The position numbers and the translations under genes were made by a program. Below are positions 1-64,000 of a stretch of DNA of 64,000 nt, piece by piece. The notes beneath the pieces are model-generated. The model had not been told where the DNA came from. It ran no database searches and saw nothing but the letters and a program-made list of their open reading frames with translations. The first letter of the stretch is position 1. Each line of letters starts with the position of its first letter. The DNA comes from an uncultured Lentisphaerota bacterium. GTDB taxonomy: Bacteria > Verrucomicrobiota > Lentisphaeria > Victivallales > UBA1829. The stretch covers positions 1 through 64,000 of the forward strand of contig ONQZ01000011.1 of NCBI GenBank assembly GCA_900320095.1, read 5' to 3'.

Positions 1-192
1 GCCGCCGGGAGCGCCGCCGCCGAAGCCGCCGAAGCCGCCCATACCGCCGCCGAAGCCGCCGAAGCCGCCCATAGCGGGAGCGCCGCCGTTACCAGCACCA
101 GCGCCTGCGCCGGGGCCGGCCGGAGCCTGTGCGAAGACCGTGATCGCGAGGGCGATCGCCGCTGCGCAACCGAGGAAATGACCGAGTTTCAT
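1..192 (-). CDS. Gly-rich secreted protein, 5' part only (gene runs off the left edge)
   Basis: Only the first 64 codons lie in the window. They open with a Sec-type signal peptide (Met-Lys start, hydrophobic stretch of about 15 residues, likely cleavage after Val-Phe-Ala). A low-complexity region follows, rich in Gly, Ala and Pro with repeated Gly-Gly-Phe and Gly-Met blocks. The start is supported by AGGAG about 6 bases upstream and a good promoter about 100 bases upstream. No enzymatic domain is visible in the part present. It may be a short structural or surface protein, or the N-terminus of something longer. A similar Gly/Phe-rich stretch occurs inside the GH2 enzyme at 49.4 kb. The family is not recognised. 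Confidence 0.75.
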   Translation of the reverse strand, partial: MKLGHFLGCAAAIALAITVFAQAPAGPGAGAGAGNGGAPAMGGFGGFGGGMGGFGGFGGGAPGG

Positions 193-293
193 ATTGAACT
201 CCTTGTGATTTGTTGGTGTGAGCCTGAATCCTTTCACCACCTGGCGAGGGGATCTTGAGCTCACTTGTTTGGTTGTTTCGGGTTTTCAGCGAT

Positions 294-322
294 AATATAC
301 AATCGTGGATTTGATTTTTCAA
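294..322 (-). promoter_or_regulatory. Sigma-70-like promoter of the Gly-rich gene
   Basis: On the minus strand TTGAAA (317-322), 17 bases, then TATATT (294-299). The gene starts about 100 bases downstream. Confidence 0.75.
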
Positions 323-542
323 TAGTAAAAGATATGTATAATATGATAAAAACATGTGTTTTTTATCAAGAAATGTAAAAACCTTAATCTTCGATTTTGT
401 GTAAAGTCTAAACTGCTTTCCGCCTGAACCCCGTTTCCCTGACATTGATTTTTTATCTAGGACCGTAACTTTTCTTAACGTGCCGGAAAAGCCGCCGCGT
501 TCGCCGGGGGTGTTTTGGCGGTCTTTTCGAGCTTGTCCGGGT

Positions 543-578
543 AAAAAAATCCCGTCGCCCCGGTGAGAGGCGGCGGGA
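543..578 (-). terminator. Rho-independent terminator after marR
   Basis: A 10-bp stem (550-559 with 569-578, one G-U pair) is followed on the minus strand by seven T residues (543-549). It lies 37 bases beyond the marR stop codon and ends the lipoprotein/secretin/marR operon. Confidence 0.85.
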
Positions 579-614
579 TGACGTTGAACTGACGTGAGGT
601 GGAATCGGGCCGGA

Positions 615-1124
615 TTACGCGCCTTCCTCCCCGTCGTCGATCGTCCTGTTGATGATGTCCATCGCCTGGGAGACGGTCGCCAGCTCCTCGCGGGTACACG
701 TCCGGAGGTAGCCCTCGATGAAGGCGTTGAACCTGTCGACGACCTCGCCGATGAACTTCGCGCCCTTTTCGGAGAGCGAAATCCGGACGTTTCTGCGGTC
801 GTTCGGGTCGTCGGTGCGGATGAGGTATCCGCTCTGGACGAGCTTGTCGACGAAGAGTGAGGCGCCGGCGGAGGTGAGGCCGGTGACCGCCATGATGCGG
901 CTGAGGTTGCACGGCATGGCGAACCGGACGATCATGAGCTGGTTGAACTGGCTGCGCTGGATCTCGTAGGCGTGCTCCTTCCAGTCCTGTTCGAGGAACG
1001 CGCGGTGCTTGCGTTCGAGGAGGCGGACCATCTTCTTGAGCGCCTCGAGGTCCGGCGAGGTCTCAGGAAGCGGCGCCCCGGCACCGGGGCGCTTCGCCTG
1101 TTTGCCGCCGTTCTTCTTCATCAC
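615..1124 (-). CDS. MarR-family transcriptional regulator
   Basis: 169-aa DNA-binding regulator. A winged helix-turn-helix occupies roughly residues 60-135. The recognition region reads LTSAGASLFVDKLVQSGYL, followed by the MarR wing signature Asp-x-x-Asp-Arg-Arg-x-x-x-Ile-x-Leu. Flanking helices would form the dimer interface. The N-terminal 25 residues are basic and probably disordered. The start overlaps the stop of the upstream secretin gene by 4 bases (ATGA), so it is translated as the last gene of that operon. MarR proteins usually repress their own operon and respond to small ligands, so it may control the secretin genes; that is inference. A second Met at codon 2 is an equally possible start. 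Confidence 0.88.
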   Translation of the reverse strand: MMKKNGGKQAKRPGAGAPLPETSPDLEALKKMVRLLERKHRAFLEQDWKEHAYEIQRSQFNQLMIVRFAMPCNLSRIMAVTGLTSAGASLFVDKLVQSGYLIRTDDPNDRRNVRISLSEKGAKFIGEVVDRFNAFIEGYLRTCTREELATVSQAMDIINRTIDDGEEGA

Positions 1125-3142
1125 TTCATCTCCTGATAATCGTCGTTGATGAAGTTTCCGACCTTGTCAAGGCGTTCGACGCGGTCGGAGCGGTCGTCGT
1201 CGAGTCCGTACTGCTGGAAGAACATGTTGCCGACGCGGCTGGTCATGCCCTTGTTGACGCTCTTGACGATCTTGCCGAGGTCTTCGGAGATGTCCTCGCC
1301 GACCTTGTCGTCGGGGTTGGAGTACTCGACCTTGGCGATCACGACGAGCTGGGACTGCTTGATGGACTCGGACTCGGTGGAGACGGCGCGTCCGATGATG
1401 GGGATGTCCTTCAGGAAGGGCAGGCCGGCGGTACTGCGGACGGACTCGGATTTCTTGAGGCCGCCGATCACGAATTCCTCGGCCTCGGTGCCGATCTGGA
1501 AGGTCGTGCCGGTCTGGGACTTGCTCATGCGTGCGGAGCCGTCGGCATTCCAGCCGAGCAGGGAGATGCTGTCGAGGTCGAAGGTGATCTTGGCGGCCTT
1601 GGAGGTGACGACCGGGGTGACGCGGAGGTCGAACTTGAAGCCGTCGGTGACCATCGGGTACTGGAGCCAGCCGTGGATGATGCCGGGGGCGGCGTTCGCG
1701 TTGTCCCAGTTGGTATTGTAGTACGCGCCGTTGACGACGGTGCCGTCGGCCTTGACGTAGCCGGTGAGGAACTTGGCGAGCGGGCTGGTCTTGGAGTCGT
1801 CGCCGAAGACCTTCGCGGAGACGTCGCCGTAGGTGTTCGTGCCGGTCTGGGTGTTCATGGTGCGGAGCGTGTAGCCGTCGGGACGGATGATCGCGCCGGT
1901 CTTCGCGTCCTTGTAGAACTCCTGGATCTTGGAGAGCGGCTGGATCTTGGTGATCGCCTCGCGGAGGATGGTGTCCGGGTTCGGGTCGGTGTAGGTGAAT
2001 TCGCCCGTGCCCTCGGCGATGGTCTTCGCGCCGGCGGTGTAGAACGTGCGGTCATAGAAGAATCCTGAGGCGACCTGGACGGTGGAGACGGTGCGGTTCT
2101 GCGCCACGATCTCGCCGCGAGCGAGGATCTTCGCCTTGCCGATGGAGGTCATGAAGTCGAGGTAGCGGCTGTTCCACTTCGGGTTGAAGTTCCAGTAGGA
2201 GACCTTGTTGAAGCTTGTGTCCTGGACGCTGCTGGTGAAGAAGGTGCCCCAGTTGCGGCTCATCATGGCGCCGGCGGAGAAGAGGTCGACGCCCTCGTTG
2301 TTCTTCCAGCTCTGGAAGTCGACGCCGATGCGGTCGTCGTTCTCGGCGTAGATCTCGATGATGCGGTAGGAGATCTTGACCTCGGGGATCGGGCGGTCGT
2401 AGCTCACGAGGAGCTTGCGCATGTCTTCCCAGGACCATTCCGGGGCGCAGACCACGAGCGCGTTCAGCTCGCCGTCGACCAGGATCGTGCTGGGGGAGAT
2501 CTCGAACTGCGGATCGAGCTCGGAGGAGCCGACCTTCAGGAGCATGTCGCGGAGGTTCGCGGCCTTGCTGGCGCGCGGGAAGTAGATGCGCGTCCCGGCG
2601 TCGCCGGAGTAGGTCAGGCCCTTGCGGTCGAGCGCGGCGACGATGCTGTCGATGCCGCGACCGTCCTCGTTGTCGCTGAAGCGGTATTCCTCGGCGGAGA
2701 CGAGGACCACGCCGGTGCCGTCGTCGAACTTGACGGCGGTCGCCTGGGCGGGGCTGGTGCTGACGCTGCGCGCGCCGACGGCGGCTTCAAGATAGCTGCG
2801 GACCGCGTAGGGGTCGGCGTTCCTGATCGTGTAGGGCTTCGTGATCACGAGCGGATCGGTGTTGTCGCGGATGACGGTGATCTCCTTCGTGCCGTCCTTC
2901 ACGTCGATCTTCAGCTGCGCCTGGACGTTGGACGGGCCGTAGCCGCCGGTCGGGGCACCCTGTTCGCTCTTGGCGGAGCCGGGGATCGCCTGCGGGGTGA
3001 CGGTGATCTGGGAGGGGACCTTCGCGCCTTCCAGGATGGAGACGTTCGGCGGGGGCTGGGGGAGCTGGTCGGAGTTGCAGGAAGCCGCGACGAGTCCGGC
3101 GGCGAACGTCAGGATGATATTTCTGTAGAGTTTGGTTTTCAT
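1121..3142 (-). CDS. Secretin-family lipoprotein (type II/III secretin C-terminal domain)
   Basis: 673 aa. A lipoprotein signal peptide with lipobox Ala-Ala-Ser-Cys (Cys22) predicts outer-membrane anchoring. N-terminal and middle regions resemble secretin N-domains (short alpha/beta repeats around residues 90-260, including a segment about strands and 'single base-pair' style PEVKISYRIIEIYAEN). The C-terminal part has the secretin gate signature: Gly-Gly-Leu, then GLPFLKDIPIIGRAVST and a final hydrophobic strand. Secretins form large outer-membrane pores for type II/III secretion, type IV pili or filamentous phage. The gene lies 3 bases after another secretin-like gene and overlaps marR. No ATPase or pseudopilin is beside it. 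It could serve the Tad system at 37.7-42 kb or a separate exporter. Confidence 0.85.
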   Translation of the reverse strand: MKTKLYRNIILTFAAGLVAASCNSDQLPQPPPNVSILEGAKVPSQITVTPQAIPGSAKSEQGAPTGGYGPSNVQAQLKIDVKDGTKEITVIRDNTDPLVITKPYTIRNADPYAVRSYLEAAVGARSVSTSPAQATAVKFDDGTGVVLVSAEEYRFSDNEDGRGIDSIVAALDRKGLTYSGDAGTRIYFPRASKAANLRDMLLKVGSSELDPQFEISPSTILVDGELNALVVCAPEWSWEDMRKLLVSYDRPIPEVKISYRIIEIYAENDDRIGVDFQSWKNNEGVDLFSAGAMMSRNWGTFFTSSVQDTSFNKVSYWNFNPKWNSRYLDFMTSIGKAKILARGEIVAQNRTVSTVQVASGFFYDRTFYTAGAKTIAEGTGEFTYTDPNPDTILREAITKIQPLSKIQEFYKDAKTGAIIRPDGYTLRTMNTQTGTNTYGDVSAKVFGDDSKTSPLAKFLTGYVKADGTVVNGAYYNTNWDNANAAPGIIHGWLQYPMVTDGFKFDLRVTPVVTSKAAKITFDLDSISLLGWNADGSARMSKSQTGTTFQIGTEAEEFVIGGLKKSESVRSTAGLPFLKDIPIIGRAVSTESESIKQSQLVVIAKVEYSNPDDKVGEDISEDLGKIVKSVNKGMTSRVGNMFFQQYGLDDDRSDRVERLDKVGNFINDDYQEMK

Positions 3143-3145
3143 GGA

Positions 3146-4777
3146 TCAGTCCTCGCTTTCGGCATTCTGTTCGGTTTCGGCATTCTGTTCGGCTGCGGGC
3201 ACTGCCTTGGGGGCATCGTCTTCGCTGCTGCGGAAGGGATTTTCGATGCGGCGCTTCACGTCCTTGTTGACGCTCTGCGTCTGCGGGATGCCTTTCTTCT
3301 CCTCGGGGTGGAGCAGGACGGCTTCGGCGGTCACGATCACGTAGGTGCGTTCCTTGATGCTGGTGACGGTGCTGAAGAGGTATTTGAGGACGGGGATGCG
3401 GCAGAGGATCGGGAGGCCGATGGTCTGCTCGACGTCGTTTTCCTTTTCGTACACGGTGAGGACTTTTTCCTGTCCGAGGCCGAGGGAGGCCGCGCCCGCG
3501 CAGAGGACGTTGTTGCTGAGTTCGGCGCCGGTGTTGCCGCGTTCGACGACGTCCTTGAAGAACAGGGAGTAATCGAACATCACGCAGCCGTTTGTCTTGA
3601 CCATGTCCTTGTTGAGGTCGGAGGCGGCGTCCTTGACTTTGTACTTTTCATCGTAGGCTCCGGCGGGTGCGTTTTCCTGGGGGAGGCAGATGAACGGGTT
3701 GATGATCTGGACGTCGAGCGCGGGAGGATTGGAGTACTTGTTGCCGTCCTCGTCCTCGTAGTAGCTCTTGCCGACGAACGTGCGGCCGAGGACGTTCTTG
3801 GCGATGTTCTGGTATTCCGGCTCCATGGAGGCGCGGTAGATGAACGGGGCCTTGTCCGCGGCGGCTTCCTGCGCGGCGCGGAGCATCGCGTACTCCTCAA
3901 GCGAGCGGACCGGGGTGTTCACCATAGTCAGGGAGACGTTCGCGGCGACGGCGGCGTTGCCGGACTGCTGGAGGCAGCGGATGAAGCTCATGTCGAACTG
4001 CGGCGCGGTGAAGAAACCGGCGTAGTCCCAGGTGGAGGTGGCTGCGAAGACCATGTCCTCGAGAGCCTGGTCGACGGCGAGGCGGCCGACGTTGTAGCTC
4101 AGGTTGAGCAGGTTCACGCCGGGGCCGTTCTTCCACGCGAGGTAGTCGAAGCCCCAGTCCTTGAGGTCGCTGTCGCGGAGTTCGTAGTAGTTGAGGCGGA
4201 GCGCGACCTGGGGCAGGGGGCGGTCAAGCTCGGTTTCGATGAAGTCGAGCGTGCCGCGTGCCGCGTCGGTCTGGTCGCGCCAGAAGATCGTGTTGGTCTC
4301 GTCGTTCACGTAGGACTTGCCGACGGACGTGCCGAGCGTCTTGTCGATCAGGTCGGTGAGTTCCTGCGCGGCGCGGTATTTCGGGGTGTAGGCGATGCGC
4401 GCCACGCCGGTGCCCTGGATGCCTTTCTGGCCGGGGCGGTCGAGCGCGGCGACGATCTGGTCGACGTAGGGGAGGAAATCCTTGCCCGTGGAGACGAGGA
4501 TCGCGTCCTTGGCGTCCGGCGCGATGGCCGTGACGCGGCGGATCGAGGAGCTGCGGTTGTAGCGCTGGATCGCGGAGTTCACGAACGGCAGAACGGACTC
4601 GGAGGTCACGTTCTTCAGTTCGTACACGCGGCTGTCGAAACGGATCTGCGCGTCGTCCTGCTTCAGGTGAATGGTTCTTGCGGATCCGTCGTCCTGCGAC
4701 GCGTCGTCCGCGGCGAGGGAGACGAGACAGAGCGTCCCGGCGGCCAGGCAGAGAAGGATTCTTGCGGTCTTGTTCAT
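3146..4777 (-). CDS. Second secretin-like outer-membrane protein
   Basis: 543 aa with a Sec signal peptide (hydrophobic core residues 6-22, cleavage near Leu-Ala-Ala-Asp) but no lipobox, unlike its neighbour. Residues 55-240 resemble secretin N-domains (LDRPLPQVALRLNYYELRDS is the typical strand). The C-terminal region carries the secretin pattern IGLPILCRIPVLKYLFSTVTS and a closing hydrophobic strand. It then runs into a charged tail of about 60 residues containing a duplicated AEQNAETEQNAESED-like motif. It is transcribed immediately before the lipoprotein secretin and is probably a divergent paralogue. Whether the two build one mixed ring or two different pores cannot be told. No good ribosome binding site is visible at the ATG. 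Confidence 0.8.
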   Translation of the reverse strand: MNKTARILLCLAAGTLCLVSLAADDASQDDGSARTIHLKQDDAQIRFDSRVYELKNVTSESVLPFVNSAIQRYNRSSSIRRVTAIAPDAKDAILVSTGKDFLPYVDQIVAALDRPGQKGIQGTGVARIAYTPKYRAAQELTDLIDKTLGTSVGKSYVNDETNTIFWRDQTDAARGTLDFIETELDRPLPQVALRLNYYELRDSDLKDWGFDYLAWKNGPGVNLLNLSYNVGRLAVDQALEDMVFAATSTWDYAGFFTAPQFDMSFIRCLQQSGNAAVAANVSLTMVNTPVRSLEEYAMLRAAQEAAADKAPFIYRASMEPEYQNIAKNVLGRTFVGKSYYEDEDGNKYSNPPALDVQIINPFICLPQENAPAGAYDEKYKVKDAASDLNKDMVKTNGCVMFDYSLFFKDVVERGNTGAELSNNVLCAGAASLGLGQEKVLTVYEKENDVEQTIGLPILCRIPVLKYLFSTVTSIKERTYVIVTAEAVLLHPEEKKGIPQTQSVNKDVKRRIENPFRSSEDDAPKAVPAAEQNAETEQNAESED

Positions 4778-4846
4778 GTGTCTTTTCGGGGTTTGGGTGA
4801 GGGTATGTGTATGGGTTGGTATGATCGAAAACGATGAGGGCGGCCC

Positions 4847-4880
4847 CGGAACATGCGGTTCCGTTTTGTTTTGTGTTTTT
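4847..4880 (+). terminator. Terminator-like hairpin on the plus strand without an upstream gene
   Basis: A 6-bp stem CGGAAC/GTTCCG (4847-4852, 4858-4863) is followed by a T-rich run on the plus strand. Nothing on the plus strand ends here, so it would act only on antisense transcripts. The function is unknown. Confidence 0.3.
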
Positions 4881-4916
4881 TGTGTGGGGGGGGGCCGGGA
4901 ACGCCGTCCGTCCGGA

Positions 4917-5378
4917 TCAGAGGAAATTGAAGCCGACGATGATGACTTCGCCCTTGGTGTCGTGTCCGGCGAGGACGCGGAACAGCGCTTCGCTGTAGTA
5001 TTCCTTGTCCTCTTTGTTTTTGAGCACGAAACGGACTTTCCAGATGTACGGGGTGATCGCGATGTGTTCGAGCGCGGTGACGAAGCTGAACGAGACCGGC
5101 TTGCCGAGGGTTTCCGTGATGACCTTGCGCGAAAGCTCGAACTTGTCCTTGCCGAATTCCTCCTTCATCTCGGGCGAGAGCAGGGCGATGAACCCGGACG
5201 CATCATCCTTCAGGAAGGCTTCCAGCAGCTTGCGGGAGTATTCGCGTTCCTCCGCCTGCTCGACGCTCAGCTCGGCGTCGGCGGGGTCGGGCGGGAGTTC
5301 GCGGATGGTCGTGCATGCGGAGACTGCGCCTGCGAGGAGGACGGCGGCGAGAGCGGAGAAACGGGAAGCGTTTTTCAT
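4917..5378 (-). CDS. Small predicted lipoprotein, candidate secretin accessory protein
   Basis: 153 aa from the Met at 5378. An upstream in-frame start would add 22 residues and spoil the signal peptide. The signal peptide ends in lipobox Val-Ser-Ala-Cys (Cys22). The mature part is a single small alpha/beta domain, with a helical first half (EQAEEREYSRKLLEAFLKDD) and strands later. It resembles the small NTF2-like/DUF4864-type folds, but no family is assigned. It is the first gene after a strong promoter and lies 139 bases upstream of the two secretin genes on the same strand. Small outer-membrane lipoproteins beside secretins often act as pilotins, so that role is a reasonable guess, not something the sequence proves. 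Confidence 0.7.
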   Translation of the reverse strand: MKNASRFSALAAVLLAGAVSACTTIRELPPDPADAELSVEQAEEREYSRKLLEAFLKDDASGFIALLSPEMKEEFGKDKFELSRKVITETLGKPVSFSFVTALEHIAITPYIWKVRFVLKNKEDKEYYSEALFRVLAGHDTKGEVIIVGFNFL

Positions 5379-5435
5379 GAAGTGGTCTCTTTTCTGGAAA
5401 GTGTCTTTTGTAAAAAATAGTTTTGTCGCAAAGAT

Positions 5436-5463
5436 AATATACATGAAAATTGTTTAAAGTCAA
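5436..5463 (-). promoter_or_regulatory. Promoter of the lipoprotein-secretin-marR operon
   Basis: Minus strand TTGACT (5458-5463), 16 bases, TATATT (5436-5441), about 58 bases before the start codon. No equally good promoter is seen in the gap before the secretins. Confidence 0.7.
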
Positions 5464-5551
5464 ACATAAATCAGCGGGAATCAGTTAAAAAGCGTGAAAA
5501 AAGACGAAAATAGACCGTTGCGGAAAGCGTGAGGAGAAAACAAGGAGAAAA

Positions 5552-6307
5552 TCAGTCTTCCGCGCCGCAGTCGTCGGGGGAAGATTCGCGGGCGCAGTCG
5601 TCCGCGCGGTCCGAGGCGTCGCGGGCGTCGATCACGAGCACGCATTCGCCTTTCCAGTTGACCTTTTTCGCCTGTTCGGCGAGCTGCGCCGCGGGGCCGC
5701 GGAGGATCTGTTCGTGGATCTTGGTCGCCTCGCGGACGAGCGCGAGCGGGGTGTCCGGGCCGACGATCTCGCTGACTTCGGCGAGGAGCTTCGCGATGCG
5801 GAACGGCGATTCGAAGACGACCGCGGTGCGTTTGTCGGCGGCGATGCGTTCGAGTTCGGCGCGGCGGCGTCCGCTCTTGACGGGGACGAAGCCGTGGAAC
5901 GTGAAGTGGTCGGAGGGGAGGGCGCTCGCGGAGACTGCGAAAGTCAGGGCGGAGACGCCGGGGATGATGACCGGTTCGATGCCCGCTTCGACGGCGGCGC
6001 GGATGAGCATGAATCCGGGGTCGGCGATGCACGGGGTGCCGGCGTCGCTCACGAGCGCGGCGGTGAGGCCGTTTTGAATGCGCCGGATGAGGGCGGGCGT
6101 CCGTGCGTGTTCGTTGAAGATGTGGTAGGATTCCAGCGGCTTTTTAATGTCGAAATGCTGGAGCAGGATGGCCGTGCGGCGCGTGTCCTCGGCGAGGATG
6201 AGATCGACTTCTTTCAGGACACGGAGCGCACGAAGCGTGATGTCCTCAAGATTCCCGATGGGTGTGGCGACGATGTAGAGCGTGCCGGAGGCTGGACGGT
6301 CGGCCAT
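5552..6307 (-). CDS. rsmI: 16S rRNA (cytidine1402-2'-O)-methyltransferase RsmI
   Basis: 251 aa of the SAM-dependent tetrapyrrole-methylase fold. It adds the 2'-O-methyl group to C1402 in the decoding centre of 16S rRNA. Diagnostic motifs are the N-terminal GTLYIVATPIGNLEDITLRA, the AEDTRRT motif, LVSDAGTPCIADPG, and PGVSALTFAVSASALP followed by FHGFVP. The last 20 residues form a charged Asp/Ala-rich tail outside the usual family length. The gene follows a 71-aa gene after 21 bases and shares its promoter. Confidence 0.95.
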   Translation of the reverse strand: MADRPASGTLYIVATPIGNLEDITLRALRVLKEVDLILAEDTRRTAILLQHFDIKKPLESYHIFNEHARTPALIRRIQNGLTAALVSDAGTPCIADPGFMLIRAAVEAGIEPVIIPGVSALTFAVSASALPSDHFTFHGFVPVKSGRRRAELERIAADKRTAVVFESPFRIAKLLAEVSEIVGPDTPLALVREATKIHEQILRGPAAQLAEQAKKVNWKGECVLVIDARDASDRADDCARESSPDDCGAED

Positions 6308-6328
6308 GGAAAAGACAAGCTCCGCGGA

Positions 6329-6544
6329 TCAGCGGTGCTCGAAGAATTCGGATTTCTTCTGTTCGAGGAGGAGGCCGACGCGGTCGAGGTCGATGGGCGT
6401 ATAGCCGTTTTCCTCAAGGAAGGCGCAGAATTCGAGCCAGTCCGTGTGGTTCCATTCGCCATTATGACGAGTAACGAAATCTTGTGCGAGGCTGGTTTTC
6501 GCGAGTCTCGCCAAATTTTTTTCGGCAATGGATGAAGAAGACAT
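6329..6544 (-). CDS. 71-aa conserved-looking small protein of unknown function
   Basis: Starts at the Met at 6544, preceded by AGAGGT with 8-base spacing. The longer in-frame extension would run over the promoter. The protein is soluble with no signal peptide or membrane segment. It is helical at the N-terminus (SIAEKNLARLAKTSLAQDFV), then has a Trp-rich middle (Asn-Gly-Glu-Trp-Asn-His-Thr-Asp-Trp) and a helical C-terminus. The alternation of charged and hydrophobic residues looks like a folded single domain. It leads the rsmI operon. The family is not recognised. Confidence 0.72.
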   Translation of the reverse strand: MSSSSIAEKNLARLAKTSLAQDFVTRHNGEWNHTDWLEFCAFLEENGYTPIDLDRVGLLLEQKKSEFFEHR

Positions 6545-6582
6545 TAGGCTTACCTCTTGGTTTTTAACAAAACGGAGTAAAT

Positions 6583-6610
6583 AATATACCACAAAAATCC
6601 GAAAAAGCAA
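6583..6610 (-). promoter_or_regulatory. Promoter of the 71-aa gene and rsmI
   Basis: Minus strand TTGCTT (6605-6610), 16 bases, TATATT (6583-6588). It lies about 40 bases upstream of the 71-aa start. Confidence 0.6.
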
Positions 6611-6772
6611 GAAAAATCAACGTCTTTTTTGAAAAAAATGCTTTTGTGCTTCAGGCGTTTTGAACGGAACTTCTCTTATTGTTTCAGATTTTTCAACACT
6701 TTCTCTTTGAGCTTGTTTCAGGCGGGGAAAACGGATGCCGGAACGGGCGGTTCCCTGCATCCTCAGCGGGGG

Positions 6773-8056
6773 TCAGCGGACCCTGACGCCCAGATGCGCC
6801 AGGACGTCGCCGCAGAGATGCAGCGAGCCGCAGAGGACGGTGGGGCGCGCCGGGTCGAGCGATTCGAGCGCGAGGTCCAGTGCTGAGTCGGACGCGGGGA
6901 TGCCCGGCGCGATGCGTGCCAGCTCGGATTCGAGCTCGGCGGCGGACTTGCTGGGACGGGCGGATTCCGGCCGCACGAAGACGAACTCGGTCGCGAGGGG
7001 AGCGAGCACGCGGAGACTGTCGATGGTGTCCTTGTCGGAGAACGCGCCGAAGATGAAGCGGAACTTCTGCCCGGGGAAGACTTCGCGGAGCGTTTCCGCG
7101 AGCACGCCGATGCCCTCGGGATTGTGTGCGCCGTCCAGCACGAGCCCGAACTCGGGATACAGGTCGAATCGTCCCTGCCACGCCGTATGCCGGAGGCCGT
7201 CGATCGCCGCAGCGAAATCGAATCCGCCGAGGTCGGCGAGGTAGCGCAGGACGGAGAACGCGAGCGCGGCGTTTCTGCGCTGGTGCGGACCCGCCAGCCT
7301 GAGCGTGAGCGGGACGTCGTCGAACGTGAAGCGCTGTTCCACGGCGCGGCCGCCGTCGAGCAGGCGCACGCAGTCGGGCGCGGACGGCTCGGGCGGGATC
7401 CGGAACGGTGCATTGAGCTCGGCGGCGCGGAATCCGATCACGTTTCGGGCGGGGATCGGGGTGCCGGAGGAACAGTACACGGGGACGCCGGGCTTGACGA
7501 TGCCCGCCTTTTCGCCCGCGATCTTCTGGATCGTGTCGCCGAGGTACTGCGTGTGCTCCATGGAGATGCCGGTGACGACGGAGACGAGCGGCGTGACGAT
7601 GTTGGTGGCGTCCAGCCGTCCGCCCATGCCGACCTCCCACACCACATAGTCGCAGTGCGCGCGTGCGAAAAGCAGCGCGGCGATGAGCGTCGTGACCTCG
7701 AAATAGGTCGGCTTCATGCCGTCCCGTTCCAGCTTCGCGACGGCGGACAGGACGGCGTCCTGAACGGCACAGAGGGCTTCCTCCGTGACCGGACGGCCGT
7801 CGATGCGGAAGCGTTCGCACGGAGAAACGAGGTGGGGCGAGGAATAGAACCCTGTGCGGAATCCGGCGGCACGGAGCCCGGATTCGATCATGGCGCAGAC
7901 GGAGCCTTTGCCGTTGCTGCCCGCCACGTGGATGAACTTGAGGTCGCGTTCGGGCGATCCGGCGGCGAGGAAAAGCGCGCGCGTCTGGTCGAGGCCGAGC
8001 TTGATGCCGAAAAACTCAAGCCCGGCCAGCCAGTCGAGGAATTGACGGTTCGTCAT
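6773..8056 (-). CDS. folC: Bifunctional folylpolyglutamate synthase / dihydrofolate synthase
   Basis: 427-aa Mur-ligase-family enzyme of folate biosynthesis. It activates the pteroate or folate carboxylate with ATP and adds glutamate. Visible motifs are the P-loop IHVAGSNGKGSVCAMIESGL near residue 45, the TYFEVTTLIA segment, the VWEVGMGGRLDATNI metal/folate-binding loop, and the C-terminal-domain motif LVLDGAHNPEG. Length is normal. It is the last gene of the hisF-tolB operon, 43 bases after tolB. No Shine-Dalgarno sequence is obvious at the ATG. Downstream, 6629-6772 shows no gene. Confidence 0.95.
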   Translation of the reverse strand: MTNRQFLDWLAGLEFFGIKLGLDQTRALFLAAGSPERDLKFIHVAGSNGKGSVCAMIESGLRAAGFRTGFYSSPHLVSPCERFRIDGRPVTEEALCAVQDAVLSAVAKLERDGMKPTYFEVTTLIAALLFARAHCDYVVWEVGMGGRLDATNIVTPLVSVVTGISMEHTQYLGDTIQKIAGEKAGIVKPGVPVYCSSGTPIPARNVIGFRAAELNAPFRIPPEPSAPDCVRLLDGGRAVEQRFTFDDVPLTLRLAGPHQRRNAALAFSVLRYLADLGGFDFAAAIDGLRHTAWQGRFDLYPEFGLVLDGAHNPEGIGVLAETLREVFPGQKFRFIFGAFSDKDTIDSLRVLAPLATEFVFVRPESARPSKSAAELESELARIAPGIPASDSALDLALESLDPARPTVLCGSLHLCGDVLAHLGVRVR

Positions 8057-8099
8057 AGAGGAAGAGCGAATGCCTGTGAGGTAAAAAACGCGTCCGTCG

Positions 8100-9320
8100 T
8101 CACTTCAGGATGGGGGACCAGTTGGACTGGCCGACCTTGCGGTTGCCGAAAACGAGCTTGCGCGTCTTGCCGAGCCGGGTGTCGATCACGTGGATTTCGC
8201 CGTTCACGGTCAGCGAGACGTGGCGGTTGTCGGGGGCCCAGGACGGGTCCTCGCCGGGGAACGTGTTGCTGCCCGCGACGCCGATATCCTCCATGACGCC
8301 GGACTTGCCGTCGGCGCTGAGCTTCGCCACGCGGAGCTCGTAGTTGCGGTTGATCCTGGCGCAGTAGGCGATTTTGTTGTCGGAGGACCAGGACGGCGCG
8401 ACGCGTTCGCTGCCGACGAGGCCGGATATCTCCGTGGCTTTGCCGCCCGCGAAGGGGTCGATCACGCAGAGCACGGGGCGCCCGTTCTTCGCGTCGGAGA
8501 CGAAGCAGAGCTTCTTGCCGTCCGGGCTCCAGCGCGGGCTTGCCTCGACGGCTTTGCCACTGGAAAGCTGAGTCAGCTGGCCGCCCTCGGTCGGACGCAC
8601 GAAGAGGTCGACCTTGTTGTTGCGCGATAGGATCATGGCGAGAGTCTTTCCGTCGGGCGAGAGCGAGCCGCCGGCGTTGATGCCGCCGTACTGGGTGAGC
8701 CTGCGGGAAAGCCCGGTCTCCATGTTGTACTGCACGAGGTTCGTGAAGCTGGGGCCGTAGAAGCTGAAAACAATGCTCTTTCCGTCGGGGGCCCACACGG
8801 GTTCGACGCAGAGCGTGTTGTGCTTCGTGAGCGGCTTGATGTTTTTTCCATCGAAGTCGCAGACGTAGATTTCGCGGTTTTTGTCGGAGGTGTAGGCGGA
8901 GAACACGATCTTCGAGCGGCAGATGCCCTGGATGCCGAAGAGCTTGTTCAGGACCGTGTCGACCGCGGTGTGCGCGGCGGCGTCCACTTCCTTGCTGTCC
9001 GTGATGCGGAACGAGTGCATGGCGACGCCCGCGCCGTTCGAGATCGTGACCGTGAAGTCCTGCAGGGAGCCTTTCGCCGAGACCTGATAGGCTGCCTTAC
9101 CGGATTTCAGCACTGTGAACCAGCCGCAATACTCGAAGTCGGATTGTATCTTCGCTGCCAGTGCCTGATCGGATAGGCCGCCCGTGAAAACGAGCGTCGG
9201 ATTGGCGTTCTTTGCGTCCGCCGTGACCACGATTCCGCCGGGCGCGGCGTTCTGCGCGAAGACGGGAAGGGCGGCTGCGAGAAGGACCGCCGCCGTCAGA
9301 AGGAGCTGTAACTTTTTCAT
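8100..9320 (-). CDS. tolB: Tol-Pal system periplasmic protein TolB
   Basis: 406 aa. A cleavable signal peptide (cleavage after Val-Phe-Ala) is followed by the TolB N-terminal alpha/beta domain (residues about 30-150). A six-bladed beta-propeller with WD40-like PD40 repeats follows. Repeats such as CVEPVWAPDGKSIVFSFYGP, GGSLSPDGKTLAMIL and ASPRWSPDGKKLCFVSD are easily counted. TolB couples Tol-Pal outer-membrane constriction at division. No tolQRA or pal lies in the window. It is translated 21 bases after the Sel1/Pro-Gly protein. That pairing recalls the ybgF/cpoB TPR protein next to tol genes elsewhere. Confidence 0.95.
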   Translation of the reverse strand: MKKLQLLLTAAVLLAAALPVFAQNAAPGGIVVTADAKNANPTLVFTGGLSDQALAAKIQSDFEYCGWFTVLKSGKAAYQVSAKGSLQDFTVTISNGAGVAMHSFRITDSKEVDAAAHTAVDTVLNKLFGIQGICRSKIVFSAYTSDKNREIYVCDFDGKNIKPLTKHNTLCVEPVWAPDGKSIVFSFYGPSFTNLVQYNMETGLSRRLTQYGGINAGGSLSPDGKTLAMILSRNNKVDLFVRPTEGGQLTQLSSGKAVEASPRWSPDGKKLCFVSDAKNGRPVLCVIDPFAGGKATEISGLVGSERVAPSWSSDNKIAYCARINRNYELRVAKLSADGKSGVMEDIGVAGSNTFPGEDPSWAPDNRHVSLTVNGEIHVIDTRLGKTRKLVFGNRKVGQSNWSPILK

Positions 9321-9341
9321 GGGAGCTTCACGTCTCCTGCG

Positions 9342-11576
9342 TTAGAGGGTATCTTCGTCCGCCGGTTCGTCCGCGGCTTTGTCCTGCGGCTTGTCGTCGG
9401 CCTTCTGTCCGGCCTGTCTGGCGTTCGGCCTGCCGGGGCCCTGCATCGCGCCGGGGGCGGACATGCCGCCCATGCCGGGAGTCATGCCGGGACCCTGCAT
9501 TCCGCCGGGAACAGGTCCGGGGATCGTGCCGGGAACGGTTCTGGGGCCGCCGGGCCCCGCGCCGGGGATCGTCCGGGGACCGGTGCCGGGGATGTTGGTC
9601 CTGGGGCCAGCGCCGGGGATCGTGCCGGGGATCGTGCCGGGGATCGTGCCGGGGATCGTGCCGGGGATGCCGGGGCCCATGCCGCCGGGGCCCATGCCGC
9701 CGGGGCCCATCATGCCGCCGCCTCTGCCGGGGATCATGCCGGGTCTCCATCCCTGACGCGGGACGGTCGGGCGGATGGTCGGGAATCTGGGCTGGTTGCG
9801 GTCGGACGCGGTTTCCTCCGCGGGCTTGGACGCTGTTTCCGTGGCGGTGCCGTCCTCGTTCTGGATATACCGCGGGATGTAGCTCAGCAGGCTTTCATAT
9901 TTTTTTGCGAAGTTGGCATTGGCGGAGAAGACGTCCGTGATGCCGTTCCTGGAAATTTCGGCGAGCTCGCGGACGGCGGGTTCATACCCGTTCGCCGCCG
10001 CCTCGTGAAGCAGGATCAGGGCGATCATTTCATCCTTTTCGACCTTGAAATTCGTATCGCCCTTCATGAAGATCCTGGAAAGCGCCATTGCGGCGAGGGG
10101 GCTGGTCTGGATGGAGCGGAACGCCGGGTCGAGGCTGGTGGGGTCGTATTCCTCGCCTTCGACCTTTTCGAGCTCCTCGAGGTAGGCGTTGAAATAGCTC
10201 GGATACTTGAGCTTGTAGTCGTGCTGGACGAGCATGTCGGTGTACTTCTGCGCGAGTTCGGGCACAGGTTCCGGCACACCGTAGCGCGCGCCGCCGCGGG
10301 TGTAGAGCTTGACCAGCAGGTCCATGGAGGTCACGTGGCCTTTTTCGGCTGCCTGGATCATGTAGTCGAGGGACTTCTTGAAGTCGCGGCTCTTGTTGTC
10401 CGCGCCGCCGGAACGGTAGCAGACGGAGAGCGTGTAGAGCCAGTCGGGATCCTCGGGGTGCGGATCGAGTTCGAGCGCCCAGATCATGCGGGCGTATTCG
10501 CGGCTGCCGGCCTCGCGGAAATAATCCTCGACGGCGAGGAAATAACCGGCGTTGGACGCCATGTGGAGGCGTTCGAAATAGTCGGTCTGCGCGCGCTTGT
10601 CGAACTGTTTCAGACGCACTCTGCCGTCCTTGAATTCCTTCGCCTTCAGGTAGATGTCCTCGGCGGACCAGCTCATCTGGACGTTGTCGCGGATCACCTT
10701 GCGGGCGTTGCGGAGGTCGTTTGCGAGGACGTTGAACTTGAAGAGATCGTAGGGATCGTTCTTCTTTTCGGCGAAGCGGAGCATGCGCTTTGCGGCGGTC
10801 TCGCGCGTCTCGGCGACGGTCGAGGCGAGCGCGAGGTCGTAGTAGCCGTAGCCTTTTTCCTCGTCAATGGGGATGAAGTTCTTCCCGAACGTGTAGATGT
10901 CGCCGAGGTCGATGGCGGCCTTCAGGTCGCCGTAGCGGACCGCGAGCTCGTAGATCTCGAGGGATTTCTGGACTTCCTTCGGGAAGATGTTGCCGGAAAA
11001 GGTATTGCTGGCGAGGAAGTAGGCGGCCACGGGGTCGCCGGCGCGCGCCTTGCGTTCCAGGAATTTCGAGAAATCGTTGACCTTGTCGGCCGTGCGGAGC
11101 ATGGCAATGATCTCGGGGATGCGCTTCTCGTTTCTCGTGAAGACGTCGAAGAACTCGAACATCGCGGCGTCCGGGTTTGCCTTGACCCCGATGGAGTCGA
11201 CGCCCTTCAGGAAAATGCGTGCGAGGGCGAGGCGCGCCTTTTCGTTGTGGACGGAGGCGAACAGGTAGTAGCGGAACGCCAGATCGAGGTTGGGCTGTAC
11301 GCCTTTGCCTTTTTCGTAGCATTCGCCGAGCATGTTGTGCACCTCGAAATACTGATCGACGGTGAATTCCCTGGACGGCGGAAGTTTTGCGAGTTCGAGC
11401 AGATACTCGAAAGCGGTCTTCTGTCCCGCCTGAAGGGAGCCCGCTCCGGAGAGACGGGAAACGGCAAACTGATAGCGAGCGGAGATGCTTCCCGCGTCGG
11501 GGGGGCGCTGCGCATAGAGTGCGGGCGCGAGCAGCGCGGCACAGCAGATGGCGGTCAAAGTCTTGGTCTTGTTCAT
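9342..11576 (-). CDS. Secreted Sel1-repeat protein with Pro/Gly-rich C-terminal tail
   Basis: 744 aa from the ATG at 11576; a GTG two codons earlier is less likely because GAGGTG then sits too close. A signal peptide ends at Ala-Leu-Tyr-Ala-Gln. Residues about 50-580 are helical Sel1/TPR-like repeats (for example FEVHNMLGECYEKGKGVQPNLDLAFRYY, split by longer insertions), a scaffold for protein binding. The last 150 residues are extremely rich in Gly, Pro and Met, with tandem Gly-Thr-Ile-Pro units, then an acidic Asp/Glu/Ala tail. It sits directly before tolB in an operon, so an envelope role near Tol-Pal is plausible. The family of the full-length protein is not recognised. Confidence 0.82.
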   Translation of the reverse strand: MNKTKTLTAICCAALLAPALYAQRPPDAGSISARYQFAVSRLSGAGSLQAGQKTAFEYLLELAKLPPSREFTVDQYFEVHNMLGECYEKGKGVQPNLDLAFRYYLFASVHNEKARLALARIFLKGVDSIGVKANPDAAMFEFFDVFTRNEKRIPEIIAMLRTADKVNDFSKFLERKARAGDPVAAYFLASNTFSGNIFPKEVQKSLEIYELAVRYGDLKAAIDLGDIYTFGKNFIPIDEEKGYGYYDLALASTVAETRETAAKRMLRFAEKKNDPYDLFKFNVLANDLRNARKVIRDNVQMSWSAEDIYLKAKEFKDGRVRLKQFDKRAQTDYFERLHMASNAGYFLAVEDYFREAGSREYARMIWALELDPHPEDPDWLYTLSVCYRSGGADNKSRDFKKSLDYMIQAAEKGHVTSMDLLVKLYTRGGARYGVPEPVPELAQKYTDMLVQHDYKLKYPSYFNAYLEELEKVEGEEYDPTSLDPAFRSIQTSPLAAMALSRIFMKGDTNFKVEKDEMIALILLHEAAANGYEPAVRELAEISRNGITDVFSANANFAKKYESLLSYIPRYIQNEDGTATETASKPAEETASDRNQPRFPTIRPTVPRQGWRPGMIPGRGGGMMGPGGMGPGGMGPGIPGTIPGTIPGTIPGTIPGAGPRTNIPGTGPRTIPGAGPGGPRTVPGTIPGPVPGGMQGPGMTPGMGGMSAPGAMQGPGRPNARQAGQKADDKPQDKAADEPADEDTL
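9613..9672. repeat. 12-bp tandem repeat (CCGGGGATCGTG) in the Sel1/Pro-Gly gene
   Basis: Four perfect adjacent copies start at 9613, 9625, 9637 and 9649, followed by a partial copy at 9661. On the coding strand each unit encodes Gly-Thr-Ile-Pro. Related imperfect units flank it. Such perfect in-frame repeats are prone to length change. Confidence 0.9.
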
Positions 11577-11593
11577 GGTCACACCTCGCGAAG

Positions 11594-12355
11594 TTAAGCG
11601 TTTACTTGGAGACCTTTGGATTTGAGGTAGGCTTTCAGCTCGCCGATGTCGATCATGTGGAAATGAAAGACGGAAGCGGCGAGGAGGATTGAGGCGCCCG
11701 CCTCGGCTGCCTCGTAGAAATGCTCCATCGTCCCGGCTCCGCCGGACGCCACGATGGCGGCCCGGCAGTTTTGGGCGAGGGTGCGGATGAGCGGGAGATC
11801 GTAGCCGGTGCGCGCGCCGTCTCCGGCCTTGCTGGTCGGGAGGATGACGTTCACGCCGGTGTCGTCGACGAACTTGGCGAATTCGAGCGCGTCGGTGCCC
11901 GTGGCGGTGCGTCCGCCGTTGATGTAGACCTCGTAGCCGGAGGGCATGGACTTGTTCGCGTCGACGTCGATGGCCGCGGTGATGCGGTTCGCGCCGAACT
12001 CTTTGACCAGGCTGGCGAGGAGCATGCGGTTCTTGTAGGCCGCGGAGCTGATGGAGATGCAGTCGGCGCCCGCGGAAAGCACGGCTTCCGCGCTCTTCTC
12101 GTCGCTGATGCCGCCGCCCACGGTGAACGGGACGGTCGCGGCCGCGGCGACGGACTTGACGACGTCGAGGAGCGTGCCGCGGTTTTCGACCGTGGCGTTG
12201 ATGTCGAGCAGGGCGAGCTGGTCGGCTCCGGCGGCGCAGTAGGCTTCCGCGCAGGCCACGGGGTCGCCGGCGTCGGCGATATCGATGAAATGGACGCCCT
12301 TCACGACGCGTCCGTTCTGCATGTCAAGGCAGGGCATGATCTGAACTTTGTTCAT
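11594..12355 (-). CDS. hisF: Imidazole glycerol phosphate synthase subunit HisF
   Basis: 253-aa TIM-barrel cyclase. It uses ammonia from HisH to convert PRFAR into imidazole-glycerol phosphate and AICAR in histidine synthesis. The first catalytic Asp is in IMPCLDMQNGRVVKG and the second in ITAAIDVDA. Phosphate-binding Gly loops appear as VGGGI and ASGGAG. Length and ends are standard. No other his gene is nearby. It is the first gene after a clear promoter and is followed 17 bases later by the Sel1/Pro-Gly gene and tolB, an unusual operon partner. Confidence 0.95.
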   Translation of the reverse strand: MNKVQIMPCLDMQNGRVVKGVHFIDIADAGDPVACAEAYCAAGADQLALLDINATVENRGTLLDVVKSVAAAATVPFTVGGGISDEKSAEAVLSAGADCISISSAAYKNRMLLASLVKEFGANRITAAIDVDANKSMPSGYEVYINGGRTATGTDALEFAKFVDDTGVNVILPTSKAGDGARTGYDLPLIRTLAQNCRAAIVASGGAGTMEHFYEAAEAGASILLAASVFHFHMIDIGELKAYLKSKGLQVNA

Positions 12356-12400
12356 AGGAACTCCTGAAGAAAAGTTGAGGTTTATTTGATTTTCTACTAT

Positions 12401-12429
12401 ATAATAAAACCGGAATGAGGTTATTTCAA
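12401..12429 (-). promoter_or_regulatory. Promoter of the hisF-tolB-folC operon
   Basis: Minus strand TTGAAA (12424-12429), 17 bases, TATTAT (12401-12406), about 45 bases before the hisF start. Confidence 0.72.
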
Positions 12430-12580
12430 GCGAAAAAAGGCGAAAATGGCGTTTTTTTTCGAAAAAAAACGGGGTCGTTTCAGGAAATAAAGTGTTTTAC
12501 GGGCGCCTCCATCAATTGGATTCCTGTTTGTCTGTCTGCTGAAAATCCATCCGTCCCATTTGATCGAGGTGCCCTTTTGG

Positions 12581-12621
12581 AAAAATACCCGCGAAAACGG
12601 GAGAAAGCATTTTCGCGGGTA
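12581..12621 (-). terminator. Rho-independent terminator after ftsI
   Basis: A perfect 12-bp stem (12586-12597 with 12610-12621) with a 12-base loop is followed on the minus strand by TTTTT. It closes the mraZ-rsmH-ftsL-ftsI unit, so murE and later cluster genes are not co-transcribed here. Confidence 0.9.
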
Positions 12622-12654
12622 CAAGGAGAAAGTCTGTGTTGAATTTTGAGGTTG

Positions 12655-14581
12655 TCAGCGCCGTATCGTGGAGGATTTCGAGGTGGATGCCGGACGGCTT
12701 GCGACGGTCGTCCCGGATTTCTTCGCGGTCTGTTTCGCCTGCTGTTCCTTCAGTTGACGGTCGCGCGCTTCGCGTCTCGCCTGAACAAGCGCGTCCTCGC
12801 GGACCTTGCGTTCGTGCAGCGCCTTCTGGGCGGCGGAACGCTCCGCGAGCCATTCCTCGCGTGACATCTGGGGCTGGACGTACATGTATTTGAGGGTACG
12901 TTCGGCGATGGCTTTGAAGGTGGGGCCGGAGGCGGAACCGCCGTAGCGGCTGCCGACCGTGGGATCGTCGCAGGTGACGAGCAGGACGAACTTCGGATCC
13001 TCGGCGGGGACGAACCCGACGAACGAGGCGTAGTAGCGGTTGGAGTAGGCGCCGTTGATGACCTTCTGCGCGGTCCCGGTCTTGCCCGCCACGTGGAAGC
13101 CCTCGATGGCGGCGTCCGTGCAGGTGCCGCCCGCCTCGGTCACGCCGATCATCATGTCGGTGATCATCTTTTTCGTGGTCGGATTCGCGAAGATGCTCTT
13201 CTGCTCCCGGATCACGGGCATGACGCGCACGTCGTCGCCGCGTTCGATGCGGTCGACGATGCGGAGGTCGACCTTGTAGCCGCCGTTCGCGATCATGCAG
13301 TAGGCGCGTGCGAGCTGGAGCGGGGAGACCGCGATGCCCTGGCCGATGCAGAAACGCGAGACGGAGAGGGAGTCCCATTTTTCGAGGGGACGGAAGATGC
13401 CGGATGTCTCGGGCTTGAGCTGGATCCCGGTCCGCTGTCCGAATCCGAACGAGCGGAGCGCGTTGTCGAGGTTTTTCGCGCCCATCATGACCGAGATCTT
13501 CGCCGTGCCGATGTTGCTGGACTGCTTGATGACCTCGGTCACGGGGACCTTGCCGACGTTGTGCGTGTCGTGCAGAAGACGGCCCGCGTATTTCCAGACG
13601 CCCTGTTCGCAGTCGACGATGGAGTTCGGGGTCACGAAGCCCTTGTCGAGCGCGTAGGAGACCACGAACGGCTTCATGATGGAGCCGGGCTCGATCGCGA
13701 GCTCGGACAGGCGGTTTGCGGAGGTTTCCGGGGTCATGGTGGCGCGGTCGTTCGGGTTGAACGTGGGACGCTGCGCGGCGGCGAGGACGTCGCCGGTCTT
13801 CGGGTCGACGAGGATCGCCCACGCCGCGTGCGGCTTCACGCGTTCGCACATGAGGTCGAGCTCCTCCTCCACGATCGCCTGGAGCGGTTCGCGGATGGTG
13901 AGATAGATGTCGTAGCCGTCGAGCGTGGGCTCGCTCATGCTGTTCGTGAAGGTCACGGGACGTCCGTTCCGGGCGCGTTCGTAGACCATGGAGCCGGAGG
14001 TGGCGGTCATGGCGTCGTTGAGGGAGCGTTCGATGCCCTGGACGGGGATGAACTTGTCGGCGGAGAAGTTCGTGAGGCCGAGGATGTTCGCCAGCATCGT
14101 GTTTTTCGGGTAGTTCCTGCGGTAGGAACGGGTGAAGGAGACGCCGTGGAAGGAGAGTTCCCTGACTTTCTCCTTGAGCTCCTTTGCCGTTCGAGATGAA
14201 GGAGCGTTTGCTGAGGCGGCGGAAGACCTCGTCGGAATTGACATTCTCGCAGTGCTTTTCGAAGAAATCCGCGATCATGCGGCATTCCGTCTCGGTCTTG
14301 TCGTTGTCCTTCTTGTTCAGGATGTAGATGTTCGCCGGGTCGCCGACGATGTCCATCGTGGGGACGTTCCCGACGAGGAGCGAGCCGCCGAAGTCGAAGA
14401 TCTCGCCGCGCGTGCCATGCGTCTCGATCCGGGTCGTGTAGGTGTTCTGGGCTTTGCCGAAGAGTTCGTCGTGGCGCGAGATCTGAACGGAATAGAGTAC
14501 GCGTGCGACGTAGCCGAACCCGCAGATGAGCAGGATGTACACGAGAGCCATGCGGATGGCCATGGAGCGGAACAGTGTCAT
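12655..14581 (-). CDS. ftsI: Penicillin-binding transpeptidase FtsI (PBP3-like), frameshifted near 14180
   Basis: Class B PBP that cross-links septal peptidoglycan. The first 132 codons (from 14581) carry a cytoplasmic start, one transmembrane helix (residues 9-27) and the beginning of the dimerisation domain. The rest, with all transpeptidase motifs, is in another frame: Ser-x-x-Lys in EPGSIMKPF, Ser-Ser-Asn in KQSSNIGTAK, and Lys-Thr-Gly in HVAGKTGTAQ. Removing one base of AAAGGAG at about 14178-14184 restores a 641-aa protein of normal length. Both sides are well preserved, so a recent mutation or a sequencing/assembly error is likely. Past the junction the first frame stays open to 12512, but that reading is nonsense. 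A basic, Lys/Arg/Gln-rich tail ends the protein. It lies 39 bases after ftsL. Confidence 0.88.
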
Positions 14582-14620
14582 GTCGGTCGTCCTTTCTGTG
14601 TGCGGGATTTCGGTTTCAGG

Positions 14621-15061
14621 TTATTGGATTTCTCCGGAGGTCCGGTCCGCGCCGGCGGAGGTGTCCGCGACGCGCGTGTCGCCGCTGTGCTGGGAGGGAG
14701 CGGAGACCTGGCCTTCGAAACGTTTCATGTAGCGCACCTGGCTCGGGTTGACGGAGCGGAGTGCGAGGTTGTACTGCTTGATCTTGGAGTTGATGTTTTC
14801 CCAGGAGCGGAGCGTTTCGCGCTGGGCGATAAGCGTCTGGATCTCGGTGCGCTTCTCCTGGATCTCCCTGGTGATGCGGTTTTTCTCGCGTGCGAGCTGT
14901 TCGGTCTTGTCGTTCAGGTGCACGCGGGCCCAGAATGCCGCCGCGATGATGACCATCATCAGCGCCATCTTGAAGATGAGCCCCGCGACCCACGGAGTTT
15001 GCGTGCGCCCGGGTTCGGCCCCGGGTTCCGGCGAATTTGTTTTTTTGGTGAATTGGTTCAT
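14621..15061 (-). CDS. ftsL: FtsL-like division protein
   Basis: 146-aa bitopic membrane protein. A short cytoplasmic Pro/Glu-rich N-terminus is followed by one transmembrane helix (about residues 28-48) and a periplasmic coiled coil of about 55 residues (KTEQLAREKNRITREIQEKR and onward). A low-complexity tail ends it. Sequence similarity to FtsL is always weak; the call rests on this architecture and on the position between rsmH and ftsI, where FtsL is expected. Its role would be to form the FtsQLB complex that activates FtsWI. Confidence 0.8.
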   Translation of the reverse strand: MNQFTKKTNSPEPGAEPGRTQTPWVAGLIFKMALMMVIIAAAFWARVHLNDKTEQLAREKNRITREIQEKRTEIQTLIAQRETLRSWENINSKIKQYNLALRSVNPSQVRYMKRFEGQVSAPSQHSGDTRVADTSAGADRTSGEIQ

Positions 15062-15079
15062 GTTTGTCCCGCTCTCGTG

Positions 15080-16072
15080 TTATGGGTAAAGTTTTTCAGC
15101 AGCGCGCAGTTTGGCACAGGCGGCCCTCGGGTTGGCGGCGAGCTCGCGTTCGTCGGCCTCGACGGGCTTCTTGGTCAGGGGTTTCAGGACGGCCCGCCAG
15201 GAGCAGATGCAGACCGGGGTGCCGGGCGGACATTTGCAGTTCATCGCCATGTCCCGGATGAAGTTCTTGACGATGCGGTCTTCCAGCGAATGGAAGCTGA
15301 TGACCGCCATGCGTCCGCCGGGAGACAGAAGATCGACAGCCGCCTGAAGGCCGTCGCGGAGTTCGTCGAGTTCCCCGTTGACGGCGATTCTGAGGGCCTG
15401 AAACGCGAGAGTGGGAGCGGGCGGGCCTTTGCGTCCGCCCTTGTGGTGGAACCGGCCGAGAACGTCGTCGCAGACGCCCGCCAGGTCCCCGCAGGTGAGG
15501 AATGGTTTGGTTTGACGGAGTTCGACGATGCGGCGGGCGAGGCGGCGCGCCTCCCGGATTTCGCCGTAGTCGCGGAATATGGTAGTGAGATCCTCTTCTG
15601 ATTGCGTGTTGACGATGTCCGCGGCGGTGCGTCCGCGGGAACGGTCCATCCGCATATCCAGCGGGGCTTCGGCGAACCGGAACGAGAAGCCGCGTTCCGC
15701 GTCGTCGATCTGCCTGGAGGATACGCCGATGTCAAGGAGTATGGTATCGACCTTGTCCCAGCCGAGCGCCGCTGCGCGATCCGCCATGCGGGAGTAGTCG
15801 GAGTGCATGAGGTGTACGCGGTCGCCGGCGAAGGCGAGGCGTTCGCGCGCCGCCGCCAGGGCGTCTTCGTCGCGGTCGAGTCCGAGCAGTTCCGCCTCGG
15901 GCTTGCATTTCAGGAGCAGCGAGCTGTGACCGCCGTAGCCCACGGTGCCGTCGATGATGCGGCGGACGGTGCGGGATTCGGGCGCGAGGAACGAGCAGAC
16001 GGCCTCCGGGAGCACGGGGATGTGCATCGGGGCTTCGAGCTGTTTTTCCTGTATGTTCATGGTCTGCGTCAT
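15080..16072 (-). CDS. rsmH: 16S rRNA (cytosine1402-N4)-methyltransferase RsmH (MraW)
   Basis: 330 aa. It methylates N4 of C1402 in 16S rRNA, the same base that RsmI (also in this window) modifies on the ribose. Motifs seen are MHIPVLPEAVCSFLAP at the start of the domain, DGTVGYGGHSSLLL for SAM, LDIGVSSRQIDDAERGFSF, and VISFHSLEDRIVKNF near the C-terminus. About 15 residues precede the usual start, and the internal Met16 (MHIPVLPEAV) is an alternative. It lies 12 bases after mraZ, the normal order. Confidence 0.95.
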   Translation of the reverse strand: MTQTMNIQEKQLEAPMHIPVLPEAVCSFLAPESRTVRRIIDGTVGYGGHSSLLLKCKPEAELLGLDRDEDALAAARERLAFAGDRVHLMHSDYSRMADRAAALGWDKVDTILLDIGVSSRQIDDAERGFSFRFAEAPLDMRMDRSRGRTAADIVNTQSEEDLTTIFRDYGEIREARRLARRIVELRQTKPFLTCGDLAGVCDDVLGRFHHKGGRKGPPAPTLAFQALRIAVNGELDELRDGLQAAVDLLSPGGRMAVISFHSLEDRIVKNFIRDMAMNCKCPPGTPVCICSWRAVLKPLTKKPVEADERELAANPRAACAKLRAAEKLYP

Positions 16073-16084
16073 GCCGCGTTCTCC

Positions 16085-16546
16085 TTAATCCAGCACGTCC
16101 AGGAAGCTGTCGCCGGTCTCGTTGAATGCCTCGAACTCGGCTTTCCAGCGGGTGCCGTCCATGATCTGGCCGAAGTTGCCGGAAGCGATGAAGGCGACGG
16201 ACTCCTTTAGCTGGGCGAAATCCATCAGGATCGGCGGGATCTGGATGCGGCCCTGTTTGTCGCACTGGAGATGGAACGTGCGAGCGCCCAGCTGGCGGAG
16301 TTTTTTGAGGTCGGCGGGATTCGACGGGGAAAGCGAATTGAGTTTCGCCCCGATGCGCTCGTTGTACACTTCCTCCGTGTACAGCTGAAGCGTCTGGTCG
16401 CGGCCGGGGATGAGCACGAAACAGCCGCTCGGAGACTGCTTGCGCCAGTCCGAGGGCACTGCAACGCGGTGCTGGCTGTCGAGCTTGTACTCGCAGCTGC
16501 CGCTCAGAATGCAGAAGTTTGAGGTTGTTTTCGTGTCGTTTGCCAT
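16085..16546 (-). CDS. mraZ: MraZ transcriptional regulator of the division/cell wall cluster
   Basis: 153 aa with two SpoVT-AbrB-like MraZ domains. Each shows the signature Asp-x-x-x-Arg: KLDSQHRVAVPSDWR in the first half and CDKQGRIQIPPIL in the second. MraZ forms a ring of eight or more subunits and represses its own promoter by binding short repeats spaced by one helical turn. Six such repeats are present just upstream (16565-16620), overlapping the promoter. A good Shine-Dalgarno sequence is not visible. Confidence 0.95.
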   Translation of the reverse strand: MANDTKTTSNFCILSGSCEYKLDSQHRVAVPSDWRKQSPSGCFVLIPGRDQTLQLYTEEVYNERIGAKLNSLSPSNPADLKKLRQLGARTFHLQCDKQGRIQIPPILMDFAQLKESVAFIASGNFGQIMDGTRWKAEFEAFNETGDSFLDVLD

Positions 16547-16564
16547 GGCCGTTTTCGAGATGTT

Positions 16565-16620
16565 CCCTGGTTCCCCCTATCGGGTCCCTATTTTCACCTT
16601 TCTTCCCCTAATTTACCCTA
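16565..16620 (-). promoter_or_regulatory. MraZ operator array: six TAGGG-type boxes with about 10-bp period
   Basis: Read on the minus strand, boxes TAGGG, TAGGG, AAGGT, TAGGG, TAGGG and CAGGG begin every 10, 10, 10, 11 and 10 bases. Their plus-strand positions are 16616, 16606, 16596, 16586, 16575 and 16565. The array covers the -10 box and the leader of mraZ. Known MraZ boxes in E. coli are TGGGN direct repeats separated by 5 bases, so layout and core match; the exact site preference here is inferred. Confidence 0.8.
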
Positions 16621-16637
16621 CATCCGCCTTTTTTCAA
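16610..16637 (-). promoter_or_regulatory. Promoter of mraZ-rsmH-ftsL-ftsI
   Basis: Minus strand TTGAAA (16632-16637), 16 bases, TAAATT (16610-16615). The -10 box falls between the two most upstream MraZ boxes. Confidence 0.7.
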
Positions 16638-16836
16638 GCCGAAAACAAACTTTTTTTCGATTTTTTTTCGATTTTTTTTGTTTTTTTCCTTTTTTCGCCC
16701 CCTTTTTGCCCCTTTTGGCGGATAAAACGCGAAAAACAGAGCCTTTTCACGGATGCCGTTTCGCGGGAGAAAAACGCGAAAAATAATGCGTGTAAGGCAC
16801 GAAGCGACTTCGTGAGGTGAAATGAGGTGAAAAAGA

Positions 16837-16863
16837 TAGGACTTACAGGTCCTATGGGACTTA
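16837..16863. repeat. Three degenerate 9-bp units
   Basis: TAGGACTTA, CAGGTCCTA and TGGGACTTA follow each other without gaps. The first two also form a perfect 7-bp inverted repeat (ATAGGAC at 16836-16842, GTCCTAT at 16849-16855). Confidence 0.6.
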
Positions 16864-16868
16864 TTGTG

Positions 16869-16973
16869 ATTGAGCTCATCGTGAGGCCGCGCGCATGCGC
16901 GGGACCGCATGTGTGCATCATGCGCGGTCAATAAGGCATACTCGCCTCAAAAGACAATCGTTTTGAGCTCAAT
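16869..16973. repeat. 105-bp segment bounded by 10-bp inverted repeats
   Basis: ATTGAGCTCA at 16869-16878 and its complement at 16964-16973 enclose the direct repeats CATGCGCGG at 16894-16902 and 16919-16927. The layout resembles a small non-autonomous element or an intergenic repeat; copies elsewhere in the genome are unknown. Confidence 0.45.
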
Positions 16974-17037
16974 AGACCTTGATGATGTCGAACAAATCAC
17001 TGATGTGGAAACGAGGCGGAATCGAGCTGAAAAATGC

Positions 17038-17071
17038 ACAAAAAAGACCGCCCCGGAAATGAGGCGGTCTT
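17038..17071 (-). terminator. Rho-independent terminator after ruvA
   Basis: A perfect 9-bp stem AAGACCGCC/GGCGGTCTT (17044-17052, 17063-17071) continues on the minus strand into a T run. It lies about 50 bases past the ruvA stop codon. Confidence 0.85.
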
Positions 17072-17122
17072 GTGCGTGCCTGTGCTCAACCGGACACTGC
17101 CGCGGAGCAAGCTCCGTTCCGC

Positions 17123-17737
17123 TCAGCTGTTGAGCTTGCGGAGAGCCTTGCGGATGATGTTTTCGCTGGAGCGTTCCTGTTCGGGCATGGCGGCGACGAG
17201 GTCGGCGACGGTCTTCTGGATCTTCGCGCGCTGGAATCCGAGCTGTTCGAGCGCGAGGAGGGCGTCCTCCATTTCGCGCGACTGCGGAACGTCCTGCGGA
17301 AGCCCGGCGAACGTGAGCTCGGGGAAGAGCTTCACGATCTTGTCGCGGAGTTCGACGATCATGCGTTCGGCGGACCTGGGGCCGATGCCGCTGATGTGCT
17401 TGAGGACCTTGATGTCGGCGTTGACGATGGCGCTGCAGAACGTGGGGATGTTCATGCTGCTGAGGATGGCGAGGGCGGTCTTCGCGCCGATGCCGTTCAC
17501 CGTGAGCAGGAGTTTGAAGATCTCAAGCTCCTCCCTCTTCGCGAATCCGTAGAGCTGGAGCGCGTCCTCGCGGACCTGAAGCCAGGTCAGGACCGTGGCG
17601 GTGCCGCCTTCGCCCGCCTTCTGCAGCACGTCGTAGGTGCTCATGGGGATGGAGACGAAATACCCGACGCCGTTCACGTCGAGGATGAGTTCGGTGAAGC
17701 TGAGGGAAACGATTTTGCCTGTGAGCTGAGCGATCAT
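17123..17737 (-). CDS. ruvA: Holliday junction branch migration protein RuvA
   Basis: 204 aa. RuvA tetramers bind four-way junctions and load the RuvB motor during recombinational repair. The N-terminal OB domain begins MIAQLTGKIVSLSFTELILD. The helix-hairpin-helix region has VNGIGAKTALAILS and ISGIGPRSAERMIVELRDK. The C-terminal RuvB-binding domain follows a short linker. ruvB is not in the window; ruvC is at 33.2 kb in a different operon. Confidence 0.95.
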   Translation of the reverse strand: MIAQLTGKIVSLSFTELILDVNGVGYFVSIPMSTYDVLQKAGEGGTATVLTWLQVREDALQLYGFAKREELEIFKLLLTVNGIGAKTALAILSSMNIPTFCSAIVNADIKVLKHISGIGPRSAERMIVELRDKIVKLFPELTFAGLPQDVPQSREMEDALLALEQLGFQRAKIQKTVADLVAAMPEQERSSENIIRKALRKLNS

Positions 17738-17787
17738 GGGAGCGGTCCTTCCGGGCGTATGCCGGGTTGTTGTGATTCTTAGCAGAT

Positions 17788-17815
17788 ACTATACACGCGT
17801 TCGCGCGAAAATCAA
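17788..17815 (-). promoter_or_regulatory. Promoter of ruvA
   Basis: Minus strand TTGATT (17810-17815), 16 bases, TATAGT (17788-17793), in the 79-base gap after birA. Confidence 0.55.
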
Positions 17816-17816
17816 G

Positions 17817-18539
17817 TCAAGCGCGGGTCTGCAGCCGCACGTCGCCGCAGTTCAGCGTGAGCGTGCGGCCGTCGTCTTCGTCGAGGATGACGGAGCCGTC
17901 GTCTGCGATGTCGCGGAAAAGCCCGGTGAGGCGGGACCCGTCGCCTGCGAGGAATTCCACGCGTTTCCCGAGGAGGCCGTTTTCGGCTTTCCAGCGGGAG
18001 AAGAGCGTTTCAGGGGCATTTTTCAGGACGTCGGCGTGGTCGTGCAGGATATCCTCGAAACGGTGCAGCGCCGCCTCGCAATCGCACGGCGCGCCGGTCA
18101 GGATGAGGACGGACGTGGCCTCCTGCGAGGCGGCCGCGAGCTGTTCCCGCGTCATGTTCAGGTTGACGCCCATCCCGGTCACGAGGCCGCCGGGCGCGCC
18201 GTTGCGGGGGGAGATGAACTGGGAGAGGATGCCGGATATCTTCGCCGTGCCTCGGAAGACGTCGTTCGGCCATTTGATGTGGAACTTTTCGGCGGGGGCG
18301 AGCTCGCGCACGAGGTCGAGGACGGCGAGCGATCCTGCTGCGACGCCGAGCAGAGGGCTGTTCACGTTCTTCTGGACGAAGCTGGCGTAGATGTTGCCGC
18401 GCGGGGAGATCCATTTGCGGTCGAGACGGCCGCGTCCGGCGGTCTGCGTGGCGGCGGCGACGAGCTCGCGGTCGTTCAGTTCGGCGAAATGCGCGACGGC
18501 CCAGGCGGTCGTGGAGTCGATGGTGTCGAAGAAGATCAT
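17817..18539 (-). CDS. birA: Biotin--[acetyl-CoA-carboxylase] ligase, catalytic form without HTH domain
   Basis: 240 aa. It makes biotinyl-AMP and transfers biotin to the carrier subunit of acetyl-CoA carboxylase. The ligase signature is GRGRLDRKWISPRGN, followed by the adenylate-binding core IKWPNDVF and GGLVTGMGVNLNM, and a small C-terminal SH3-like domain. The DNA-binding domain of E. coli BirA is absent, so it is the monofunctional type and not a repressor. It is the last gene of the cimA operon, 7 bases after the DUF721 gene. Confidence 0.93.
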   Translation of the reverse strand: MIFFDTIDSTTAWAVAHFAELNDRELVAAATQTAGRGRLDRKWISPRGNIYASFVQKNVNSPLLGVAAGSLAVLDLVRELAPAEKFHIKWPNDVFRGTAKISGILSQFISPRNGAPGGLVTGMGVNLNMTREQLAAASQEATSVLILTGAPCDCEAALHRFEDILHDHADVLKNAPETLFSRWKAENGLLGKRVEFLAGDGSRLTGLFRDIADDGSVILDEDDGRTLTLNCGDVRLQTRA

Positions 18540-18546
18540 AGCGAAG

Positions 18547-18981
18547 TCAGACTGTGCGGCGGCGTCCCGCGGGGGTGAAGGTCAGGGCGGTGCATTTGTC
18601 GGCGCCGACCAGCTCGGCGATGCGCGCGAGGATGGCGGTCTGCACGGATTTCGTGCGGACGGACGCCAGATAGGCGGGATGCTCCACCTCGATGAAGAGG
18701 GTTTTGCCGGTGATGGAAAGCGGCGTGGTGTGTTTCGCGGCGACGGCTCCGGCGATGTCGGGCCAGCGGTTCGCGATCGTCCGGAAATCCGCGACGCCCT
18801 CCGGCAGTTTCTTCCGCATGACGCGCTGAAGCACGTCCCCGACGGGCTGTGTGCCGGGCAGATACTTCATGAGTTCGCCGCCGGAACCGTCCTCGCCGTA
18901 CCACTCGCGGAGGATGGGGGCCATCTTCTTGCGGGCGCGGCCTGTGGCGGTCCCTTCGGGCGGACGTTTTTCGTTCGGCAT
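18547..18981 (-). CDS. DUF721/DciA-like protein
   Basis: 144 aa. The C-terminal two thirds match the DUF721 pattern: a Trp-Pro-Asp-Ile-Ala-Gly-x-Val-Ala segment, His-Thr-Thr-Pro, then GKTLFIEVEHPAYLASVRTK and a final helix with ILARIAELVG. In other bacteria members of this family (DciA) load the replicative helicase when DnaC or DnaI is missing. The N-terminal 30 residues are basic and likely flexible. Whether this copy acts in helicase loading is inferred from the family only. Confidence 0.78.
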   Translation of the reverse strand: MPNEKRPPEGTATGRARKKMAPILREWYGEDGSGGELMKYLPGTQPVGDVLQRVMRKKLPEGVADFRTIANRWPDIAGAVAAKHTTPLSITGKTLFIEVEHPAYLASVRTKSVQTAILARIAELVGADKCTALTFTPAGRRRTV

Positions 18982-18998
18982 TGTTCAGCACGTCCCCG

Positions 18999-19367
18999 CT
19001 AAACGCCGACGCCAAAGATGGCGACCGGTATCAGACATAGGTTGCCGACGAAACAGAACAATCCTACGAACCCTTGCCCCATGTGACTCAGCCCGGTCGA
19101 GATGCGCCACGGCATGATGATGCACTCCACGAGCCCGACCGGGACCAGGAAGAATTTGAGGAGGTATTTTGCGGAGCGGACCCCGACGACGGCGACGTTT
19201 TTGAGGCCGCGGATCACGTACGGGGCGAGGATCTTCGCGCCCTGGATGGCGAGCGGGGTGAGGATGGCGAGAGTAACGGGGTCGAACGCCTCGGCCTTGG
19301 GCTGGGGCGCGAAATAGAATGTGCCGATGAGCACGATGGTCAGAATCAAAAGAAAACGCCGGGTCAT
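18999..19367 (-). CDS. Small membrane protein of unknown function
   Basis: 122 aa. Its start overlaps the cimA stop by 4 bases; the longer in-frame extension is an out-of-frame reading of cimA and was dropped. It has an N-terminal hydrophobic segment (residues 4-22, possibly a signal peptide ending at AEA), an amphipathic or hydrophobic middle (VTLAILTPLAIQGAKILAPYV), and two further hydrophobic stretches at about 65-85 and 97-120. The family is not recognised. Its position between cimA and the DUF721 gene suggests co-transcription, not function. Confidence 0.65.
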   Translation of the reverse strand: MTRRFLLILTIVLIGTFYFAPQPKAEAFDPVTLAILTPLAIQGAKILAPYVIRGLKNVAVVGVRSAKYLLKFFLVPVGLVECIIMPWRISTGLSHMGQGFVGLFCFVGNLCLIPVAIFGVGV

Positions 19368-20974
19368 GGTTCGGGTCCTTCCTGGCTGTTTGAGGGTGCG
19401 ATGTGTTTCTTGAAGAGGGCGTATTCCACGGAATCGGCGAGGGCGATCCAGGATGCTTCGATGATGTTTTCGCTGACGCCGACGGTGTCCCACACGCTGG
19501 TGGAGTCGTGGCTCTGGATGCGGACGCGCGTCTGGGCGGCGGTGCCGTTCAGGTTCTCGAGGATGCGGACTTTGAAGTCGATGAGGGAGACGTCGCGGAG
19601 CGCGGGGTAGAACCGCTCCAGCGCCTTGCGGAGCGCGAGGTCGAGCGCGTTGACCGGGCCGTCGCCTTCCGCGGCGGTGAGCTGGGAGACGCCGCCGACG
19701 CTGAGCTTGACGGTGGCTTCGGAGACCACGCGGTCGCCTTCGCCGCGTTTCTCAATGATGACGCGGAAGCCCTCAAGCGTGAAGTAGGAGGGCCACAGGT
19801 TCATGACCTTGTGCATCAGCACGACGAACGACGCCTCGGCGGTCTCGTATTCGTATCCGGCGCGTTCGCGTTTCTTGAGCTCTTGGAGCCCGGCGTTGCC
19901 AAGGCGGGAATCGCGCAGGTCGATGCCGAATTCGGCGGCCTTCATGGTGAGCGAATGGCGTCCGGAGAGCTCGGAGATGAGGATGCGGCGGCGGTTGCCG
20001 ACGGATTCGGGGCGGACGTGTTCGAACGTGACCGGGTTCTTCGCGATGGCGTCGACGTGGAGCCCGGCCTTGTGCGCGAACGCGCTTTCGCCGACGTACG
20101 GGGCGTGGGCGTCCGGGCGCATGTTGGCTTTCTCGCAGACGAAATCGCTGACGTCCTTCAGCATGGCGAGGTGGCCGGGCGGGAGGCAGCGGAAGTTCGT
20201 CTTGAGCTCGAAATTCGGGATGATGGTGCAGAGGTTGGCGTTGCCGCAGCGCTCCCCGATGCCGTTCACCGTGCCCTGCACGAGGCGGGCGCCGCTCCGC
20301 ACGGCGACGATGGAGTTCGCGACGGCCGTGCCGGAGTCGTTGTGGCAGTGGATGCCGAGGACGATGTTTTCGGGGAGGATCGCGCGGACCTGCTTCGTGA
20401 TGTCGAGGATCTCGACGGGGAGCAGGCCGCCGTTGGTGTCGCAGATGGTGACCGCGGAAGCGCCGCCCTCGCATGCCGCGTTCAGCACGCGTTCGGCGTA
20501 GGCGCGGTCCTCGCTCCAGGCGTCGAAGAAATGCTCGGCGTCGAAGATGACCTCGCGTCCGGCGTCGGCGAGGAACCGGCAGGATTCGCGGATCATGGCG
20601 AGGTTGTCCTCCTCGGAGACGTTCAGGATCTCGCGGACCTGCGAGGAGGGCGTTTTGCCGACGATGGTGCAGACGGGCGCGCCGGAATCGAGCAGGGCGC
20701 GCAGCTGCGGATCGTTCTCGGCGGTCAGTTCCTTGCGGCGCGTGCAGCCGAACGCGCAGAGCTTGGCGTATTTGAACGTGTGGGAGGCGGCGTCGCGGAA
20801 GAATTCGGCGTCGCGTGGATTGGATCCGGGCCAGCCGCCCTCGATGTATGCCACGCCCAGTTCGTCCAGTTTTTCGGCAATACGGAGTTTGTCGTCCTTC
20901 GAGAACGAGACATGTTCTCCTTGGGCGCCGTCGCGAAGCGTGGAGTCGTATATGAGGATGTTCTGATCTGGCAT
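19364..20974 (-). CDS. cimA: (R)-citramalate synthase CimA
   Basis: 536 aa starting at MPDQNILIYDSTLRDG, with AAGGAAAA 8 bases upstream; a longer frame would include the promoter. It condenses acetyl-CoA and pyruvate to citramalate, a threonine-independent entry to isoleucine. The TIM barrel shows the DSTLRDGAQGE metal motif, the WPGSNPRD substrate loop, HCHNDSGTAVANS, and GTVNGIGERCGNANL. The C-terminal LeuA-type regulatory domain spans roughly residues 400-530. The EGGWPGSNP substrate motif favours citramalate synthase over isopropylmalate or homocitrate synthase. Confidence 0.93.
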   Translation of the reverse strand: MPDQNILIYDSTLRDGAQGEHVSFSKDDKLRIAEKLDELGVAYIEGGWPGSNPRDAEFFRDAASHTFKYAKLCAFGCTRRKELTAENDPQLRALLDSGAPVCTIVGKTPSSQVREILNVSEEDNLAMIRESCRFLADAGREVIFDAEHFFDAWSEDRAYAERVLNAACEGGASAVTICDTNGGLLPVEILDITKQVRAILPENIVLGIHCHNDSGTAVANSIVAVRSGARLVQGTVNGIGERCGNANLCTIIPNFELKTNFRCLPPGHLAMLKDVSDFVCEKANMRPDAHAPYVGESAFAHKAGLHVDAIAKNPVTFEHVRPESVGNRRRILISELSGRHSLTMKAAEFGIDLRDSRLGNAGLQELKKRERAGYEYETAEASFVVLMHKVMNLWPSYFTLEGFRVIIEKRGEGDRVVSEATVKLSVGGVSQLTAAEGDGPVNALDLALRKALERFYPALRDVSLIDFKVRILENLNGTAAQTRVRIQSHDSTSVWDTVGVSENIIEASWIALADSVEYALFKKHIAPSNSQEGPEP

Positions 20975-20999
20975 GGCGAGTTTTCCTTGTAAAGGAAAC

Positions 21000-21027
21000 A
21001 ATATAGCGCCGTTTTGGAGGAAAACAA
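21000..21027 (-). promoter_or_regulatory. Promoter of the cimA operon
   Basis: Minus strand TTGTTT (21022-21027), 16 bases, TATATT (21000-21005), about 25 bases before the cimA start. Confidence 0.6.
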
Positions 21028-21114
21028 CCGGAAAACGCATTTTTTTTCGTGATTTCCCGCTTTTTTATAGAAAAAAGCCGGAAAAGTGACGGAAAAGGCA
21101 GGAAAGACGAAGGA

Positions 21115-22311
21115 TCAGGCGTGTTCCGGTTCTTCCGGTTTTGCTTCCGGATTCGCTTCCGGGAGCTGTTCCGGTTTCGCCTGCTTTTTCGCCTTGCGCG
21201 GGATAATGAATCCGCCGACGAACGCCGTGAACGGGGCGACGAGGACGAGGCCAAAACTGCCGACGAGCGTTTTCACTGCTTCGGAGGCGACGTACGGATT
21301 GTTGATGAAGTCGAGCGGGCCGATGCCCTGCGCGGCGAAGGTCATCATGAGCGTGAGGTAGCCGCCGGAATAGGCAAGCAGGAGCGTCGTCGTCATGGTG
21401 CCGACCACGCTGCGGCCCATGTTCAGGCCGGAGCCGATGAGTTCGCGGCGGTTGATGTCCGGGCGTTTGTGGAGGATTTCGACCATGCCGGCGGAGACGT
21501 CCATGGCGAGGTCCATGACCGCGCCGGAGCTGGAGAGGAAGATCGCGCCGATGTAGATGTCCGGGAGGCTGAGGAATTCGTAGCCGGAGTAGAGCAGGGT
21601 CTGGGAATAGGGCATCATGCCGCCGCTGATCTTGAAGAGCTTCGTGAAAATGTACGCCATGGCGCAGCTGGCGAGCACGCCGAGGATCGCGCCGAAGAAG
21701 GCGGTAACGCCTTTCCGGGTCATTCCGGCGACCAGGAAGATGATGACCGCGCTGAGGAGCGTGACCGCGGCGAACGTGATCAGGAGCACGTTTCCGCCCT
21801 TCAGTGCGAGCGGGATCACGAGCTTCCAGATGACGAGGCAGCTGAAGACGAAAGAGAGCAGGGCGTTGAACCCGGTGATGCCGGCGAAGACGAGCAGGAG
21901 CAGCGCGAAGAGGCCGAAGAGCAGGAGCGCGTAGCCGATGCGGTAATGATCCTGTGCAACGACTGTGAAGGATTCATCGACTCCGTACGGAATGGCGGCG
22001 AGCGCGAGGTCGCCCGGCTCGAACACCTTGTCCAGCTCCATGTTGGCACGGATGATGTTCGTGCCGTTGAACTCCCGGCCTTTGTACGGGCCGTTCAGGA
22101 TCCTCAGCCGGACGTGCTGCTCGCCCTTCTTCAGCAGGCCGATCGTGATGATGTTGCTGTTGTCGACGGAAAGGACACGCGCCTTGCATTTGACGCCCTC
22201 CGGGGGCGGTGCCGTGTGGAGGATGTCGAGAAACCAAAGCGCGACGCAGGCAAGGAGGAAAACGACCACCATGACCGCGTCGCGTCTGGATATTTTCCAA
22301 TGATTGAACAT
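21115..22311 (-). CDS. YibE/F-family multipass membrane protein
   Basis: 398 aa. An N-terminal signal anchor (residues 13-31) is followed by a roughly 90-residue extracytoplasmic beta-rich domain (VKCKARVLSVDNSNIITIGL onward). About seven transmembrane helices follow from residue 125. Family-typical patterns are the run of hydrophobic helices with SSSGAVMDLAMDVSAGM and GRSVVGTMTTTLLLAYSGGYL. The molecular function of YibE/F is not established. The C-terminus is a Pro/Glu/Ala tail. It follows phoA by 24 bases, so both probably come from the phoA promoter. Confidence 0.87.
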   Translation of the reverse strand: MFNHWKISRRDAVMVVVFLLACVALWFLDILHTAPPPEGVKCKARVLSVDNSNIITIGLLKKGEQHVRLRILNGPYKGREFNGTNIIRANMELDKVFEPGDLALAAIPYGVDESFTVVAQDHYRIGYALLLFGLFALLLLVFAGITGFNALLSFVFSCLVIWKLVIPLALKGGNVLLITFAAVTLLSAVIIFLVAGMTRKGVTAFFGAILGVLASCAMAYIFTKLFKISGGMMPYSQTLLYSGYEFLSLPDIYIGAIFLSSSGAVMDLAMDVSAGMVEILHKRPDINRRELIGSGLNMGRSVVGTMTTTLLLAYSGGYLTLMMTFAAQGIGPLDFINNPYVASEAVKTLVGSFGLVLVAPFTAFVGGFIIPRKAKKQAKPEQLPEANPEAKPEEPEHA

Positions 22312-22335
22312 GGAAAATGTATGATGTGGTTCAGA

Positions 22336-23886
22336 TCATTTCACGGGGACGGAGATGACCGCTTTGAGCTTCTTGGCGATGTCGGAGTTCTCGTACATGC
22401 CGCCGAAGATGTTGGAGTTCACGCCGTAGGAGCTGGTGTCGACGGGGAGGGCGGTGTGGGCGCCGCTGGTCCAGCCGACGGAGCACTTGTTGTCGAAGAT
22501 CGCGACCACGGTGTTCGCCACGGCGTCGCCGCCGCCGAAACCGGCGCGCTTGCCGTTCGGGAACTGCCTGTTGAACGCTTCTTCGATGCGGTCCTGTTCG
22601 GACTTGGAGAGGACGAGCGTGAGTTTTCTGCGGGCGTTGGCGTCGGCGGAGCGGAGACTGACCTTGTTTTCATTCGCGGGCGCCTCGCCCTGGTCGAAGA
22701 TCAGGCCGAAATTCTCGGTGATGAGCGGCTTGATGTCGTCGAACTTGATGGTCTTCTCTTCCTTGTTCTCCTGGTTGTCCTGGTCGTTGTTTCTTCCGGG
22801 AGGGCCGAAGCGTCTGGGGCCGAGGATGCCGTCTGCGAACCGGTTGACTTTGTTCTTGAACTCGTCGCTGGAGCACTTCTGGTTGCCGAGGAGGTAGATG
22901 GAGGATTCGTACTGGGTGTTCGCGAAGCCGAGGGTCAGACCGCCGGTCTCGTGGTCGCCGGTGACGACGACGAGCGTGTCCTTCGGATGCTTCTTGGCGA
23001 AGTCCATGATGACGGTGACGGCGCTGTCCATCGCCATAGTCTCGCGGAGGCTGGAACCGGCGTCGTTGCTGTGCCCGTGGTGGTCGATGTTGCCGCCTTC
23101 GACCATCATGAAGAAGGGTTTGTCCTTGGTCATAAGGAAGTCGATGCACTGCTTGGTGTATTCGGCGAGGCCCCATTCATTTTCGGGCTTGTCGATGGCG
23201 TTCGGGAGGGCGCCGTTGTGTTCGCGGACGAAGAGCTTGTCGGCTTTCTTCAGGTCGACTTTGCGGACCTCGTCCTTGTAGGCGACGGTGTAACCTTCCT
23301 TCTCGGCGAGCTTGTAGATGTCGTTGTCGCCGCCGCGGTTGCCCTGGAGGCCGCCGCCGCCGAAATAGTCGAACCCGGACTTGATGAGGTCGAGGCCGAT
23401 GTCGTAGTAGTTGTCGCGGCTCACGTTGTGGGCGTAGAAGGATGCCGGGGTGGCGTGGTTGATGGTGATGCTGGTGAGGATGCCGACGGCGCGGCCGTTC
23501 TTCTTGGCGACTTCCGCGACAGATTCGAGCTTGCGCTTGCCCTCGGCGTCCATGCCGATGCGGCCGTTGTTGGTCTTCTCGCCGCAGGCGATGGCGGTTC
23601 CGGAAGCGGCGGAGTCGGTGATGAAGTTGCTGAGGGAGCTGGTCTTGGAGTAGCCCTGCACGGGCATGGAGTTGATGGTGAGGCCCTTGTTCATGGTGGA
23701 ACGGCTGAACTCTTCCGCCATCATGCGCTGGGGCAGGGACATGCCGTCGCCGATGAACAGGATGACGTACTTGGCGGGTTTGAGGTCCTTGAGCTGGTCG
23801 TCAGCCTCGTCCTGAGCTGAGGCCTGCGCGGCGGACAGCACGAGGAAAGCGCCCGCCGCAAGTGCGGCAAATAAAGAACGTTTCAT
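22336..23886 (-). CDS. phoA: Alkaline phosphatase
   Basis: 516 aa from the Met at 23886, preceded by AGGAG at 9 bases and a classic signal peptide ending AQASA. It is a periplasmic phosphomonoesterase. The Asp ligand of the first metal site is in ILFIGDGMS. The phosphorylated Ser is in ITDSAASGTAIACG, and metal ligands appear in GGNIDHHGHSND and VVVTGDHETGG. The last His is in GWTSGAHTALPVD. The insertion around residues 330-400 is Asn/Gln/Lys-rich. Phosphate starvation is the usual inducer; the nearby palindrome at 23934-23947 is a candidate control site. Confidence 0.93.
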   Translation of the reverse strand: MKRSLFAALAAGAFLVLSAAQASAQDEADDQLKDLKPAKYVILFIGDGMSLPQRMMAEEFSRSTMNKGLTINSMPVQGYSKTSSLSNFITDSAASGTAIACGEKTNNGRIGMDAEGKRKLESVAEVAKKNGRAVGILTSITINHATPASFYAHNVSRDNYYDIGLDLIKSGFDYFGGGGLQGNRGGDNDIYKLAEKEGYTVAYKDEVRKVDLKKADKLFVREHNGALPNAIDKPENEWGLAEYTKQCIDFLMTKDKPFFMMVEGGNIDHHGHSNDAGSSLRETMAMDSAVTVIMDFAKKHPKDTLVVVTGDHETGGLTLGFANTQYESSIYLLGNQKCSSDEFKNKVNRFADGILGPRRFGPPGRNNDQDNQENKEEKTIKFDDIKPLITENFGLIFDQGEAPANENKVSLRSADANARRKLTLVLSKSEQDRIEEAFNRQFPNGKRAGFGGGDAVANTVVAIFDNKCSVGWTSGAHTALPVDTSSYGVNSNIFGGMYENSDIAKKLKAVISVPVK

Positions 23887-23933
23887 GGTGTAACTCCTGA
23901 AAACTTGATTGTGTGAACAGGTGTGGGGGTATG

Positions 23934-23947
23934 TGTTACATGTAACA
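23934..23947. promoter_or_regulatory. Candidate operator: perfect 14-bp palindrome at the phoA promoter
   Basis: TGTTACATGTAACA is fully self-complementary. It overlaps the -10 box of phoA and the probable transcription start. This is where a repressor would act. It does not look like a direct-repeat Pho box. Confidence 0.5.
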
Positions 23948-23972
23948 TACCATTTGAGTTTGATTTTGTCAA
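23944..23972 (-). promoter_or_regulatory. Promoter of phoA
   Basis: Minus strand TTGACA (23967-23972), 17 bases, TATGTT (23944-23949), about 60 bases before the ATG. Confidence 0.75.
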
Positions 23973-24064
23973 GCGAATAATTTAAAAATCTGCGAAAAAA
24001 GCCGGTTTTTTCGCCGGAACGGCATTTTATCTTCATTTGTTGCGCGGCGCGGGCAAAAACATGC

Positions 24065-24092
24065 TTGACAAAGCGCAAACGGGTGTTATATT
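24065..24092 (+). promoter_or_regulatory. Promoter of fabH
   Basis: TTGACA (24065-24070), 16 bases, TATATT (24087-24092); TATTAT at 18 bases is an alternative -10. Confidence 0.75.
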
Positions 24093-24202
24093 ATGGGATG
24101 TTCTTCTCTGTTTTCGTGCGTCCGCGGAGCAAAAACGCGGGCCGCGGCAGGATGAAACCGTTATCAACCCCTACGCCGGACGGCGGTCAAAAGGATGACA
24201 AG

Positions 24203-25192
24203 ATGGGCATTCGCATCGCGGGGACGGGCTCGTACCTCCCTGAACATAGACGGACCAACGCCGATATCGAAAAGCTGGTCGACACCAACGACGAATGGAT
24301 CCGCACACGCACCGGCGTGGAGGAACGCCGCATCGCCGGACCCGACGAAACCGCGTCCACGATGGCGATCCGGGCCGCGGAAAAAGCCCTGGCGGAGGCG
24401 GGCGTCGCCGGACGCGACATCGACGCGATCGTGGTCGCCACGATCTCTCCCGACTACATCTTCCCGAACACCGGCGCGCTGATCCAGCACCATTTCCAGT
24501 GCAAACAGGCGTTCTGCTTCGACCTCTCCGCCGCGTGCGCCGGATTCGTCTCCTCGCTTGAGGTCGGTTTCTCCCTCATGCGCTCCTTCCCTCAGAAATA
24601 CCGCAACGTGCTGGTCTGCGGATCCGACAAGCTCTCCGTGATCGTGGACTGGACCGACCGCAACACCTGCATCCTCTTCGGCGACGGAGCCGGATGCGCG
24701 CTGCTTCAGAACGACGGCACGGACACCCCGGACAGCATCCTCGCGAGTTCGCTCCACGCCGACGGCGGCTACACCGACGTCCTGCGGATCCCGGCGGGCG
24801 GCAGCAAAGCGCCCGCCAGCCACGAAACGGTCTGGAACCGTCAGCATTTCGTCTACATGGAAGGCCGTGAGACGTTCAAGCTCGCCGTGAACGCCATGGT
24901 GTCGTCCAGCGAGGAAGTGCTGGCGCGGGCGGGCGTGACGGTCGATCAGCTCGCGCTGGTGATCCCGCATCAGGCGAACCTCCGCATCATCGACGCCGTG
25001 GCGAAGCGCCTCGGCATCACGGACGACCGCGCGTTCTGCAACATCCGCTACTACGGCAACACCAGTTCCGCCTCGATCGGCATCGCGCTCGACGAGGCGT
25101 GCCGCACGGGCCGCATCAAACGCGGCGACCTGGTGCTGTTCACGTCGTTCGGCGGCGGTCTGGCGTGGGGCTCCATGCTGATCCGCTACTGA
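24203..25192 (+). CDS. fabH: Beta-ketoacyl-ACP synthase III (FabH)
   Basis: 329 aa. It starts fatty acid synthesis by condensing acetyl-CoA with malonyl-ACP. The catalytic Cys112 is in FDLSAACAGF, the His in LVIPHQANLRI and the Asn in YYGNTSSASIGIALDEA, with the expected C-terminal GGGLAWGSMLIRY. The start at 24203 gives the family-standard MGIRIAGTGSYLPE; AAGGAT lies 10 bases upstream. An in-frame ATG at 24151 would add 17-18 unusual residues and is less likely. It stands alone with its own promoter and terminator. Confidence 0.96.
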   Translation: MGIRIAGTGSYLPEHRRTNADIEKLVDTNDEWIRTRTGVEERRIAGPDETASTMAIRAAEKALAEAGVAGRDIDAIVVATISPDYIFPNTGALIQHHFQCKQAFCFDLSAACAGFVSSLEVGFSLMRSFPQKYRNVLVCGSDKLSVIVDWTDRNTCILFGDGAGCALLQNDGTDTPDSILASSLHADGGYTDVLRIPAGGSKAPASHETVWNRQHFVYMEGRETFKLAVNAMVSSSEEVLARAGVTVDQLALVIPHQANLRIIDAVAKRLGITDDRAFCNIRYYGNTSSASIGIALDEACRTGRIKRGDLVLFTSFGGGLAWGSMLIRY

Positions 25193-25206
25193 GCGTGTTT
25201 TCCCGG

Positions 25207-25236
25207 GGCGGGTCGGAACGATCCGCCTTTCTTTTT
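25207..25236 (+). terminator. Rho-independent terminator after fabH
   Basis: An 8-bp stem (25207-25214 with 25220-25227, one G-U pair) with a 5-base loop is followed by TTTCTTTTT. Confidence 0.85.
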
Positions 25237-25288
25237 GCTCCGTTTGTTCGTGATTTGAACTTGAATTGAAATTCCGCGAGGTCGCTCC

Positions 25289-26476
25289 ATGCATACCGTC
25301 ATTCTGAAAGAAGGCCGCGAAAAATCCGTCCTGCGGCATCATCCGTGGATCTTTTCCGGCGCGATCCGCGAGGCCGCGGGGGATCCCGGATCCGGCGAAA
25401 CGGTCGAAGTCCGGAGCGCGCGCGGCGAGTTTCTGGCGCACGGGGCGTATGCCGCCGAATCGCACATCCCGGTGAAGCTCTGGAATTTCACGGAATCCGA
25501 GGCGGTCGACGAAGCATTTTTCCGCAAACGGCTTGCTTCCGCGTTCGCGCTCCGCAAGACTGTTTTTCATGGTCGCCTGCCGGATGCGTACCGGCTGGTC
25601 TGCGCGGAATCGGACGGTTTGCCCGGATTGATCGCCGACGTCTTCGGCGAATACGCCGTCTGCCAGATCACGGGCGCGGGGATGGAACGCCACCGCGAAC
25701 TGATCGGCAGGCTGCTGCTGGATTACGCGAAGGGCGTGTACGAGCGTTCGGACGTCGACAGCCGCACGAAGGACGGTCTGCCGTCGCGGACCGGGCACCT
25801 CTCCGGGGAAGTCCTGCCGGACGTGCTGGAGTTCATGGAGAACGGCATCCGGTACCGCGCCGATTATCTCGCGGGGCACAAGACCGGATTCTACCTTGAC
25901 CAGCGCGACAACCGCCGTCTGGTGGCGGAGTGCGCCGCCGGGGCGGAACGCGTGCTGAACTGTTTCTCGTACACGGGCGGATTCGGACTCGCCGCGCTGA
26001 AGGGCGGCGCGAAACACGTGCTGAACGTGGATTCCTCGGAGCCGGCGCTTGCCTGCGCGCGCGAACTCGCGGCGCTAAACGGGTTTTCCCCGGACGCGTT
26101 CGAGACGAAGGAGGCGGACGTGTTCCAGTTCCTGCGGAGCTGCCGCGACGCGCGGAAGAGCTTCGACCTGATCGTGCTGGACCCGCCGAAGTTCGCGGAG
26201 ACCGTGTCCCAGCGCGAACGCGCCGCGCGCGCCTACAAGGACATCAACCTGCTGGCGGTCAAACTCTTGAATCCGGGCGGACAACTGTTCACGTTCTCGT
26301 GTTCGGGCGCGATCGACGACGACCTCTTCGCGAAGATCGTGGATTCCGCGGCGTCGGACGCGCATCGTCCGCTCCGCACGGTGAGGTGGCTGTCCCAGGG
26401 GCCGGACCATCCGGTCCTGACCTCGTTCCCGGAGGGGCGCTACCTCAAAGGGCTTCAGCTCGCCGCTTCGGTCTGA
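25289..26476 (+). CDS. rlmI: RlmI-like 23S rRNA (cytosine-C5) methyltransferase
   Basis: 395 aa. An N-terminal PUA domain (residues 1-75, starting with VILKEGREKSVLRHHPWIFSGAI) is followed by a linker domain and a Rossmann methyltransferase. The SAM motif is VLNCFSYTGGFGLAALKGGA; the acidic loop LNVDSSEPAL and the catalytic-region motif LIVLDPPKFA follow. In E. coli RlmI makes m5C1962 of 23S rRNA; the exact target here is inferred from the domain order. It is convergent with the next gene, only 15 bases apart. Confidence 0.88.
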   Translation: MHTVILKEGREKSVLRHHPWIFSGAIREAAGDPGSGETVEVRSARGEFLAHGAYAAESHIPVKLWNFTESEAVDEAFFRKRLASAFALRKTVFHGRLPDAYRLVCAESDGLPGLIADVFGEYAVCQITGAGMERHRELIGRLLLDYAKGVYERSDVDSRTKDGLPSRTGHLSGEVLPDVLEFMENGIRYRADYLAGHKTGFYLDQRDNRRLVAECAAGAERVLNCFSYTGGFGLAALKGGAKHVLNVDSSEPALACARELAALNGFSPDAFETKEADVFQFLRSCRDARKSFDLIVLDPPKFAETVSQRERAARAYKDINLLAVKLLNPGGQLFTFSCSGAIDDDLFAKIVDSAASDAHRPLRTVRWLSQGPDHPVLTSFPEGRYLKGLQLAASV

Positions 26477-26491
26477 GCGTATTCTCCGCGC

Positions 26492-26866
26492 TCAGCGCCA
26501 GTGACGGATGATGTGGACCGCGACCGCGAGCACGTCCAGCGCGAGCACGAAAAACGTCGCGCCGAACATCAGCCGCAGGATGCGTTCCTGAAGGATGAAC
26601 TTGTCGAAGTGTTCCGGCGCGATCTTTTTTATGAAGTCGTCGCGGTCGGCGACCTGCGTTTCCCGGCGGCTGTAACGCTGCCACGGAGCGCGGACGCCAC
26701 CCGGCCCGCCGAGCCTGAAAAACGGATAATCCAGTTCAAGCGGACGCGGCTCGTCCGTTTTCTTCGCGCTGATGCGGCGGATCCGCTTCTTCAGGACTTC
26801 GTGCGACATGTCCAGGAACACGAACGCGAGCAGGAAAAGCGCGGAAATGAACAGAAAAAAGACCAT
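26492..26866 (-). CDS. Small two-helix membrane protein of unknown function
   Basis: 124 aa. Hydrophobic segments lie at residues 2-19 and about 98-118. Between them is a basic, Pro-rich cytoplasmic or periplasmic loop (HEVLKKRIRRISAKKTDEPR, then PFFRLGGPGGVRAPWQRYSR). The final segment ends with His-Ile-Ile-Arg-His-Trp-Arg. No family was recognised. It is convergent to rlmI and divergent from the oppB-type permease, with its own weak promoter. Confidence 0.65.
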   Translation of the reverse strand: MVFFLFISALFLLAFVFLDMSHEVLKKRIRRISAKKTDEPRPLELDYPFFRLGGPGGVRAPWQRYSRRETQVADRDDFIKKIAPEHFDKFILQERILRLMFGATFFVLALDVLAVAVHIIRHWR

Positions 26867-26916
26867 AACAAACGATACTGCGCACAGGTTGAAATCATTG
26901 AAACTATGAATCCATA

Positions 26917-26945
26917 AAAATACATCATGGAGCCGCGAAAATCAA
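26917..26945 (-). promoter_or_regulatory. Possible promoter of the two-helix membrane protein
   Basis: Minus strand TTGATT (26940-26945), 17 bases, TATTTT (26917-26922). Confidence 0.45.
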
Positions 26946-26995
26946 GCGTGAAACGGGAAAAGTGCATGTTTTGCGCGTTTTTTTCGGACGCGGAT

Positions 26996-27023
26996 TTGCA
27001 ATCGGCGGAAAATGAGGTAAATT
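26996..27023 (+). promoter_or_regulatory. Possible promoter of the OppB-type permease
   Basis: TTGCAA (26996-27001), 16 bases, TAAATT (27018-27023), 60 bases before the ATG. Confidence 0.5.
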
Positions 27024-27082
27024 TGTAGAATGCTTTTGTTATTGATTCTCTAATCCGCATCGAACAGGACGCCCGCCCGCGC

Positions 27083-28126
27083 ATGAAAGGACAATTCTGG
27101 ACATATCTTGTCAAACGCCTCGCCCTCGGCTTCTTCACGCTTTTCGTGATCCTGCTGGCGAGCTACGCGCTCGTACGCCTTGCCCCCGGCGACCCGTCCA
27201 AAAGCACGTTCCTCTCCGCCGACGGCGGCGGCAAGAACGCGGCGGGGACCATGTCGAGCGACAAGACCGACCTCGGGCGCAACAAGATCATCGAGGAGAA
27301 GCTCCACCTCGACAAACCGATCATCGTCGGGTTCGGCCTGTGGATCTGGGAAGCATGCCACGGCGACCTGGGCGCGTCCGTCGCGGTCGACAAGGGGCGG
27401 CCTGTGACCGAGCTGGTCCTCGAACGCCTCCCCATCACGATCAAGCTCAATCTCTTCGCGATCCTCGTCACGTACATCCTGTCCATTCCCATCGGCATCC
27501 AGACCGCCGTCCGGCACGACACGGTGTTCGACAAGACCACGACGCTGTTCCTGTTCTTCCTGTACTCTCTGCCGGCGATCTCCGTGGCGCTGCTGCTTCA
27601 GGCGACGCTGTGTGTGGGCGGCCTCGCGCCGATCTTCCCGCTGAAGGGGCTCACGCCCGACATCACGCAGGGGATGAGCTCGTGGAAGATCATGTGGGTG
27701 ACGGCGATGCACTACGTCCTGCCGGTCTTCTGCCTCAGCTACGCGTCGTTCGCCGGGATCGCGCGCTTCACGCGGGCGGGCATGCTCGATGTGATCCGCC
27801 AGGAGTACATCCGCACGGCGCGCGCGAAGGGCCTCGCGGAAAAAGATGTCATCTACGTCCACGCGTTCCGCAACGCCCTGATCATCATGATTACGCTGTT
27901 CGCGGGCATCCTGCCCGGCCTCGTGTCCGGCAGCATCCTGATCGAATACATCTTCAACATCCCCGGCATGGGCGCGCTTTCCATGCTCGCGCTCAGCAGC
28001 CGCGACATCCCGCTGATGATGACGCTCTTTGCGTTCAGCGGATTCCTGACGCTCGCCGGCATCCTGCTGTCGGATATCCTGTATGTGATCGCCGACCCGA
28101 GGATCGGGTTCGAGTCCCGCGTGTAA
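27083..28126 (+). CDS. ABC transporter permease, DppB/OppB family
   Basis: 347 aa with about six transmembrane helices: one near residues 15-30, then a periplasmic loop, then five from residue 125 on. The DppB/OppB N-terminal signature is present (YLVKRLALGFFTLFVILLASYALVRLAPGDP). The EAA loop that contacts the ATPase reads EYIRTARAKGLAEKDVIYVHAFRNAL. The family imports peptides or nickel and normally needs a second permease (OppC type), one or two ATPases and a binding protein. None of these is adjacent. The first extracytoplasmic loop (FLSADGGGKNAAGTMSSDKT) is slightly longer than usual. Fragments of the operon may lie elsewhere. Confidence 0.9.
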   Translation: MKGQFWTYLVKRLALGFFTLFVILLASYALVRLAPGDPSKSTFLSADGGGKNAAGTMSSDKTDLGRNKIIEEKLHLDKPIIVGFGLWIWEACHGDLGASVAVDKGRPVTELVLERLPITIKLNLFAILVTYILSIPIGIQTAVRHDTVFDKTTTLFLFFLYSLPAISVALLLQATLCVGGLAPIFPLKGLTPDITQGMSSWKIMWVTAMHYVLPVFCLSYASFAGIARFTRAGMLDVIRQEYIRTARAKGLAEKDVIYVHAFRNALIIMITLFAGILPGLVSGSILIEYIFNIPGMGALSMLALSSRDIPLMMTLFAFSGFLTLAGILLSDILYVIADPRIGFESRV

Positions 28127-28278
28127 AAACGCGTTGTTCCCCCCCGTTCCGGCTGCCGGCCGGGAACATCGGGCTTTGCGAAAAAAGAACAGACCATCCT
28201 GCGTTGCCAGTATCCTTTCCGGACTTGTCTTTTTCTTGAGGAACTGTATGTTTTTTCCTTCGCTGACTTTTTTCCGCC

Positions 28279-28306
28279 TTGCAATCCGGACAGAATCAGC
28301 TATATT
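28279..28306 (+). promoter_or_regulatory. Promoter of the 642-aa gene
   Basis: TTGCAA (28279-28284), 16 bases, TATATT (28301-28306), about 80 bases before the ATG at 28385. Confidence 0.6.
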
Positions 28307-28384
28307 ATAGCAAGCGGAAGCTCAAAACCGGAAACAAGCATCCGGCGGATGTCCGGTGAAAACAAACTTCTTTCGGAGGTAAGA

Positions 28385-30313
28385 ATGAGAAAGCACGTCG
28401 AAGTCTTTTCCGTCCTTCATGGAGAAATAGCCTTTACTCCTGAACAGCTGGAGTATTATGATATCCGGTACAGATTTAAGGAATTGGCCGAAAAAAGCCG
28501 TCAGCTTGCGCTGGATGAGTTTTCAAGGAAATTCAGGAGTTTCTCCGACCTGACCAGCGGCGCGGACAACTGGGTCAACGAGTATCTTGTTCAGGGGGCT
28601 ACGCTCGCCTCGAAGATCCTGGCGGAAAACGAGCATTACGATCTGGACCCGGCACAGTTCGTGAAGGAGTTTTTTGACATGTCCCGCCTCGACGCCGCCG
28701 TGTCGTACATGAAGGTGTTCGAACAGAAACCGGCTCAACAGACATCAAGTCCGGTACAGGCGGATGACAGCGTGGAGAAGATAGACGCTTCCGATGCGGC
28801 GGAGGAAAGAAAAGATGCCGACGAAACCGTTGAGGCGACAGGAAAGGCGGATGCGAAAGAGGTCAATCCGACCGATACTGCTCTTTCCGGCACATTCAGG
28901 CTGATCGGACGTTCCTGCGAGGACAATCGGCAGAAAGCCGAGCTGGACAAGTTCTGTGCCGACAGGAAAACGTCCCAGGTGTTTGCCGATGCGATTTACA
29001 ACAGCCTCGCCAACATGTATCTTGACCTGTTCAAGTACATCGACAAAAAGTGTCCGGCGATCAGCATCGTCTGCCTGAAAGACGAGGATGTCGCCAAGGC
29101 GGATCTGCTGCTCTCCAACATCATGAACGGCATCATCCCCCCGGAAAAGATCGAGGAACAATGCCGCAGGATCCTGTCCCTGAACCCCCTGCTTGTGAAC
29201 GCGTACGCATATATCATTGAAAAGTACCCGGACGAGATCGCCCCGGTCGTCAGGGTCGCGAACTTTTTCAACGTCACCGAAGTCAGGGACATGCTGTTGC
29301 GGAAACTGGATGAGTTTTACAAGACCTTGTGCGTCGATACGGAAAATGACGTCTGGGAATCGCAAAAGAAAATGGCCGAATATGCGAAGAAGATCGGCCT
29401 GGAGGATTATAACGGATATCCGGTGCTTGACAAGCTGGCGGCGGAGTTCGACCGGATCGCCCGAACCGTCGGCCCCAAAGAGTTCGAGACAAGGGAAGAG
29501 GCGCAGAAGCAGCGTCAGGCCTACGAGCTGTATCGGTCTTCCGGTTTTACCTCTTCGGAGGAAAAGGCGCAGACCGCCCGGCAGCAGCTGGATGAGCTTG
29601 CCAAACGCGACTCAATTGACATATCCTGGCTGATGGAGGACATCGACAAGGCGCTGAAGCATTTCGACGAGCTCGCCAGAACAGCTTTTGATTACATGTA
29701 CAAAACGAGGGAGGATTGCCGGCGGGCATCCGAAGACGAGGCATTGTTCTTCCTGGCGGTGTGGTCCCGGATCAGCAGATACGTCAAAAAGAACGGGATC
29801 AAGGCGTTCAGCAGCTACAGCGCCTCGGTGCAGAGCACGGCACGCAAGACGATGAATCTGGAAGACGACACTCCCGTCTTCGCTTACCTGAACACGGAAA
29901 TGATCTCGTCCGGCAATTCCGGCCTGGCGTTTACGCCCAGGGGGATTTCTTGGAGCAACGGTTCCGCCCTGATGACGAAGCTCGCGACGAACAAGCTCTT
30001 CAAGGCGATCTTCTCCAAAAAGGCCGGCGAACTTGAGGAGAAGAATAAAATTCAGGCGTATGACATAAGCTGGAAAGCCTTCCTGACCTCGAAGGCTTCT
30101 TTGGATGGCAACAAGTCCGATGTCATCCAGCTGGATCAGGACAAGATGTTCGAGGCGTCCCACATGAACGAGAAGGCGCTGAAAGAGGTACTGACGCAGC
30201 TTCGCGAATGGGCGCGGAAGACTTCCATTGCGTTCACGGACGGCGACAAGCCATTTGCGATGGACGATTTGCAGACCGAAGTCAAGACAACGCCGCTTCC
30301 GGTGCTCAAATAA
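28385..30313 (+). CDS. 642-aa cytoplasmic protein of unknown function
   Basis: Starts at the ATG at 28385 behind GGAGGT (4-base spacing), the best Shine-Dalgarno in the window; the earlier in-frame Met is not needed. No signal peptide or membrane helix is present. It is mostly helical and charged, with a low-complexity Asp/Glu/Ala/Thr region at about residues 120-160. A possible compact domain sits near residues 505-600, where FAYLNTEMI, then LAFTPRGISWSNG and IQAYDISWKAFL, recall the strand pattern of small domains sometimes attached to J-domain or zinc-ribbon proteins. That likeness is weak. Base composition is visibly lower in GC than neighbouring genes. It is monocistronic with its own promoter and terminator. 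It may be laterally acquired. Confidence 0.8.
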   Translation: MRKHVEVFSVLHGEIAFTPEQLEYYDIRYRFKELAEKSRQLALDEFSRKFRSFSDLTSGADNWVNEYLVQGATLASKILAENEHYDLDPAQFVKEFFDMSRLDAAVSYMKVFEQKPAQQTSSPVQADDSVEKIDASDAAEERKDADETVEATGKADAKEVNPTDTALSGTFRLIGRSCEDNRQKAELDKFCADRKTSQVFADAIYNSLANMYLDLFKYIDKKCPAISIVCLKDEDVAKADLLLSNIMNGIIPPEKIEEQCRRILSLNPLLVNAYAYIIEKYPDEIAPVVRVANFFNVTEVRDMLLRKLDEFYKTLCVDTENDVWESQKKMAEYAKKIGLEDYNGYPVLDKLAAEFDRIARTVGPKEFETREEAQKQRQAYELYRSSGFTSSEEKAQTARQQLDELAKRDSIDISWLMEDIDKALKHFDELARTAFDYMYKTREDCRRASEDEALFFLAVWSRISRYVKKNGIKAFSSYSASVQSTARKTMNLEDDTPVFAYLNTEMISSGNSGLAFTPRGISWSNGSALMTKLATNKLFKAIFSKKAGELEEKNKIQAYDISWKAFLTSKASLDGNKSDVIQLDQDKMFEASHMNEKALKEVLTQLREWARKTSIAFTDGDKPFAMDDLQTEVKTTPLPVLK

Positions 30314-30331
30314 CAGTTCCGGAACAGGAAA

Positions 30332-30371
30332 GCCTCCTCAGCCGTGTATGGCCGGGGAGGCATTTGCTTTT
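30332..30371 (+). terminator. Terminator after the 642-aa gene
   Basis: GCCTCC/GGAGGC (30332-30337, 30356-30361) enclose a smaller GCC/GGC pair and are followed by a T-rich tail. Confidence 0.65.
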
Positions 30372-30428
30372 CAGGGGAAGAACGCGGTCGCGAACGGCAA
30401 AGTGAAGTTGCGCAAATTCAGTTTGCCT

Positions 30429-30469
30429 GCATCTGTGCGGCGACGTCGGCGATGATTTTGTCGAGGGGG
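30429..30469. repeat. 41-bp direct repeat, distal copy (old 3' end of the epimerase gene)
   Basis: Identical over 41 bases to 30588-30628, which lies inside the epimerase gene. On the minus strand it would read Leu-Asp-Lys-Ile-Ile-Ala-Asp-Val-Ala-Ala-Gln-Met, then Gln-Ala-Asn and a stop at 30418-30420. It looks like the original end of the gene. Confidence 0.92.
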
Positions 30470-30587
30470 GGAGGCGGAGCCTCCACTGCGGAAGTGTCCG
30501 GCTGCGCTCGGACACGATGAAAAGGCAAATGCTGTGTGCGCGAGCGAAGCCGCGCAGAACCTCAGTGGAGGACTTGTCCTTCTCCGC
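30470..30587. mobile_element. Small palindromic element between the 41-bp repeats
   Basis: 118 bases. Nine-base inverted ends CCTCCACTG (30480-30488) and CAGTGGAGG (30563-30571) enclose two strong hairpins: GTGTCCG/CGGACAC (30494-30500, 30509-30515) and TGCGCG/CGCGCA (30537-30542, 30551-30556). A further AGGAC/GTCCT hairpin lies at the right end (30569-30573, 30576-30580). There is no room for a transposase. The element supplies the present stop codon of the epimerase gene. The unit of duplication (element plus one 41-bp copy) is 159 bp. Confidence 0.6.
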
Positions 30588-31542
30588 GCATCTGTGCGGC
30601 GACGTCGGCGATGATTTTGTCGAGGGGGAGTTCCGCCTTCCAGCCGCAGATGCGTCCGATCTTGGTGCAGTCCGGGGCGCGGTGGAGCGTGTCCTCGAAG
30701 CCCGGCTCGTATGCCTTGTCGTAGGAAACGACCTCGATCTTCGACTTGCTGTGGAGCTGGTCGATGACCGTTTCCGCGAGCTGGCGGATCGTGATGCGGT
30801 TCGTGCTGCCGATGTTCAGGATCTCGCCGAACGACGCCTCGCAGTCCGGGAGGAGCCGGAGCGCGCGGACCGTGTCTGCCACATGGCAGAAACACCGGGT
30901 CTGTTCGCCGGTGCCGAAGACGCGGAGCGGTTTGCCCTGAAGCGCGGCGGAGACGAAACGCGGAATGACCATGCCGTAACGCCCTGTCTGGCGCGGGCCG
31001 ACCGTGTTGAAGAAGCGCGTGACGGTGCCGGGGAGGTTTTTCGAGCGGTGGTACGCCATGAGCAGGAACTCGTCGATGAGCTTGCTGCAGGCGTAGCTCC
31101 AGCGGGAATGCGTGGACGGGCCGATGATGAGGTCGTCGGTCTCGTGGAACGGCACGGAGGCGGATTTGCCGTAGACCTCGCTGGTGGACGCGACGAAGAT
31201 GCGGCGTCCGCCGAGCTTGTCGGCGAGCTTCAGGATGCGGCTGGTGCCGGAGACGTTGGTCTCGATCGTGCGGATCGGGTCGTGGACGACCAGCTCGACG
31301 CCGACCGCTGCGGCCAGATGATAGACGATGTCCGCCTTTTCCATGAGCCGGGGCAGCGCGCGTGAGGAGATCACGTTGCCTTTGACAAACTCGACGCGCT
31401 CCCGGTGCGGGAGATGCCTGAGGTTGTCGAGCGAGCCCGTGGAGAGGTCGTCGATGATGGAGACGCTGTGGCCGTCCTTCAGCCAGGATTCGGCGAGATG
31501 GGAGCCGATGAACCCGGCTCCGCCCGTGATGAGGATATTCAT
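30562..31542 (-). CDS. NAD-dependent sugar-nucleotide epimerase/decarboxylase (extended SDR)
   Basis: 326 aa from the ATG at 31542, which overlaps the pssA stop by 4 bases; the longer frame into pssA is false. The Rossmann motif is LITGGAGFIGSHLAESWL, the NAD ribose-binding Asp is in IIDDLSTG, and the active site is Ser-Thr-Ser-Glu with Tyr-x-x-x-Lys in WSYACSKLIDE. The substrate region RFFNTVGPRQTGRYGMVIPRF is typical of UDP-glucuronate decarboxylase and UDP-glucose/GlcNAc 4-epimerase relatives. It would make an activated sugar for envelope glycans. The last eight residues (after Ala-Gln-Met) come from an inserted palindromic element. Confidence 0.9.
   Translation of the reverse strand: MNILITGGAGFIGSHLAESWLKDGHSVSIIDDLSTGSLDNLRHLPHRERVEFVKGNVISSRALPRLMEKADIVYHLAAAVGVELVVHDPIRTIETNVSGTSRILKLADKLGGRRIFVASTSEVYGKSASVPFHETDDLIIGPSTHSRWSYACSKLIDEFLLMAYHRSKNLPGTVTRFFNTVGPRQTGRYGMVIPRFVSAALQGKPLRVFGTGEQTRCFCHVADTVRALRLLPDCEASFGEILNIGSTNRITIRQLAETVIDQLHSKSKIEVVSYDKAYEPGFEDTLHRAPDCTKIGRICGWKAELPLDKIIADVAAQMRGEGQVLH
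30588..30628. repeat. 41-bp direct repeat, copy inside the epimerase gene
   Basis: Perfect match to 30429-30469, 159 bases away. In the gene it encodes Pro-Leu-Asp-Lys-Ile-Ile-Ala-Asp-Val-Ala-Ala-Gln-Met near the C-terminus. Confidence 0.92.
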
Positions 31543-32438
31543 GATTTTCTGTCTCCGTCGTTTGCGTCCTCGCTCTGTTCCGGGACGAGCGGGTGGGTGT
31601 GCTTCACGAATCCCATTTTCAGCGCGAAATACGCGATTAGTCCCCAGACGACATAGATGTTCACGAGCAGGAAGGGGAAGAGGAAGGGATTCACGAGGAA
31701 GGAGGAGACGAGCCACGCGAGGAGCAGCAGACCGATGATCAGGAGGCGTTCCTTGTGGTAGCGCGCGGAGGCGAGGTATTTGCCGAAGTGCAGGTACGGG
31801 ACCTGGCTGACCATCAGGAAGCCGAGGATCGTGGCGTAGATCGGCAGATAGCGGAAGTATTCGCGCAGGGTGTTGCTGCCTTTTTCCGTGGCGGCGAAGA
31901 GGATGATCGTGCAGAGGGCGGCGGCCGCGCCGGGGGAGGGCAGCCCGGTGAAGATGTCGCTGCTCTTCTTCTCGTACATCGCGTGGACGTTGTACGTGGC
32001 GAGGCGGAGCGCGGCGCATCCGAGGTAGATGCCGCAGAGCATGCAGATCGGGACGAACTCGCCGGCGCGCTCGATGTGGCGCATGTTGTGCGCCATGACG
32101 GCGACGAGCGTGGCGGGGGCGACGCCGAACGTGGTCATGTCGGCGAGGGAGTCCATCTGGATTCCATGCAGGCTGGAGGCGTGCAGGAGGCGCGCGGTGA
32201 AGCCGTCGAACATATCGAAGACCATGGCGAAGAGGATGAGCCCGGCGCTCCAGGCGAAGATCGTCGCCATCGCCTGCTGATCGTCGACATGCTTGTATGC
32301 CTGAAGCGTCACGAGGATGGCGGCGTATCCGCAGAGGGAATTGCAGAGCGTGAGGCTGTTCGGGACGAACTGAAGCCACTGCTGCAGTTTCCGCGAGGGC
32401 GGCGCGGCCTGTTCCTGTTCGGGTCCGGGATTCATCAC
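31539..32438 (-). CDS. pssA: CDP-diacylglycerol--serine O-phosphatidyltransferase
   Basis: 299-aa integral membrane enzyme that makes phosphatidylserine from CDP-diacylglycerol and serine. The CDP-alcohol phosphotransferase motif DG-x2-AR-x8-G-x3-D-x3-D is complete in the segment that begins FDMFDGFTARLLHASS. About eight hydrophobic segments follow the Asn-Ser-Leu-Thr-Leu-Cys-Asn start of the first helix. It is coupled to psd by a 4-base overlap, so synthesis and decarboxylation of phosphatidylserine to phosphatidylethanolamine are co-expressed. The C-terminal tail is charged. Confidence 0.94.
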   Translation of the reverse strand: MMNPGPEQEQAAPPSRKLQQWLQFVPNSLTLCNSLCGYAAILVTLQAYKHVDDQQAMATIFAWSAGLILFAMVFDMFDGFTARLLHASSLHGIQMDSLADMTTFGVAPATLVAVMAHNMRHIERAGEFVPICMLCGIYLGCAALRLATYNVHAMYEKKSSDIFTGLPSPGAAAALCTIILFAATEKGSNTLREYFRYLPIYATILGFLMVSQVPYLHFGKYLASARYHKERLLIIGLLLLAWLVSSFLVNPFLFPFLLVNIYVVWGLIAYFALKMGFVKHTHPLVPEQSEDANDGDRKS

Positions 32439-33202
32439 AGGTCCTTTGCGGCGGCCTCTTCGGCGAGCGCGTGGAGTTTCGCCTTCGCCTCGGGGCGGAC
32501 GAACGCGAGGATGGAGGCCCCGGCGCGGACGGCTTCGCCTACGTTCACGGCGATGTCAATGCCCATTCCGGCGGGGATGTAGAGTTCCGTGCGGGACCCG
32601 AACTTGATCATGCCGTATTTCTGGCCGCGCGTGTAGGATTCGCCGGGATTGACCGGGCAGACGATGCGGCGGGCGATCGCGCCGGAGACCTGGCGGACGG
32701 CGATGGGGAACGTCTCGCCCTCGAACGGGCAGGTGCCGCCGATGAGCATGGATTCGTTGACTTTCCCGGCGTCGGGATCGCGTGCGTCGAGGTACTTGCC
32801 CGGCTTGTAGAACTTGAACTCGACCTTCATGTCCCACGGTGCGCGGTTGATGTGCACGTTGAAGACGGAGAGGAAAATGCCGATGCGGAGGATGTCCTTG
32901 TCGTGGAAGAGGCGGCGGAGATCGTCGTTTTCGAGCGTCTCGGACTTGATCAGCTCCACGTCCTTGATCACGCCGTCGGCGGGCGACACGATGGCGGTGG
33001 GATCGGCGGCGATCCTGCGCGGCGGGTCGCGGAAGAACGCGCAGGCGGCGAAGCACGCGAGCGCGGCGAAGGCAGTGATCGCGCCGGCGATGCCGGGCGG
33101 GAGAATCCTGAGAAACACGGTTGCGGCGCAGAGCACGAAAACGACGAGGAAAGCGGCGAGCGCCATCCCCCATTCCTTCTTACCGTATTTTGTGAGAATC
33201 AT
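32435..33202 (-). CDS. psd: Phosphatidylserine decarboxylase proenzyme
   Basis: 255 aa. It converts phosphatidylserine to phosphatidylethanolamine. Two hydrophobic helices open the protein (residues 13-30 and 35-52), and the catalytic domain follows with VSPADGVIKDVE and FLSVFNVHINRAPWD. The self-cleavage site is Phe-Gly-Ser-Arg-Thr-Glu-Leu, where Ser becomes the pyruvoyl cofactor. This is the short (type B-like) form. It lies 18 bases after ruvC and overlaps pssA. Confidence 0.94.
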   Translation of the reverse strand: MILTKYGKKEWGMALAAFLVVFVLCAATVFLRILPPGIAGAITAFAALACFAACAFFRDPPRRIAADPTAIVSPADGVIKDVELIKSETLENDDLRRLFHDKDILRIGIFLSVFNVHINRAPWDMKVEFKFYKPGKYLDARDPDAGKVNESMLIGGTCPFEGETFPIAVRQVSGAIARRIVCPVNPGESYTRGQKYGMIKFGSRTELYIPAGMGIDIAVNVGEAVRAGASILAFVRPEAKAKLHALAEEAAAKDL

Positions 33203-33220
33203 AACATGCCTTCCGTGAGA

Positions 33221-33733
33221 TCAGATGGGTTGAGGTTGTCTGACGATGCCGCTGCCGGCGCGCAGGACCAGGTTGCCGTGGCAGTAGGCGAGCGCGAGAG
33301 CGTCGGTGGCGTCGTCCGGTATCTGCGAGATGTCAAGTCCGCCGAGGTTCGCCATGATCGCGGCGACCTGGCTTTTGTCGGCTTCGCCGAGTCCGGTCGC
33401 GGCGCGCTTGGCACTCTTCGGAGAGTATTCGAACGCCGGGACCGAGCATTCGGCGAGGGCGGTGATGACGGCGCCCCGGGCGAGGCTCAGGATCATGGCT
33501 GTCTTCACGTTCCGGGAGACGAACGCGGATTCGATGGCGGCGGCCTCGGGCTTGAACGAAGAAACAAGTTCGCGAATGCCTCCGGCGAGACGCCTGAGAC
33601 ATTCGCTGTGGGGCAGGGAGGGCGTGTTGCGGATCAGGCCGCAGTCCAGGATTCGGATCGAACCGCCGGTCCGCATGTCGATCACGCCGTATCCGGTTTT
33701 CCGGATGGCGGTGTCTATGCCGATGATGATCAT
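33221..33733 (-). CDS. ruvC: Crossover junction endodeoxyribonuclease RuvC
   Basis: 170 aa, RNase H-like fold. It resolves Holliday junctions by paired nicks. Catalytic acids sit in IIGIDTAIRKTGYG (Asp), AAIESAFVSRNVKTA (Glu), and the pair in DDATDALALAYCHG (two Asp). Length is standard. It lies 36 bases downstream of the yebC-family gene, the usual order yebC-ruvC. ruvA is in another operon 16 kb away, and ruvB is not present. Confidence 0.95.
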   Translation of the reverse strand: MIIIGIDTAIRKTGYGVIDMRTGGSIRILDCGLIRNTPSLPHSECLRRLAGGIRELVSSFKPEAAAIESAFVSRNVKTAMILSLARGAVITALAECSVPAFEYSPKSAKRAATGLGEADKSQVAAIMANLGGLDISQIPDDATDALALAYCHGNLVLRAGSGIVRQPQPI

Positions 33734-33769
33734 CCGGGACGCCCTCCGTGCTGGGAACGAAGCAGCGTG

Positions 33770-34528
33770 TCAGCCCTGGGCGTCGATCTCGTCGAGGACT
33801 TCGCTGGCGATGTTTTCGTTGGAGTAGACGGCCTGGACATCGTCGAGCTCTTCGAGGCGTTCGACGAGGCGGAGGACCTGCTGCGCCTTGGCGAGTTCGT
33901 TGATGCCGATGGTATTTTCCGGCTTGCGGGTGATCTTGGCCTCGGAGCATTCGATGCCGGCGTCTTCAAGCGCCTTGGCGATGTCGGCGAAGGCTTCCGG
34001 GGCCGCCCAGATCTCGGCGATGCCGTCTTCGGCGGTGATGTCTTCCGCGCCCGCTTCGAGCGTGAGTTCCATCAGCTTGTCCTCGTCGGCGTTTTCGCCT
34101 TCGATGATGAAGTGCGCCTTGCGCTGGAACATCCAGGACACGGCGCCGCTCGCCGCCAGGTTGCCGCCGTTGCGGTCGAACGTCATGCGGACGTCGCCGA
34201 TGGTGCGGTTGCGGTTTTCGGTGAGGCATTCGACGACGAACGCGGTGCCGGCGGGACCGTATCCTTCGTAGGTGATCTCCTCGTAGGCGACGTCGCCGAG
34301 TTCGCCCGCGCCCTTCTTGATGGCGCGTTCGATGTTTTCGCGGGGCATGTTGCTGGCTTTCGCGGAGGCGAGCGCCATGCGGAGCTTAATGTTGGACGCG
34401 GGGTCCTTGCCGCCCTGCTTGGTGGCAACCATGATTTCCTTGGCGAGGCGGGAGAACGCCTGGCCTTTCTTCTTGTCGGTTGCCTCTTTTTTGTGTTTGA
34501 TATTTGCCCATTTACTGTGACCGGACAT
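33770..34528 (-). CDS. yebC: YebC/PmpR-family protein
   Basis: 252 aa with the family hallmark SGHSKWANIKHKKEATDKKK at the N-terminus, the GGKDPASNIKLRMALASAKA helix region and the YEGYGPAGTAFVVECLTENRNRT core. Such proteins were described as transcription regulators and, more recently, as factors that help ribosomes through difficult proline-containing stretches; the role here is not fixed by sequence. It leads the yebC-ruvC-psd-pssA-epimerase operon. Confidence 0.94.
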   Translation of the reverse strand: MSGHSKWANIKHKKEATDKKKGQAFSRLAKEIMVATKQGGKDPASNIKLRMALASAKASNMPRENIERAIKKGAGELGDVAYEEITYEGYGPAGTAFVVECLTENRNRTIGDVRMTFDRNGGNLAASGAVSWMFQRKAHFIIEGENADEDKLMELTLEAGAEDITAEDGIAEIWAAPEAFADIAKALEDAGIECSEAKITRKPENTIGINELAKAQQVLRLVERLEELDDVQAVYSNENIASEVLDEIDAQG

Positions 34529-34580
34529 AATAAATCTCCATTTGTTGCGGGTTTATGAAAACAAAGACACTTATCCTATA

Positions 34581-34608
34581 AATATACCACAGGAAAACCG
34601 ATTGTCAA
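34581..34608 (-). promoter_or_regulatory. Promoter of the yebC-ruvC-psd-pssA operon
   Basis: Minus strand TTGACA (34603-34608), 16 bases, TATATT (34581-34586), about 50 bases before the start. Confidence 0.78.
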
Positions 34609-34624
34609 CTCTTTTTTTCAGCTT

Positions 34625-35653
34625 TCATCGCACCTTTTTTCCGTTTCCGCCCGAATCAGCCTCGGGATGGACCGGATATTTGCAGTCGGCGAGCCGGAAA
34701 TCCGGCGCGGGGAGGGGGCGTCTGGCGAGGAAGTCGCGGCAGAGGCGTTCGGCGTCGTCGAGCTGATCGGGACGCAGCCAGTGGATCGGGCAGCCGTCGT
34801 TCTCGAATTTGCGGAACCAGGAATCCTGGCGTTTCGCGAACTGGCAGATCTTCGCGTAGAGCTGATCGTGCATCTCCTCCATCGTGAGCTGTCCCTGCAG
34901 ATAGCGCGCGAGGTAACGGTATTCGAGGCCGAGGAACTCCATCTTCTCCCAGCTCATGCCCTCCGCGTGGAGACGCTCCGCCTCCTCGACCATGCCGTGC
35001 GCGAGGCGTTCGTCCAGACGCTGGAGGATGCGTGCGCGCGTTTCGGAACGCGGCCGGTAGAGCCCGAGCACGAGGAAGTCGGACGGCGGAAAGGGGCGTT
35101 CCAGGTCGTTCGGCAGTTCGTTCGCGTTTGCCGCGCGGGCGAGCTCGATGGCGCGGATCAGGCGGATGCGGTTGTCGGGTTCGTTCGAGGGGACGGCGCT
35201 CGCCGGGTCGAGTTCGAGCAGAAGCCTGCGGAGCGCGACGGTGTCGAGGCTGCGCAGATACGCGCGGAATTCGGGGACCGGGGCGCCCGGCGCGAGGTGG
35301 TACGAGAAGACCATGCCGTGCAGGTAAAGGGCCGTGCCGCCGACGAACAGCGGGACGCGTCCGTCCGCCTCGGTCTCCTTCACGGCCGCGGCGGCGTCGC
35401 GCAGATATTCGGCGAGGGAATACTCGGCGTCCGGCGGCAGGATGTCGATGAGCTTGTACGGGACGGCTGGCTGTCCGGGCGGGGCGTATTCCGCGAGGTC
35501 CTTGCCGGTCCCGATGTCGAGTCCGCGGTAGATCTGGCGGGAATCGGCGCTGAGGACCGCGGCGCGGATGCGCGCGGCGAGCGCGACGCCGAACGAGGTC
35601 TTGCCGCAGGCGGTCGGGCCGAGCAGGATGATGATGCGATGCCGGGTGTTCAT
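34625..35653 (-). CDS. miaA: tRNA dimethylallyltransferase MiaA
   Basis: 342 aa from the ATG at 35653; an earlier in-frame Met would include 23 residues read from the promoter. It transfers a dimethylallyl group to A37 of tRNAs reading UNN codons. P-loop IILLGPTACGKTSFG, the switch region VLSADSRQIYRGLDIGTGK with substrate Asp, and LFVGGTALYLHGMVF are all clear. The C-terminal region (KRQDSWFRKFENDGCPIHWL) is the tRNA-binding part. It is divergent from lpxC. Confidence 0.95.
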   Translation of the reverse strand: MNTRHRIIILLGPTACGKTSFGVALAARIRAAVLSADSRQIYRGLDIGTGKDLAEYAPPGQPAVPYKLIDILPPDAEYSLAEYLRDAAAAVKETEADGRVPLFVGGTALYLHGMVFSYHLAPGAPVPEFRAYLRSLDTVALRRLLLELDPASAVPSNEPDNRIRLIRAIELARAANANELPNDLERPFPPSDFLVLGLYRPRSETRARILQRLDERLAHGMVEEAERLHAEGMSWEKMEFLGLEYRYLARYLQGQLTMEEMHDQLYAKICQFAKRQDSWFRKFENDGCPIHWLRPDQLDDAERLCRDFLARRPLPAPDFRLADCKYPVHPEADSGGNGKKVR

Positions 35654-35709
35654 GGGCGGAAAATCTCCGAAAATGGCGCAAAAATGAAAAAAAACACAAC
35701 TTTCTTTAT

Positions 35710-35737
35710 AATATAGCGCCATTTCGACTGGTAATCA
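35710..35737 (-). promoter_or_regulatory. Possible promoter of miaA
   Basis: Minus strand TATATT at 35710-35715 with a weak TGATTA -35 (35732-35737) at 16 bases. For lpxC on the plus strand only a TAAATT (35751-35756) without a good -35 is seen. Confidence 0.4.
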
Positions 35738-35808
35738 CGCGAAAAAGCGCTAAATTACAGAGAAAAAAGTTTTTTTCCGTAACTAACCATGAGATTTTGA
35801 GAAAAACC

Positions 35809-36663
35809 ATGCCGAAACAGAATACCGTGAAAGGCGCGGCCGTCGTCAAGGGCATCGCCCTGCATACCGGGGCCCGCGCCACGCTCCGAATCCTTCCCGC
35901 ACCGCCTGAAACCGGAATCGTGTTCCGCCGCATCGACATGCCCGGCGCGCCCGAGGTCCTGGCGAACGCCCGGAACGTGATCGACGTGCGCCGCGCGACC
36001 ACGATCGCGTCCCGAACGACCGGGGCGTTCGTGGTGACCGTGGAGCACATCATGTCCTCCCTGCATGCCGCGTGCGTGGACAACGCCTATATCGAGATGG
36101 ACGGCCCGGAGCCGCCGATCGCCGACGGAAGCGCGAAGCCGTATTTCGAGGGGATCATGGAGGCCGGGCTTCAGGAACAGGACGCCGAGGCGCATTTCTG
36201 GACCGCGAAGGCTCCTGTCGTGTTCGAGGAAGGCTCCGCGATGCTCGCGCTGCTGCCCGCCGACGACCTGCGGATCTCGTTCACCACGCAGTTCGGCTAC
36301 AGCGACCTCGACACGCAGTTCTTCTCCTGCCAGGTCACGCCCGAAAACTTCCGGAACGAACTGGAGGGCGCACGCACGTTCTGCCCGTACAAGGAGCTGG
36401 AACAGGTCATCGCCGCCGGTCTCGCGAAGGGCGGCAGCCTCGACAACGCCATCATCCTGCACGACGGCGCGCTGATCTGCAAGGACGGCCTGCGCTACCC
36501 GAACGAACTCGTCCGCCACAAGATCATGGATATGATCGGGGACCTGTATCTGGTCGGCAAGCGCGTCCATGCGCACGTCATGTCGGTCAAGTCCGGCCAC
36601 CCGACCCACTGCAAACTCGCCGCGCTCATGCTCGAACAGGAAGCCGCGGCGGCCACAAAGTAA
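35809..36663 (+). CDS. lpxC: UDP-3-O-acyl-N-acetylglucosamine deacetylase LpxC
   Basis: 284 aa. Zinc amidase for the committed step of lipid A synthesis, so the organism should have lipopolysaccharide. Zinc ligands are all present: His in VVTVEHIMSSLHA, and His plus Asp in LVRHKIMDMIGDLYLVG. The catalytic His is in SVKSGHPTHCKLAA and the substrate Gly region in GIALHTGARATL. A TTG four codons upstream is an alternative start; no strong Shine-Dalgarno is seen. In some phyla LpxC is fused to FabZ; here the FabZ-like gene follows as a separate frame 19 bases later. Confidence 0.95.
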   Translation: MPKQNTVKGAAVVKGIALHTGARATLRILPAPPETGIVFRRIDMPGAPEVLANARNVIDVRRATTIASRTTGAFVVTVEHIMSSLHAACVDNAYIEMDGPEPPIADGSAKPYFEGIMEAGLQEQDAEAHFWTAKAPVVFEEGSAMLALLPADDLRISFTTQFGYSDLDTQFFSCQVTPENFRNELEGARTFCPYKELEQVIAAGLAKGGSLDNAIILHDGALICKDGLRYPNELVRHKIMDMIGDLYLVGKRVHAHVMSVKSGHPTHCKLAALMLEQEAAAATK

Positions 36664-36682
36664 ACGAAAAGGAGACAAAACG

Positions 36683-37606
36683 ATGAAACCCGATACGATT
36701 CTTTCCGTCCGCGACCTCCGGTCGATCCTGCCCGTTTCGCTTGATTACCTCATGCTCGAACGCGTGAAGGTGATCGACGAAGACCATCTCGTCGGCTGGC
36801 GCAACCTCACGATCGGCGACCAGTTCTTCCAGGGGCATTTCCCCGGACGCCCGATCGTGCCCGGCGTGCTTCAGGTGGAGGCCATGGCGCAGCTCGCGGA
36901 GCTCGCGGTCCGGGAACGCCTCGACCCGCAGGGCGTGCTTGACATCTACGTGAAGAGCATCCGCAACGTGAAGTTCCGCCGCCCGAACGTTCCCGGCGAC
37001 CGCATGTTCGTCGAAGTCGCGGTCAACGGGATCGCGGACGGCGAGGCCAAGCTCAGCGGGACCGTGAAGAACAGCGGCGGGCTCGCCTGCCAGGCCGAAC
37101 TCGTGATGGCGGTGCGCGAACGCGTGCTGTCGATCCCCGAGCCGCCGCCGTTCGGCGAGTTCGACAAGAAGGACGACGATCCGCGCGACGTCTCCTCGGT
37201 CATGGACATCATCCCGCACCGGTATCCGTTCCTGTACGTCGACTACGTGTCGAAGCTCGAAGAGACCCGCGTGACGGCGGTGAAGAACCTCGGCCACACC
37301 GAGCCGCCGATCCGCACCTACTCCGACGGCTACATGGTGCTGTCGAATTCGGTCCAGTCGGAGATCATCGCCCAGTCCGGCGCGCTTCTCCTGCTCGGGC
37401 ATGAAGCCAACAAGAACAAGCTCGCGCTGTTCATGGGCATCGAGTCCGCCGAGTTCAAGGCCCCCGTCTTCCCCGGCGACCAGCTCGTCATGGTCCTGGA
37501 GCTGCCGAACCTCACGCGCAAATTCGGCAAGGGCCACGGCACGCTCGCCATCGGCGACCGCGTCGTTACGGAGCTTTCCATGGCGTTCGCGCTCGTCGAC
37601 AAATAA
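36683..37606 (+). CDS. Tandem double-hotdog FabZ-like 3-hydroxyacyl-ACP dehydratase
   Basis: 307 aa, about twice the length of FabZ (about 150 aa), behind GGAG at 9 bases. Domain 1 (residues about 5-150) has the catalytic block GHFPGRPIVPGVLQVEAMAQ with His and Glu, but its N-terminus reads Leu-Pro-Val-Ser-Leu-Asp-Tyr instead of Leu-Pro-His-Arg-Tyr-Pro-Phe. Domain 2 (about 170-305) has the N-terminal IIPHRYPFLYVDYV motif. It lacks the His-Phe-Pro-Gly catalytic loop, keeping only the Glu region as SEIIAQSGALLLL. The two halves therefore complement each other. The expected reaction is dehydration of 3-hydroxyacyl-ACP. Position after lpxC suggests supply of lipid A acyl chains. Confidence 0.88.
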   Translation: MKPDTILSVRDLRSILPVSLDYLMLERVKVIDEDHLVGWRNLTIGDQFFQGHFPGRPIVPGVLQVEAMAQLAELAVRERLDPQGVLDIYVKSIRNVKFRRPNVPGDRMFVEVAVNGIADGEAKLSGTVKNSGGLACQAELVMAVRERVLSIPEPPPFGEFDKKDDDPRDVSSVMDIIPHRYPFLYVDYVSKLEETRVTAVKNLGHTEPPIRTYSDGYMVLSNSVQSEIIAQSGALLLLGHEANKNKLALFMGIESAEFKAPVFPGDQLVMVLELPNLTRKFGKGHGTLAIGDRVVTELSMAFALVDK

Positions 37607-37621
37607 GCGGAAGCCGAATTG

Positions 37622-37647
37622 AACGGGCGGTCCGGCACCGTCCGTTT
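37622..37647 (+). terminator. Hairpin between the FabZ-like gene and cpaB
   Basis: A 10-bp stem (37622-37631 with 37637-37646, one G-U pair) and only a short T tail. It may attenuate rather than end transcription into the Tad genes. Confidence 0.45.
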
Positions 37648-37682
37648 CCCCCTGAAATCAAGTCCAAACAGGAGACCCGATA

Positions 37683-38501
37683 ATGAGACAGAAAATTCTG
37701 ATGCTGGCGGCGGTGTTTTTCGGCGTGCTGGCGTTCATCTTCACCTACCAGCAGATCAAACAGGAACGCAGCAAGATCATGAACAGCGCCGTCCGGGTCC
37801 GCCTGATCAGGATGAAGTCCGACGTGTCCGAGGGCGACAAGCTCATGGAGTCGGACATTGAGATGTACGAGGCGATGCGGTTCGTCAACGCCGCCGCCAA
37901 TACGCTCGAGATCCCGTGGGACCGCCGCTCCGACGTGATCGGATCGCCGGTGCGTTCCGTGGTCAGGAAAGGCGACATCCTCACCTGGCGCGATTTCAAG
38001 CAGGTCTTCACGAAGGAACGCACGGGGCTTCCCGCCCAGACTCGTTCCGGCTGGCGCGCGATCTCGATCCCGGTCAGCCAGGTCTCCTCGGTTTCCGGCC
38101 TCATCCGCCCGAACAACTTCGTCGACGTGATCGGCACGTTCCATTTCCCCGACACCAAGGGCGATTCCTCGCTCGACACGGTCACGATGACGATCCTCCA
38201 GCGCGTCAAGGTGCTCGCCACCGGCGCGGACATCGGCTACGCGCAGCAGAACGGCGCACAGGCCAACGCCTCCGCCATGGGGCGTTCCTACAGTACCGTC
38301 ACGCTCGAGCTGACCCCGAAAGAGGTCGAGATGATCATTTTCGCGCAGCAGAAAGGTTCGCTGACGCTGTCCCTGCGCAGCTACGAAGACCCGAACATTA
38401 CGACCGACGTCCAGAGCGTCGACTGGGCCTATCTCCAGCAGCACATCAAGGAATACACGTCGGAACGCGAGCAGCTGCTTAAGAAAACGTCCGGATACTG
38501 A
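37683..38501 (+). CDS. cpaB: Flp pilus assembly protein CpaB (RcpC)
   Basis: 272 aa. An N-terminal signal anchor (residues 5-23) is followed by an SAF domain (about 45-115, with VRVRLIRMKSDVSEGDKLMESDI) and the RcpC/CpaB domain (RAISIPVSQVSSVSGLIRPNNFVDVIGTF). It works in the periplasm around the Tad secretin channel. GGAG lies 8 bases before the ATG. It is the first gene of the Tad set. No secretin (CpaC) follows it, which is unusual. Confidence 0.92.
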   Translation: MRQKILMLAAVFFGVLAFIFTYQQIKQERSKIMNSAVRVRLIRMKSDVSEGDKLMESDIEMYEAMRFVNAAANTLEIPWDRRSDVIGSPVRSVVRKGDILTWRDFKQVFTKERTGLPAQTRSGWRAISIPVSQVSSVSGLIRPNNFVDVIGTFHFPDTKGDSSLDTVTMTILQRVKVLATGADIGYAQQNGAQANASAMGRSYSTVTLELTPKEVEMIIFAQQKGSLTLSLRSYEDPNITTDVQSVDWAYLQQHIKEYTSEREQLLKKTSGY

Positions 38502-38522
38502 TCCGGGCAAGGAGTTCCTTCC

Positions 38523-40235
38523 ATGGTCCAAGTCATTCTGAAAATGCCCGGACAGCCGGACTCCCCGCTGAGCATCCCGCCGGGACAGTACCAGGTCGGT
38601 TCCTCGGAAGCGGTGCCGATCCAGCTGCCGTTCGTGGGCGTCTCGAAGCTCCACTGCGTGCTTCAGGCCTCGGAGTCCACGCTCCGCATCGCCGACCTCG
38701 GCAGTTCCAACGGTACCTACCTGAACGGACAGCGCGTCGGGCGCGAGTTCGTGAACGTGCCCGCGGACAGCGACATTGAGATCGGCTCCGTCCATATTCA
38801 TGTCGGCGCGATCCGGCCGGAAGCAAAGCCGGTCAGCACCAGGTCCATGCCGCCGCCTCAAGCATCCGCTCCGGCGGATCCCGAACAGCAGTACCACAGC
38901 CGCATCCTCGCGGTCAGCGGCATCCCGATGTCGGCGCGTCCGCTCGTGCAGGAGATCAAGAAGCAGGCGCACGCCGAGCTTCTGGTCCGGCTGAACATGA
39001 AACGCCTCGCGCTCAACAGCGTCTCGGAAAACGACCTGGAGGAGAAGGCGCGGACGACCATCCACGAGATCCTGAACGAGCTTTCCATCCCGCTGCCGGA
39101 AGGCGTCACGCAGGAGAAGATCGAAAACGAGCTTTACCACGAGGCGATCGGACTGGGGCCGCTGGAAGACCTCATCGCGCGCGATGACATCACCGAAATC
39201 ATGGTCAACGGCCCCGACAACGTCTACGTCGAACACAAGGGCGTGCTGTACAAGACCGATACCGCGTTCGCCGACGACCACCAGGTGCTCGCCGCCATCG
39301 ACCGCATCGTCTCCCCGCTCGGACGCCGCATCGACGAAAGCTCGCCGATGGTGGACGCCCGCCTCAAGGACGGATCCCGCGTGAACGCGATCATCCCGCC
39401 GCTTTCCCTGGTCGGCCCCTCGATCACGATCCGTAAATTTGCGAAAACGCCCCTCACGGTGGAGAACCTGATCTCCTACGGCTCCATCACCGCCGAGATC
39501 GCGCATTTCCTGGACGTCTGCGTGAAGATCCGCAAGAACATCCTGATCTCCGGCGGCACGGGTTCCGGCAAGACGACCCTGCTGAACATCCTGAGCGGCT
39601 ATCTGCCGGCGAAGGAACGCATCATCACCATCGAAGACGCCGCCGAACTCCAGCTGAGGCAGGAACACCTCGTGCGCCTGGAATCGCGCCCCGCCAACAT
39701 CGAAGGCAAGGGCGAGGTCACGATCCGCGACCTGGTGCGAAACTCCCTGCGTATGCGTCCCGACCGGATCGTCATCGGCGAATGCCGCGGCGGCGAGGCG
39801 CTTGACATGCTCCAGGCGATGAACACCGGCCACGACGGCTCCCTGACCACCATCCACGCCAACTCCCCGCGCGATGCGCTCGCCCGCCTCGAAACTCTTG
39901 TCCTGATGGCGGGCTTCGACCTGCCTCTGCGCGCCATCCGTGAACAGATCGCGTCCGCCATCTCCATCATCGTGCAGATCAACCGCGAGAAGGACGGCAG
40001 CCGCAAGGTGGTCTGCGTGAGCGAGATCACCAAGATGGAGGGCGACATCATCACCATGCAGGACCTCTTCACGTTCAAGCAGGACGGCTGGGGCGAGGAC
40101 GGGCGTCTGCTCGGCCATTTCGAGCCCACCGGGGCGATCCCGACCTTCATCGAGGACATCCGCCGCGCGAACCTCGACCTGGATATTTCCATGTTCACGC
40201 CGCCGAAAAAGCCCGGCATGAGGGGAGGCGTGTGA
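38523..40235 (+). CDS. cpaF: FHA domain-CpaF/TadA fusion: Tad pilus assembly ATPase
   Basis: 570 aa. Residues about 15-95 are a forkhead-associated domain with the phosphothreonine-binding pattern Gly-Ser-Ser, VSKLHCVLQ and [11 protein letters not shown]. After a Pro/Ala linker comes the secretion ATPase CpaF/Tad[19 protein letters not shown], Walker A in [14 protein letters not shown], the Asp box [13 protein letters not shown], Walker B near [16 protein letters not shown] and the His box [15 protein letters not shown]. It powers pilin assembly through TadB and TadC. A fused FHA suggests control by Ser/Thr phosphorylation; FHA-like N-termini on CpaF are known in some lineages but are not the rule. 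Confidence 0.93.
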
Positions 40236-40236
40236 G

Positions 40237-41136
40237 ATGATGAACTTCATCTTCGACAACATGTATCTGCTGGCGTCGGTCTGCGCCGGTCTTTGCGCGC
40301 TCTTCGCCACGTTCGTGATCGTGGAGTTTACGTCCTACACCTCGGCGCGCTACAGGGAGCGTTTCCTCGCCGAGGCCGCGGTCGAGCTGGACGACGTTCT
40401 GCTTCAGCTGCCCCCGAGCCGGGTCCTGGACCTGAGCATCGCGATCGCCGCCGTCTCGTTCATCCTGTTCGGCGGCCTGAGCTCGTTCCTGTCGGACGAG
40501 GTCAACTGGATCCGCACGATCGCGATCGGCACGGTTTCGGCCGTCGTCGCGTTTCTTGCGCCGCGTTTTTACCTCCGGGCGCTGAAAAAACAGCGTCTTG
40601 CCAAGTTCAACGAACAGCTGGAAGACGCGCTCCTCTCCATGAGCAGCGCTCTGAAGGCCGGATTCAGCATCACGCAGGCGCTGGAAAACGTCGCCTCGGA
40701 GAACCGTTATCCGATTTCATTCGAATTCACGCTGCTCCTTCAGGAACTCCGCCTCGGCGTGCAGTTCGACGCCGCGCTCCGCAAGATGGCGGACCGTCTG
40801 GAGTCGCAGGATTTCGAGCTTGTGGCGGTGGCGATCATCACGGCGCGCCAGACCGGCGGCGAGCTGACCAGCGTGCTGGAGGAGCTTGCCGGCGTGATCC
40901 GCGAACGCATGCGCATCATGCAGCGCGTGCGTGCCCTGACTTCCCAGGGGCGCATGCAGGCGTGGCTGATCGCGTCCGTGCCATTCGTGCTGATGTTTGC
41001 GATGATGCGCCTCGCGCCCGACCTGATGGACGCATTTTTCGGGTCGCTGGTCGGGATCGCGGTGCTCGCGGCGGTCGTGGTCATGGTCGTCTGCGGGTTC
41101 CTGTGGATTCGCAGGATCACGACGATCGACGTATAA
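40237..41136 (+). CDS. tadB: Tad pilus inner-membrane protein TadB
   Basis: 299 aa, type II secretion F-domain protein. A hydrophobic N-terminal helix is followed by helices at about residues 65-85 and 95-112. The cytoplasmic F domain ([25 protein letters not shown] onward, with [24 protein letters not shown]) precedes two C-terminal helices. It forms the membrane platform with TadC under the CpaF ATPase. It starts 1 base after the cpaF stop. Two adjacent Met codons open the gene, either of which could be the start. Confidence 0.92.
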
Positions 41137-41148
41137 GGAGGACGGGAT

Positions 41149-42027
41149 ATGGATCAGATTTTTATGCTTCTGGCAAGTGTTTTCGCCGGGCTGTGCGCCG
41201 CCTCCATCGTGCTGCTCGTGGCGGAGATGGTGTCCGCGATCGACGTCGAAAAGGCGCAGTTCGGCGAGGACGCCCGGCCGATCCCGGTGCTGTTCCGCAT
41301 CTTCCTGCCGTTCTCGCCGAACTTCCGGCGGCTCTGCGAATCGGAATCGCTCGGCGGAACGATGAAGAAACTGCGCGAGCAGCTTGCGATGGCGGGCTAC
41401 GAACAGGCGCTGACCGCCGAACAGTTCATGACCGTGCGTATTCTTCTCGGCGCGTTCGGCGTGTTTTTTACAATCCTCTTCTTCGCCGCGAACAACGCGA
41501 TGGCGGGGATCCTGGTACTGCTCTGCTCTGTGCTGTATCCGCAGGTATGGCTCAGAAAGCTGGTCGCGAAACGCCATTTACAGATACTGAAAGCCCTGCC
41601 GAACGTGCTGGACCTGCTGACGCTGTCCGTCGAGGCGGGCAAGGACTTCGTGACGGCACTGCGCGACATCCTGAGCCGTCGCGCTCCGGACGAGCTCGGA
41701 CTGGAACTCCGCAAGGCGCTCCATGAGATCCAGCTCGGCAAGCCGCGCCATACCGCCCTGAAGGAGATGACGCAGCGTGTCCGCCAGCCCGAACTGACCA
41801 GCGTCCTGAACGCGATCGTGCAGTCTGACGAACTTGGCGTGAGCATCGGCCAGGTCCTGCGGATCCAGGCGGAACAGCTCCGCGCGAAACGGTTCGCGCG
41901 CGCCGAGAAGCTCGCGAGCGAGGCCCCCGTGAAGATCCTGTTCCCCGTGGCGCTGCTGATCTTCCCCGCCGTGTTCACCGTAGTCATTGCGCCGATGCTG
42001 ATGCGCGCACTGGAGATGTTCAAGTGA
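41149..42027 (+). CDS. tadC: Tad pilus inner-membrane protein TadC
   Basis: 292 aa, second F-domain platform protein. It has an N-terminal helix (residues 3-23), two central helices (about 95-140), the F domain (ALPNVLDLLTLSVEAGKDFVTALRDIL, then QSDELGVSIGQVLRIQAEQL), and a terminal helix. GGAGG lies about 8 bases before the ATG. The next gene overlaps by 4 bases. Confidence 0.92.
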   Translation: MDQIFMLLASVFAGLCAASIVLLVAEMVSAIDVEKAQFGEDARPIPVLFRIFLPFSPNFRRLCESESLGGTMKKLREQLAMAGYEQALTAEQFMTVRILLGAFGVFFTILFFAANNAMAGILVLLCSVLYPQVWLRKLVAKRHLQILKALPNVLDLLTLSVEAGKDFVTALRDILSRRAPDELGLELRKALHEIQLGKPRHTALKEMTQRVRQPELTSVLNAIVQSDELGVSIGQVLRIQAEQLRAKRFARAEKLASEAPVKILFPVALLIFPAVFTVVIAPMLMRALEMFK

Positions 42028-42461
42028 TCCGGAACCTGACCAGACAGACCGTGCTGTCCTACCGGACCTTCCATGCCGTGTCGTTCGGCGACCGCCTGCG
42101 GGGGATGATCGGACGCCCGTTCGAGCAGATCGGGATCGACGCCATGGTCTTCCCGGCATGTTCCAGCATCCATACGTTTTTTATGACGTTTCCCATAGAC
42201 GTGATCTTCCTCGGCGCGGACAACACCGTCCTCGCGACGTATCCGGACTGCCGCCCCTGGCGTCCGGTCATCCTGTGCAGAGGAGCGCAGTCTGTGATCG
42301 AGCTTCCCGCGGGCGCGCTCGCGCACACGGGGACGACGCCGGGCGACCGCCTGGACCTGAACGCCGAGACGGTCCCGCCCGGGAAACGGAGCAAGTATTC
42401 CACTCGTACCGCCGGGGAACAAAGCACCGTGTGCCCCAGCAAGGAGAATCCGACAGTATGA
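42024..42461 (+). CDS. DUF192 protein
   Basis: 145 aa. The DUF192 domain covers residues about 5-110, with the family features SFGDRLRGMIGRP, SIHTFFMTFPIDVIFLGAD and a closing VIELPAGALAHTGTTPGDRL. DUF192 proteins are small beta-rich proteins of unknown biochemical role, often exported; this one lacks a signal peptide. DUF192 genes are repeatedly seen beside Tad genes, so a link with pilus assembly or pilin handling is likely though unproved. The last 30 residues are disordered. It overlaps both neighbours by 4 bases. Confidence 0.85.
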   Translation: MIRNLTRQTVLSYRTFHAVSFGDRLRGMIGRPFEQIGIDAMVFPACSSIHTFFMTFPIDVIFLGADNTVLATYPDCRPWRPVILCRGAQSVIELPAGALAHTGTTPGDRLDLNAETVPPGKRSKYSTRTAGEQSTVCPSKENPTV

Positions 42462-43912
42462 AAATCATGTATCTGAACGGCGCCCAGACCGGGCAGACGA
42501 TGGAGCTTTCGCCGGCCGGCGCGACGATCGGCCGCGAGAGCGACAACACCATCCAGCTGCCGATGGGGGGCGTCTCCCGTTACCATGCGAAAATCGAACG
42601 CGACGCGGCGGGGAACTGGCTGATCCGCGACCTCGGAAGCACCAACGGCACGCTCGTCGACGACGTCCCCGTGATCGGGGCCTCCCCGCTCGCTCCCGGC
42701 TCCGTCATCTCCATCGGCGACCAGCTTCTGCGCTGCGTGGATTCCGGCACGGCTCCGGCGGCGAATCCTGTCCCGCCGGCGTCTCAGCCCGCCCCGTCCG
42801 CGCAGCCTCAGCAGCCGTTCTTCTTCCGGCCACAGAACACGACTTCCTCGATCCCGGTCGGCACTGCGCCGATCCCGGAACAGCCGAAAGTCTCTCCGGC
42901 GCCTCAGCCCGCCCCGTCCGTTTCGCCCGCGGAAGTCCCGCACGGCCTTTTCAAGAAGAAACAGGATAAGCCGGCGCGTCCGGCGGGCAGCAAGAAGTTC
43001 CTGGGCAACGTGATCTTCGCCCTGATCGTGATCCTGATCGCGATCGTGGGGCTGTGGCTCTTCCTCAAATTGAGCGAACCCCAGCAGACGCCCTCCAGTC
43101 CGTCCGCCACGAAAAAGAAAGTCGAGAATCCCTTTGTCCTCTACTACGAAAAGGAATCCGTGGAGGACGGGACCAAGGTGTTCCGTTTCGTGCTTCAGAT
43201 CGAGAACGGCCACATGGAAGTCACGCTGGACGAGCCGCAGAACAAGCGCCGTTACTACGAGCTTTTCAAGGATCCGGTCCCCGACGCGCTGATCGCCAAG
43301 CTCAAACAGGAGATCCTCGATACCGGGTTCATGGAGCTTCAGCAGGAGAAGATCGCCGGGACCTCGCAGGACAACCGCCAGTACCGCCGTATCATGGTCG
43401 GGTTCGACAACAAGTTCTGCGACGTGAAGGTGTCCAACGACGTCTCCGAGACGTTCAACCGCGTGGAGACCATCATCAACGAGACGCTGCTGGAAGAGTA
43501 CGACCTCGGGATCATCTCGCAGAACGTCGACCGCATCCTGGAGGACGCGCGGACGTTCCTTTTCGTCGCCGAGGAGGCGTTCCGCGGCATCGACGTCACG
43601 CCGTCCAACCTGCCGAAGGCGATCAGCAACTACAAGCTCGCCCTGCGGCGCTACCAGCTGTTCGACGATCCGAAGCCCGTGGAATGGAAGACCGCCCGCG
43701 ACGGCCTCGCGAAAGCCGAGGCCAAGCTCGAGGAGATCCGTCTGGAGGGACAGAAGAACGTCCGGCTTTTCTACGAGCTCCGCGAATACGACAAGGCCGT
43801 CGCCGAATGCGCCCGCCTGCTCGCGATCTTCCCGCCCGACAGCGAGACATACCAGAAGATCCGGGACACCAAGATCAGAATCGAGAAAAAAATGTCTGTG
43901 GGGAATAAATGA
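42458..43912 (+). CDS. FHA-domain protein with one transmembrane helix
   Basis: 484 aa. An N-terminal FHA domain (residues 1-95) shows the phosphothreonine-binding set GRESDNTIQL, VSRYHAKIERD and LGSTNGTLVDD. A 75-residue Pro/Gln/Ala linker and one transmembrane helix (about 182-205) follow. The C-terminal part is outside the membrane (if the FHA is cytoplasmic) and mixed alpha/beta with a helical end rich in Lys/Glu and Tyr, perhaps TPR-like. Three motifs in the linker repeat Gln-Pro-Ala-Pro-Ser. It sits in the Tad operon, overlapping DUF192 and PEGA genes by 4 bases. It may transmit a phospho-signal across the membrane; the partner is unknown. Confidence 0.85.
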   Translation: MKIMYLNGAQTGQTMELSPAGATIGRESDNTIQLPMGGVSRYHAKIERDAAGNWLIRDLGSTNGTLVDDVPVIGASPLAPGSVISIGDQLLRCVDSGTAPAANPVPPASQPAPSAQPQQPFFFRPQNTTSSIPVGTAPIPEQPKVSPAPQPAPSVSPAEVPHGLFKKKQDKPARPAGSKKFLGNVIFALIVILIAIVGLWLFLKLSEPQQTPSSPSATKKKVENPFVLYYEKESVEDGTKVFRFVLQIENGHMEVTLDEPQNKRRYYELFKDPVPDALIAKLKQEILDTGFMELQQEKIAGTSQDNRQYRRIMVGFDNKFCDVKVSNDVSETFNRVETIINETLLEEYDLGIISQNVDRILEDARTFLFVAEEAFRGIDVTPSNLPKAISNYKLALRRYQLFDDPKPVEWKTARDGLAKAEAKLEEIRLEGQKNVRLFYELREYDKAVAECARLLAIFPPDSETYQKIRDTKIRIEKKMSVGNK

Positions 43913-45282
43913 ACATGATCAAACGACTTTTCCTCTTTGCTGTCTGTGCCATCTGCGCCGCGGCTTTCGTTTTTCTGCCTTCCTGCGAAAAGAAGGCGCC
44001 CGAACAGGATTTGAGCGACTACGGCAGTATCAGCATCACGTCCGAGCCGTCCGGCGCGGAAATCTCCATCCTCGGCAAGACACTCCCCAGTCTCACCCCG
44101 TACATAACCAATCCCGTGCCGTCCGCCATGTACATCGTGAAGTTCGCGATGGACGGGTATGAACCCGCATGGCTGCCGGTGACCGTCGTGCCCGGCCGCC
44201 AGGTCGAGGCGCACGCCGTGCTCACCCCGGAAAACGCCACGGTGATCATCGACTCCAACCCGTCCGGCGCACACGTGCAGATGAACGGGAAGGAGATCGG
44301 CGACACGCCGGTCCTGCTGCCCGACCTCGCGCTCGGGTCCTATTCCGCCTCCGTGCAGATGCAGGGCTACACGCGCCGCGACATCTCCTGGAAGGTGCAG
44401 AACGGACGTCCGATCCTGATCAACGTGCCGCTGATGAACAATATCGGCACGCTGTCGCTGACCAGCGACCCGGACGCCGCCGAGATCGAAATCGACGGCC
44501 GGACCTACGGCAATACGCCGTTCTCGGATTTCTTCGAGCAGGGACAGCATCAGATCCTCCTCACGAAGACCGGCTACAAGCCTTATGAAAAGACCGTCAC
44601 CGTGAACCGCGACGAGACGACCGAGGTCAGCATTAAAATGGAAGAGCTTCCCGGTTCTCTTGCGATCGAAAGCGAACCCGCGGGCGCCGAGCTCTTCATC
44701 AACGGCGTCGACTACGGCGTAACGCCCTACAAACGCGACTCCATCGAGGCGGGCGACTACACGATCCGCCTGAGCATGGACGGCTACGACACGGTCGAAC
44801 AGGTCGTCACGGTCCATCCCGGCGAGCCCATGAACCGCAGCTTCACGCTCGACTCGAATCTGGGCACCATCATCCTCTCCGTGAACCCGCCCGGCATGAA
44901 CATCTACCTCGACGGCAAGTTCGTCTGCCGGACCGAATCCGAGGCGAAATCCCGCGACGTTTCCAAGCGCGTGACGCTCAAGAACCTCACCTCCGGGGAA
45001 CACACGATCACCATGTCGAACAAGCATGCCAAGCCGGATGTGAAGACCATCTCGGTCAAGGTCGGCAAGGGCAGGACGGTGCAGCTGCCGGAGTTCTCCT
45101 TCTGGCTGCCCGACACCACGATCGTCCTGAAGAACGGCAGCAAGTACACGGGCCGCCTGACGGACAAGTATTCCGAGGATTCGAAGCGGATCTCGTTCCG
45201 CCATTCCGCCGGGATCACCAGCGAATACAACAGAGACGATATCCGGGACATCATCCGCCTGAATATCATCGACGCGGAGTGA
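43909..45282 (+). CDS. PEGA-repeat lipoprotein
   Basis: 457 aa. A lipoprotein signal peptide (lipobox Leu-Pro-Ser-Cys, Cys26) is followed by at least five PEGA-type beta repeats of about 70 residues. Each has a Ser-x-Pro-x-Gly-Ala-x-(Ile/Val/Leu) strand and a closing Gly-Tyr: SEPSGAEISILGK, SNPSGAHVQMNGKEIG, SDPDAAEIEIDGRTYG, SEPAGAELFINGVDYG and VNPPGMNIYLDGKF. PEGA domains are surface or periplasmic and common in kinase or FHA systems. The C-terminal 80 residues differ (WLPDTTIVLKNGSKYTGRLT, an SH3-like strand pattern). It overlaps the FHA gene by 4 bases, so it is likely part of the same envelope assembly. Confidence 0.88.
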   Translation: MNMIKRLFLFAVCAICAAAFVFLPSCEKKAPEQDLSDYGSISITSEPSGAEISILGKTLPSLTPYITNPVPSAMYIVKFAMDGYEPAWLPVTVVPGRQVEAHAVLTPENATVIIDSNPSGAHVQMNGKEIGDTPVLLPDLALGSYSASVQMQGYTRRDISWKVQNGRPILINVPLMNNIGTLSLTSDPDAAEIEIDGRTYGNTPFSDFFEQGQHQILLTKTGYKPYEKTVTVNRDETTEVSIKMEELPGSLAIESEPAGAELFINGVDYGVTPYKRDSIEAGDYTIRLSMDGYDTVEQVVTVHPGEPMNRSFTLDSNLGTIILSVNPPGMNIYLDGKFVCRTESEAKSRDVSKRVTLKNLTSGEHTITMSNKHAKPDVKTISVKVGKGRTVQLPEFSFWLPDTTIVLKNGSKYTGRLTDKYSEDSKRISFRHSAGITSEYNRDDIRDIIRLNIIDAE

Positions 45283-45288
45283 GCCCAG

Positions 45289-45828
45289 ATGCCGCTTTCC
45301 GTTGTGCTCGCCATCGCCGCCGCCGTCTCGCTCGTCGCCGCCGCCGCGTTCATCCTGACCGTGCGGCGCGGGCCCGCCGTGCGCGCGCTGTACGAAAAAC
45401 TCCCGCGCGAACGCGTCTCCGGCACGGTCCTGACCGTGGTCGCGCTGCTCTGGTGCATCCCGAACATCCGTCCGATCTTCATGCCGGATTCGCCGTTCCA
45501 GACGTTTGTTCTGCCGCTGATCCTGCTCGCCATCGTGCTCGCCGCGATCTTCCTGAACTACCTCTTCGCCCGGGCCGCCGCCGCGATCCTGATCCTCGGC
45601 GCGCACGCCGTGCTGAAGGCGGCGTATCCGGCGCAGCCGCCGGGGTATCCGGTCCTGGCGGCGCTCGTGCTGCTCGCGGGCGTGATCGGGATCGTGATCT
45701 CGGCGAAGCCGTACTGGCTCCGAGACTGGTTCCGGCTGTCGTTCCGGAATCCCGCCGTGCGCTGGGCGTCCGCCGCGTATTTCCTGCTGCTGTGCGCGAT
45801 GTCCTGCTGGTGCGCCGTGGAGGCATGA
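45289..45828 (+). CDS. Multipass membrane protein of unknown function
   Basis: 179 aa, nearly all hydrophobic. Five or six transmembrane segments lie at about residues 4-25, 45-65, 70-100, 112-135 and 155-177, with few charged residues in short loops. No family was recognised. It follows the PEGA gene by 6 bases and overlaps rsmG by 4 bases. A few PVC genomes have small membrane proteins in such positions, but no function can be stated. Confidence 0.7.
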   Translation: MPLSVVLAIAAAVSLVAAAAFILTVRRGPAVRALYEKLPRERVSGTVLTVVALLWCIPNIRPIFMPDSPFQTFVLPLILLAIVLAAIFLNYLFARAAAAILILGAHAVLKAAYPAQPPGYPVLAALVLLAGVIGIVISAKPYWLRDWFRLSFRNPAVRWASAAYFLLLCAMSCWCAVEA

Positions 45829-46502
45829 GCATGGTCGAACTGCCCCCTCCGGACGCCGCCGAACGCGCCTTCCTGCTCGAATGTGTCGGCGCGGACCGAT
45901 TGGAACCGTTTCTGGCGCTCTGCACGCGGTACGGCGAACTGCTGTACGAGACGAACGAATCCCTGAACTTGACGGCGATCCCGCCGGACGCCTATTGGAG
46001 CAAGCACGTCTGCGACTGCGCGCTGGCGCTCCGCGCCCTGCCGGAGCTTTTTGCCGACGGCGTGCGCCTTGCCGACGTCGGATGCGGAGCCGGACTTCCG
46101 GCGTTTCCGCTCGCCGCCGCGCGTCCCGGACTCGACGTGACCGCGATCGATTCGCGCGGCAAGAAGATCGCATTCCTGGAACGCGCCGTGTCTGCCGCCG
46201 GACTCGCCAATCTGCATCCGGTCCACGCCCGCGCCAACGAGCTTGCCGCGAAGCCGGAATACCGGGGTGGATTCCGCACGATCACGGCGCGCGCGGTCGC
46301 CGGAGCGCCCGAACTTGTCAAGGAATGCCGCAATCTGCTGGGGCAGGGCGGCAGCCTGTGCGTGTTCCGCACGGAGTCCCAGGCCGCGGACGAATGGCCT
46401 GCGCTGGCCGCCGACAAACGCGTCCGCGCCGAACGCACACCCGAGTTCCCGCTGCCGCACGAGGCCGGGACGCGCCTTTTCCTCCGCATCCGCAAACCAT
46501 GA
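45825..46502 (+). CDS. rsmG: 16S rRNA (guanine527-N7)-methyltransferase RsmG (GidB)
   Basis: 225 aa. It methylates N7 of G527 in 16S rRNA; loss gives low-level streptomycin resistance in other bacteria. The SAM-binding motif is LADVGCGAGLPAFPLA, and the family N-terminal helix YGELLYETNESLNLTAI is present. ITARAVAGAPELVKECRNLL contains the conserved Arg-Ala. The start at 45825 overlaps the previous stop (ATGA); Met3 (45831) is the alternative. It is not with gidA/mnmG or parAB, its usual neighbours. Confidence 0.93.
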   Translation: MSMVELPPPDAAERAFLLECVGADRLEPFLALCTRYGELLYETNESLNLTAIPPDAYWSKHVCDCALALRALPELFADGVRLADVGCGAGLPAFPLAAARPGLDVTAIDSRGKKIAFLERAVSAAGLANLHPVHARANELAAKPEYRGGFRTITARAVAGAPELVKECRNLLGQGGSLCVFRTESQAADEWPALAADKRVRAERTPEFPLPHEAGTRLFLRIRKP

Positions 46503-46525
46503 AAACGTATCCATAAGGAGCCGTT

Positions 46526-46852
46526 ATGCATTTTTACCGTCTTGACGTTTATGTGCCGGATTCGCACGTGGAAGCCGTGAAAACGGCGATCTTCGAGGCC
46601 GGAGCCGGGTATTTCGGCAACTACGATTCCTGCTGCTGGCAGACCGAGGGGACCGGACAGTTCCGCCCGCTCGAAGGCGCGCATCCGTACTTCGGCGAAC
46701 AGGGCCGCGTGGAACACGTGAAGGAGTGGAAGCTGGAATTCGTGGTGGCGGAAACCGTGCTGGAAGCCGTTCTGACGGCGCTGAAGGATTCGCACCCGTA
46801 CGAGACCCCGGCGTTCCAGTACTGGCCCGTCAACCGCCACTGGCAGGCGTGA
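46526..46852 (+). CDS. YqfO/NIF3-like small protein (CutA-like fold)
   Basis: 108 aa. It resembles the small inserted domain of NIF3/YqfO proteins, with the pattern Tyr-Val-Pro at the start (VYVPDSHVEAVKTAIFEAGAG), the GNYDSCCWQTEGTGQFRP loop, and DSHPYETPAFQYWPV at the end. The stand-alone form is common; its function is unknown, perhaps metal or nucleotide sensing. GGAG lies 8 bases upstream. It is the last gene of the long lpxC-Tad-rsmG run. Confidence 0.85.
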   Translation: MHFYRLDVYVPDSHVEAVKTAIFEAGAGYFGNYDSCCWQTEGTGQFRPLEGAHPYFGEQGRVEHVKEWKLEFVVAETVLEAVLTALKDSHPYETPAFQYWPVNRHWQA

Positions 46853-46948
46853 AAACACAATCGCGGACTTGCGCCGTGTTCTGTCCGCAGAGAATCCCCG
46901 CTTCGTCGCGCCCCGCCTCGAAAACACTCTGATTTTTTCGGAAACGGC

Positions 46949-46976
46949 TTGAAAAAACCGCTCGAAAGGGTATATT
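46949..46976 (+). promoter_or_regulatory. Promoter of the GH2 gene
   Basis: TTGAAA (46949-46954), 16 bases, TATATT (46971-46976); TATTAT at 18 bases also fits. Confidence 0.7.
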
Positions 46977-47035
46977 ATCAAAAAATTATTTTCTAAAACA
47001 ATCACACAATACCCCATACAAACAGGAAAGACCCC

Positions 47036-50000
47036 ATGAAAAAATCCCTCTTCATCCTCGCGCTCGCCGCCGGAATGCTCTGGCAGGCGGACGCCCGCGA
47101 AGTCGTCAGCCTCTCCGGCTCCGGCTGGAAACTCTGGCGCGACACCGCCGCACAGTGGCAGTCCGAACACGTCGTCGTCCCCGGCACCCCGCTCGACCAG
47201 ATTCCCGCGCACCAGCCGACCGGCGGCTGGGACGCCCTGAGCAAGGCGGAGCGCAAGGACGTCACGGTCCCCGGCACGGTCGAACAGTATTTCACCGACA
47301 TGTCCGCGCTGGAAAAGGACTACACGATCGACCCGAAGAACTTCTGGCAGCCGCTGCAGGGCGTTTCGTGGTGGAGCCGCACGTTCAAGGTCGACCAGGA
47401 CCTGACCGGCAAGAAGGTGTTCCTGCGCTTCTCCGCCCTCACCTACCAGGCGGAGATCTTCCTGAACCATGAACTCATCGCGTGCGACGCCGCGTGCGAC
47501 ACCGAGTTCGTGCTCGACATCACCGGCAAGCTCAAGAAAGGCGACACCGCCGCGCTCGACATCCGCATCACCAACCCCGGCGGCGATTACGACTGGACCG
47601 ACTACATCCCGTTCACCTGGAACGGCGTCAAGCTGAACGGCAGGCGCGCTGTCGGCGGCGTGACCGGGCACGTCTCCCTCGAGATCACCGATCCCGTGTA
47701 CATCGACGACGTATACGTGATGAACACCCCCGATCCGAAGACGGTCGAGATCCGCATCACCGCGGTCAACGACACCGGCAAGGACGTGGAGAAGGAGTGC
47801 ACCGTCCGCCTCGTCCAGGACAACACCCCGGTCATGGCGGCCGAGGTCGTCACGCTCAAACCCGGCGAGAACCTCATCACCCGCAAGTTCACGCACGAGA
47901 GCGCGGAGCTGTGGGACCTCGACAACCCGAACCTCTACACGCTGAGCGTGAAAGTCGGCGACGAGGAGGAGAGCCAGACGTTCGGATTCCGCTGGTTCGG
48001 ACCCGAAGGCGTCGGCAAGGACGCCATGTTCCGCCTCAACGGTAAGCGCATCGTGCTGCGCTCCGCGATCAGCTGGGGCTGGTGGCCCGTCACCGGCACC
48101 ATCCCGCTGCCCGAATACGCAGCGAAGCAGATCAAGGCCGCGAAGGACTTCGGCATGAATATGCTGAACTTCCACCGCCACATGGGCCAGGACATCGTGC
48201 TTCAGGAAGCCGACAAGCAGGGCCTGCTGTACTACGCCGAGCCCGGCGGATTCATCTCCGGCAGCCAGTCCCCCGAGGGCCGCGTGATCGCGAAGGAACG
48301 CGTCCGCCGCATGGTCAAGAAATTCCGTTCGCATCCGTCCCTCGTGATCTACAACCTCATCAACGAGCTCGGCCTCGGTCGCGAACAGCATGACCAGAAC
48401 TGGTATTCCAGCATGGTCTCCTTCACGCACCAGAACGACCCGTCGCGCATCGTCGTGCTCACCAGCGGCTGGAGCAAGGAAGGCATCAACGTCGAGGACT
48501 ACAACAAGATGAACTGCATGCCGTTCGACGACAAGGTGTACCAGGTCGGGTTCCGCGACAACCACAACGCCACCGGCCCGAACATCTCCTATCCCGCGAA
48601 CTACTACACGAACAGCAAGCGTTACTGGAACTACACCGAGAACAAGGAAGAGCTCGTCTTCTGGGGCGAGGAGGGCGCCATCTCCACTCCGCCGCGCCTT
48701 GAGCTCATCATGGACGAGCTGAAGAAGATCGGCGAGGACGGCATGGACGGCGCGGACTACAAGAACTGGTACACGCGCATGAACAAGTACCTCGACGAGA
48801 AGGGACTCCGCAAGGATTACCCGACCGTCGAAGCCTTCACCTCCGAGCTCGGCAAGGTCGGCATCCGCCACCAGGGCCGCCGCATTGAGATCATCCGCCT
48901 CAACAACATCACCGACGGCTACGCGATCAACGGCTGGGAAGCCATGCTCCGCGAGAACAACTCCGGCGTCGTAGACACCTTCCGCAACCCGAAGGGCGAT
49001 CCCGCCATCCTCCGCGCCTACAATGCCCCGCTGAAGCTCGCGGTCCACACCCCGACTCCGTCCTTCACCGTTCCGAATACCGTCTCCGCCGACATCCACA
49101 TCATCAACGAGGAGAACCTGAACGGCGAATACACGCTCGTGACGCAGCTCATCCAGGACGGCAAAGTCGTCAACGAATCCGAGCAGAAAGTGAAGGTCAC
49201 CGGCGGCGACGTCTACGGCGAACTCCTCGCCGAGGGCGTGAAGATCCAGGTCGACAAGCCCGGCGTCTCCGTCATCAAGGCGTTCCTGAAGGACACCAAG
49301 GCCGAGGGCGAAATGGAAGTCACCGCCGTCGACAACTCCAAAATCCAGCTCCCCGCGGGCAAGACCTACGCGGTCTATGAAAATCCGCAGCCCCAGGGCC
49401 AGATGCAGCCCGGCGGCAACCGTCCCGGCGGCATGGGCGGCTTCGGCGGCGGCAACCGTCCCGGCGGCTTCGGCGGCGGCCGCGGCCCCGGCATGGGCGG
49501 CCAGCCCCAGCAGTCGCTCGTCAGCATCCTCAACGCCGCGGGCGGCAACTTCCAGAGCTACCAGCCCGGCGGCAGCCTGAAGCCCGACGTGCTCGTCGTG
49601 ACCCAGCGCTACCCAGTGCCGCAGCGGATCCCGGCGAACTCCATCGCCACGCCCGACGGGACCGCCGGCGCGTTCCGCCTGACCTTCCTCGTCGACGGAG
49701 AAAAGCGCGCCGAACGCAACGTCCGCCAGCTCGAGCTGGCGCTCCCGGACGGCGGCACGCCCGATCCGAACGTGCCGATGACCGCCGGTTACACGGTCCT
49801 CTTCGAGGGCCAGTACATGCCGAACGCCGACGGCGACTACAACTTCAAGATCGAAGGCCCGACCAAGGCGGACGACCAGCTGAGCTTCAAGGTCGACGGC
49901 AAGGAGATCGAGGTCGGCGCCGACGGCACCGCCAAGGTCACGCTCTACCGCGGCGTCCCCGCGCAGCTCGCCATCTCCATGACCAAGAAGACCGCCCAGC

Positions 50001-50536
50001 GCTTCAACGTTCTCTGCTTCCCGCCGAACGGCAATTCCGTCGACGTGAACGCGGTCGTCGAGCTTGCGAAGTCCGGCACGCAGGTCATCGTCCTCAACGA
50101 CGTGGAAAACTGGGCCCCGACGATCGCCGCCGCGAACGGCAACCTGAAATATCTCGGCAGCTTCCGCCTCGGCAACAACTGGGTCGGCGGCCAGTATTTC
50201 TGCAAGGACCACCCCGTCTTCAACGGCTTCCTGAAGCCCGCCGTCCTCGACTACGCGTTCGACGCCGCCGTCTCCAATCCGCGCTCCGCCATCATCATGG
50301 AGGGCGACGAGGAGCTGATCTCCGGCGCGTGGCATTCCCTCGGATGCCGCATGGGCACTGCAATCGGCCGCGCGAAGACCGGGTCCGGCTCCTTCTTCTA
50401 CTCCACGCTCGGGCTCACGAACTACAACGACCCCGTGTGCAGAAGACTGCTCTTCAACCTGATCGAGTACGCAGCCGGACGCAACCGCTCCGACATTGTG
50501 GACAGCCACCTCGATTCCGAAGGCAACAAGCCCTGA
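47036..50536 (+). CDS. Secreted glycoside hydrolase family 2 protein with Gly-rich hinge
   Basis: 1166 aa. The signal peptide ends at Ala-Asp-Ala (about residue 20). Residues 21-330 are the GH2 sugar-binding and immunoglobulin-like domains (VSWWSRTFKVDQDLTGKKVF), and 330-600 the TIM barrel. The acid/base Glu is in YNLINELGLG (E444); the nucleophile is one of the two Glu in FWGEEGAIS (E545/E546). Residues 670-770 are another beta-domain. Then comes a Gly/Pro/Phe/Met-rich hinge (785-825), a PA14-like strand region (VLFEGQYMPNADGDYNFKIEG), and a C-terminal alpha/beta domain (VLCFPPNGNSVDVNAVVELAK). The substrate (beta-galactoside, -mannoside or -glucuronide) cannot be read from sequence. The gene stands alone. 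Confidence 0.9.
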   Translation: MKKSLFILALAAGMLWQADAREVVSLSGSGWKLWRDTAAQWQSEHVVVPGTPLDQIPAHQPTGGWDALSKAERKDVTVPGTVEQYFTDMSALEKDYTIDPKNFWQPLQGVSWWSRTFKVDQDLTGKKVFLRFSALTYQAEIFLNHELIACDAACDTEFVLDITGKLKKGDTAALDIRITNPGGDYDWTDYIPFTWNGVKLNGRRAVGGVTGHVSLEITDPVYIDDVYVMNTPDPKTVEIRITAVNDTGKDVEKECTVRLVQDNTPVMAAEVVTLKPGENLITRKFTHESAELWDLDNPNLYTLSVKVGDEEESQTFGFRWFGPEGVGKDAMFRLNGKRIVLRSAISWGWWPVTGTIPLPEYAAKQIKAAKDFGMNMLNFHRHMGQDIVLQEADKQGLLYYAEPGGFISGSQSPEGRVIAKERVRRMVKKFRSHPSLVIYNLINELGLGREQHDQNWYSSMVSFTHQNDPSRIVVLTSGWSKEGINVEDYNKMNCMPFDDKVYQVGFRDNHNATGPNISYPANYYTNSKRYWNYTENKEELVFWGEEGAISTPPRLELIMDELKKIGEDGMDGADYKNWYTRMNKYLDEKGLRKDYPTVEAFTSELGKVGIRHQGRRIEIIRLNNITDGYAINGWEAMLRENNSGVVDTFRNPKGDPAILRAYNAPLKLAVHTPTPSFTVPNTVSADIHIINEENLNGEYTLVTQLIQDGKVVNESEQKVKVTGGDVYGELLAEGVKIQVDKPGVSVIKAFLKDTKAEGEMEVTAVDNSKIQLPAGKTYAVYENPQPQGQMQPGGNRPGGMGGFGGGNRPGGFGGGRGPGMGGQPQQSLVSILNAAGGNFQSYQPGGSLKPDVLVVTQRYPVPQRIPANSIATPDGTAGAFRLTFLVDGEKRAERNVRQLELALPDGGTPDPNVPMTAGYTVLFEGQYMPNADGDYNFKIEGPTKADDQLSFKVDGKEIEVGADGTAKVTLYRGVPAQLAISMTKKTAQRFNVLCFPPNGNSVDVNAVVELAKSGTQVIVLNDVENWAPTIAAANGNLKYLGSFRLGNNWVGGQYFCKDHPVFNGFLKPAVLDYAFDAAVSNPRSAIIMEGDEELISGAWHSLGCRMGTAIGRAKTGSGSFFYSTLGLTNYNDPVCRRLLFNLIEYAAGRNRSDIVDSHLDSEGNKP

Positions 50537-50590
50537 TCCCCGGGCAAAACAACGGGCGGGCGCTTCATTTCGGACGCCTGCCCGGCACGC

Positions 50591-50631
50591 GGCGGCGATC
50601 TCCTTTCCCGGAGGTTGCCGCCGAACTTTTT
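50591..50631 (+). terminator. Rho-independent terminator after the GH2 gene
   Basis: A 13-bp RNA stem (50591-50603 with 50610-50622, including G-U pairs) with a TTTCCC loop is followed by GAACTTTTT. Confidence 0.82.
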
Positions 50632-50657
50632 GAGGAGAGCCGTCGATCTGCCGAGGG

Positions 50658-50697
50658 GAAAAGAGAAGTCGCACAAGCCCTGTCCGGCATGTGCGAC
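50658..50697 (-). terminator. Terminator after the Sel1 membrane protein
   Basis: An 8-bp stem GTCGCACA/TGTGCGAC (50668-50675, 50690-50697) is followed on the minus strand by TTCTCTTTT. A smaller CGCCTC/GAGGCG hairpin at 50714-50729 lies closer to the stop codon. Confidence 0.6.
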
Positions 50698-50749
50698 CTG
50701 ATATCTGTTATTTCGCGCCTCGTTTGAGGCGTGTATTTGTCGCTGGATA

Positions 50750-51634
50750 TTACTGTTCGGCTTCCTTCTGCGCCTTGAGCTTTTCGACGCGGATGATCGC
50801 GCTCTGCGCGTCCTCGAGTCCGACGTACAGCGCCTTCCGGTACCATTCGAGCGCCGTGTCCAGATTCCGGTCCACGCCCTCGCCGTTTTCATAGCAGACG
50901 CCGAGCGAATAGATCGCGGTCGGGTTGTTCTGCGCCGCCGCCTTGCGGTACCATTCGACCGCGGCGAACGGATCCGGGTTCACCCCGGAGGCGTTCATGA
51001 GGCAGGCGGCATAGCACGCCTGCGCCTCGGCATAGCCTTCTTCCGCCGGCTTCTTGAGGATCTCCACCGCCTCGCGGTATCTCTGATGCGCGAAAAGATC
51101 GTTTGCCTTGGCGACGGAAACGCGCCACAGCGCCATCTGTGCCTCCCCGATCCCGCTGTCCAGCGCTTTTTTGTACCACGACGCCGCCTCGTCCAGGCTC
51201 GGCGCGACGCCCTGACCGTACTCATAGCAGACCGCGAGCTCGTAAAACGCGACGGAATTGTTCTGCGCGGCGGCCTTGCGGTACCATTCGACCGCCGCCG
51301 CGGGATCCGCCGCCACGCCGGTGCCCTGCTTGAGGCAGCCGCCGTAATAGATCTGCGCCCAGGAGTTGCCGAGTTCGGCGGCCTGGCGGAGATGGTCCGC
51401 CGCGCCCGCGAAATCCTGTTTTTCGTACAGCGCGTATGCGTCATTCAGGAGTTTTTCCGCCTTGTTCTGTCCGTGTGACCGGGTATATCCCAGGACGCAG
51501 GCGAATCCGAGCAGAAGCACCACCCAGATCGCGACCACGACCTTGTTGGAGCCTTTCTTTCCGCCGCCGCAGCCGCATCCGCACGCGCTCTGCTCCTGCG
51601 ACGCCTGTTCCGTACTCTTTTCGTTCTGTTCCAT
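50750..51634 (-). CDS. Membrane-anchored Sel1-repeat protein with N-terminal Cys/Gly cluster
   Basis: 294 aa from the Met at 51634 behind AAGGAAAA; 18 more residues upstream would cover the leader. The N-terminus is polar with a Ser-Ala-Cys-Gly-Cys-Gly-Cys-Gly-Gly-Gly cluster at about residues 16-25. One transmembrane helix (32-52) follows. Then come about five Sel1/TPR-like repeats of 36 residues, for example LGNSWAQIYYGGCLKQGTG, and AQNNPTAIYSLGVCYENGEG with Trp-Tyr-Arg-Lys-Ala between them. Sel1 repeats mediate protein contacts. No partner is evident. It is convergent with GH2 and has its own promoter. Confidence 0.82.
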   Translation of the reverse strand: MEQNEKSTEQASQEQSACGCGCGGGKKGSNKVVVAIWVVLLLGFACVLGYTRSHGQNKAEKLLNDAYALYEKQDFAGAADHLRQAAELGNSWAQIYYGGCLKQGTGVAADPAAAVEWYRKAAAQNNSVAFYELAVCYEYGQGVAPSLDEAASWYKKALDSGIGEAQMALWRVSVAKANDLFAHQRYREAVEILKKPAEEGYAEAQACYAACLMNASGVNPDPFAAVEWYRKAAAQNNPTAIYSLGVCYENGEGVDRNLDTALEWYRKALYVGLEDAQSAIIRVEKLKAQKEAEQ

Positions 51635-51687
51635 ATCGTTTTCCTTCCGTTCAAAAAGGTTCATTTGTGTTTGTATGATCCGGTACA

Positions 51688-51716
51688 AATATACAGTCGT
51701 GCGGCGCGAAAATCAA
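51688..51716 (-). promoter_or_regulatory. Promoter of the Sel1 membrane protein
   Basis: Minus strand TTGATT (51711-51716), 17 bases, TATATT (51688-51693). Confidence 0.65.
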
Positions 51717-51798
51717 GCGCCTTTGCAGGATATATGCGTCTTTTCCCGGAAAGGCGTCCGCTTTCGGCACGTCCTTTTTCCACACAGGACGAGGAAGA

Positions 51799-52959
51799 TC
51801 AGCGGCCGTTCGGGAACAGCATGACTTCGAGCCAGTCGTTCAGGTGGTTGTCGAGCCAGTAGTCCTGTACGCGGGCGTAATTCGCACGGATAAGCCGGAG
51901 CTGGGCGTCCGGGTCCGCGAACAGCGCACGGACCTTCCGGTCGAGCGTGTCAGCGGTGTCGAAACACGCCTCCGGGGCGATCTGCCTGTAACTGCCGAGG
52001 TCCTGCACGAACGAGGGCGTGCCTTCCGCCCAGGATTCCAGCAGCTTGATCGGGCTCTTGCATTCGTTGAAGAGGGAATGCCGGAGCGGCTGGATGAAGA
52101 GGTCGGCGCGGATGGAGCGCCGTACGCGCGGATAGTCCAGGAAGGGACCGATGGGGATGCGCGTGAAATCGTCGGCGTATTGCGCGAGGGCAGGGGGGAA
52201 CCCGCCGTGGAAGACGAACTCGTATTGGTGGCGGTTCGCGACGATCCAGTCGAGGATGCCGGAGAAATCGTCGCCCGCGCCGGTCCGGTTCATATCGAAA
52301 TGCGACATGCTGCAGGAGAAGCAGATGCGCGGCTTCCGGGTCTTCTGCGAGCGGATGCGGTCGAGGATGACCGCTTCGTCGTAGGAATCGAAGAAGTAGC
52401 GCGGCAGGTAGTTCGGGATCACGCGGAATTTCGAGCGCGGAATCCCGAATTTCGAGCTGTAGTAGTCGGCGAGCGCTGCGCACGTGACGGTGATCGCGTC
52501 GCTGCCCTCCATGAAGCCGGGAATGGCGTCCTTGCCTTCCTTGAAAATGGACCGGTAGCAGTTGTAGACGGGGATGTCTTCCTGAACGAGGATGTCGTCG
52601 ATTTCGTAGACGACGGGAAAACGGAAATGCTTTTTCGCCGGGAGAAGGAAGTTGCGGAACCATTCGAGGTTTGCAACGCCGCAGGCGCGCTGGAGCCGGA
52701 AGGATACGAGAAGCGGGAAAAGCTCCCTGTTGTTGAACAATATCCGCGCATCGGAGAAGAGGGCGTTGTCGTAGACCTGGGAAATCAGCTGGGAGATGAA
52801 GAGAATCCGGTAGTAGGAGCAGCCGCCGACGTCGATGTGGGTGGAGGCGAAAACGCAATTCCGGCGAGGAGGAAGCTGTGCCGGAGGGGGATTTGCTTTC
52901 CTTGCCGTCGGTTCCGGCCGTACCGGGGCGGTCAGTTTGGACTGTACGAATTGATACAT
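51799..52959 (-). CDS. Glycosyltransferase (GT-B fold, group 1-like)
   Basis: 386 aa; the Met at 52959 is chosen because the promoter lies just upstream, although no Shine-Dalgarno is obvious. The pattern FRFPVVYEIDDILVQEDIPVYN in the middle and TVTCAALADYYSSKFGI before FRVIPNYLP fit GT-B enzymes that begin with donor-independent N-domains. The C-terminal domain has CFSCSMSHFDMNRTGAGDDF, NECKSPIKLLESWAEGTPSFVQDLGSYRQI, the usual nucleotide-sugar binding loop with Glu. A disordered Pro-rich segment (about residues 15-35) precedes the catalytic fold. The acceptor is unknown. It is divergent from the kinase gene. Confidence 0.82.
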   Translation of the reverse strand: MYQFVQSKLTAPVRPEPTARKANPPPAQLPPRRNCVFASTHIDVGGCSYYRILFISQLISQVYDNALFSDARILFNNRELFPLLVSFRLQRACGVANLEWFRNFLLPAKKHFRFPVVYEIDDILVQEDIPVYNCYRSIFKEGKDAIPGFMEGSDAITVTCAALADYYSSKFGIPRSKFRVIPNYLPRYFFDSYDEAVILDRIRSQKTRKPRICFSCSMSHFDMNRTGAGDDFSGILDWIVANRHQYEFVFHGGFPPALAQYADDFTRIPIGPFLDYPRVRRSIRADLFIQPLRHSLFNECKSPIKLLESWAEGTPSFVQDLGSYRQIAPEACFDTADTLDRKVRALFADPDAQLRLIRANYARVQDYWLDNHLNDWLEVMLFPNGR

Positions 52960-53022
52960 GGTGCGCGAGGGAGAGAGTTGTCCGGAGCATCCGGTTTGTT
53001 TGATCTGACGATACCGGAAAGA

Positions 53023-53050
53023 AATATACTCCCGCAAATCCGAAAAACAA
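53023..53050 (-). promoter_or_regulatory. Promoter of the glycosyltransferase gene
   Basis: Minus strand TTGTTT (53045-53050), 16 bases, TATATT (53023-53028). Confidence 0.6.
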
Positions 53051-53102
53051 GCGCGGGACCCCGGAAATGTCGTCAAAATGAGGAAAAAAAGCGGACTTGA
53101 GG

Positions 53103-53131
53103 TTGAAGTTTCAGTGTGCGCGGTCTATATT
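53103..53131 (+). promoter_or_regulatory. Promoter of the Ser/Thr kinase gene
   Basis: TTGAAG (53103-53108), 17 bases, TATATT (53126-53131), about 85 bases before the ATG. Confidence 0.65.
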
Positions 53132-53217
53132 AGAATATTTTGCCAATGATTTCCTCCTGCCGGGAGATGTTCCGTTTTCCTTGCCCGGCAATCATGGCGC
53201 AACAGGAAGAAGGATCC

Positions 53218-55578
53218 ATGCTCTACTGCCCGAAATGCCAGCAGCTCGAACCGACCACGCCGCAGAAACACGACGACGGCACGGTGACGTATCTCTGCAG
53301 GAAATGCGGCAGCGCGATCCCTCTGCGCCGCGACCTGCGCCCGGGCGAAGTCGTGGCGGGATTCCAGATCGAGGAGGAACTCGGACGCGGCGCGATGGGG
53401 ATCGTGTACCAGGCGCGGCAGACCAACCTCGACCGCGAGGTCGCGATCAAGATCCTGTCCGACGACAGTGCCAGCGACGAAGTGTACGTGGAACGTTTCT
53501 TCCGCGAGGCGCGCGCCGCTGCGAGCCTGTCGCATCCGAACGTGGTGCAGGCGTACGACGCGGGCGTGACCGAGGACGGCATCTATTATTTCGTGATGGA
53601 GAAGATCACCGGGGAGAACCTGGAGCTGGTGCTGAACAACGTCGGGCCGCTGAACATCCCGCAGGCGCTGGACGTCTTCATCTCCGTCGCGAACGCGCTG
53701 TCCTACGCCTGGACCCGGAACCAGCTCAGCCACGGCGATATCAAGCCGGAAAACATCATCATGCGCCTGAACGGCAAGGTGAAGCTCGCCGATTTCGGGC
53801 TCGCACGCCGCGCGAAAGACCCCGAACTTGCCGACGAGGACATCCGCGCCACGCCCGCCTACGCCCCGCCCGAGATCATCAACGGCGACAAGGACGTCCC
53901 GGGATTCAAGTCCGACATGTATTCCTTCGGCGCCACGGCCTACCACATCCTGATCGGACACGAGCCGTTCGTCGATTCCGACCCCGTGAAGGTCTGCGCC
54001 ATGCAGCTTTCCGACATCCAGACACCGCTTTGCGAGCTCAATCCGAACATCCCGAAACGGTTGTCCGACCTGGTTGACGCCCTGATGGAGAAGGATCCCG
54101 CGAACCGGCCCGCCGCCTGGAGCGACGTGGTCGACGAACTGAAGGCGATTCAGCGCGAACTCGGTTCCGGTCCGGCCGGAGCTTCAGCGGAAAAAGCCGG
54201 GACAGCCGGCGTTTCCAAACCTCCGCAGCGGAAAGGGGTTCCCGTCTGGATCATCGCCGCGGCGGTCCTGCTGCTCGTTGCGATCGCCGTGATCGTGTTC
54301 AAAATGACTTCGAAAACGGTCGAGCCGGGCAAGGATGTCCCGCCCGCCGCCGACAATACGCCGTCCACGCCCGCGGTTTCCGTGCCGGAGAACAAAACGG
54401 AACCGGCATCCGTTCACGATGCGGCGTTTTATGCGGTGCGCTGGCGCATGATCCAGGAGGAATCCAGGGACTCCGGCCTGGAGCTGAGCCAGGTCGAAAA
54501 GTTCGTCTCGGATGCCGGATCGAATGCTCCCGCGGAGGCCGTCGAGGCGCTCGCCGGGCTCCGTGCAGCCGAGAGACAAAGCCGTGCGCTGTCCCTGCGG
54601 AACGAGCTTCTGGACCAGGCGGCGGCGTTCGACCCGGAAAAAGCGAAGGACCTGGATTTCGATGCGGTCGATGCCCTGTATCTGTCGGCATTGTCGAAAC
54701 GCGACGAGCTGAAAAAACTGGATGCCGAACTCTCCGAACACATCTTCCTGCCGGAACATCAGAAAACAATCGACGCATATTTGAAACAGCTCTCCGATCT
54801 GCAGCTCGCCGTGTCCCTGGGCGGCGATATCTCGACCGGGACGAAGCCGGAAACGGTGAAAACACAGCCGGAAGACCAAACGCCCGCCAAAACGGAGCCC
54901 GCCAAAACGACCAAAACGGAAACCGCCAAAACGACCGAAACGGAGCCGGATGACGCCACGGAAGAACCGCTGATGGATTCCAAGCTGCTCATGAACTATC
55001 TGCTCCTGCTGGACTATCTGCCGGGCACCATCCGCGACGAGGCGAAAAGCGCCGAGGCGCTCCGGCTGGTGAACGAGCTCCTGTCCGACAAGGATTTCAC
55101 GGTCGAGATCCCGCGGAAAAACTGCCTCGGCATCCGGAAATTCCTGGTGCTGAACAATGCGCCGATGCTGCCGTATCTTGATGAAAACGGGAAGGCGCTC
55201 CAGGGCATGAAGCTCTTTCCCCGTTCCTATCCGGACAGCGTTCTGGTCGATATTTCCGGTTCCAACTTCCAGCTGAGCGTCCAGGACAAAAAAGCCAACA
55301 TCCGGCAGAAGAAGACCTGGAGTCAGCTCCGCAGGGAGGAGGGGGAGGACCGGATCATCGTGACGCTGATCAACAGCCCCCAGCTGGCGAAGCTGTCCGC
55401 GGAATTCCGCGAATACCTGTTTGTGCGGGCGCTTTTCCTCGGGGTCGATCCCGAGGTGCTCCAGAACCGTTTTGTCCGCGCGTCCGGTCTGCCCGATGAG
55501 ACGATGGAAGAACTGAGCAGGATCGCCGGCGGCTTCCGGCAGCCCCAGCTCGAAGAAGAGGAAGAAGAGGAAGACTGA
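53218..55578 (+). CDS. Membrane Ser/Thr protein kinase with N-terminal zinc ribbon
   Basis: 786 aa from the ATG at 53218 (AGGAAGAAGG upstream); an ATG at 53194 is an alternative. A four-Cys zinc ribbon (C4, C7, C27, C30) is followed by a Hanks-type kinase domain (residues about 45-315). Gly loop ELGRGAMGIVYQA, Lys78 in EVAIKIL, catalytic loop His172-Gly-Asp-x-Lys-x-x-x-Asn, and DFG at 192-194 are intact. Gly replaces the Arg of His-Arg-Asp, a non-RD kinase. One transmembrane helix (about 342-362) leads to an extracytoplasmic region that is helical, then Thr/Lys/Glu-rich (about 555-590), then a final domain. It ends in a Glu run. It should phosphorylate Ser/Thr in cytoplasmic partners; FHA proteins in the Tad cluster are candidate readers. 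Confidence 0.9.
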   Translation: MLYCPKCQQLEPTTPQKHDDGTVTYLCRKCGSAIPLRRDLRPGEVVAGFQIEEELGRGAMGIVYQARQTNLDREVAIKILSDDSASDEVYVERFFREARAAASLSHPNVVQAYDAGVTEDGIYYFVMEKITGENLELVLNNVGPLNIPQALDVFISVANALSYAWTRNQLSHGDIKPENIIMRLNGKVKLADFGLARRAKDPELADEDIRATPAYAPPEIINGDKDVPGFKSDMYSFGATAYHILIGHEPFVDSDPVKVCAMQLSDIQTPLCELNPNIPKRLSDLVDALMEKDPANRPAAWSDVVDELKAIQRELGSGPAGASAEKAGTAGVSKPPQRKGVPVWIIAAAVLLLVAIAVIVFKMTSKTVEPGKDVPPAADNTPSTPAVSVPENKTEPASVHDAAFYAVRWRMIQEESRDSGLELSQVEKFVSDAGSNAPAEAVEALAGLRAAERQSRALSLRNELLDQAAAFDPEKAKDLDFDAVDALYLSALSKRDELKKLDAELSEHIFLPEHQKTIDAYLKQLSDLQLAVSLGGDISTGTKPETVKTQPEDQTPAKTEPAKTTKTETAKTTETEPDDATEEPLMDSKLLMNYLLLLDYLPGTIRDEAKSAEALRLVNELLSDKDFTVEIPRKNCLGIRKFLVLNNAPMLPYLDENGKALQGMKLFPRSYPDSVLVDISGSNFQLSVQDKKANIRQKKTWSQLRREEGEDRIIVTLINSPQLAKLSAEFREYLFVRALFLGVDPEVLQNRFVRASGLPDETMEELSRIAGGFRQPQLEEEEEEED

Positions 55579-55665
55579 CATCCCGGACGGAATGCGCCGG
55601 CGGCGCGTTTCCTCGCCCATATTCCGGAAAAATGGGGAAAAAGCGGAAAAAAACGCAAAATCCGC

Positions 55666-55694
55666 TTGACAATTGGGACAAACAGATGTAAGTT
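55666..55694 (+). promoter_or_regulatory. Promoter of hpf
   Basis: TTGACA (55666-55671), 17 bases, TAAGTT (55689-55694), 69 bases before the start. Confidence 0.75.
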
Positions 55695-55762
55695 GAAGGC
55701 AGAGAGAACAGGACCGGAGGTCCGGTCCGCTCAAAGAACCATCAGAACCAAGGAGGTCTCGT

Positions 55763-56095
55763 ATGGACATTACCGTAAGCGTTCGTCACTTCGAACTTGA
55801 CAACGAGGTTCGCGATTACGCCGTGAAAGCGGCGGAAGATGCCTTTTCCGAATTCCGCCTGCGCATCAGCAGCGTGAAGATCGTTCTTGACTTGCAGAGA
55901 AACCTGATCACGGCGCACCTCGACGCGGCCGTGAAGGACCACCCGGTCACGGCGGCCTCCCAGGCGTTCGACAACGTCTACAAGGCGATCGACGAGGCCG
56001 TCGCGAAGGCTTCCGCGCAGATGCGGCGCTATCTCGACAAGAAACAGGACCACAAGCACACGCCGCCCATCGGCGAGGCGACCGCGGAATCCTGA
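55763..56095 (+). CDS. hpf: Ribosome hibernation promoting factor, short form (HPF/RaiA family)
   Basis: 110 aa. It binds the decoding region of idle 30S subunits and helps pair or silence ribosomes in slow growth. The N-terminus DITVSVRHFELDNEVRDYAV and the basic helix region LQRNLITAHLDA, with YKAIDEAVAKASAQMRRYLDK, follow the family beta-alpha-beta-beta-beta-alpha layout. The C-terminal dimerisation domain of long HPF is absent. AAGGAGG lies 7 bases upstream, one of the strongest ribosome binding sites here. It is monocistronic with its own terminator. Confidence 0.93.
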   Translation: MDITVSVRHFELDNEVRDYAVKAAEDAFSEFRLRISSVKIVLDLQRNLITAHLDAAVKDHPVTAASQAFDNVYKAIDEAVAKASAQMRRYLDKKQDHKHTPPIGEATAES

Positions 56096-56150
56096 TCCCG
56101 TAATCCAGTCCGCGGCGGCATGAACTGAATTGAACGCCGCGCGGCTTCGA

Positions 56151-56196
56151 CGGCATGCACCGGCAACTGAAAAACACCGGCGCATGCCGCTTTTTT
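56151..56196 (+). terminator. Rho-independent terminator after hpf
   Basis: A 13-bp stem with one mismatch (56151-56163 with 56177-56189) and a 13-base loop is followed by CTTTTTT. Confidence 0.85.
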
Positions 56197-56248
56197 CGTC
56201 TTTTCCGCCGATTTTATGACAAAAAACGGAAAAAAGCCTGAAAAAAGA

Positions 56249-56276
56249 TTGTTTTCTGCGAAAAACGTGCTATAGT
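56249..56276 (+). promoter_or_regulatory. Promoter of the argD-argF-comEC-htrA run
   Basis: TTGTTT (56249-56254), 16 bases, TATAGT (56271-56276), about 40 bases before argD. Confidence 0.6.
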
Positions 56277-56315
56277 AACTCTTTTCCATCTTTATAAGGA
56301 AAGGATTTCGGAAAA

Positions 56316-57529
56316 ATGAAACAGGACACCACGAAAAAACTCCAGAAACTTTACGAAAAGAATGTCATGAACACCTACGGGACGCCCGCGGTGCTGTTCG
56401 TGCGCGGCGGCGGCGTCAACCTGTACGACGCGAACCGGCGCAAATATCTGGATTTTTCCTCCGGCATCTCCGTGTGCAGCCTCGGGCATTGCCACCCCGC
56501 TGTTACCGAGGCGATCTGCCGTCAGGCGCAGACACTCGTGCATGTGTCCAACCTCTTCCTGAACGAAAACATGCCGCGCCTCGCCGAGCTGATCGTGAAG
56601 AAGACATTCGGCAAGGGCCGCGTGTTCTTCTGCAACAGCGGCGCCGAGGCGAACGAAGGTCTCATCAAGCTCGCGCGCAAGTGGGGCAACGCGACAGGCC
56701 GCAACGAGATCGTCGTGATGGAGAATTCGTTCCACGGACGCACGCTCGCCACGCTCGCCGCGACCGGCCGCAGCAAATACCGCGAGGGCTTCAACCCTGA
56801 CATGCCCGGCTTCAAGTTCGCGAAGTTCAACGACCTGAAGTCCGTGAAGAAGGCGATCGGCCCGAAGACCTGCGCCGTGCTGCTTGAGGCGGTCCAGGGC
56901 GAAGGCGGCATCGTGCCCGCCGACGAGGAGTTCATCAAGGGCCTCGACAAGCTCTGCAAGGAAAAAGACGTCCTGCTGATGTTCGACGAGGTGCAGTGCG
57001 GCATGGGCCGCACCGGCACACTCTGCGCCTGGCAGGGATACGGCATCAAGCCCGATGCGTTCTCGTTCGCCAAGGCGATCGCGAACGGCATCCCGATGGG
57101 CGCGTTCGTGTGCAACGAGCGCCTGTCCGGCGTGCTGACTCCGGGCACCCACGGCAACACGTTCGGCGGCAACGCGCTCGCTACCGCCGCCTCGCTCGCC
57201 GTCTTCGAGACGATCTACAAGGACAAGATCCTGGACAACGTGAAGGAGATGGGCGCATATCTGCGCGGCAAACTCGAAAAGTTCGTCGAAAAGTACGATT
57301 TCGTGAAGGAGGTCCGCGGACGCGGCCTCATGCTCGGCGTCGTGCTCGACTTCCCGGCGAAGGACATCCTCCCGGTCCTGCGTGAGAAGGGGCTCGTCGC
57401 CCTGTCCGCGGGCGAGGTCGTGCTTCGCCTTCTGCCCCCGCTGATCGTGAAACGGGAGGACTGCGACAAGGCCGTGCGCATCATCGGCGCGGCATTCAAG
57501 GAATATTCAGCTTCGAAAGGAGGCCGGAA

Positions 57530-57533
<4 letters not shown>
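56316..57533 (+). CDS. argD: Acetylornithine aminotransferase
   Basis: 405-aa PLP-dependent class III aminotransferase. In arginine synthesis it converts N-acetylglutamate semialdehyde to N-acetylornithine. The Schiff-base Lys253 is in FSFAKAIANGIPMGAFV; LMFDEVQCGMGRTG carries the PLP-ring Asp, and NSGAEANEGLIKLAR and HGNTFGGNALA the phosphate and substrate loops. Family features (GVNLYDANRRKYLDFSSGISV) favour ArgD over ornithine or GABA aminotransferase, and the 4-base overlap with argF supports it. Confidence 0.94.
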
Positions 57534-58438
<905 letters not shown>

Positions 58439-58462
58439 CGGGATCCCTTCGGGCGCCGCGCC

Positions 58463-60676
58463 ATGGAATCCGTGCCGGGACACAGAACCGTCTTTCCGCG
58501 CGCGCTGTTCCGCCGACTCCGGATAAGCGCGACCGCGTTCGAACAGTCCTGCCCCGCCGCGCTTTTCCTGCTTGCGGCAGTCACAGCCGTTCTCTCTGTC
58601 CGGGGGAACGGCTTTCCTTATGTCCTGATCCCGGCGGCGTCGGTCCTGCTCGTGTGGGCGCTGATCCCGACGCGGGACGCGCTGGTCCGGTTTGCCCTGC
58701 CGATGCTGCCCGCGCTGATCGCGGCGCTGGTCTGGTCGGGACAGCAGAGGAATTTCATCGCGGACGAGGCGGGACGGGCGCGGTTCGCCGCCGAAGCCGA
58801 ATTGATCGTTGACGACCCGTCCGCCTCGGCACGGAGCGGCGAAGCGTTCCGCGTGCGGAATCTGCAATGCCGCGTGAAACGCTTCCGCTACGGCGCGAAC
58901 GCTCCATGGATTGAATTTGAGGATTCAAAACCGCGCGTCCTGCTGGACTGCGGCCGTGGCGAGAACGCGATCGCGATCCCGCTCGGATTCGGCGACACCT
59001 TGCTTGCGACGGGCGTTTTCTCCGCGCCGGAGCCGCCGCTCTTTCCCGGTTCCTTCGACTATGCCGCCTACCTCGAACACGAGGGTATCTACGAATTGTT
59101 CCGCCCCGAACCGGAATCTCTGGAGGTCGTTTTGCACGGGACCGGATTCCGCCGGGCGCTCTACGATCTGCGCGACGCCGCGCTGGCGGCGGTCTGCCGC
59201 GGATTCCGGAGCGTGGAGAACGCGCGGATGGCGGGCGCGATGCTCGGCGGACGCAGGATCGCGCTGGAAAAGGAGACGCGCGCCGGATTCCTCTCCAGCG
59301 GAACAATTCATATCCTGACCGTCAGCGGCACGCATGTCGGAATCTTCTCCTCGCTTCTGCTCTTTCTTCTGGTCTGGGTGCCGTTCCGGAAACGCTGCCT
59401 TGTTGTGCTTGCGCCGCTCCTGCTGTATGCGCTGTCGACGGGGATGCGCGAACCTGCGATGCGCGCCTACGTGATGATCGCGGCGTTCCTGATCCTGCGT
59501 TCGCTCCTTCTCGCCACCTCGCACATCAACACGCTGATGCTGGCGGCGTACGCGATCCTCGTGATCTCGCCTGCGAGCCTGCTGAAACCCGGCATGTACT
59601 ATTCGTTTCTGTCCGTGGCGCTGCTGCTGAGCCTGCCGCGCGACGTCGGGAGCATCATGCTCGGATTTCTCTCGCGGAAGTTGTCGCAGCCGCTTCCAGT
59701 GCGCTATGCCCCGGTGTGGCGCATCCGGGCGTCGCGCTTGATCCGGATCCTGTCGTCCGCGTTTGCCGCGACTCTTGTGGCGAGCCTGGGCAGCGGCGTG
59801 CTGTCGATCCTGTATCAGGGACTGTTCCCGGTTTCCGCGGTCCCCGCCAACCTGCTCGTGATGCCGCTGGCTGTTCTTTCGTTCATCGCGGCGGGCGTGG
59901 CGCTGCTCTTTTCGTGGGCGGGGCCGGTTGGTCTTTTCTTCTCAGGCGTGCTCGAACAGGTCTTCCGTCTGATCGGCTGGCTGGGGCGCTTCTTCGGCGG
60001 GCTCTGCGAGACTGCGATTCCGCGTCCGCCGGTGTGGACGATCATTCTGTTCCTCGCCGCTATGTTCTATCTGCTCCACGCGAAACACTGGCGGCGGGCG
60101 GCATGCGCGGCGGCGCTTATGACAGCGCTGTTCCTGTTCTGGTGCTTCCGGGCGGCGTTTTTCCCCGCCGAGGTGCTGATCCTGAGCGGCGGCGGGACCG
60201 GACAGGAAACCGCGGTCGTCGTGACGGATCCCGCGCTCGGACGCGCCGACGTGGTGAACGTGCCGGACTACCGGACGGGGAGCGTGCTTGCGGATTATCT
60301 GCATGAACGCGGCATCACGGCATGCCGGTCCGTGGCGGTCTCCAGCGGACGCAAAGCGTCGTTCGACGGGCTCGACACATTCGCCGCGCAGATCCCGGTC
60401 ATAGATATCCATGCGCCCTCGAACGCGCTGAGCAAGATGCCGGACGGTCCGGCGGTCACGGCGCTTCCGTACCGCGGCGCGATTTCGTCCTGCGAACTTT
60501 CCGACGAACTTTTTTCGTTTTCCATCGGAACAATTGACGGTAATCTGTTGTCCAATCATACAGGCCGCGGTCATCTGACGCTGAGGAAGGACGGCATCTT
60601 GTTTCTTGATGCCGACATTCCGCAGACGTCGGCACGGCGGCTCCACATCCAACCACTCGAAAGCATCACACCATGA
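58463..60676 (+). CDS. ComEC/Rec2-like membrane protein without a catalytic metallo-beta-lactamase centre
   Basis: 737 aa. A short basic N-terminus is followed by three hydrophobic segments (about residues 28-95), the ComEC N-terminal domain (100-235), and the competence membrane domain of about eight helices from residue 280. That domain's hallmark is SGTIHILTVSGTHVGIFSSLL, with YALSTGMREPAMRAYVMIAAF. ComEC is the inner-membrane channel for single-strand DNA uptake. The C-terminal 170 residues (after about 565) keep the general strand order of the beta-lactamase-like domain but no His-x-His-x-Asp-His. The channel may still be active, or serve another role. It lies 24 bases after argF. Confidence 0.88.
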   Translation: MESVPGHRTVFPRALFRRLRISATAFEQSCPAALFLLAAVTAVLSVRGNGFPYVLIPAASVLLVWALIPTRDALVRFALPMLPALIAALVWSGQQRNFIADEAGRARFAAEAELIVDDPSASARSGEAFRVRNLQCRVKRFRYGANAPWIEFEDSKPRVLLDCGRGENAIAIPLGFGDTLLATGVFSAPEPPLFPGSFDYAAYLEHEGIYELFRPEPESLEVVLHGTGFRRALYDLRDAALAAVCRGFRSVENARMAGAMLGGRRIALEKETRAGFLSSGTIHILTVSGTHVGIFSSLLLFLLVWVPFRKRCLVVLAPLLLYALSTGMREPAMRAYVMIAAFLILRSLLLATSHINTLMLAAYAILVISPASLLKPGMYYSFLSVALLLSLPRDVGSIMLGFLSRKLSQPLPVRYAPVWRIRASRLIRILSSAFAATLVASLGSGVLSILYQGLFPVSAVPANLLVMPLAVLSFIAAGVALLFSWAGPVGLFFSGVLEQVFRLIGWLGRFFGGLCETAIPRPPVWTIILFLAAMFYLLHAKHWRRAACAAALMTALFLFWCFRAAFFPAEVLILSGGGTGQETAVVVTDPALGRADVVNVPDYRTGSVLADYLHERGITACRSVAVSSGRKASFDGLDTFAAQIPVIDIHAPSNALSKMPDGPAVTALPYRGAISSCELSDELFSFSIGTIDGNLLSNHTGRGHLTLRKDGILFLDADIPQTSARRLHIQPLESITP

Positions 60677-61848
60677 AAGTCTGTCATCTCATCACACGCA
60701 TGATCGTCGGCGGCGCGCAGGAAAATACGTTTCTTTCCGCGCGCGGGCTCCACGAGGCCGGGCACGAATCCGTCCTGATGACAGGGCCGTCGCCGGGGCC
60801 GGAGGGCGAACTCCTCCGCCAGTGCGGCAGGATCGACTTCCGCGTGGAGGAGTGCCCGACGCTGTGCCGGGAGATCGACCCGGTCCGCGACTGGCAGAGC
60901 TACCGCGCGCTGGTGAAGTTTTTCAAAAAGGAGAAATTCGACGTCGTCCACACGCACGCCTCGAAAGCGGGCATCATCGGGCGTTATGCCGCCCGCGCCG
61001 CCGGGGTGCCGCTGGTGATCCATACCGTGCACGGACTGCCGTTCTCGCGCATCTATCCGGCGTGGAAGAACGCGGTCTACATCCGGCTGGAACGCATGGC
61101 GGCGAAACGCTGCGACCGTATCTATGCCGTGGCGCAGGACATGATCGACCAGTGCCTGCAAAACCATATCGGGCGGCCTGGGATGTTCAAGGTCGTGTAC
61201 AGCGGCATGGAACTGGAACCCTTCCTGACGACGCAGCCCGATCCCGAACTCCGGCGTTCGCTGGGGATCCCGGACGGCGCGAAGGTCGTCGGCACGCTCG
61301 CGCGGCTCTTCCCGATGAAGGGCTACGCGGAGCTGTGGCGGAGCATCCCGGAGATCGTCAAGCGCGTCCCGGACGTGCATTTCCTGCTGATCGGGAACGG
61401 CATCCTGCGGGAACAGCTGGAGGCCGAGGCGGCGGAGCGCGGATTCCGCGACCGCCTGAGCTTCGCCGGGCTCGTTCCGCCCGCCCGGGTGCCGCGCTAC
61501 CTGGCGCTGACCGACGTCCTCGTGCATTTCTCCATGCGCGAAGGTCTGCCGCGCGCGGCGGTCCAGGCGCTCGCCATGAAAAAGCCGGTCGTGGCGTTCG
61601 ACATCGACGGCACGCGCGAGGTCGTCCTGAACGGGAAGACCGGTTATTTGCTTCAGCCCGGCGGCGACACGCCCGGCGCGGAGGAGATCTCCGAACTCCT
61701 GATGAACGATGAAAAACGCCGCGCGTTCGGAGAGGCCGGCCGCGAGCTTGTGAAACCGAGGTTCGACTGGCACACCATGTCGGACACGCTGATCGCGGAA
61801 TACACCCATTATCTTGAACTCAAAAAGAAAGGATTGCCGATGCCATGA
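60673..61848 (+). CDS. Glycosyltransferase family 4 protein
   Basis: 391 aa, GT-B fold. The acceptor domain begins CHLITRMIVGGAQENTF, with FDVVHTHASKAGIIGRYAA and VIHTVHGLPF. The donor domain has VVGTLARLFPMKGYAEL, then FLLIGNGILREQLE, SFAGLVPPARVPRYLALTDVLVHFSMREGLPRA and the Glu-rich sugar-nucleotide loop. It would add one sugar in lipopolysaccharide or another surface glycan. It overlaps the comEC-like and htrA genes by 4 bases each, an operon of unrelated functions. Confidence 0.9.
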   Translation: MKVCHLITRMIVGGAQENTFLSARGLHEAGHESVLMTGPSPGPEGELLRQCGRIDFRVEECPTLCREIDPVRDWQSYRALVKFFKKEKFDVVHTHASKAGIIGRYAARAAGVPLVIHTVHGLPFSRIYPAWKNAVYIRLERMAAKRCDRIYAVAQDMIDQCLQNHIGRPGMFKVVYSGMELEPFLTTQPDPELRRSLGIPDGAKVVGTLARLFPMKGYAELWRSIPEIVKRVPDVHFLLIGNGILREQLEAEAAERGFRDRLSFAGLVPPARVPRYLALTDVLVHFSMREGLPRAAVQALAMKKPVVAFDIDGTREVVLNGKTGYLLQPGGDTPGAEEISELLMNDEKRRAFGEAGRELVKPRFDWHTMSDTLIAEYTHYLELKKKGLPMP

Positions 61849-63005
61849 AATCCGTTTTCAATACACTCTTCGCCGTCCTCGCGGGCGCGTGCTCCGCGCT
61901 CCTGGTCCTGAAATACGTGAATCCACCCGTTTCGGACGAGCAGGCGGATTGCCAGACGAAGATGCGCGAGTATGCGCCGTCTCCGGCAGCCGGGACATCC
62001 GCCGCCTGGCCGGATTTCACCGCCACCATCGAACGCGCCATGCCCGCGGTCGTCTGCATCTCGAACCAGCGGATCGTGCCGTCGCGCCGCGGCTGGGGAC
62101 GTCCCGCGCAGTATTACGAGGTGCCGGCGGGGCAGGGGTCCGGCTTCTTCATCCGCGAAGACGGCTACATCCTCACGAACTACCACGTGGCGAGCGGCGC
62201 GAACGCGCTGCTGGTCACGGACAACGAGGGGCGCGAATACCACGCCGACCTGGTTGGCGCGGACCCGACGTCCGACCTCGCCGTGCTGAAGGTCGAGCCG
62301 CCGCGCGGGAAGAAGTTCATGGCGCTTGCGTTCGCGAACCCGAAGAACATCCGCCTCGGCCAGTGGACGATCGCCATCGGCGCGCCGTTCAGCCTGGAAC
62401 ACAGCGTGACGGCGGGCATCGTCTCCGGCGTCCAGCGGTCCGGCGTGGGCGTGAACCTGTACGAAAACTACATCCAGACGGACGCCTCCATCAACCCCGG
62501 CAACTCCGGCGGCCCGCTGCTGAACACCGACGGCGACGTGATCGGCGTGAACGACTGCATCCTCGCGCCGACCGGCGGCAACATCGGCATCGCGTTCGCC
62601 GTGTCCGCCGAGATCGCCAAGACGGTCGCCGACACCCTCATCGCACACGGCGAGATCGTGCGTCCGTGGCTTGGCATCATGGGCGCGAGACCCACGCAGA
62701 TGCGCGCGCCCGGCGATGAAAACGAGGCGGTGCAGAAGGGCGCGGTCATCCGCAGGATCATCGAGGATTCCCCGGCGGACCGTCTGGGGCTGCGCGACGG
62801 CGACGTGATCGTGAAGCTCAACGGCGAGGACGTGACCGACACCTACGACCTCCGCAACCGGATCCTCTCGCTCGACCCCGGCTCGATCGTGACGCTTTCC
62901 ATCCTGCGGCGGAATCTGCTCCACGAAACGAGCGTCAAGCTCGAACGCGCTCCCGCCAACTGGTTCCGCGTGATCCCGCAGATCGACTACGCGATCCCGC
63001 TGTGA
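61845..63005 (+). CDS. HtrA/DegP-type periplasmic serine protease with one PDZ domain
   Basis: 386 aa. A single N-terminal hydrophobic helix (residues 5-24) acts as anchor or signal. The trypsin-like domain has His114 in ILTNYHVASG, Asp144 in PTSDLAVLKV and Ser221 in INPGNSGGPLLN. One PDZ domain (about 285-370) carries VIRRIIEDSPADRLGLRDGDVIVKLNGEDV. With a single PDZ it is of DegS/HtrA2 architecture, but without partners it may be a general quality-control protease. A Cys at 36 follows the membrane helix. It overlaps the glycosyltransferase gene by 4 bases and is followed by a terminator. Confidence 0.93.
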   Translation: MKSVFNTLFAVLAGACSALLVLKYVNPPVSDEQADCQTKMREYAPSPAAGTSAAWPDFTATIERAMPAVVCISNQRIVPSRRGWGRPAQYYEVPAGQGSGFFIREDGYILTNYHVASGANALLVTDNEGREYHADLVGADPTSDLAVLKVEPPRGKKFMALAFANPKNIRLGQWTIAIGAPFSLEHSVTAGIVSGVQRSGVGVNLYENYIQTDASINPGNSGGPLLNTDGDVIGVNDCILAPTGGNIGIAFAVSAEIAKTVADTLIAHGEIVRPWLGIMGARPTQMRAPGDENEAVQKGAVIRRIIEDSPADRLGLRDGDVIVKLNGEDVTDTYDLRNRILSLDPGSIVTLSILRRNLLHETSVKLERAPANWFRVIPQIDYAIPL

Positions 63006-63039
63006 CGCTGTTCGTCCCCGCCTCGAAACGGGCGGGGCA

Positions 63040-63081
63040 GGGCGGTCCGACATCGAACAGCCGGGCCGCCCTTCTGTTTTT
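63040..63081 (+). terminator. Rho-independent terminator after the htrA-type gene
   Basis: A 9-bp stem (63040-63048 with 63063-63071, one G-U pair) is followed by TTCTGTTTTT. Another GC-rich hairpin lies just before it at about 63015-63037. Confidence 0.82.
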
Positions 63082-63129
63082 CAGCCGGAGTCCGCCGTCA
63101 TTTCCCGCGAACTTTTTTCCGGAAACGAT

Positions 63130-63158
63130 TTGAAAGATGAAGCGGAATGCAGTATATT
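63130..63158 (+). promoter_or_regulatory. Promoter of the M48 protease gene
   Basis: TTGAAA (63130-63135), 17 bases, TATATT (63153-63158), about 80 bases before the ATG. Confidence 0.75.
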
Positions 63159-63241
63159 TAGAAACACGCTGTCCGCGCGTGAAAGCGATCCCGCTATTCA
63201 GAATGTTTCATCGTTCATCCATACACTCAGGAGCGAATACC

Positions 63242-64000
63242 ATGACATCCGCCGTCAAACGCTTTTTTCACCCCGTGCAATCATGCCTGATCCTGTCCCT
63301 GATCGTCCTCGCCTGCGGCCTCTGCAGCTGCCGGAGCGTCCCGGTCACGGGGCGTTCGCAGTTCCTGCTGACGACCGAGTCCTACGAGAACAGCCTGGGC
63401 GCCGAATCCTACGAGGAATACAAGAAGGAATACCCGGTGAGCAAGAACGCCGAGTACAACGCCGCGCTGGCGCGCTGCGGCAACGCGATCAAGGCGGTCG
63501 CGGGCATGGACGATTTCGAGTGGGAGTTCACGGTGCTCGACTCCGAGATTCAGAACGCGTTCTGCCTGCCCGGCGGCAAGGTGGCGGTTTACAGCGGCAT
63601 CATGGACGGCATGGAGAACGAGGCGGAACTGGCGTTCGTGGTCGGACACGAGATCGGGCACGCCATCGCGCGTCACGGCGGCGAACGCATGTCCCGCTCC
63701 ATCATCCAGTCCGTCGGCGCGGTCCTCGTTTCGGCGGCGTTCAACAGCGAGACGATCGACGCGATCTACGGCACCGGCACCGAGCTCGGCGTGATGCTGC
63801 CGTACAGCCGGAGCAACGAATCCGAGGCGGACATCATCGGGCTGGTCCTGATGGCGCGCGCCGGATACGACCCGAGCGCGTCCTACACGTTCTGGCGGCG
63901 CTTCACGAACAACGCCGAAGGCTCCAGCAAGCTCGAATCCATCCTGTCCACGCACCCGTGCGACTCCGACCGCATCCGGGCGATGGAGGAAAACGAGCCG
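63242..64000 (+). CDS. M48-family metalloprotease lipoprotein, 3' end beyond the window
   Basis: 253 codons are present and the frame is still open at the right edge. AGGAG lies 9 bases before the ATG. The signal peptide holds several Cys (C25, C28, C30); Cys30 in Leu-Cys-Ser-Cys is the best lipidation site. The peptidase domain has the zinc motif His-Glu-Ile-Gly-His (136-140) after AELAFVVG, and the third ligand Glu in SRSNESEADIIGLVLM. The family (BepA/LoiP/YcaL-like, Oma1-type) works in the periplasm on misassembled outer-membrane proteins. The visible C-terminal part (HPCDSDRIRAMEE) is the family-typical His-Pro segment, so little or only a TPR tail is missing. Confidence 0.93.
   Translation, partial: MTSAVKRFFHPVQSCLILSLIVLACGLCSCRSVPVTGRSQFLLTTESYENSLGAESYEEYKKEYPVSKNAEYNAALARCGNAIKAVAGMDDFEWEFTVLDSEIQNAFCLPGGKVAVYSGIMDGMENEAELAFVVGHEIGHAIARHGGERMSRSIIQSVGAVLVSAAFNSETIDAIYGTGTELGVMLPYSRSNESEADIIGLVLMARAGYDPSASYTFWRRFTNNAEGSSKLESILSTHPCDSDRIRAMEENEP

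Follow-up and report, generated by a model that had tools for sequence, protein, structure and literature searches.

What gives a gene two 3' ends? This question is raised by an NAD-dependent epimerase/dehydratase gene in the window (the whole 64,000-nucleotide stretch analysed here, in contig 79 of a metagenome-assembled genome). A repeat search recovers a perfect 41-bp direct repeat (100% identity) with a spacing of 159 bp, at exactly the two positions given in the initial annotation of this DNA (Table 1); no further copies with up to three mismatches occur elsewhere within the window, and none occur in shuffles. The differing ends of the two copies are likewise borne out: the epimerase reading frame continues from the inner copy into the insert, where it acquires the altered C-terminus QMRGEGQVLH*, whereas the in-frame codons past the outer copy are Gln-Ala-Asn and a stop codon (30418-30420, minus strand). 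The 118 bp enclosed by the copies (30470-30587) contain no gene and fold far more strongly than shuffled versions (z of -5.05 and -4.10), as expected of the structured, non-coding element first described. That element had been taken for one palindrome; it is instead two inverted units of a dispersed family of 46-48-bp two-hairpin repeats, 20 bp apart. The end of HP1 (the first hairpin) of unit A is flush with the outer 41-bp copy, and HP1 of unit B is fused to the end of the epimerase gene, whose stop codon comes from CTC-CAC-TGA of unit B. As read from the translation, the insertion has replaced the last epimerase residues with ..RGEGQVLH*.

Table 1. Features at the 3' end of the epimerase gene (window positions).
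Feature	Position	Strand	Basis
Probable original gene end, last codons and stop (..QAN*), outside the insert	30418..30428	-	sequence; compare QMRAN*, QMQAD* in relatives
Outer 41-bp copy	30429..30469	-	repeat search
Unit A: HP1 GGAGGCGGAGCCTCC, spacer ACTGCGGAA, HP3 GTGTCCGGCTGCGCTCGGACAC	30470..30515	+	R1 covariance model, 72 bits
20-bp spacer separating inverted units A and B	30516..30535	.	sequence
Unit B, sense to the epimerase	30536..30587	-	R1, 42 bits at 30536-30585; translation
Inner 41-bp copy, coding, epimerase 3' end	30588..30628	-	repeat search; single copy in relatives
NAD-dependent epimerase/dehydratase gene, 326 aa	30562..31542	-	PF01370, PF16363

Searching all 80 contigs of the genome (2.75 Mb, 92.7% complete) with the insert returned 58 matches, each of which, apart from the insert itself, spans about one half of it. 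Aligned, the matches give a 46-48-bp unit made up, in order, of HP1 (GGAGGC-loop-GCCTCC, with variants including AGGACAAGTCCT), the spacer ACTGCnGnA and another hairpin, HP3 (GTGCCCGGCTnCGCTCGGGCAC, also with variants), which is preceded by the tetranucleotide GTAG in 31 of 117 cases and GCAG in 26 of 117. This unit is the mobile part, present in the window as a pair. The covariance model R1 identifies 139 units in about 103 clusters of this genome. At E<=1e-5 there are 66 units here and 43-111 in each of 11 of the 12 other genomes of the genus. The twelfth, which belongs to a distant member, has none, and neither do 23 genomes from nine other genera of the family. Base-paired cells make up 94.1% of the stems, against 29-57% with slid partners, and covariation is 0.351, against 0.108 when shuffled, both values coming from a model-fitted alignment that biases them in favour; by these measures the two stems are maintained through compensatory changes. 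None of the Rfam 15 models matches the unit, a plasmid collection gave no match, and the family is undescribed in the literature searched, the coverage of which was limited. The genome is that of a rumen bacterium of the Victivallales/Lentisphaeria, and its closest named contigs are rumen assemblies, for example RUG10770, RUG12541 and RUG11954. The initial annotation had asked for a search of genome and relatives, allowing that no other copy might exist in any genome; the many copies found clearly dispose of that concern. The best reading of the family is as an undescribed, genus-restricted, REP/MITE-like mobile palindrome.

The same locus in relatives bears directly on how the two gene ends arose. 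In ten close relatives the epimerase gene (87-96% identical) has a single 3' end, terminating in QMRAN*, QMRGN*, QMQAD*, QIRGN* and others, and the downstream DNA examined contains no unit; the site is thus empty, and the insertion is specific to the lineage of this genome. Simple tandem duplication of flanking DNA, the alternative named at the outset, is ruled out for the window by the same single copies without a unit. Since the 41-bp copies are identical although this stretch varies between species, we infer that the insertion is recent. Comparison of about 20 other unit sites in three relatives found the same stop codons empty, occupied by a similar unit or occupied by a different one. One stop-codon site in relative G030 (L185) holds a fourfold tandem unit array, and at L396 and L395 (G025), as at L185, at least four tandem units or half-units lie near a stop codon. 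All of this evidence comes from metagenome-assembled genomes.

A further proposal, that other gene 3' ends might be repeated around such palindromes, also holds. About a dozen further clusters lie between long direct repeats (19-78 bp) whose sequences are unrelated among loci; the duplicated stretches are mostly gene 3' ends or terminator arms and differ nearly everywhere. Because each is the sequence of its own locus, the stretch was duplicated at the target. The original 159-bp insertion survives as a lineage-specific insertion with a duplicated target 3' end and a new stop codon; the idea that the element carried the 3' end with it, in the manner of an att site, is not supported. A site-specific integrative element with a common att site, which would resemble tRNA-type elements in duplicating a target 3' end, was rejected: the 118 bp contain no gene, and there is neither an integrase nor a common att core, the duplicated stretches being unrelated between loci.

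Across the 103 clusters of this genome the longest non-unit direct repeats are 45, 41 (the window), 37, 30 and 17 bp, with a 57-bp flanking repeat at L120 when mismatches are allowed; the top repeat score at 147 control gene ends without units is 15, and repeats of up to 36 bp occur at random positions inside some repetitive stretches. Flanking duplications are found at 6/103 clusters and 0/147 controls (Fisher P 0.004). This frequency evidence is modest, and the stronger evidence is the position of the copies relative to HP1: read in the orientation of the unit, one copy stops 0-2 nt short of HP1 at 12 of 13 loci (P about 3e-19 under uniform placement, the list of loci having been compiled by inspection after the pattern was noticed), and the second copy mostly starts 0-10 nt past HP3. 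Empty relatives have a single target copy at three other loci of this genome: L136, where the whole terminator is duplicated, the copies are identical over 37 bp and the insertion is common to one relative; L074, where a terminator arm is duplicated and one relative has an array at the site; and L067, where a gene 3' end is duplicated with a stop codon in each copy. More duplicated loci come from relatives (L323, L434, L363, L420, L421, L411 and L379), and terminator arms are duplicated at L136, L074, L421, L411 and L379. The pattern is one of recurrent, variable-length target duplication, much longer than usual, and the 41 bp of the window is one case of it.

Several loci fit this pattern less well. 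The 45-bp repeat at L075 is itself a dispersed palindrome that also occurs near units in relatives (L363, L340, L320), which makes L075 and L363 weaker evidence for target duplication. This second palindrome, CTAGTTTCAGTTAAAACAAACTCCTTTTAACTGAAACTAG, is often close to units (in the 1900-2400 region of L075; also L363, L340 and L320), and in L075 a 27-bp minisatellite (ATGGATTACACTCTGACGGTTTTGGGG) adjoins it. At L067 and L323 the divergence of the copies close to the unit exceeds what would be expected of a fresh duplication, and the array L362/L292 of a relative resembles plain tandem duplication of target-unit modules. About 95 of the 103 clusters have no flanking duplication, including near-consensus units directly after stop codons, so that either duplication is not obligatory or those copies have another origin.

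The placement of the units relative to stop codons was determined with codon-usage gene predictions on the stretches around all units. Of 45 full-length sense units, 33 lie -26 to +2 nt from a stop codon, negative distances meaning that the unit itself provides the stop; among the 25 usable cases, 14 begin 0-2 nt past the stop (0.93 expected). Antisense units never do so (0/40) and mostly lie 4-26 nt beyond it. Stops are supplied by TGA of TGAGGC, by TAG in the HP1 loop, or by CTC-CAC-TGA in the spacer, the last used both by the epimerase and by a gene at contig 72:14188. Just 4 of the 139 units are within genes. Terminator-like hairpins are often found 3' of units, which are thus probably located in 3' UTRs, and a sense unit right after a stop codon is probably transcribed and would then, like E. 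coli REPs close to stops, form a 3'-terminal mRNA hairpin.

We consider it probable that two non-autonomous, mobile palindromic units of this REP/MITE-like family, in inverted orientation, recently inserted into the epimerase 3' end. The case is made, at the level of sequence, by a dispersed repeat with conserved structure, empty sites, a duplicated gene end of 41 bp, a stop codon supplied by the unit, and HP1-flush duplications that recur. The main rival, which we regard as possible and distinctly less probable, is slippage or BIME-like tandem amplification, in which a unit already stood beside the gene, the target-unit module was duplicated as the hairpin stalled replication, and one unit was then lost, so that the duplication would not derive from insertion. 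Tandem target-unit arrays do exist in relatives, with periods of about 80 (L362, G029), 82 (L323/L321, G026) and 112 (L434, G026), as do tandem units without target, and the 3' ends of rayt genes have been drawn into BIMEs in four cases (PMC2817692). The (target-unit)n modules of L362, L323 and L434 show that tandem amplification occurs too. However, the window and three other loci of this genome have one element and two target copies where relatives lack the unit and have the target once. Insertion gives this pattern, and slippage would require an additional exact loss. Insertion with duplication is accordingly preferred for the window because the relatives are empty. In the unit-target array L323, L321 of G026 the outermost gene end reads SLKVSE* and the inner SLKISQ*, as if from another allele.

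In form and location the nearest known elements are REPs. The units share with REPs, BIMEs and REPINs a high copy number, palindromic structure, position at gene 3' ends, inverted pairs, tandem arrays and perhaps a GTAG-like tag, and they qualify as many dispersed short extragenic palindromes; the differences are the 46-bp two-hairpin unit, the long flanking duplications, sense copies flush with the stop and the lack of a RAYT found with them. The termini of REPs are known to provide stop codons (PMC3733652), and those of E. coli that lie no more than 15 nt from a stop codon are cited in PMC12306157 as stalling ribosomes; the units likewise place a hairpin right after the stop, mostly at a spacing of 0-2 nt. 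An ordinary REP family dispersed by a RAYT (Y1 transposase), with the 41-bp repeat incidental, would account for the GTAG or GCAG before HP3, for an HP3 that can be drawn with a bulge, and for inverted pairs and 3'-end placement. We nevertheless think it improbable: the Y1 transposase (RAYT, PF01797) was not found in this 92.7%-complete genome, Y1_Tnp matches elsewhere in the genus are sporadic, none of the Y1 loci retrieved from relatives has a unit beside it or is flanked by the repeat, and larger target duplications are not made by IS200/IS605-type elements (PMC2817692). With no detectable RAYT and a two-hairpin unit, we do not class the family as a RAYT-type REP.

In behaviour, going by described features and length, YPAL/RU-2 of Yersinia appears nearest, a palindromic miniature insertion sequence of about 168 bp with 3-26-bp target duplications (PMC2229807). 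Both are palindromic, non-autonomous and intergenic, with target duplications of variable length; in both, targets include or border on dyad symmetry, occupied as well as empty sites are known, and transcripts upstream may be affected. The duplications beside dyad symmetry are here those of the terminator arms at five loci. YPAL/RU-2 is, however, far longer than the 46-48-bp unit with its two hairpins and its duplications of up to about 40-78 bp. The short fixed-length target duplication of a MITE is not seen, the duplications being about 19-78 bp, variable, and absent from most clusters. Rickettsia palindromic elements are also palindromic mobile repeats that alter proteins (PMC2229807), but they lie in frame inside proteins, whereas the present units end the protein or come after it.

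How the units move can be suggested only tentatively. They may insert or be copied into gene 3' ends and terminator stems, where a break with a wide stagger, or a change of template as replication passes the hairpin, could lead to repair that copies 20-75 bp of target; either route would yield target-unit-target, and unequal exchange between the target duplications could then produce (target-unit)n arrays. Reverse transcriptase and Cas1 genes were not found in this 92.7%-complete genome and, like Y1/RAYT, are patchy in the genus, so that none of the three emerges as the mobiliser. A mobile hairpin of 46-48 bp that invades terminators and the ends of genes while 20-75 bp of target are copied, moved by neither a known transposase nor a reverse transcriptase nor Cas1 and perhaps by replication or repair enzymes of the host that act on the hairpin, is a somewhat doubtful but conceivable account.

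Two other explanations of the window are weaker still. Gene exchange, in which the gene end and unit of a related strain replaced the resident gene as far as the unit by homologous recombination, with illegitimate joining beyond and the resident end left outside, seems quite unlikely: the inner and outer gene ends are allele-like at L067 (ETASKQ* / EQTAQKQ*) and L323 (SLKISQ* / SLKVSE*), yet the copies are identical over 41 bp in the window, where species of the genus differ, and over 37 bp at L136, and terminator-arm duplications involve no coding allele. An assembly artefact, for which 80 contigs and a repeat-rich spot might speak, is very improbable given the short 159-bp period, the coherence of the gene and both flanks, and comparable structures in other genomes of the genus.

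The epimerase insertion shows that units of this family move, or are copied, by unusual means, and illustrates a route by which genes acquire new C-termini. The family joins features that are usually separate: REP-like hairpins flush with stops, turnover of repeats at the same stop from one species to another, and long target duplications in which insertion has left its record. With a dozen related genomes in which occupied sites can be set against empty ones, the spread of small palindromes without a resident RAYT becomes testable. Elsewhere in the window, a predicted 654-aa protein without a Pfam match is encoded at 28349-30313 (+), between a permease gene and the epimerase; permease and epimerase are directly adjacent in four relatives (L034, L035, L036, L040), so the 654-aa gene may be a separate insertion. 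Positions 9504-9729 contain tandem GCCGGGGATCGT / GCCGGGGCCCATGCC repeats that are probably coding.
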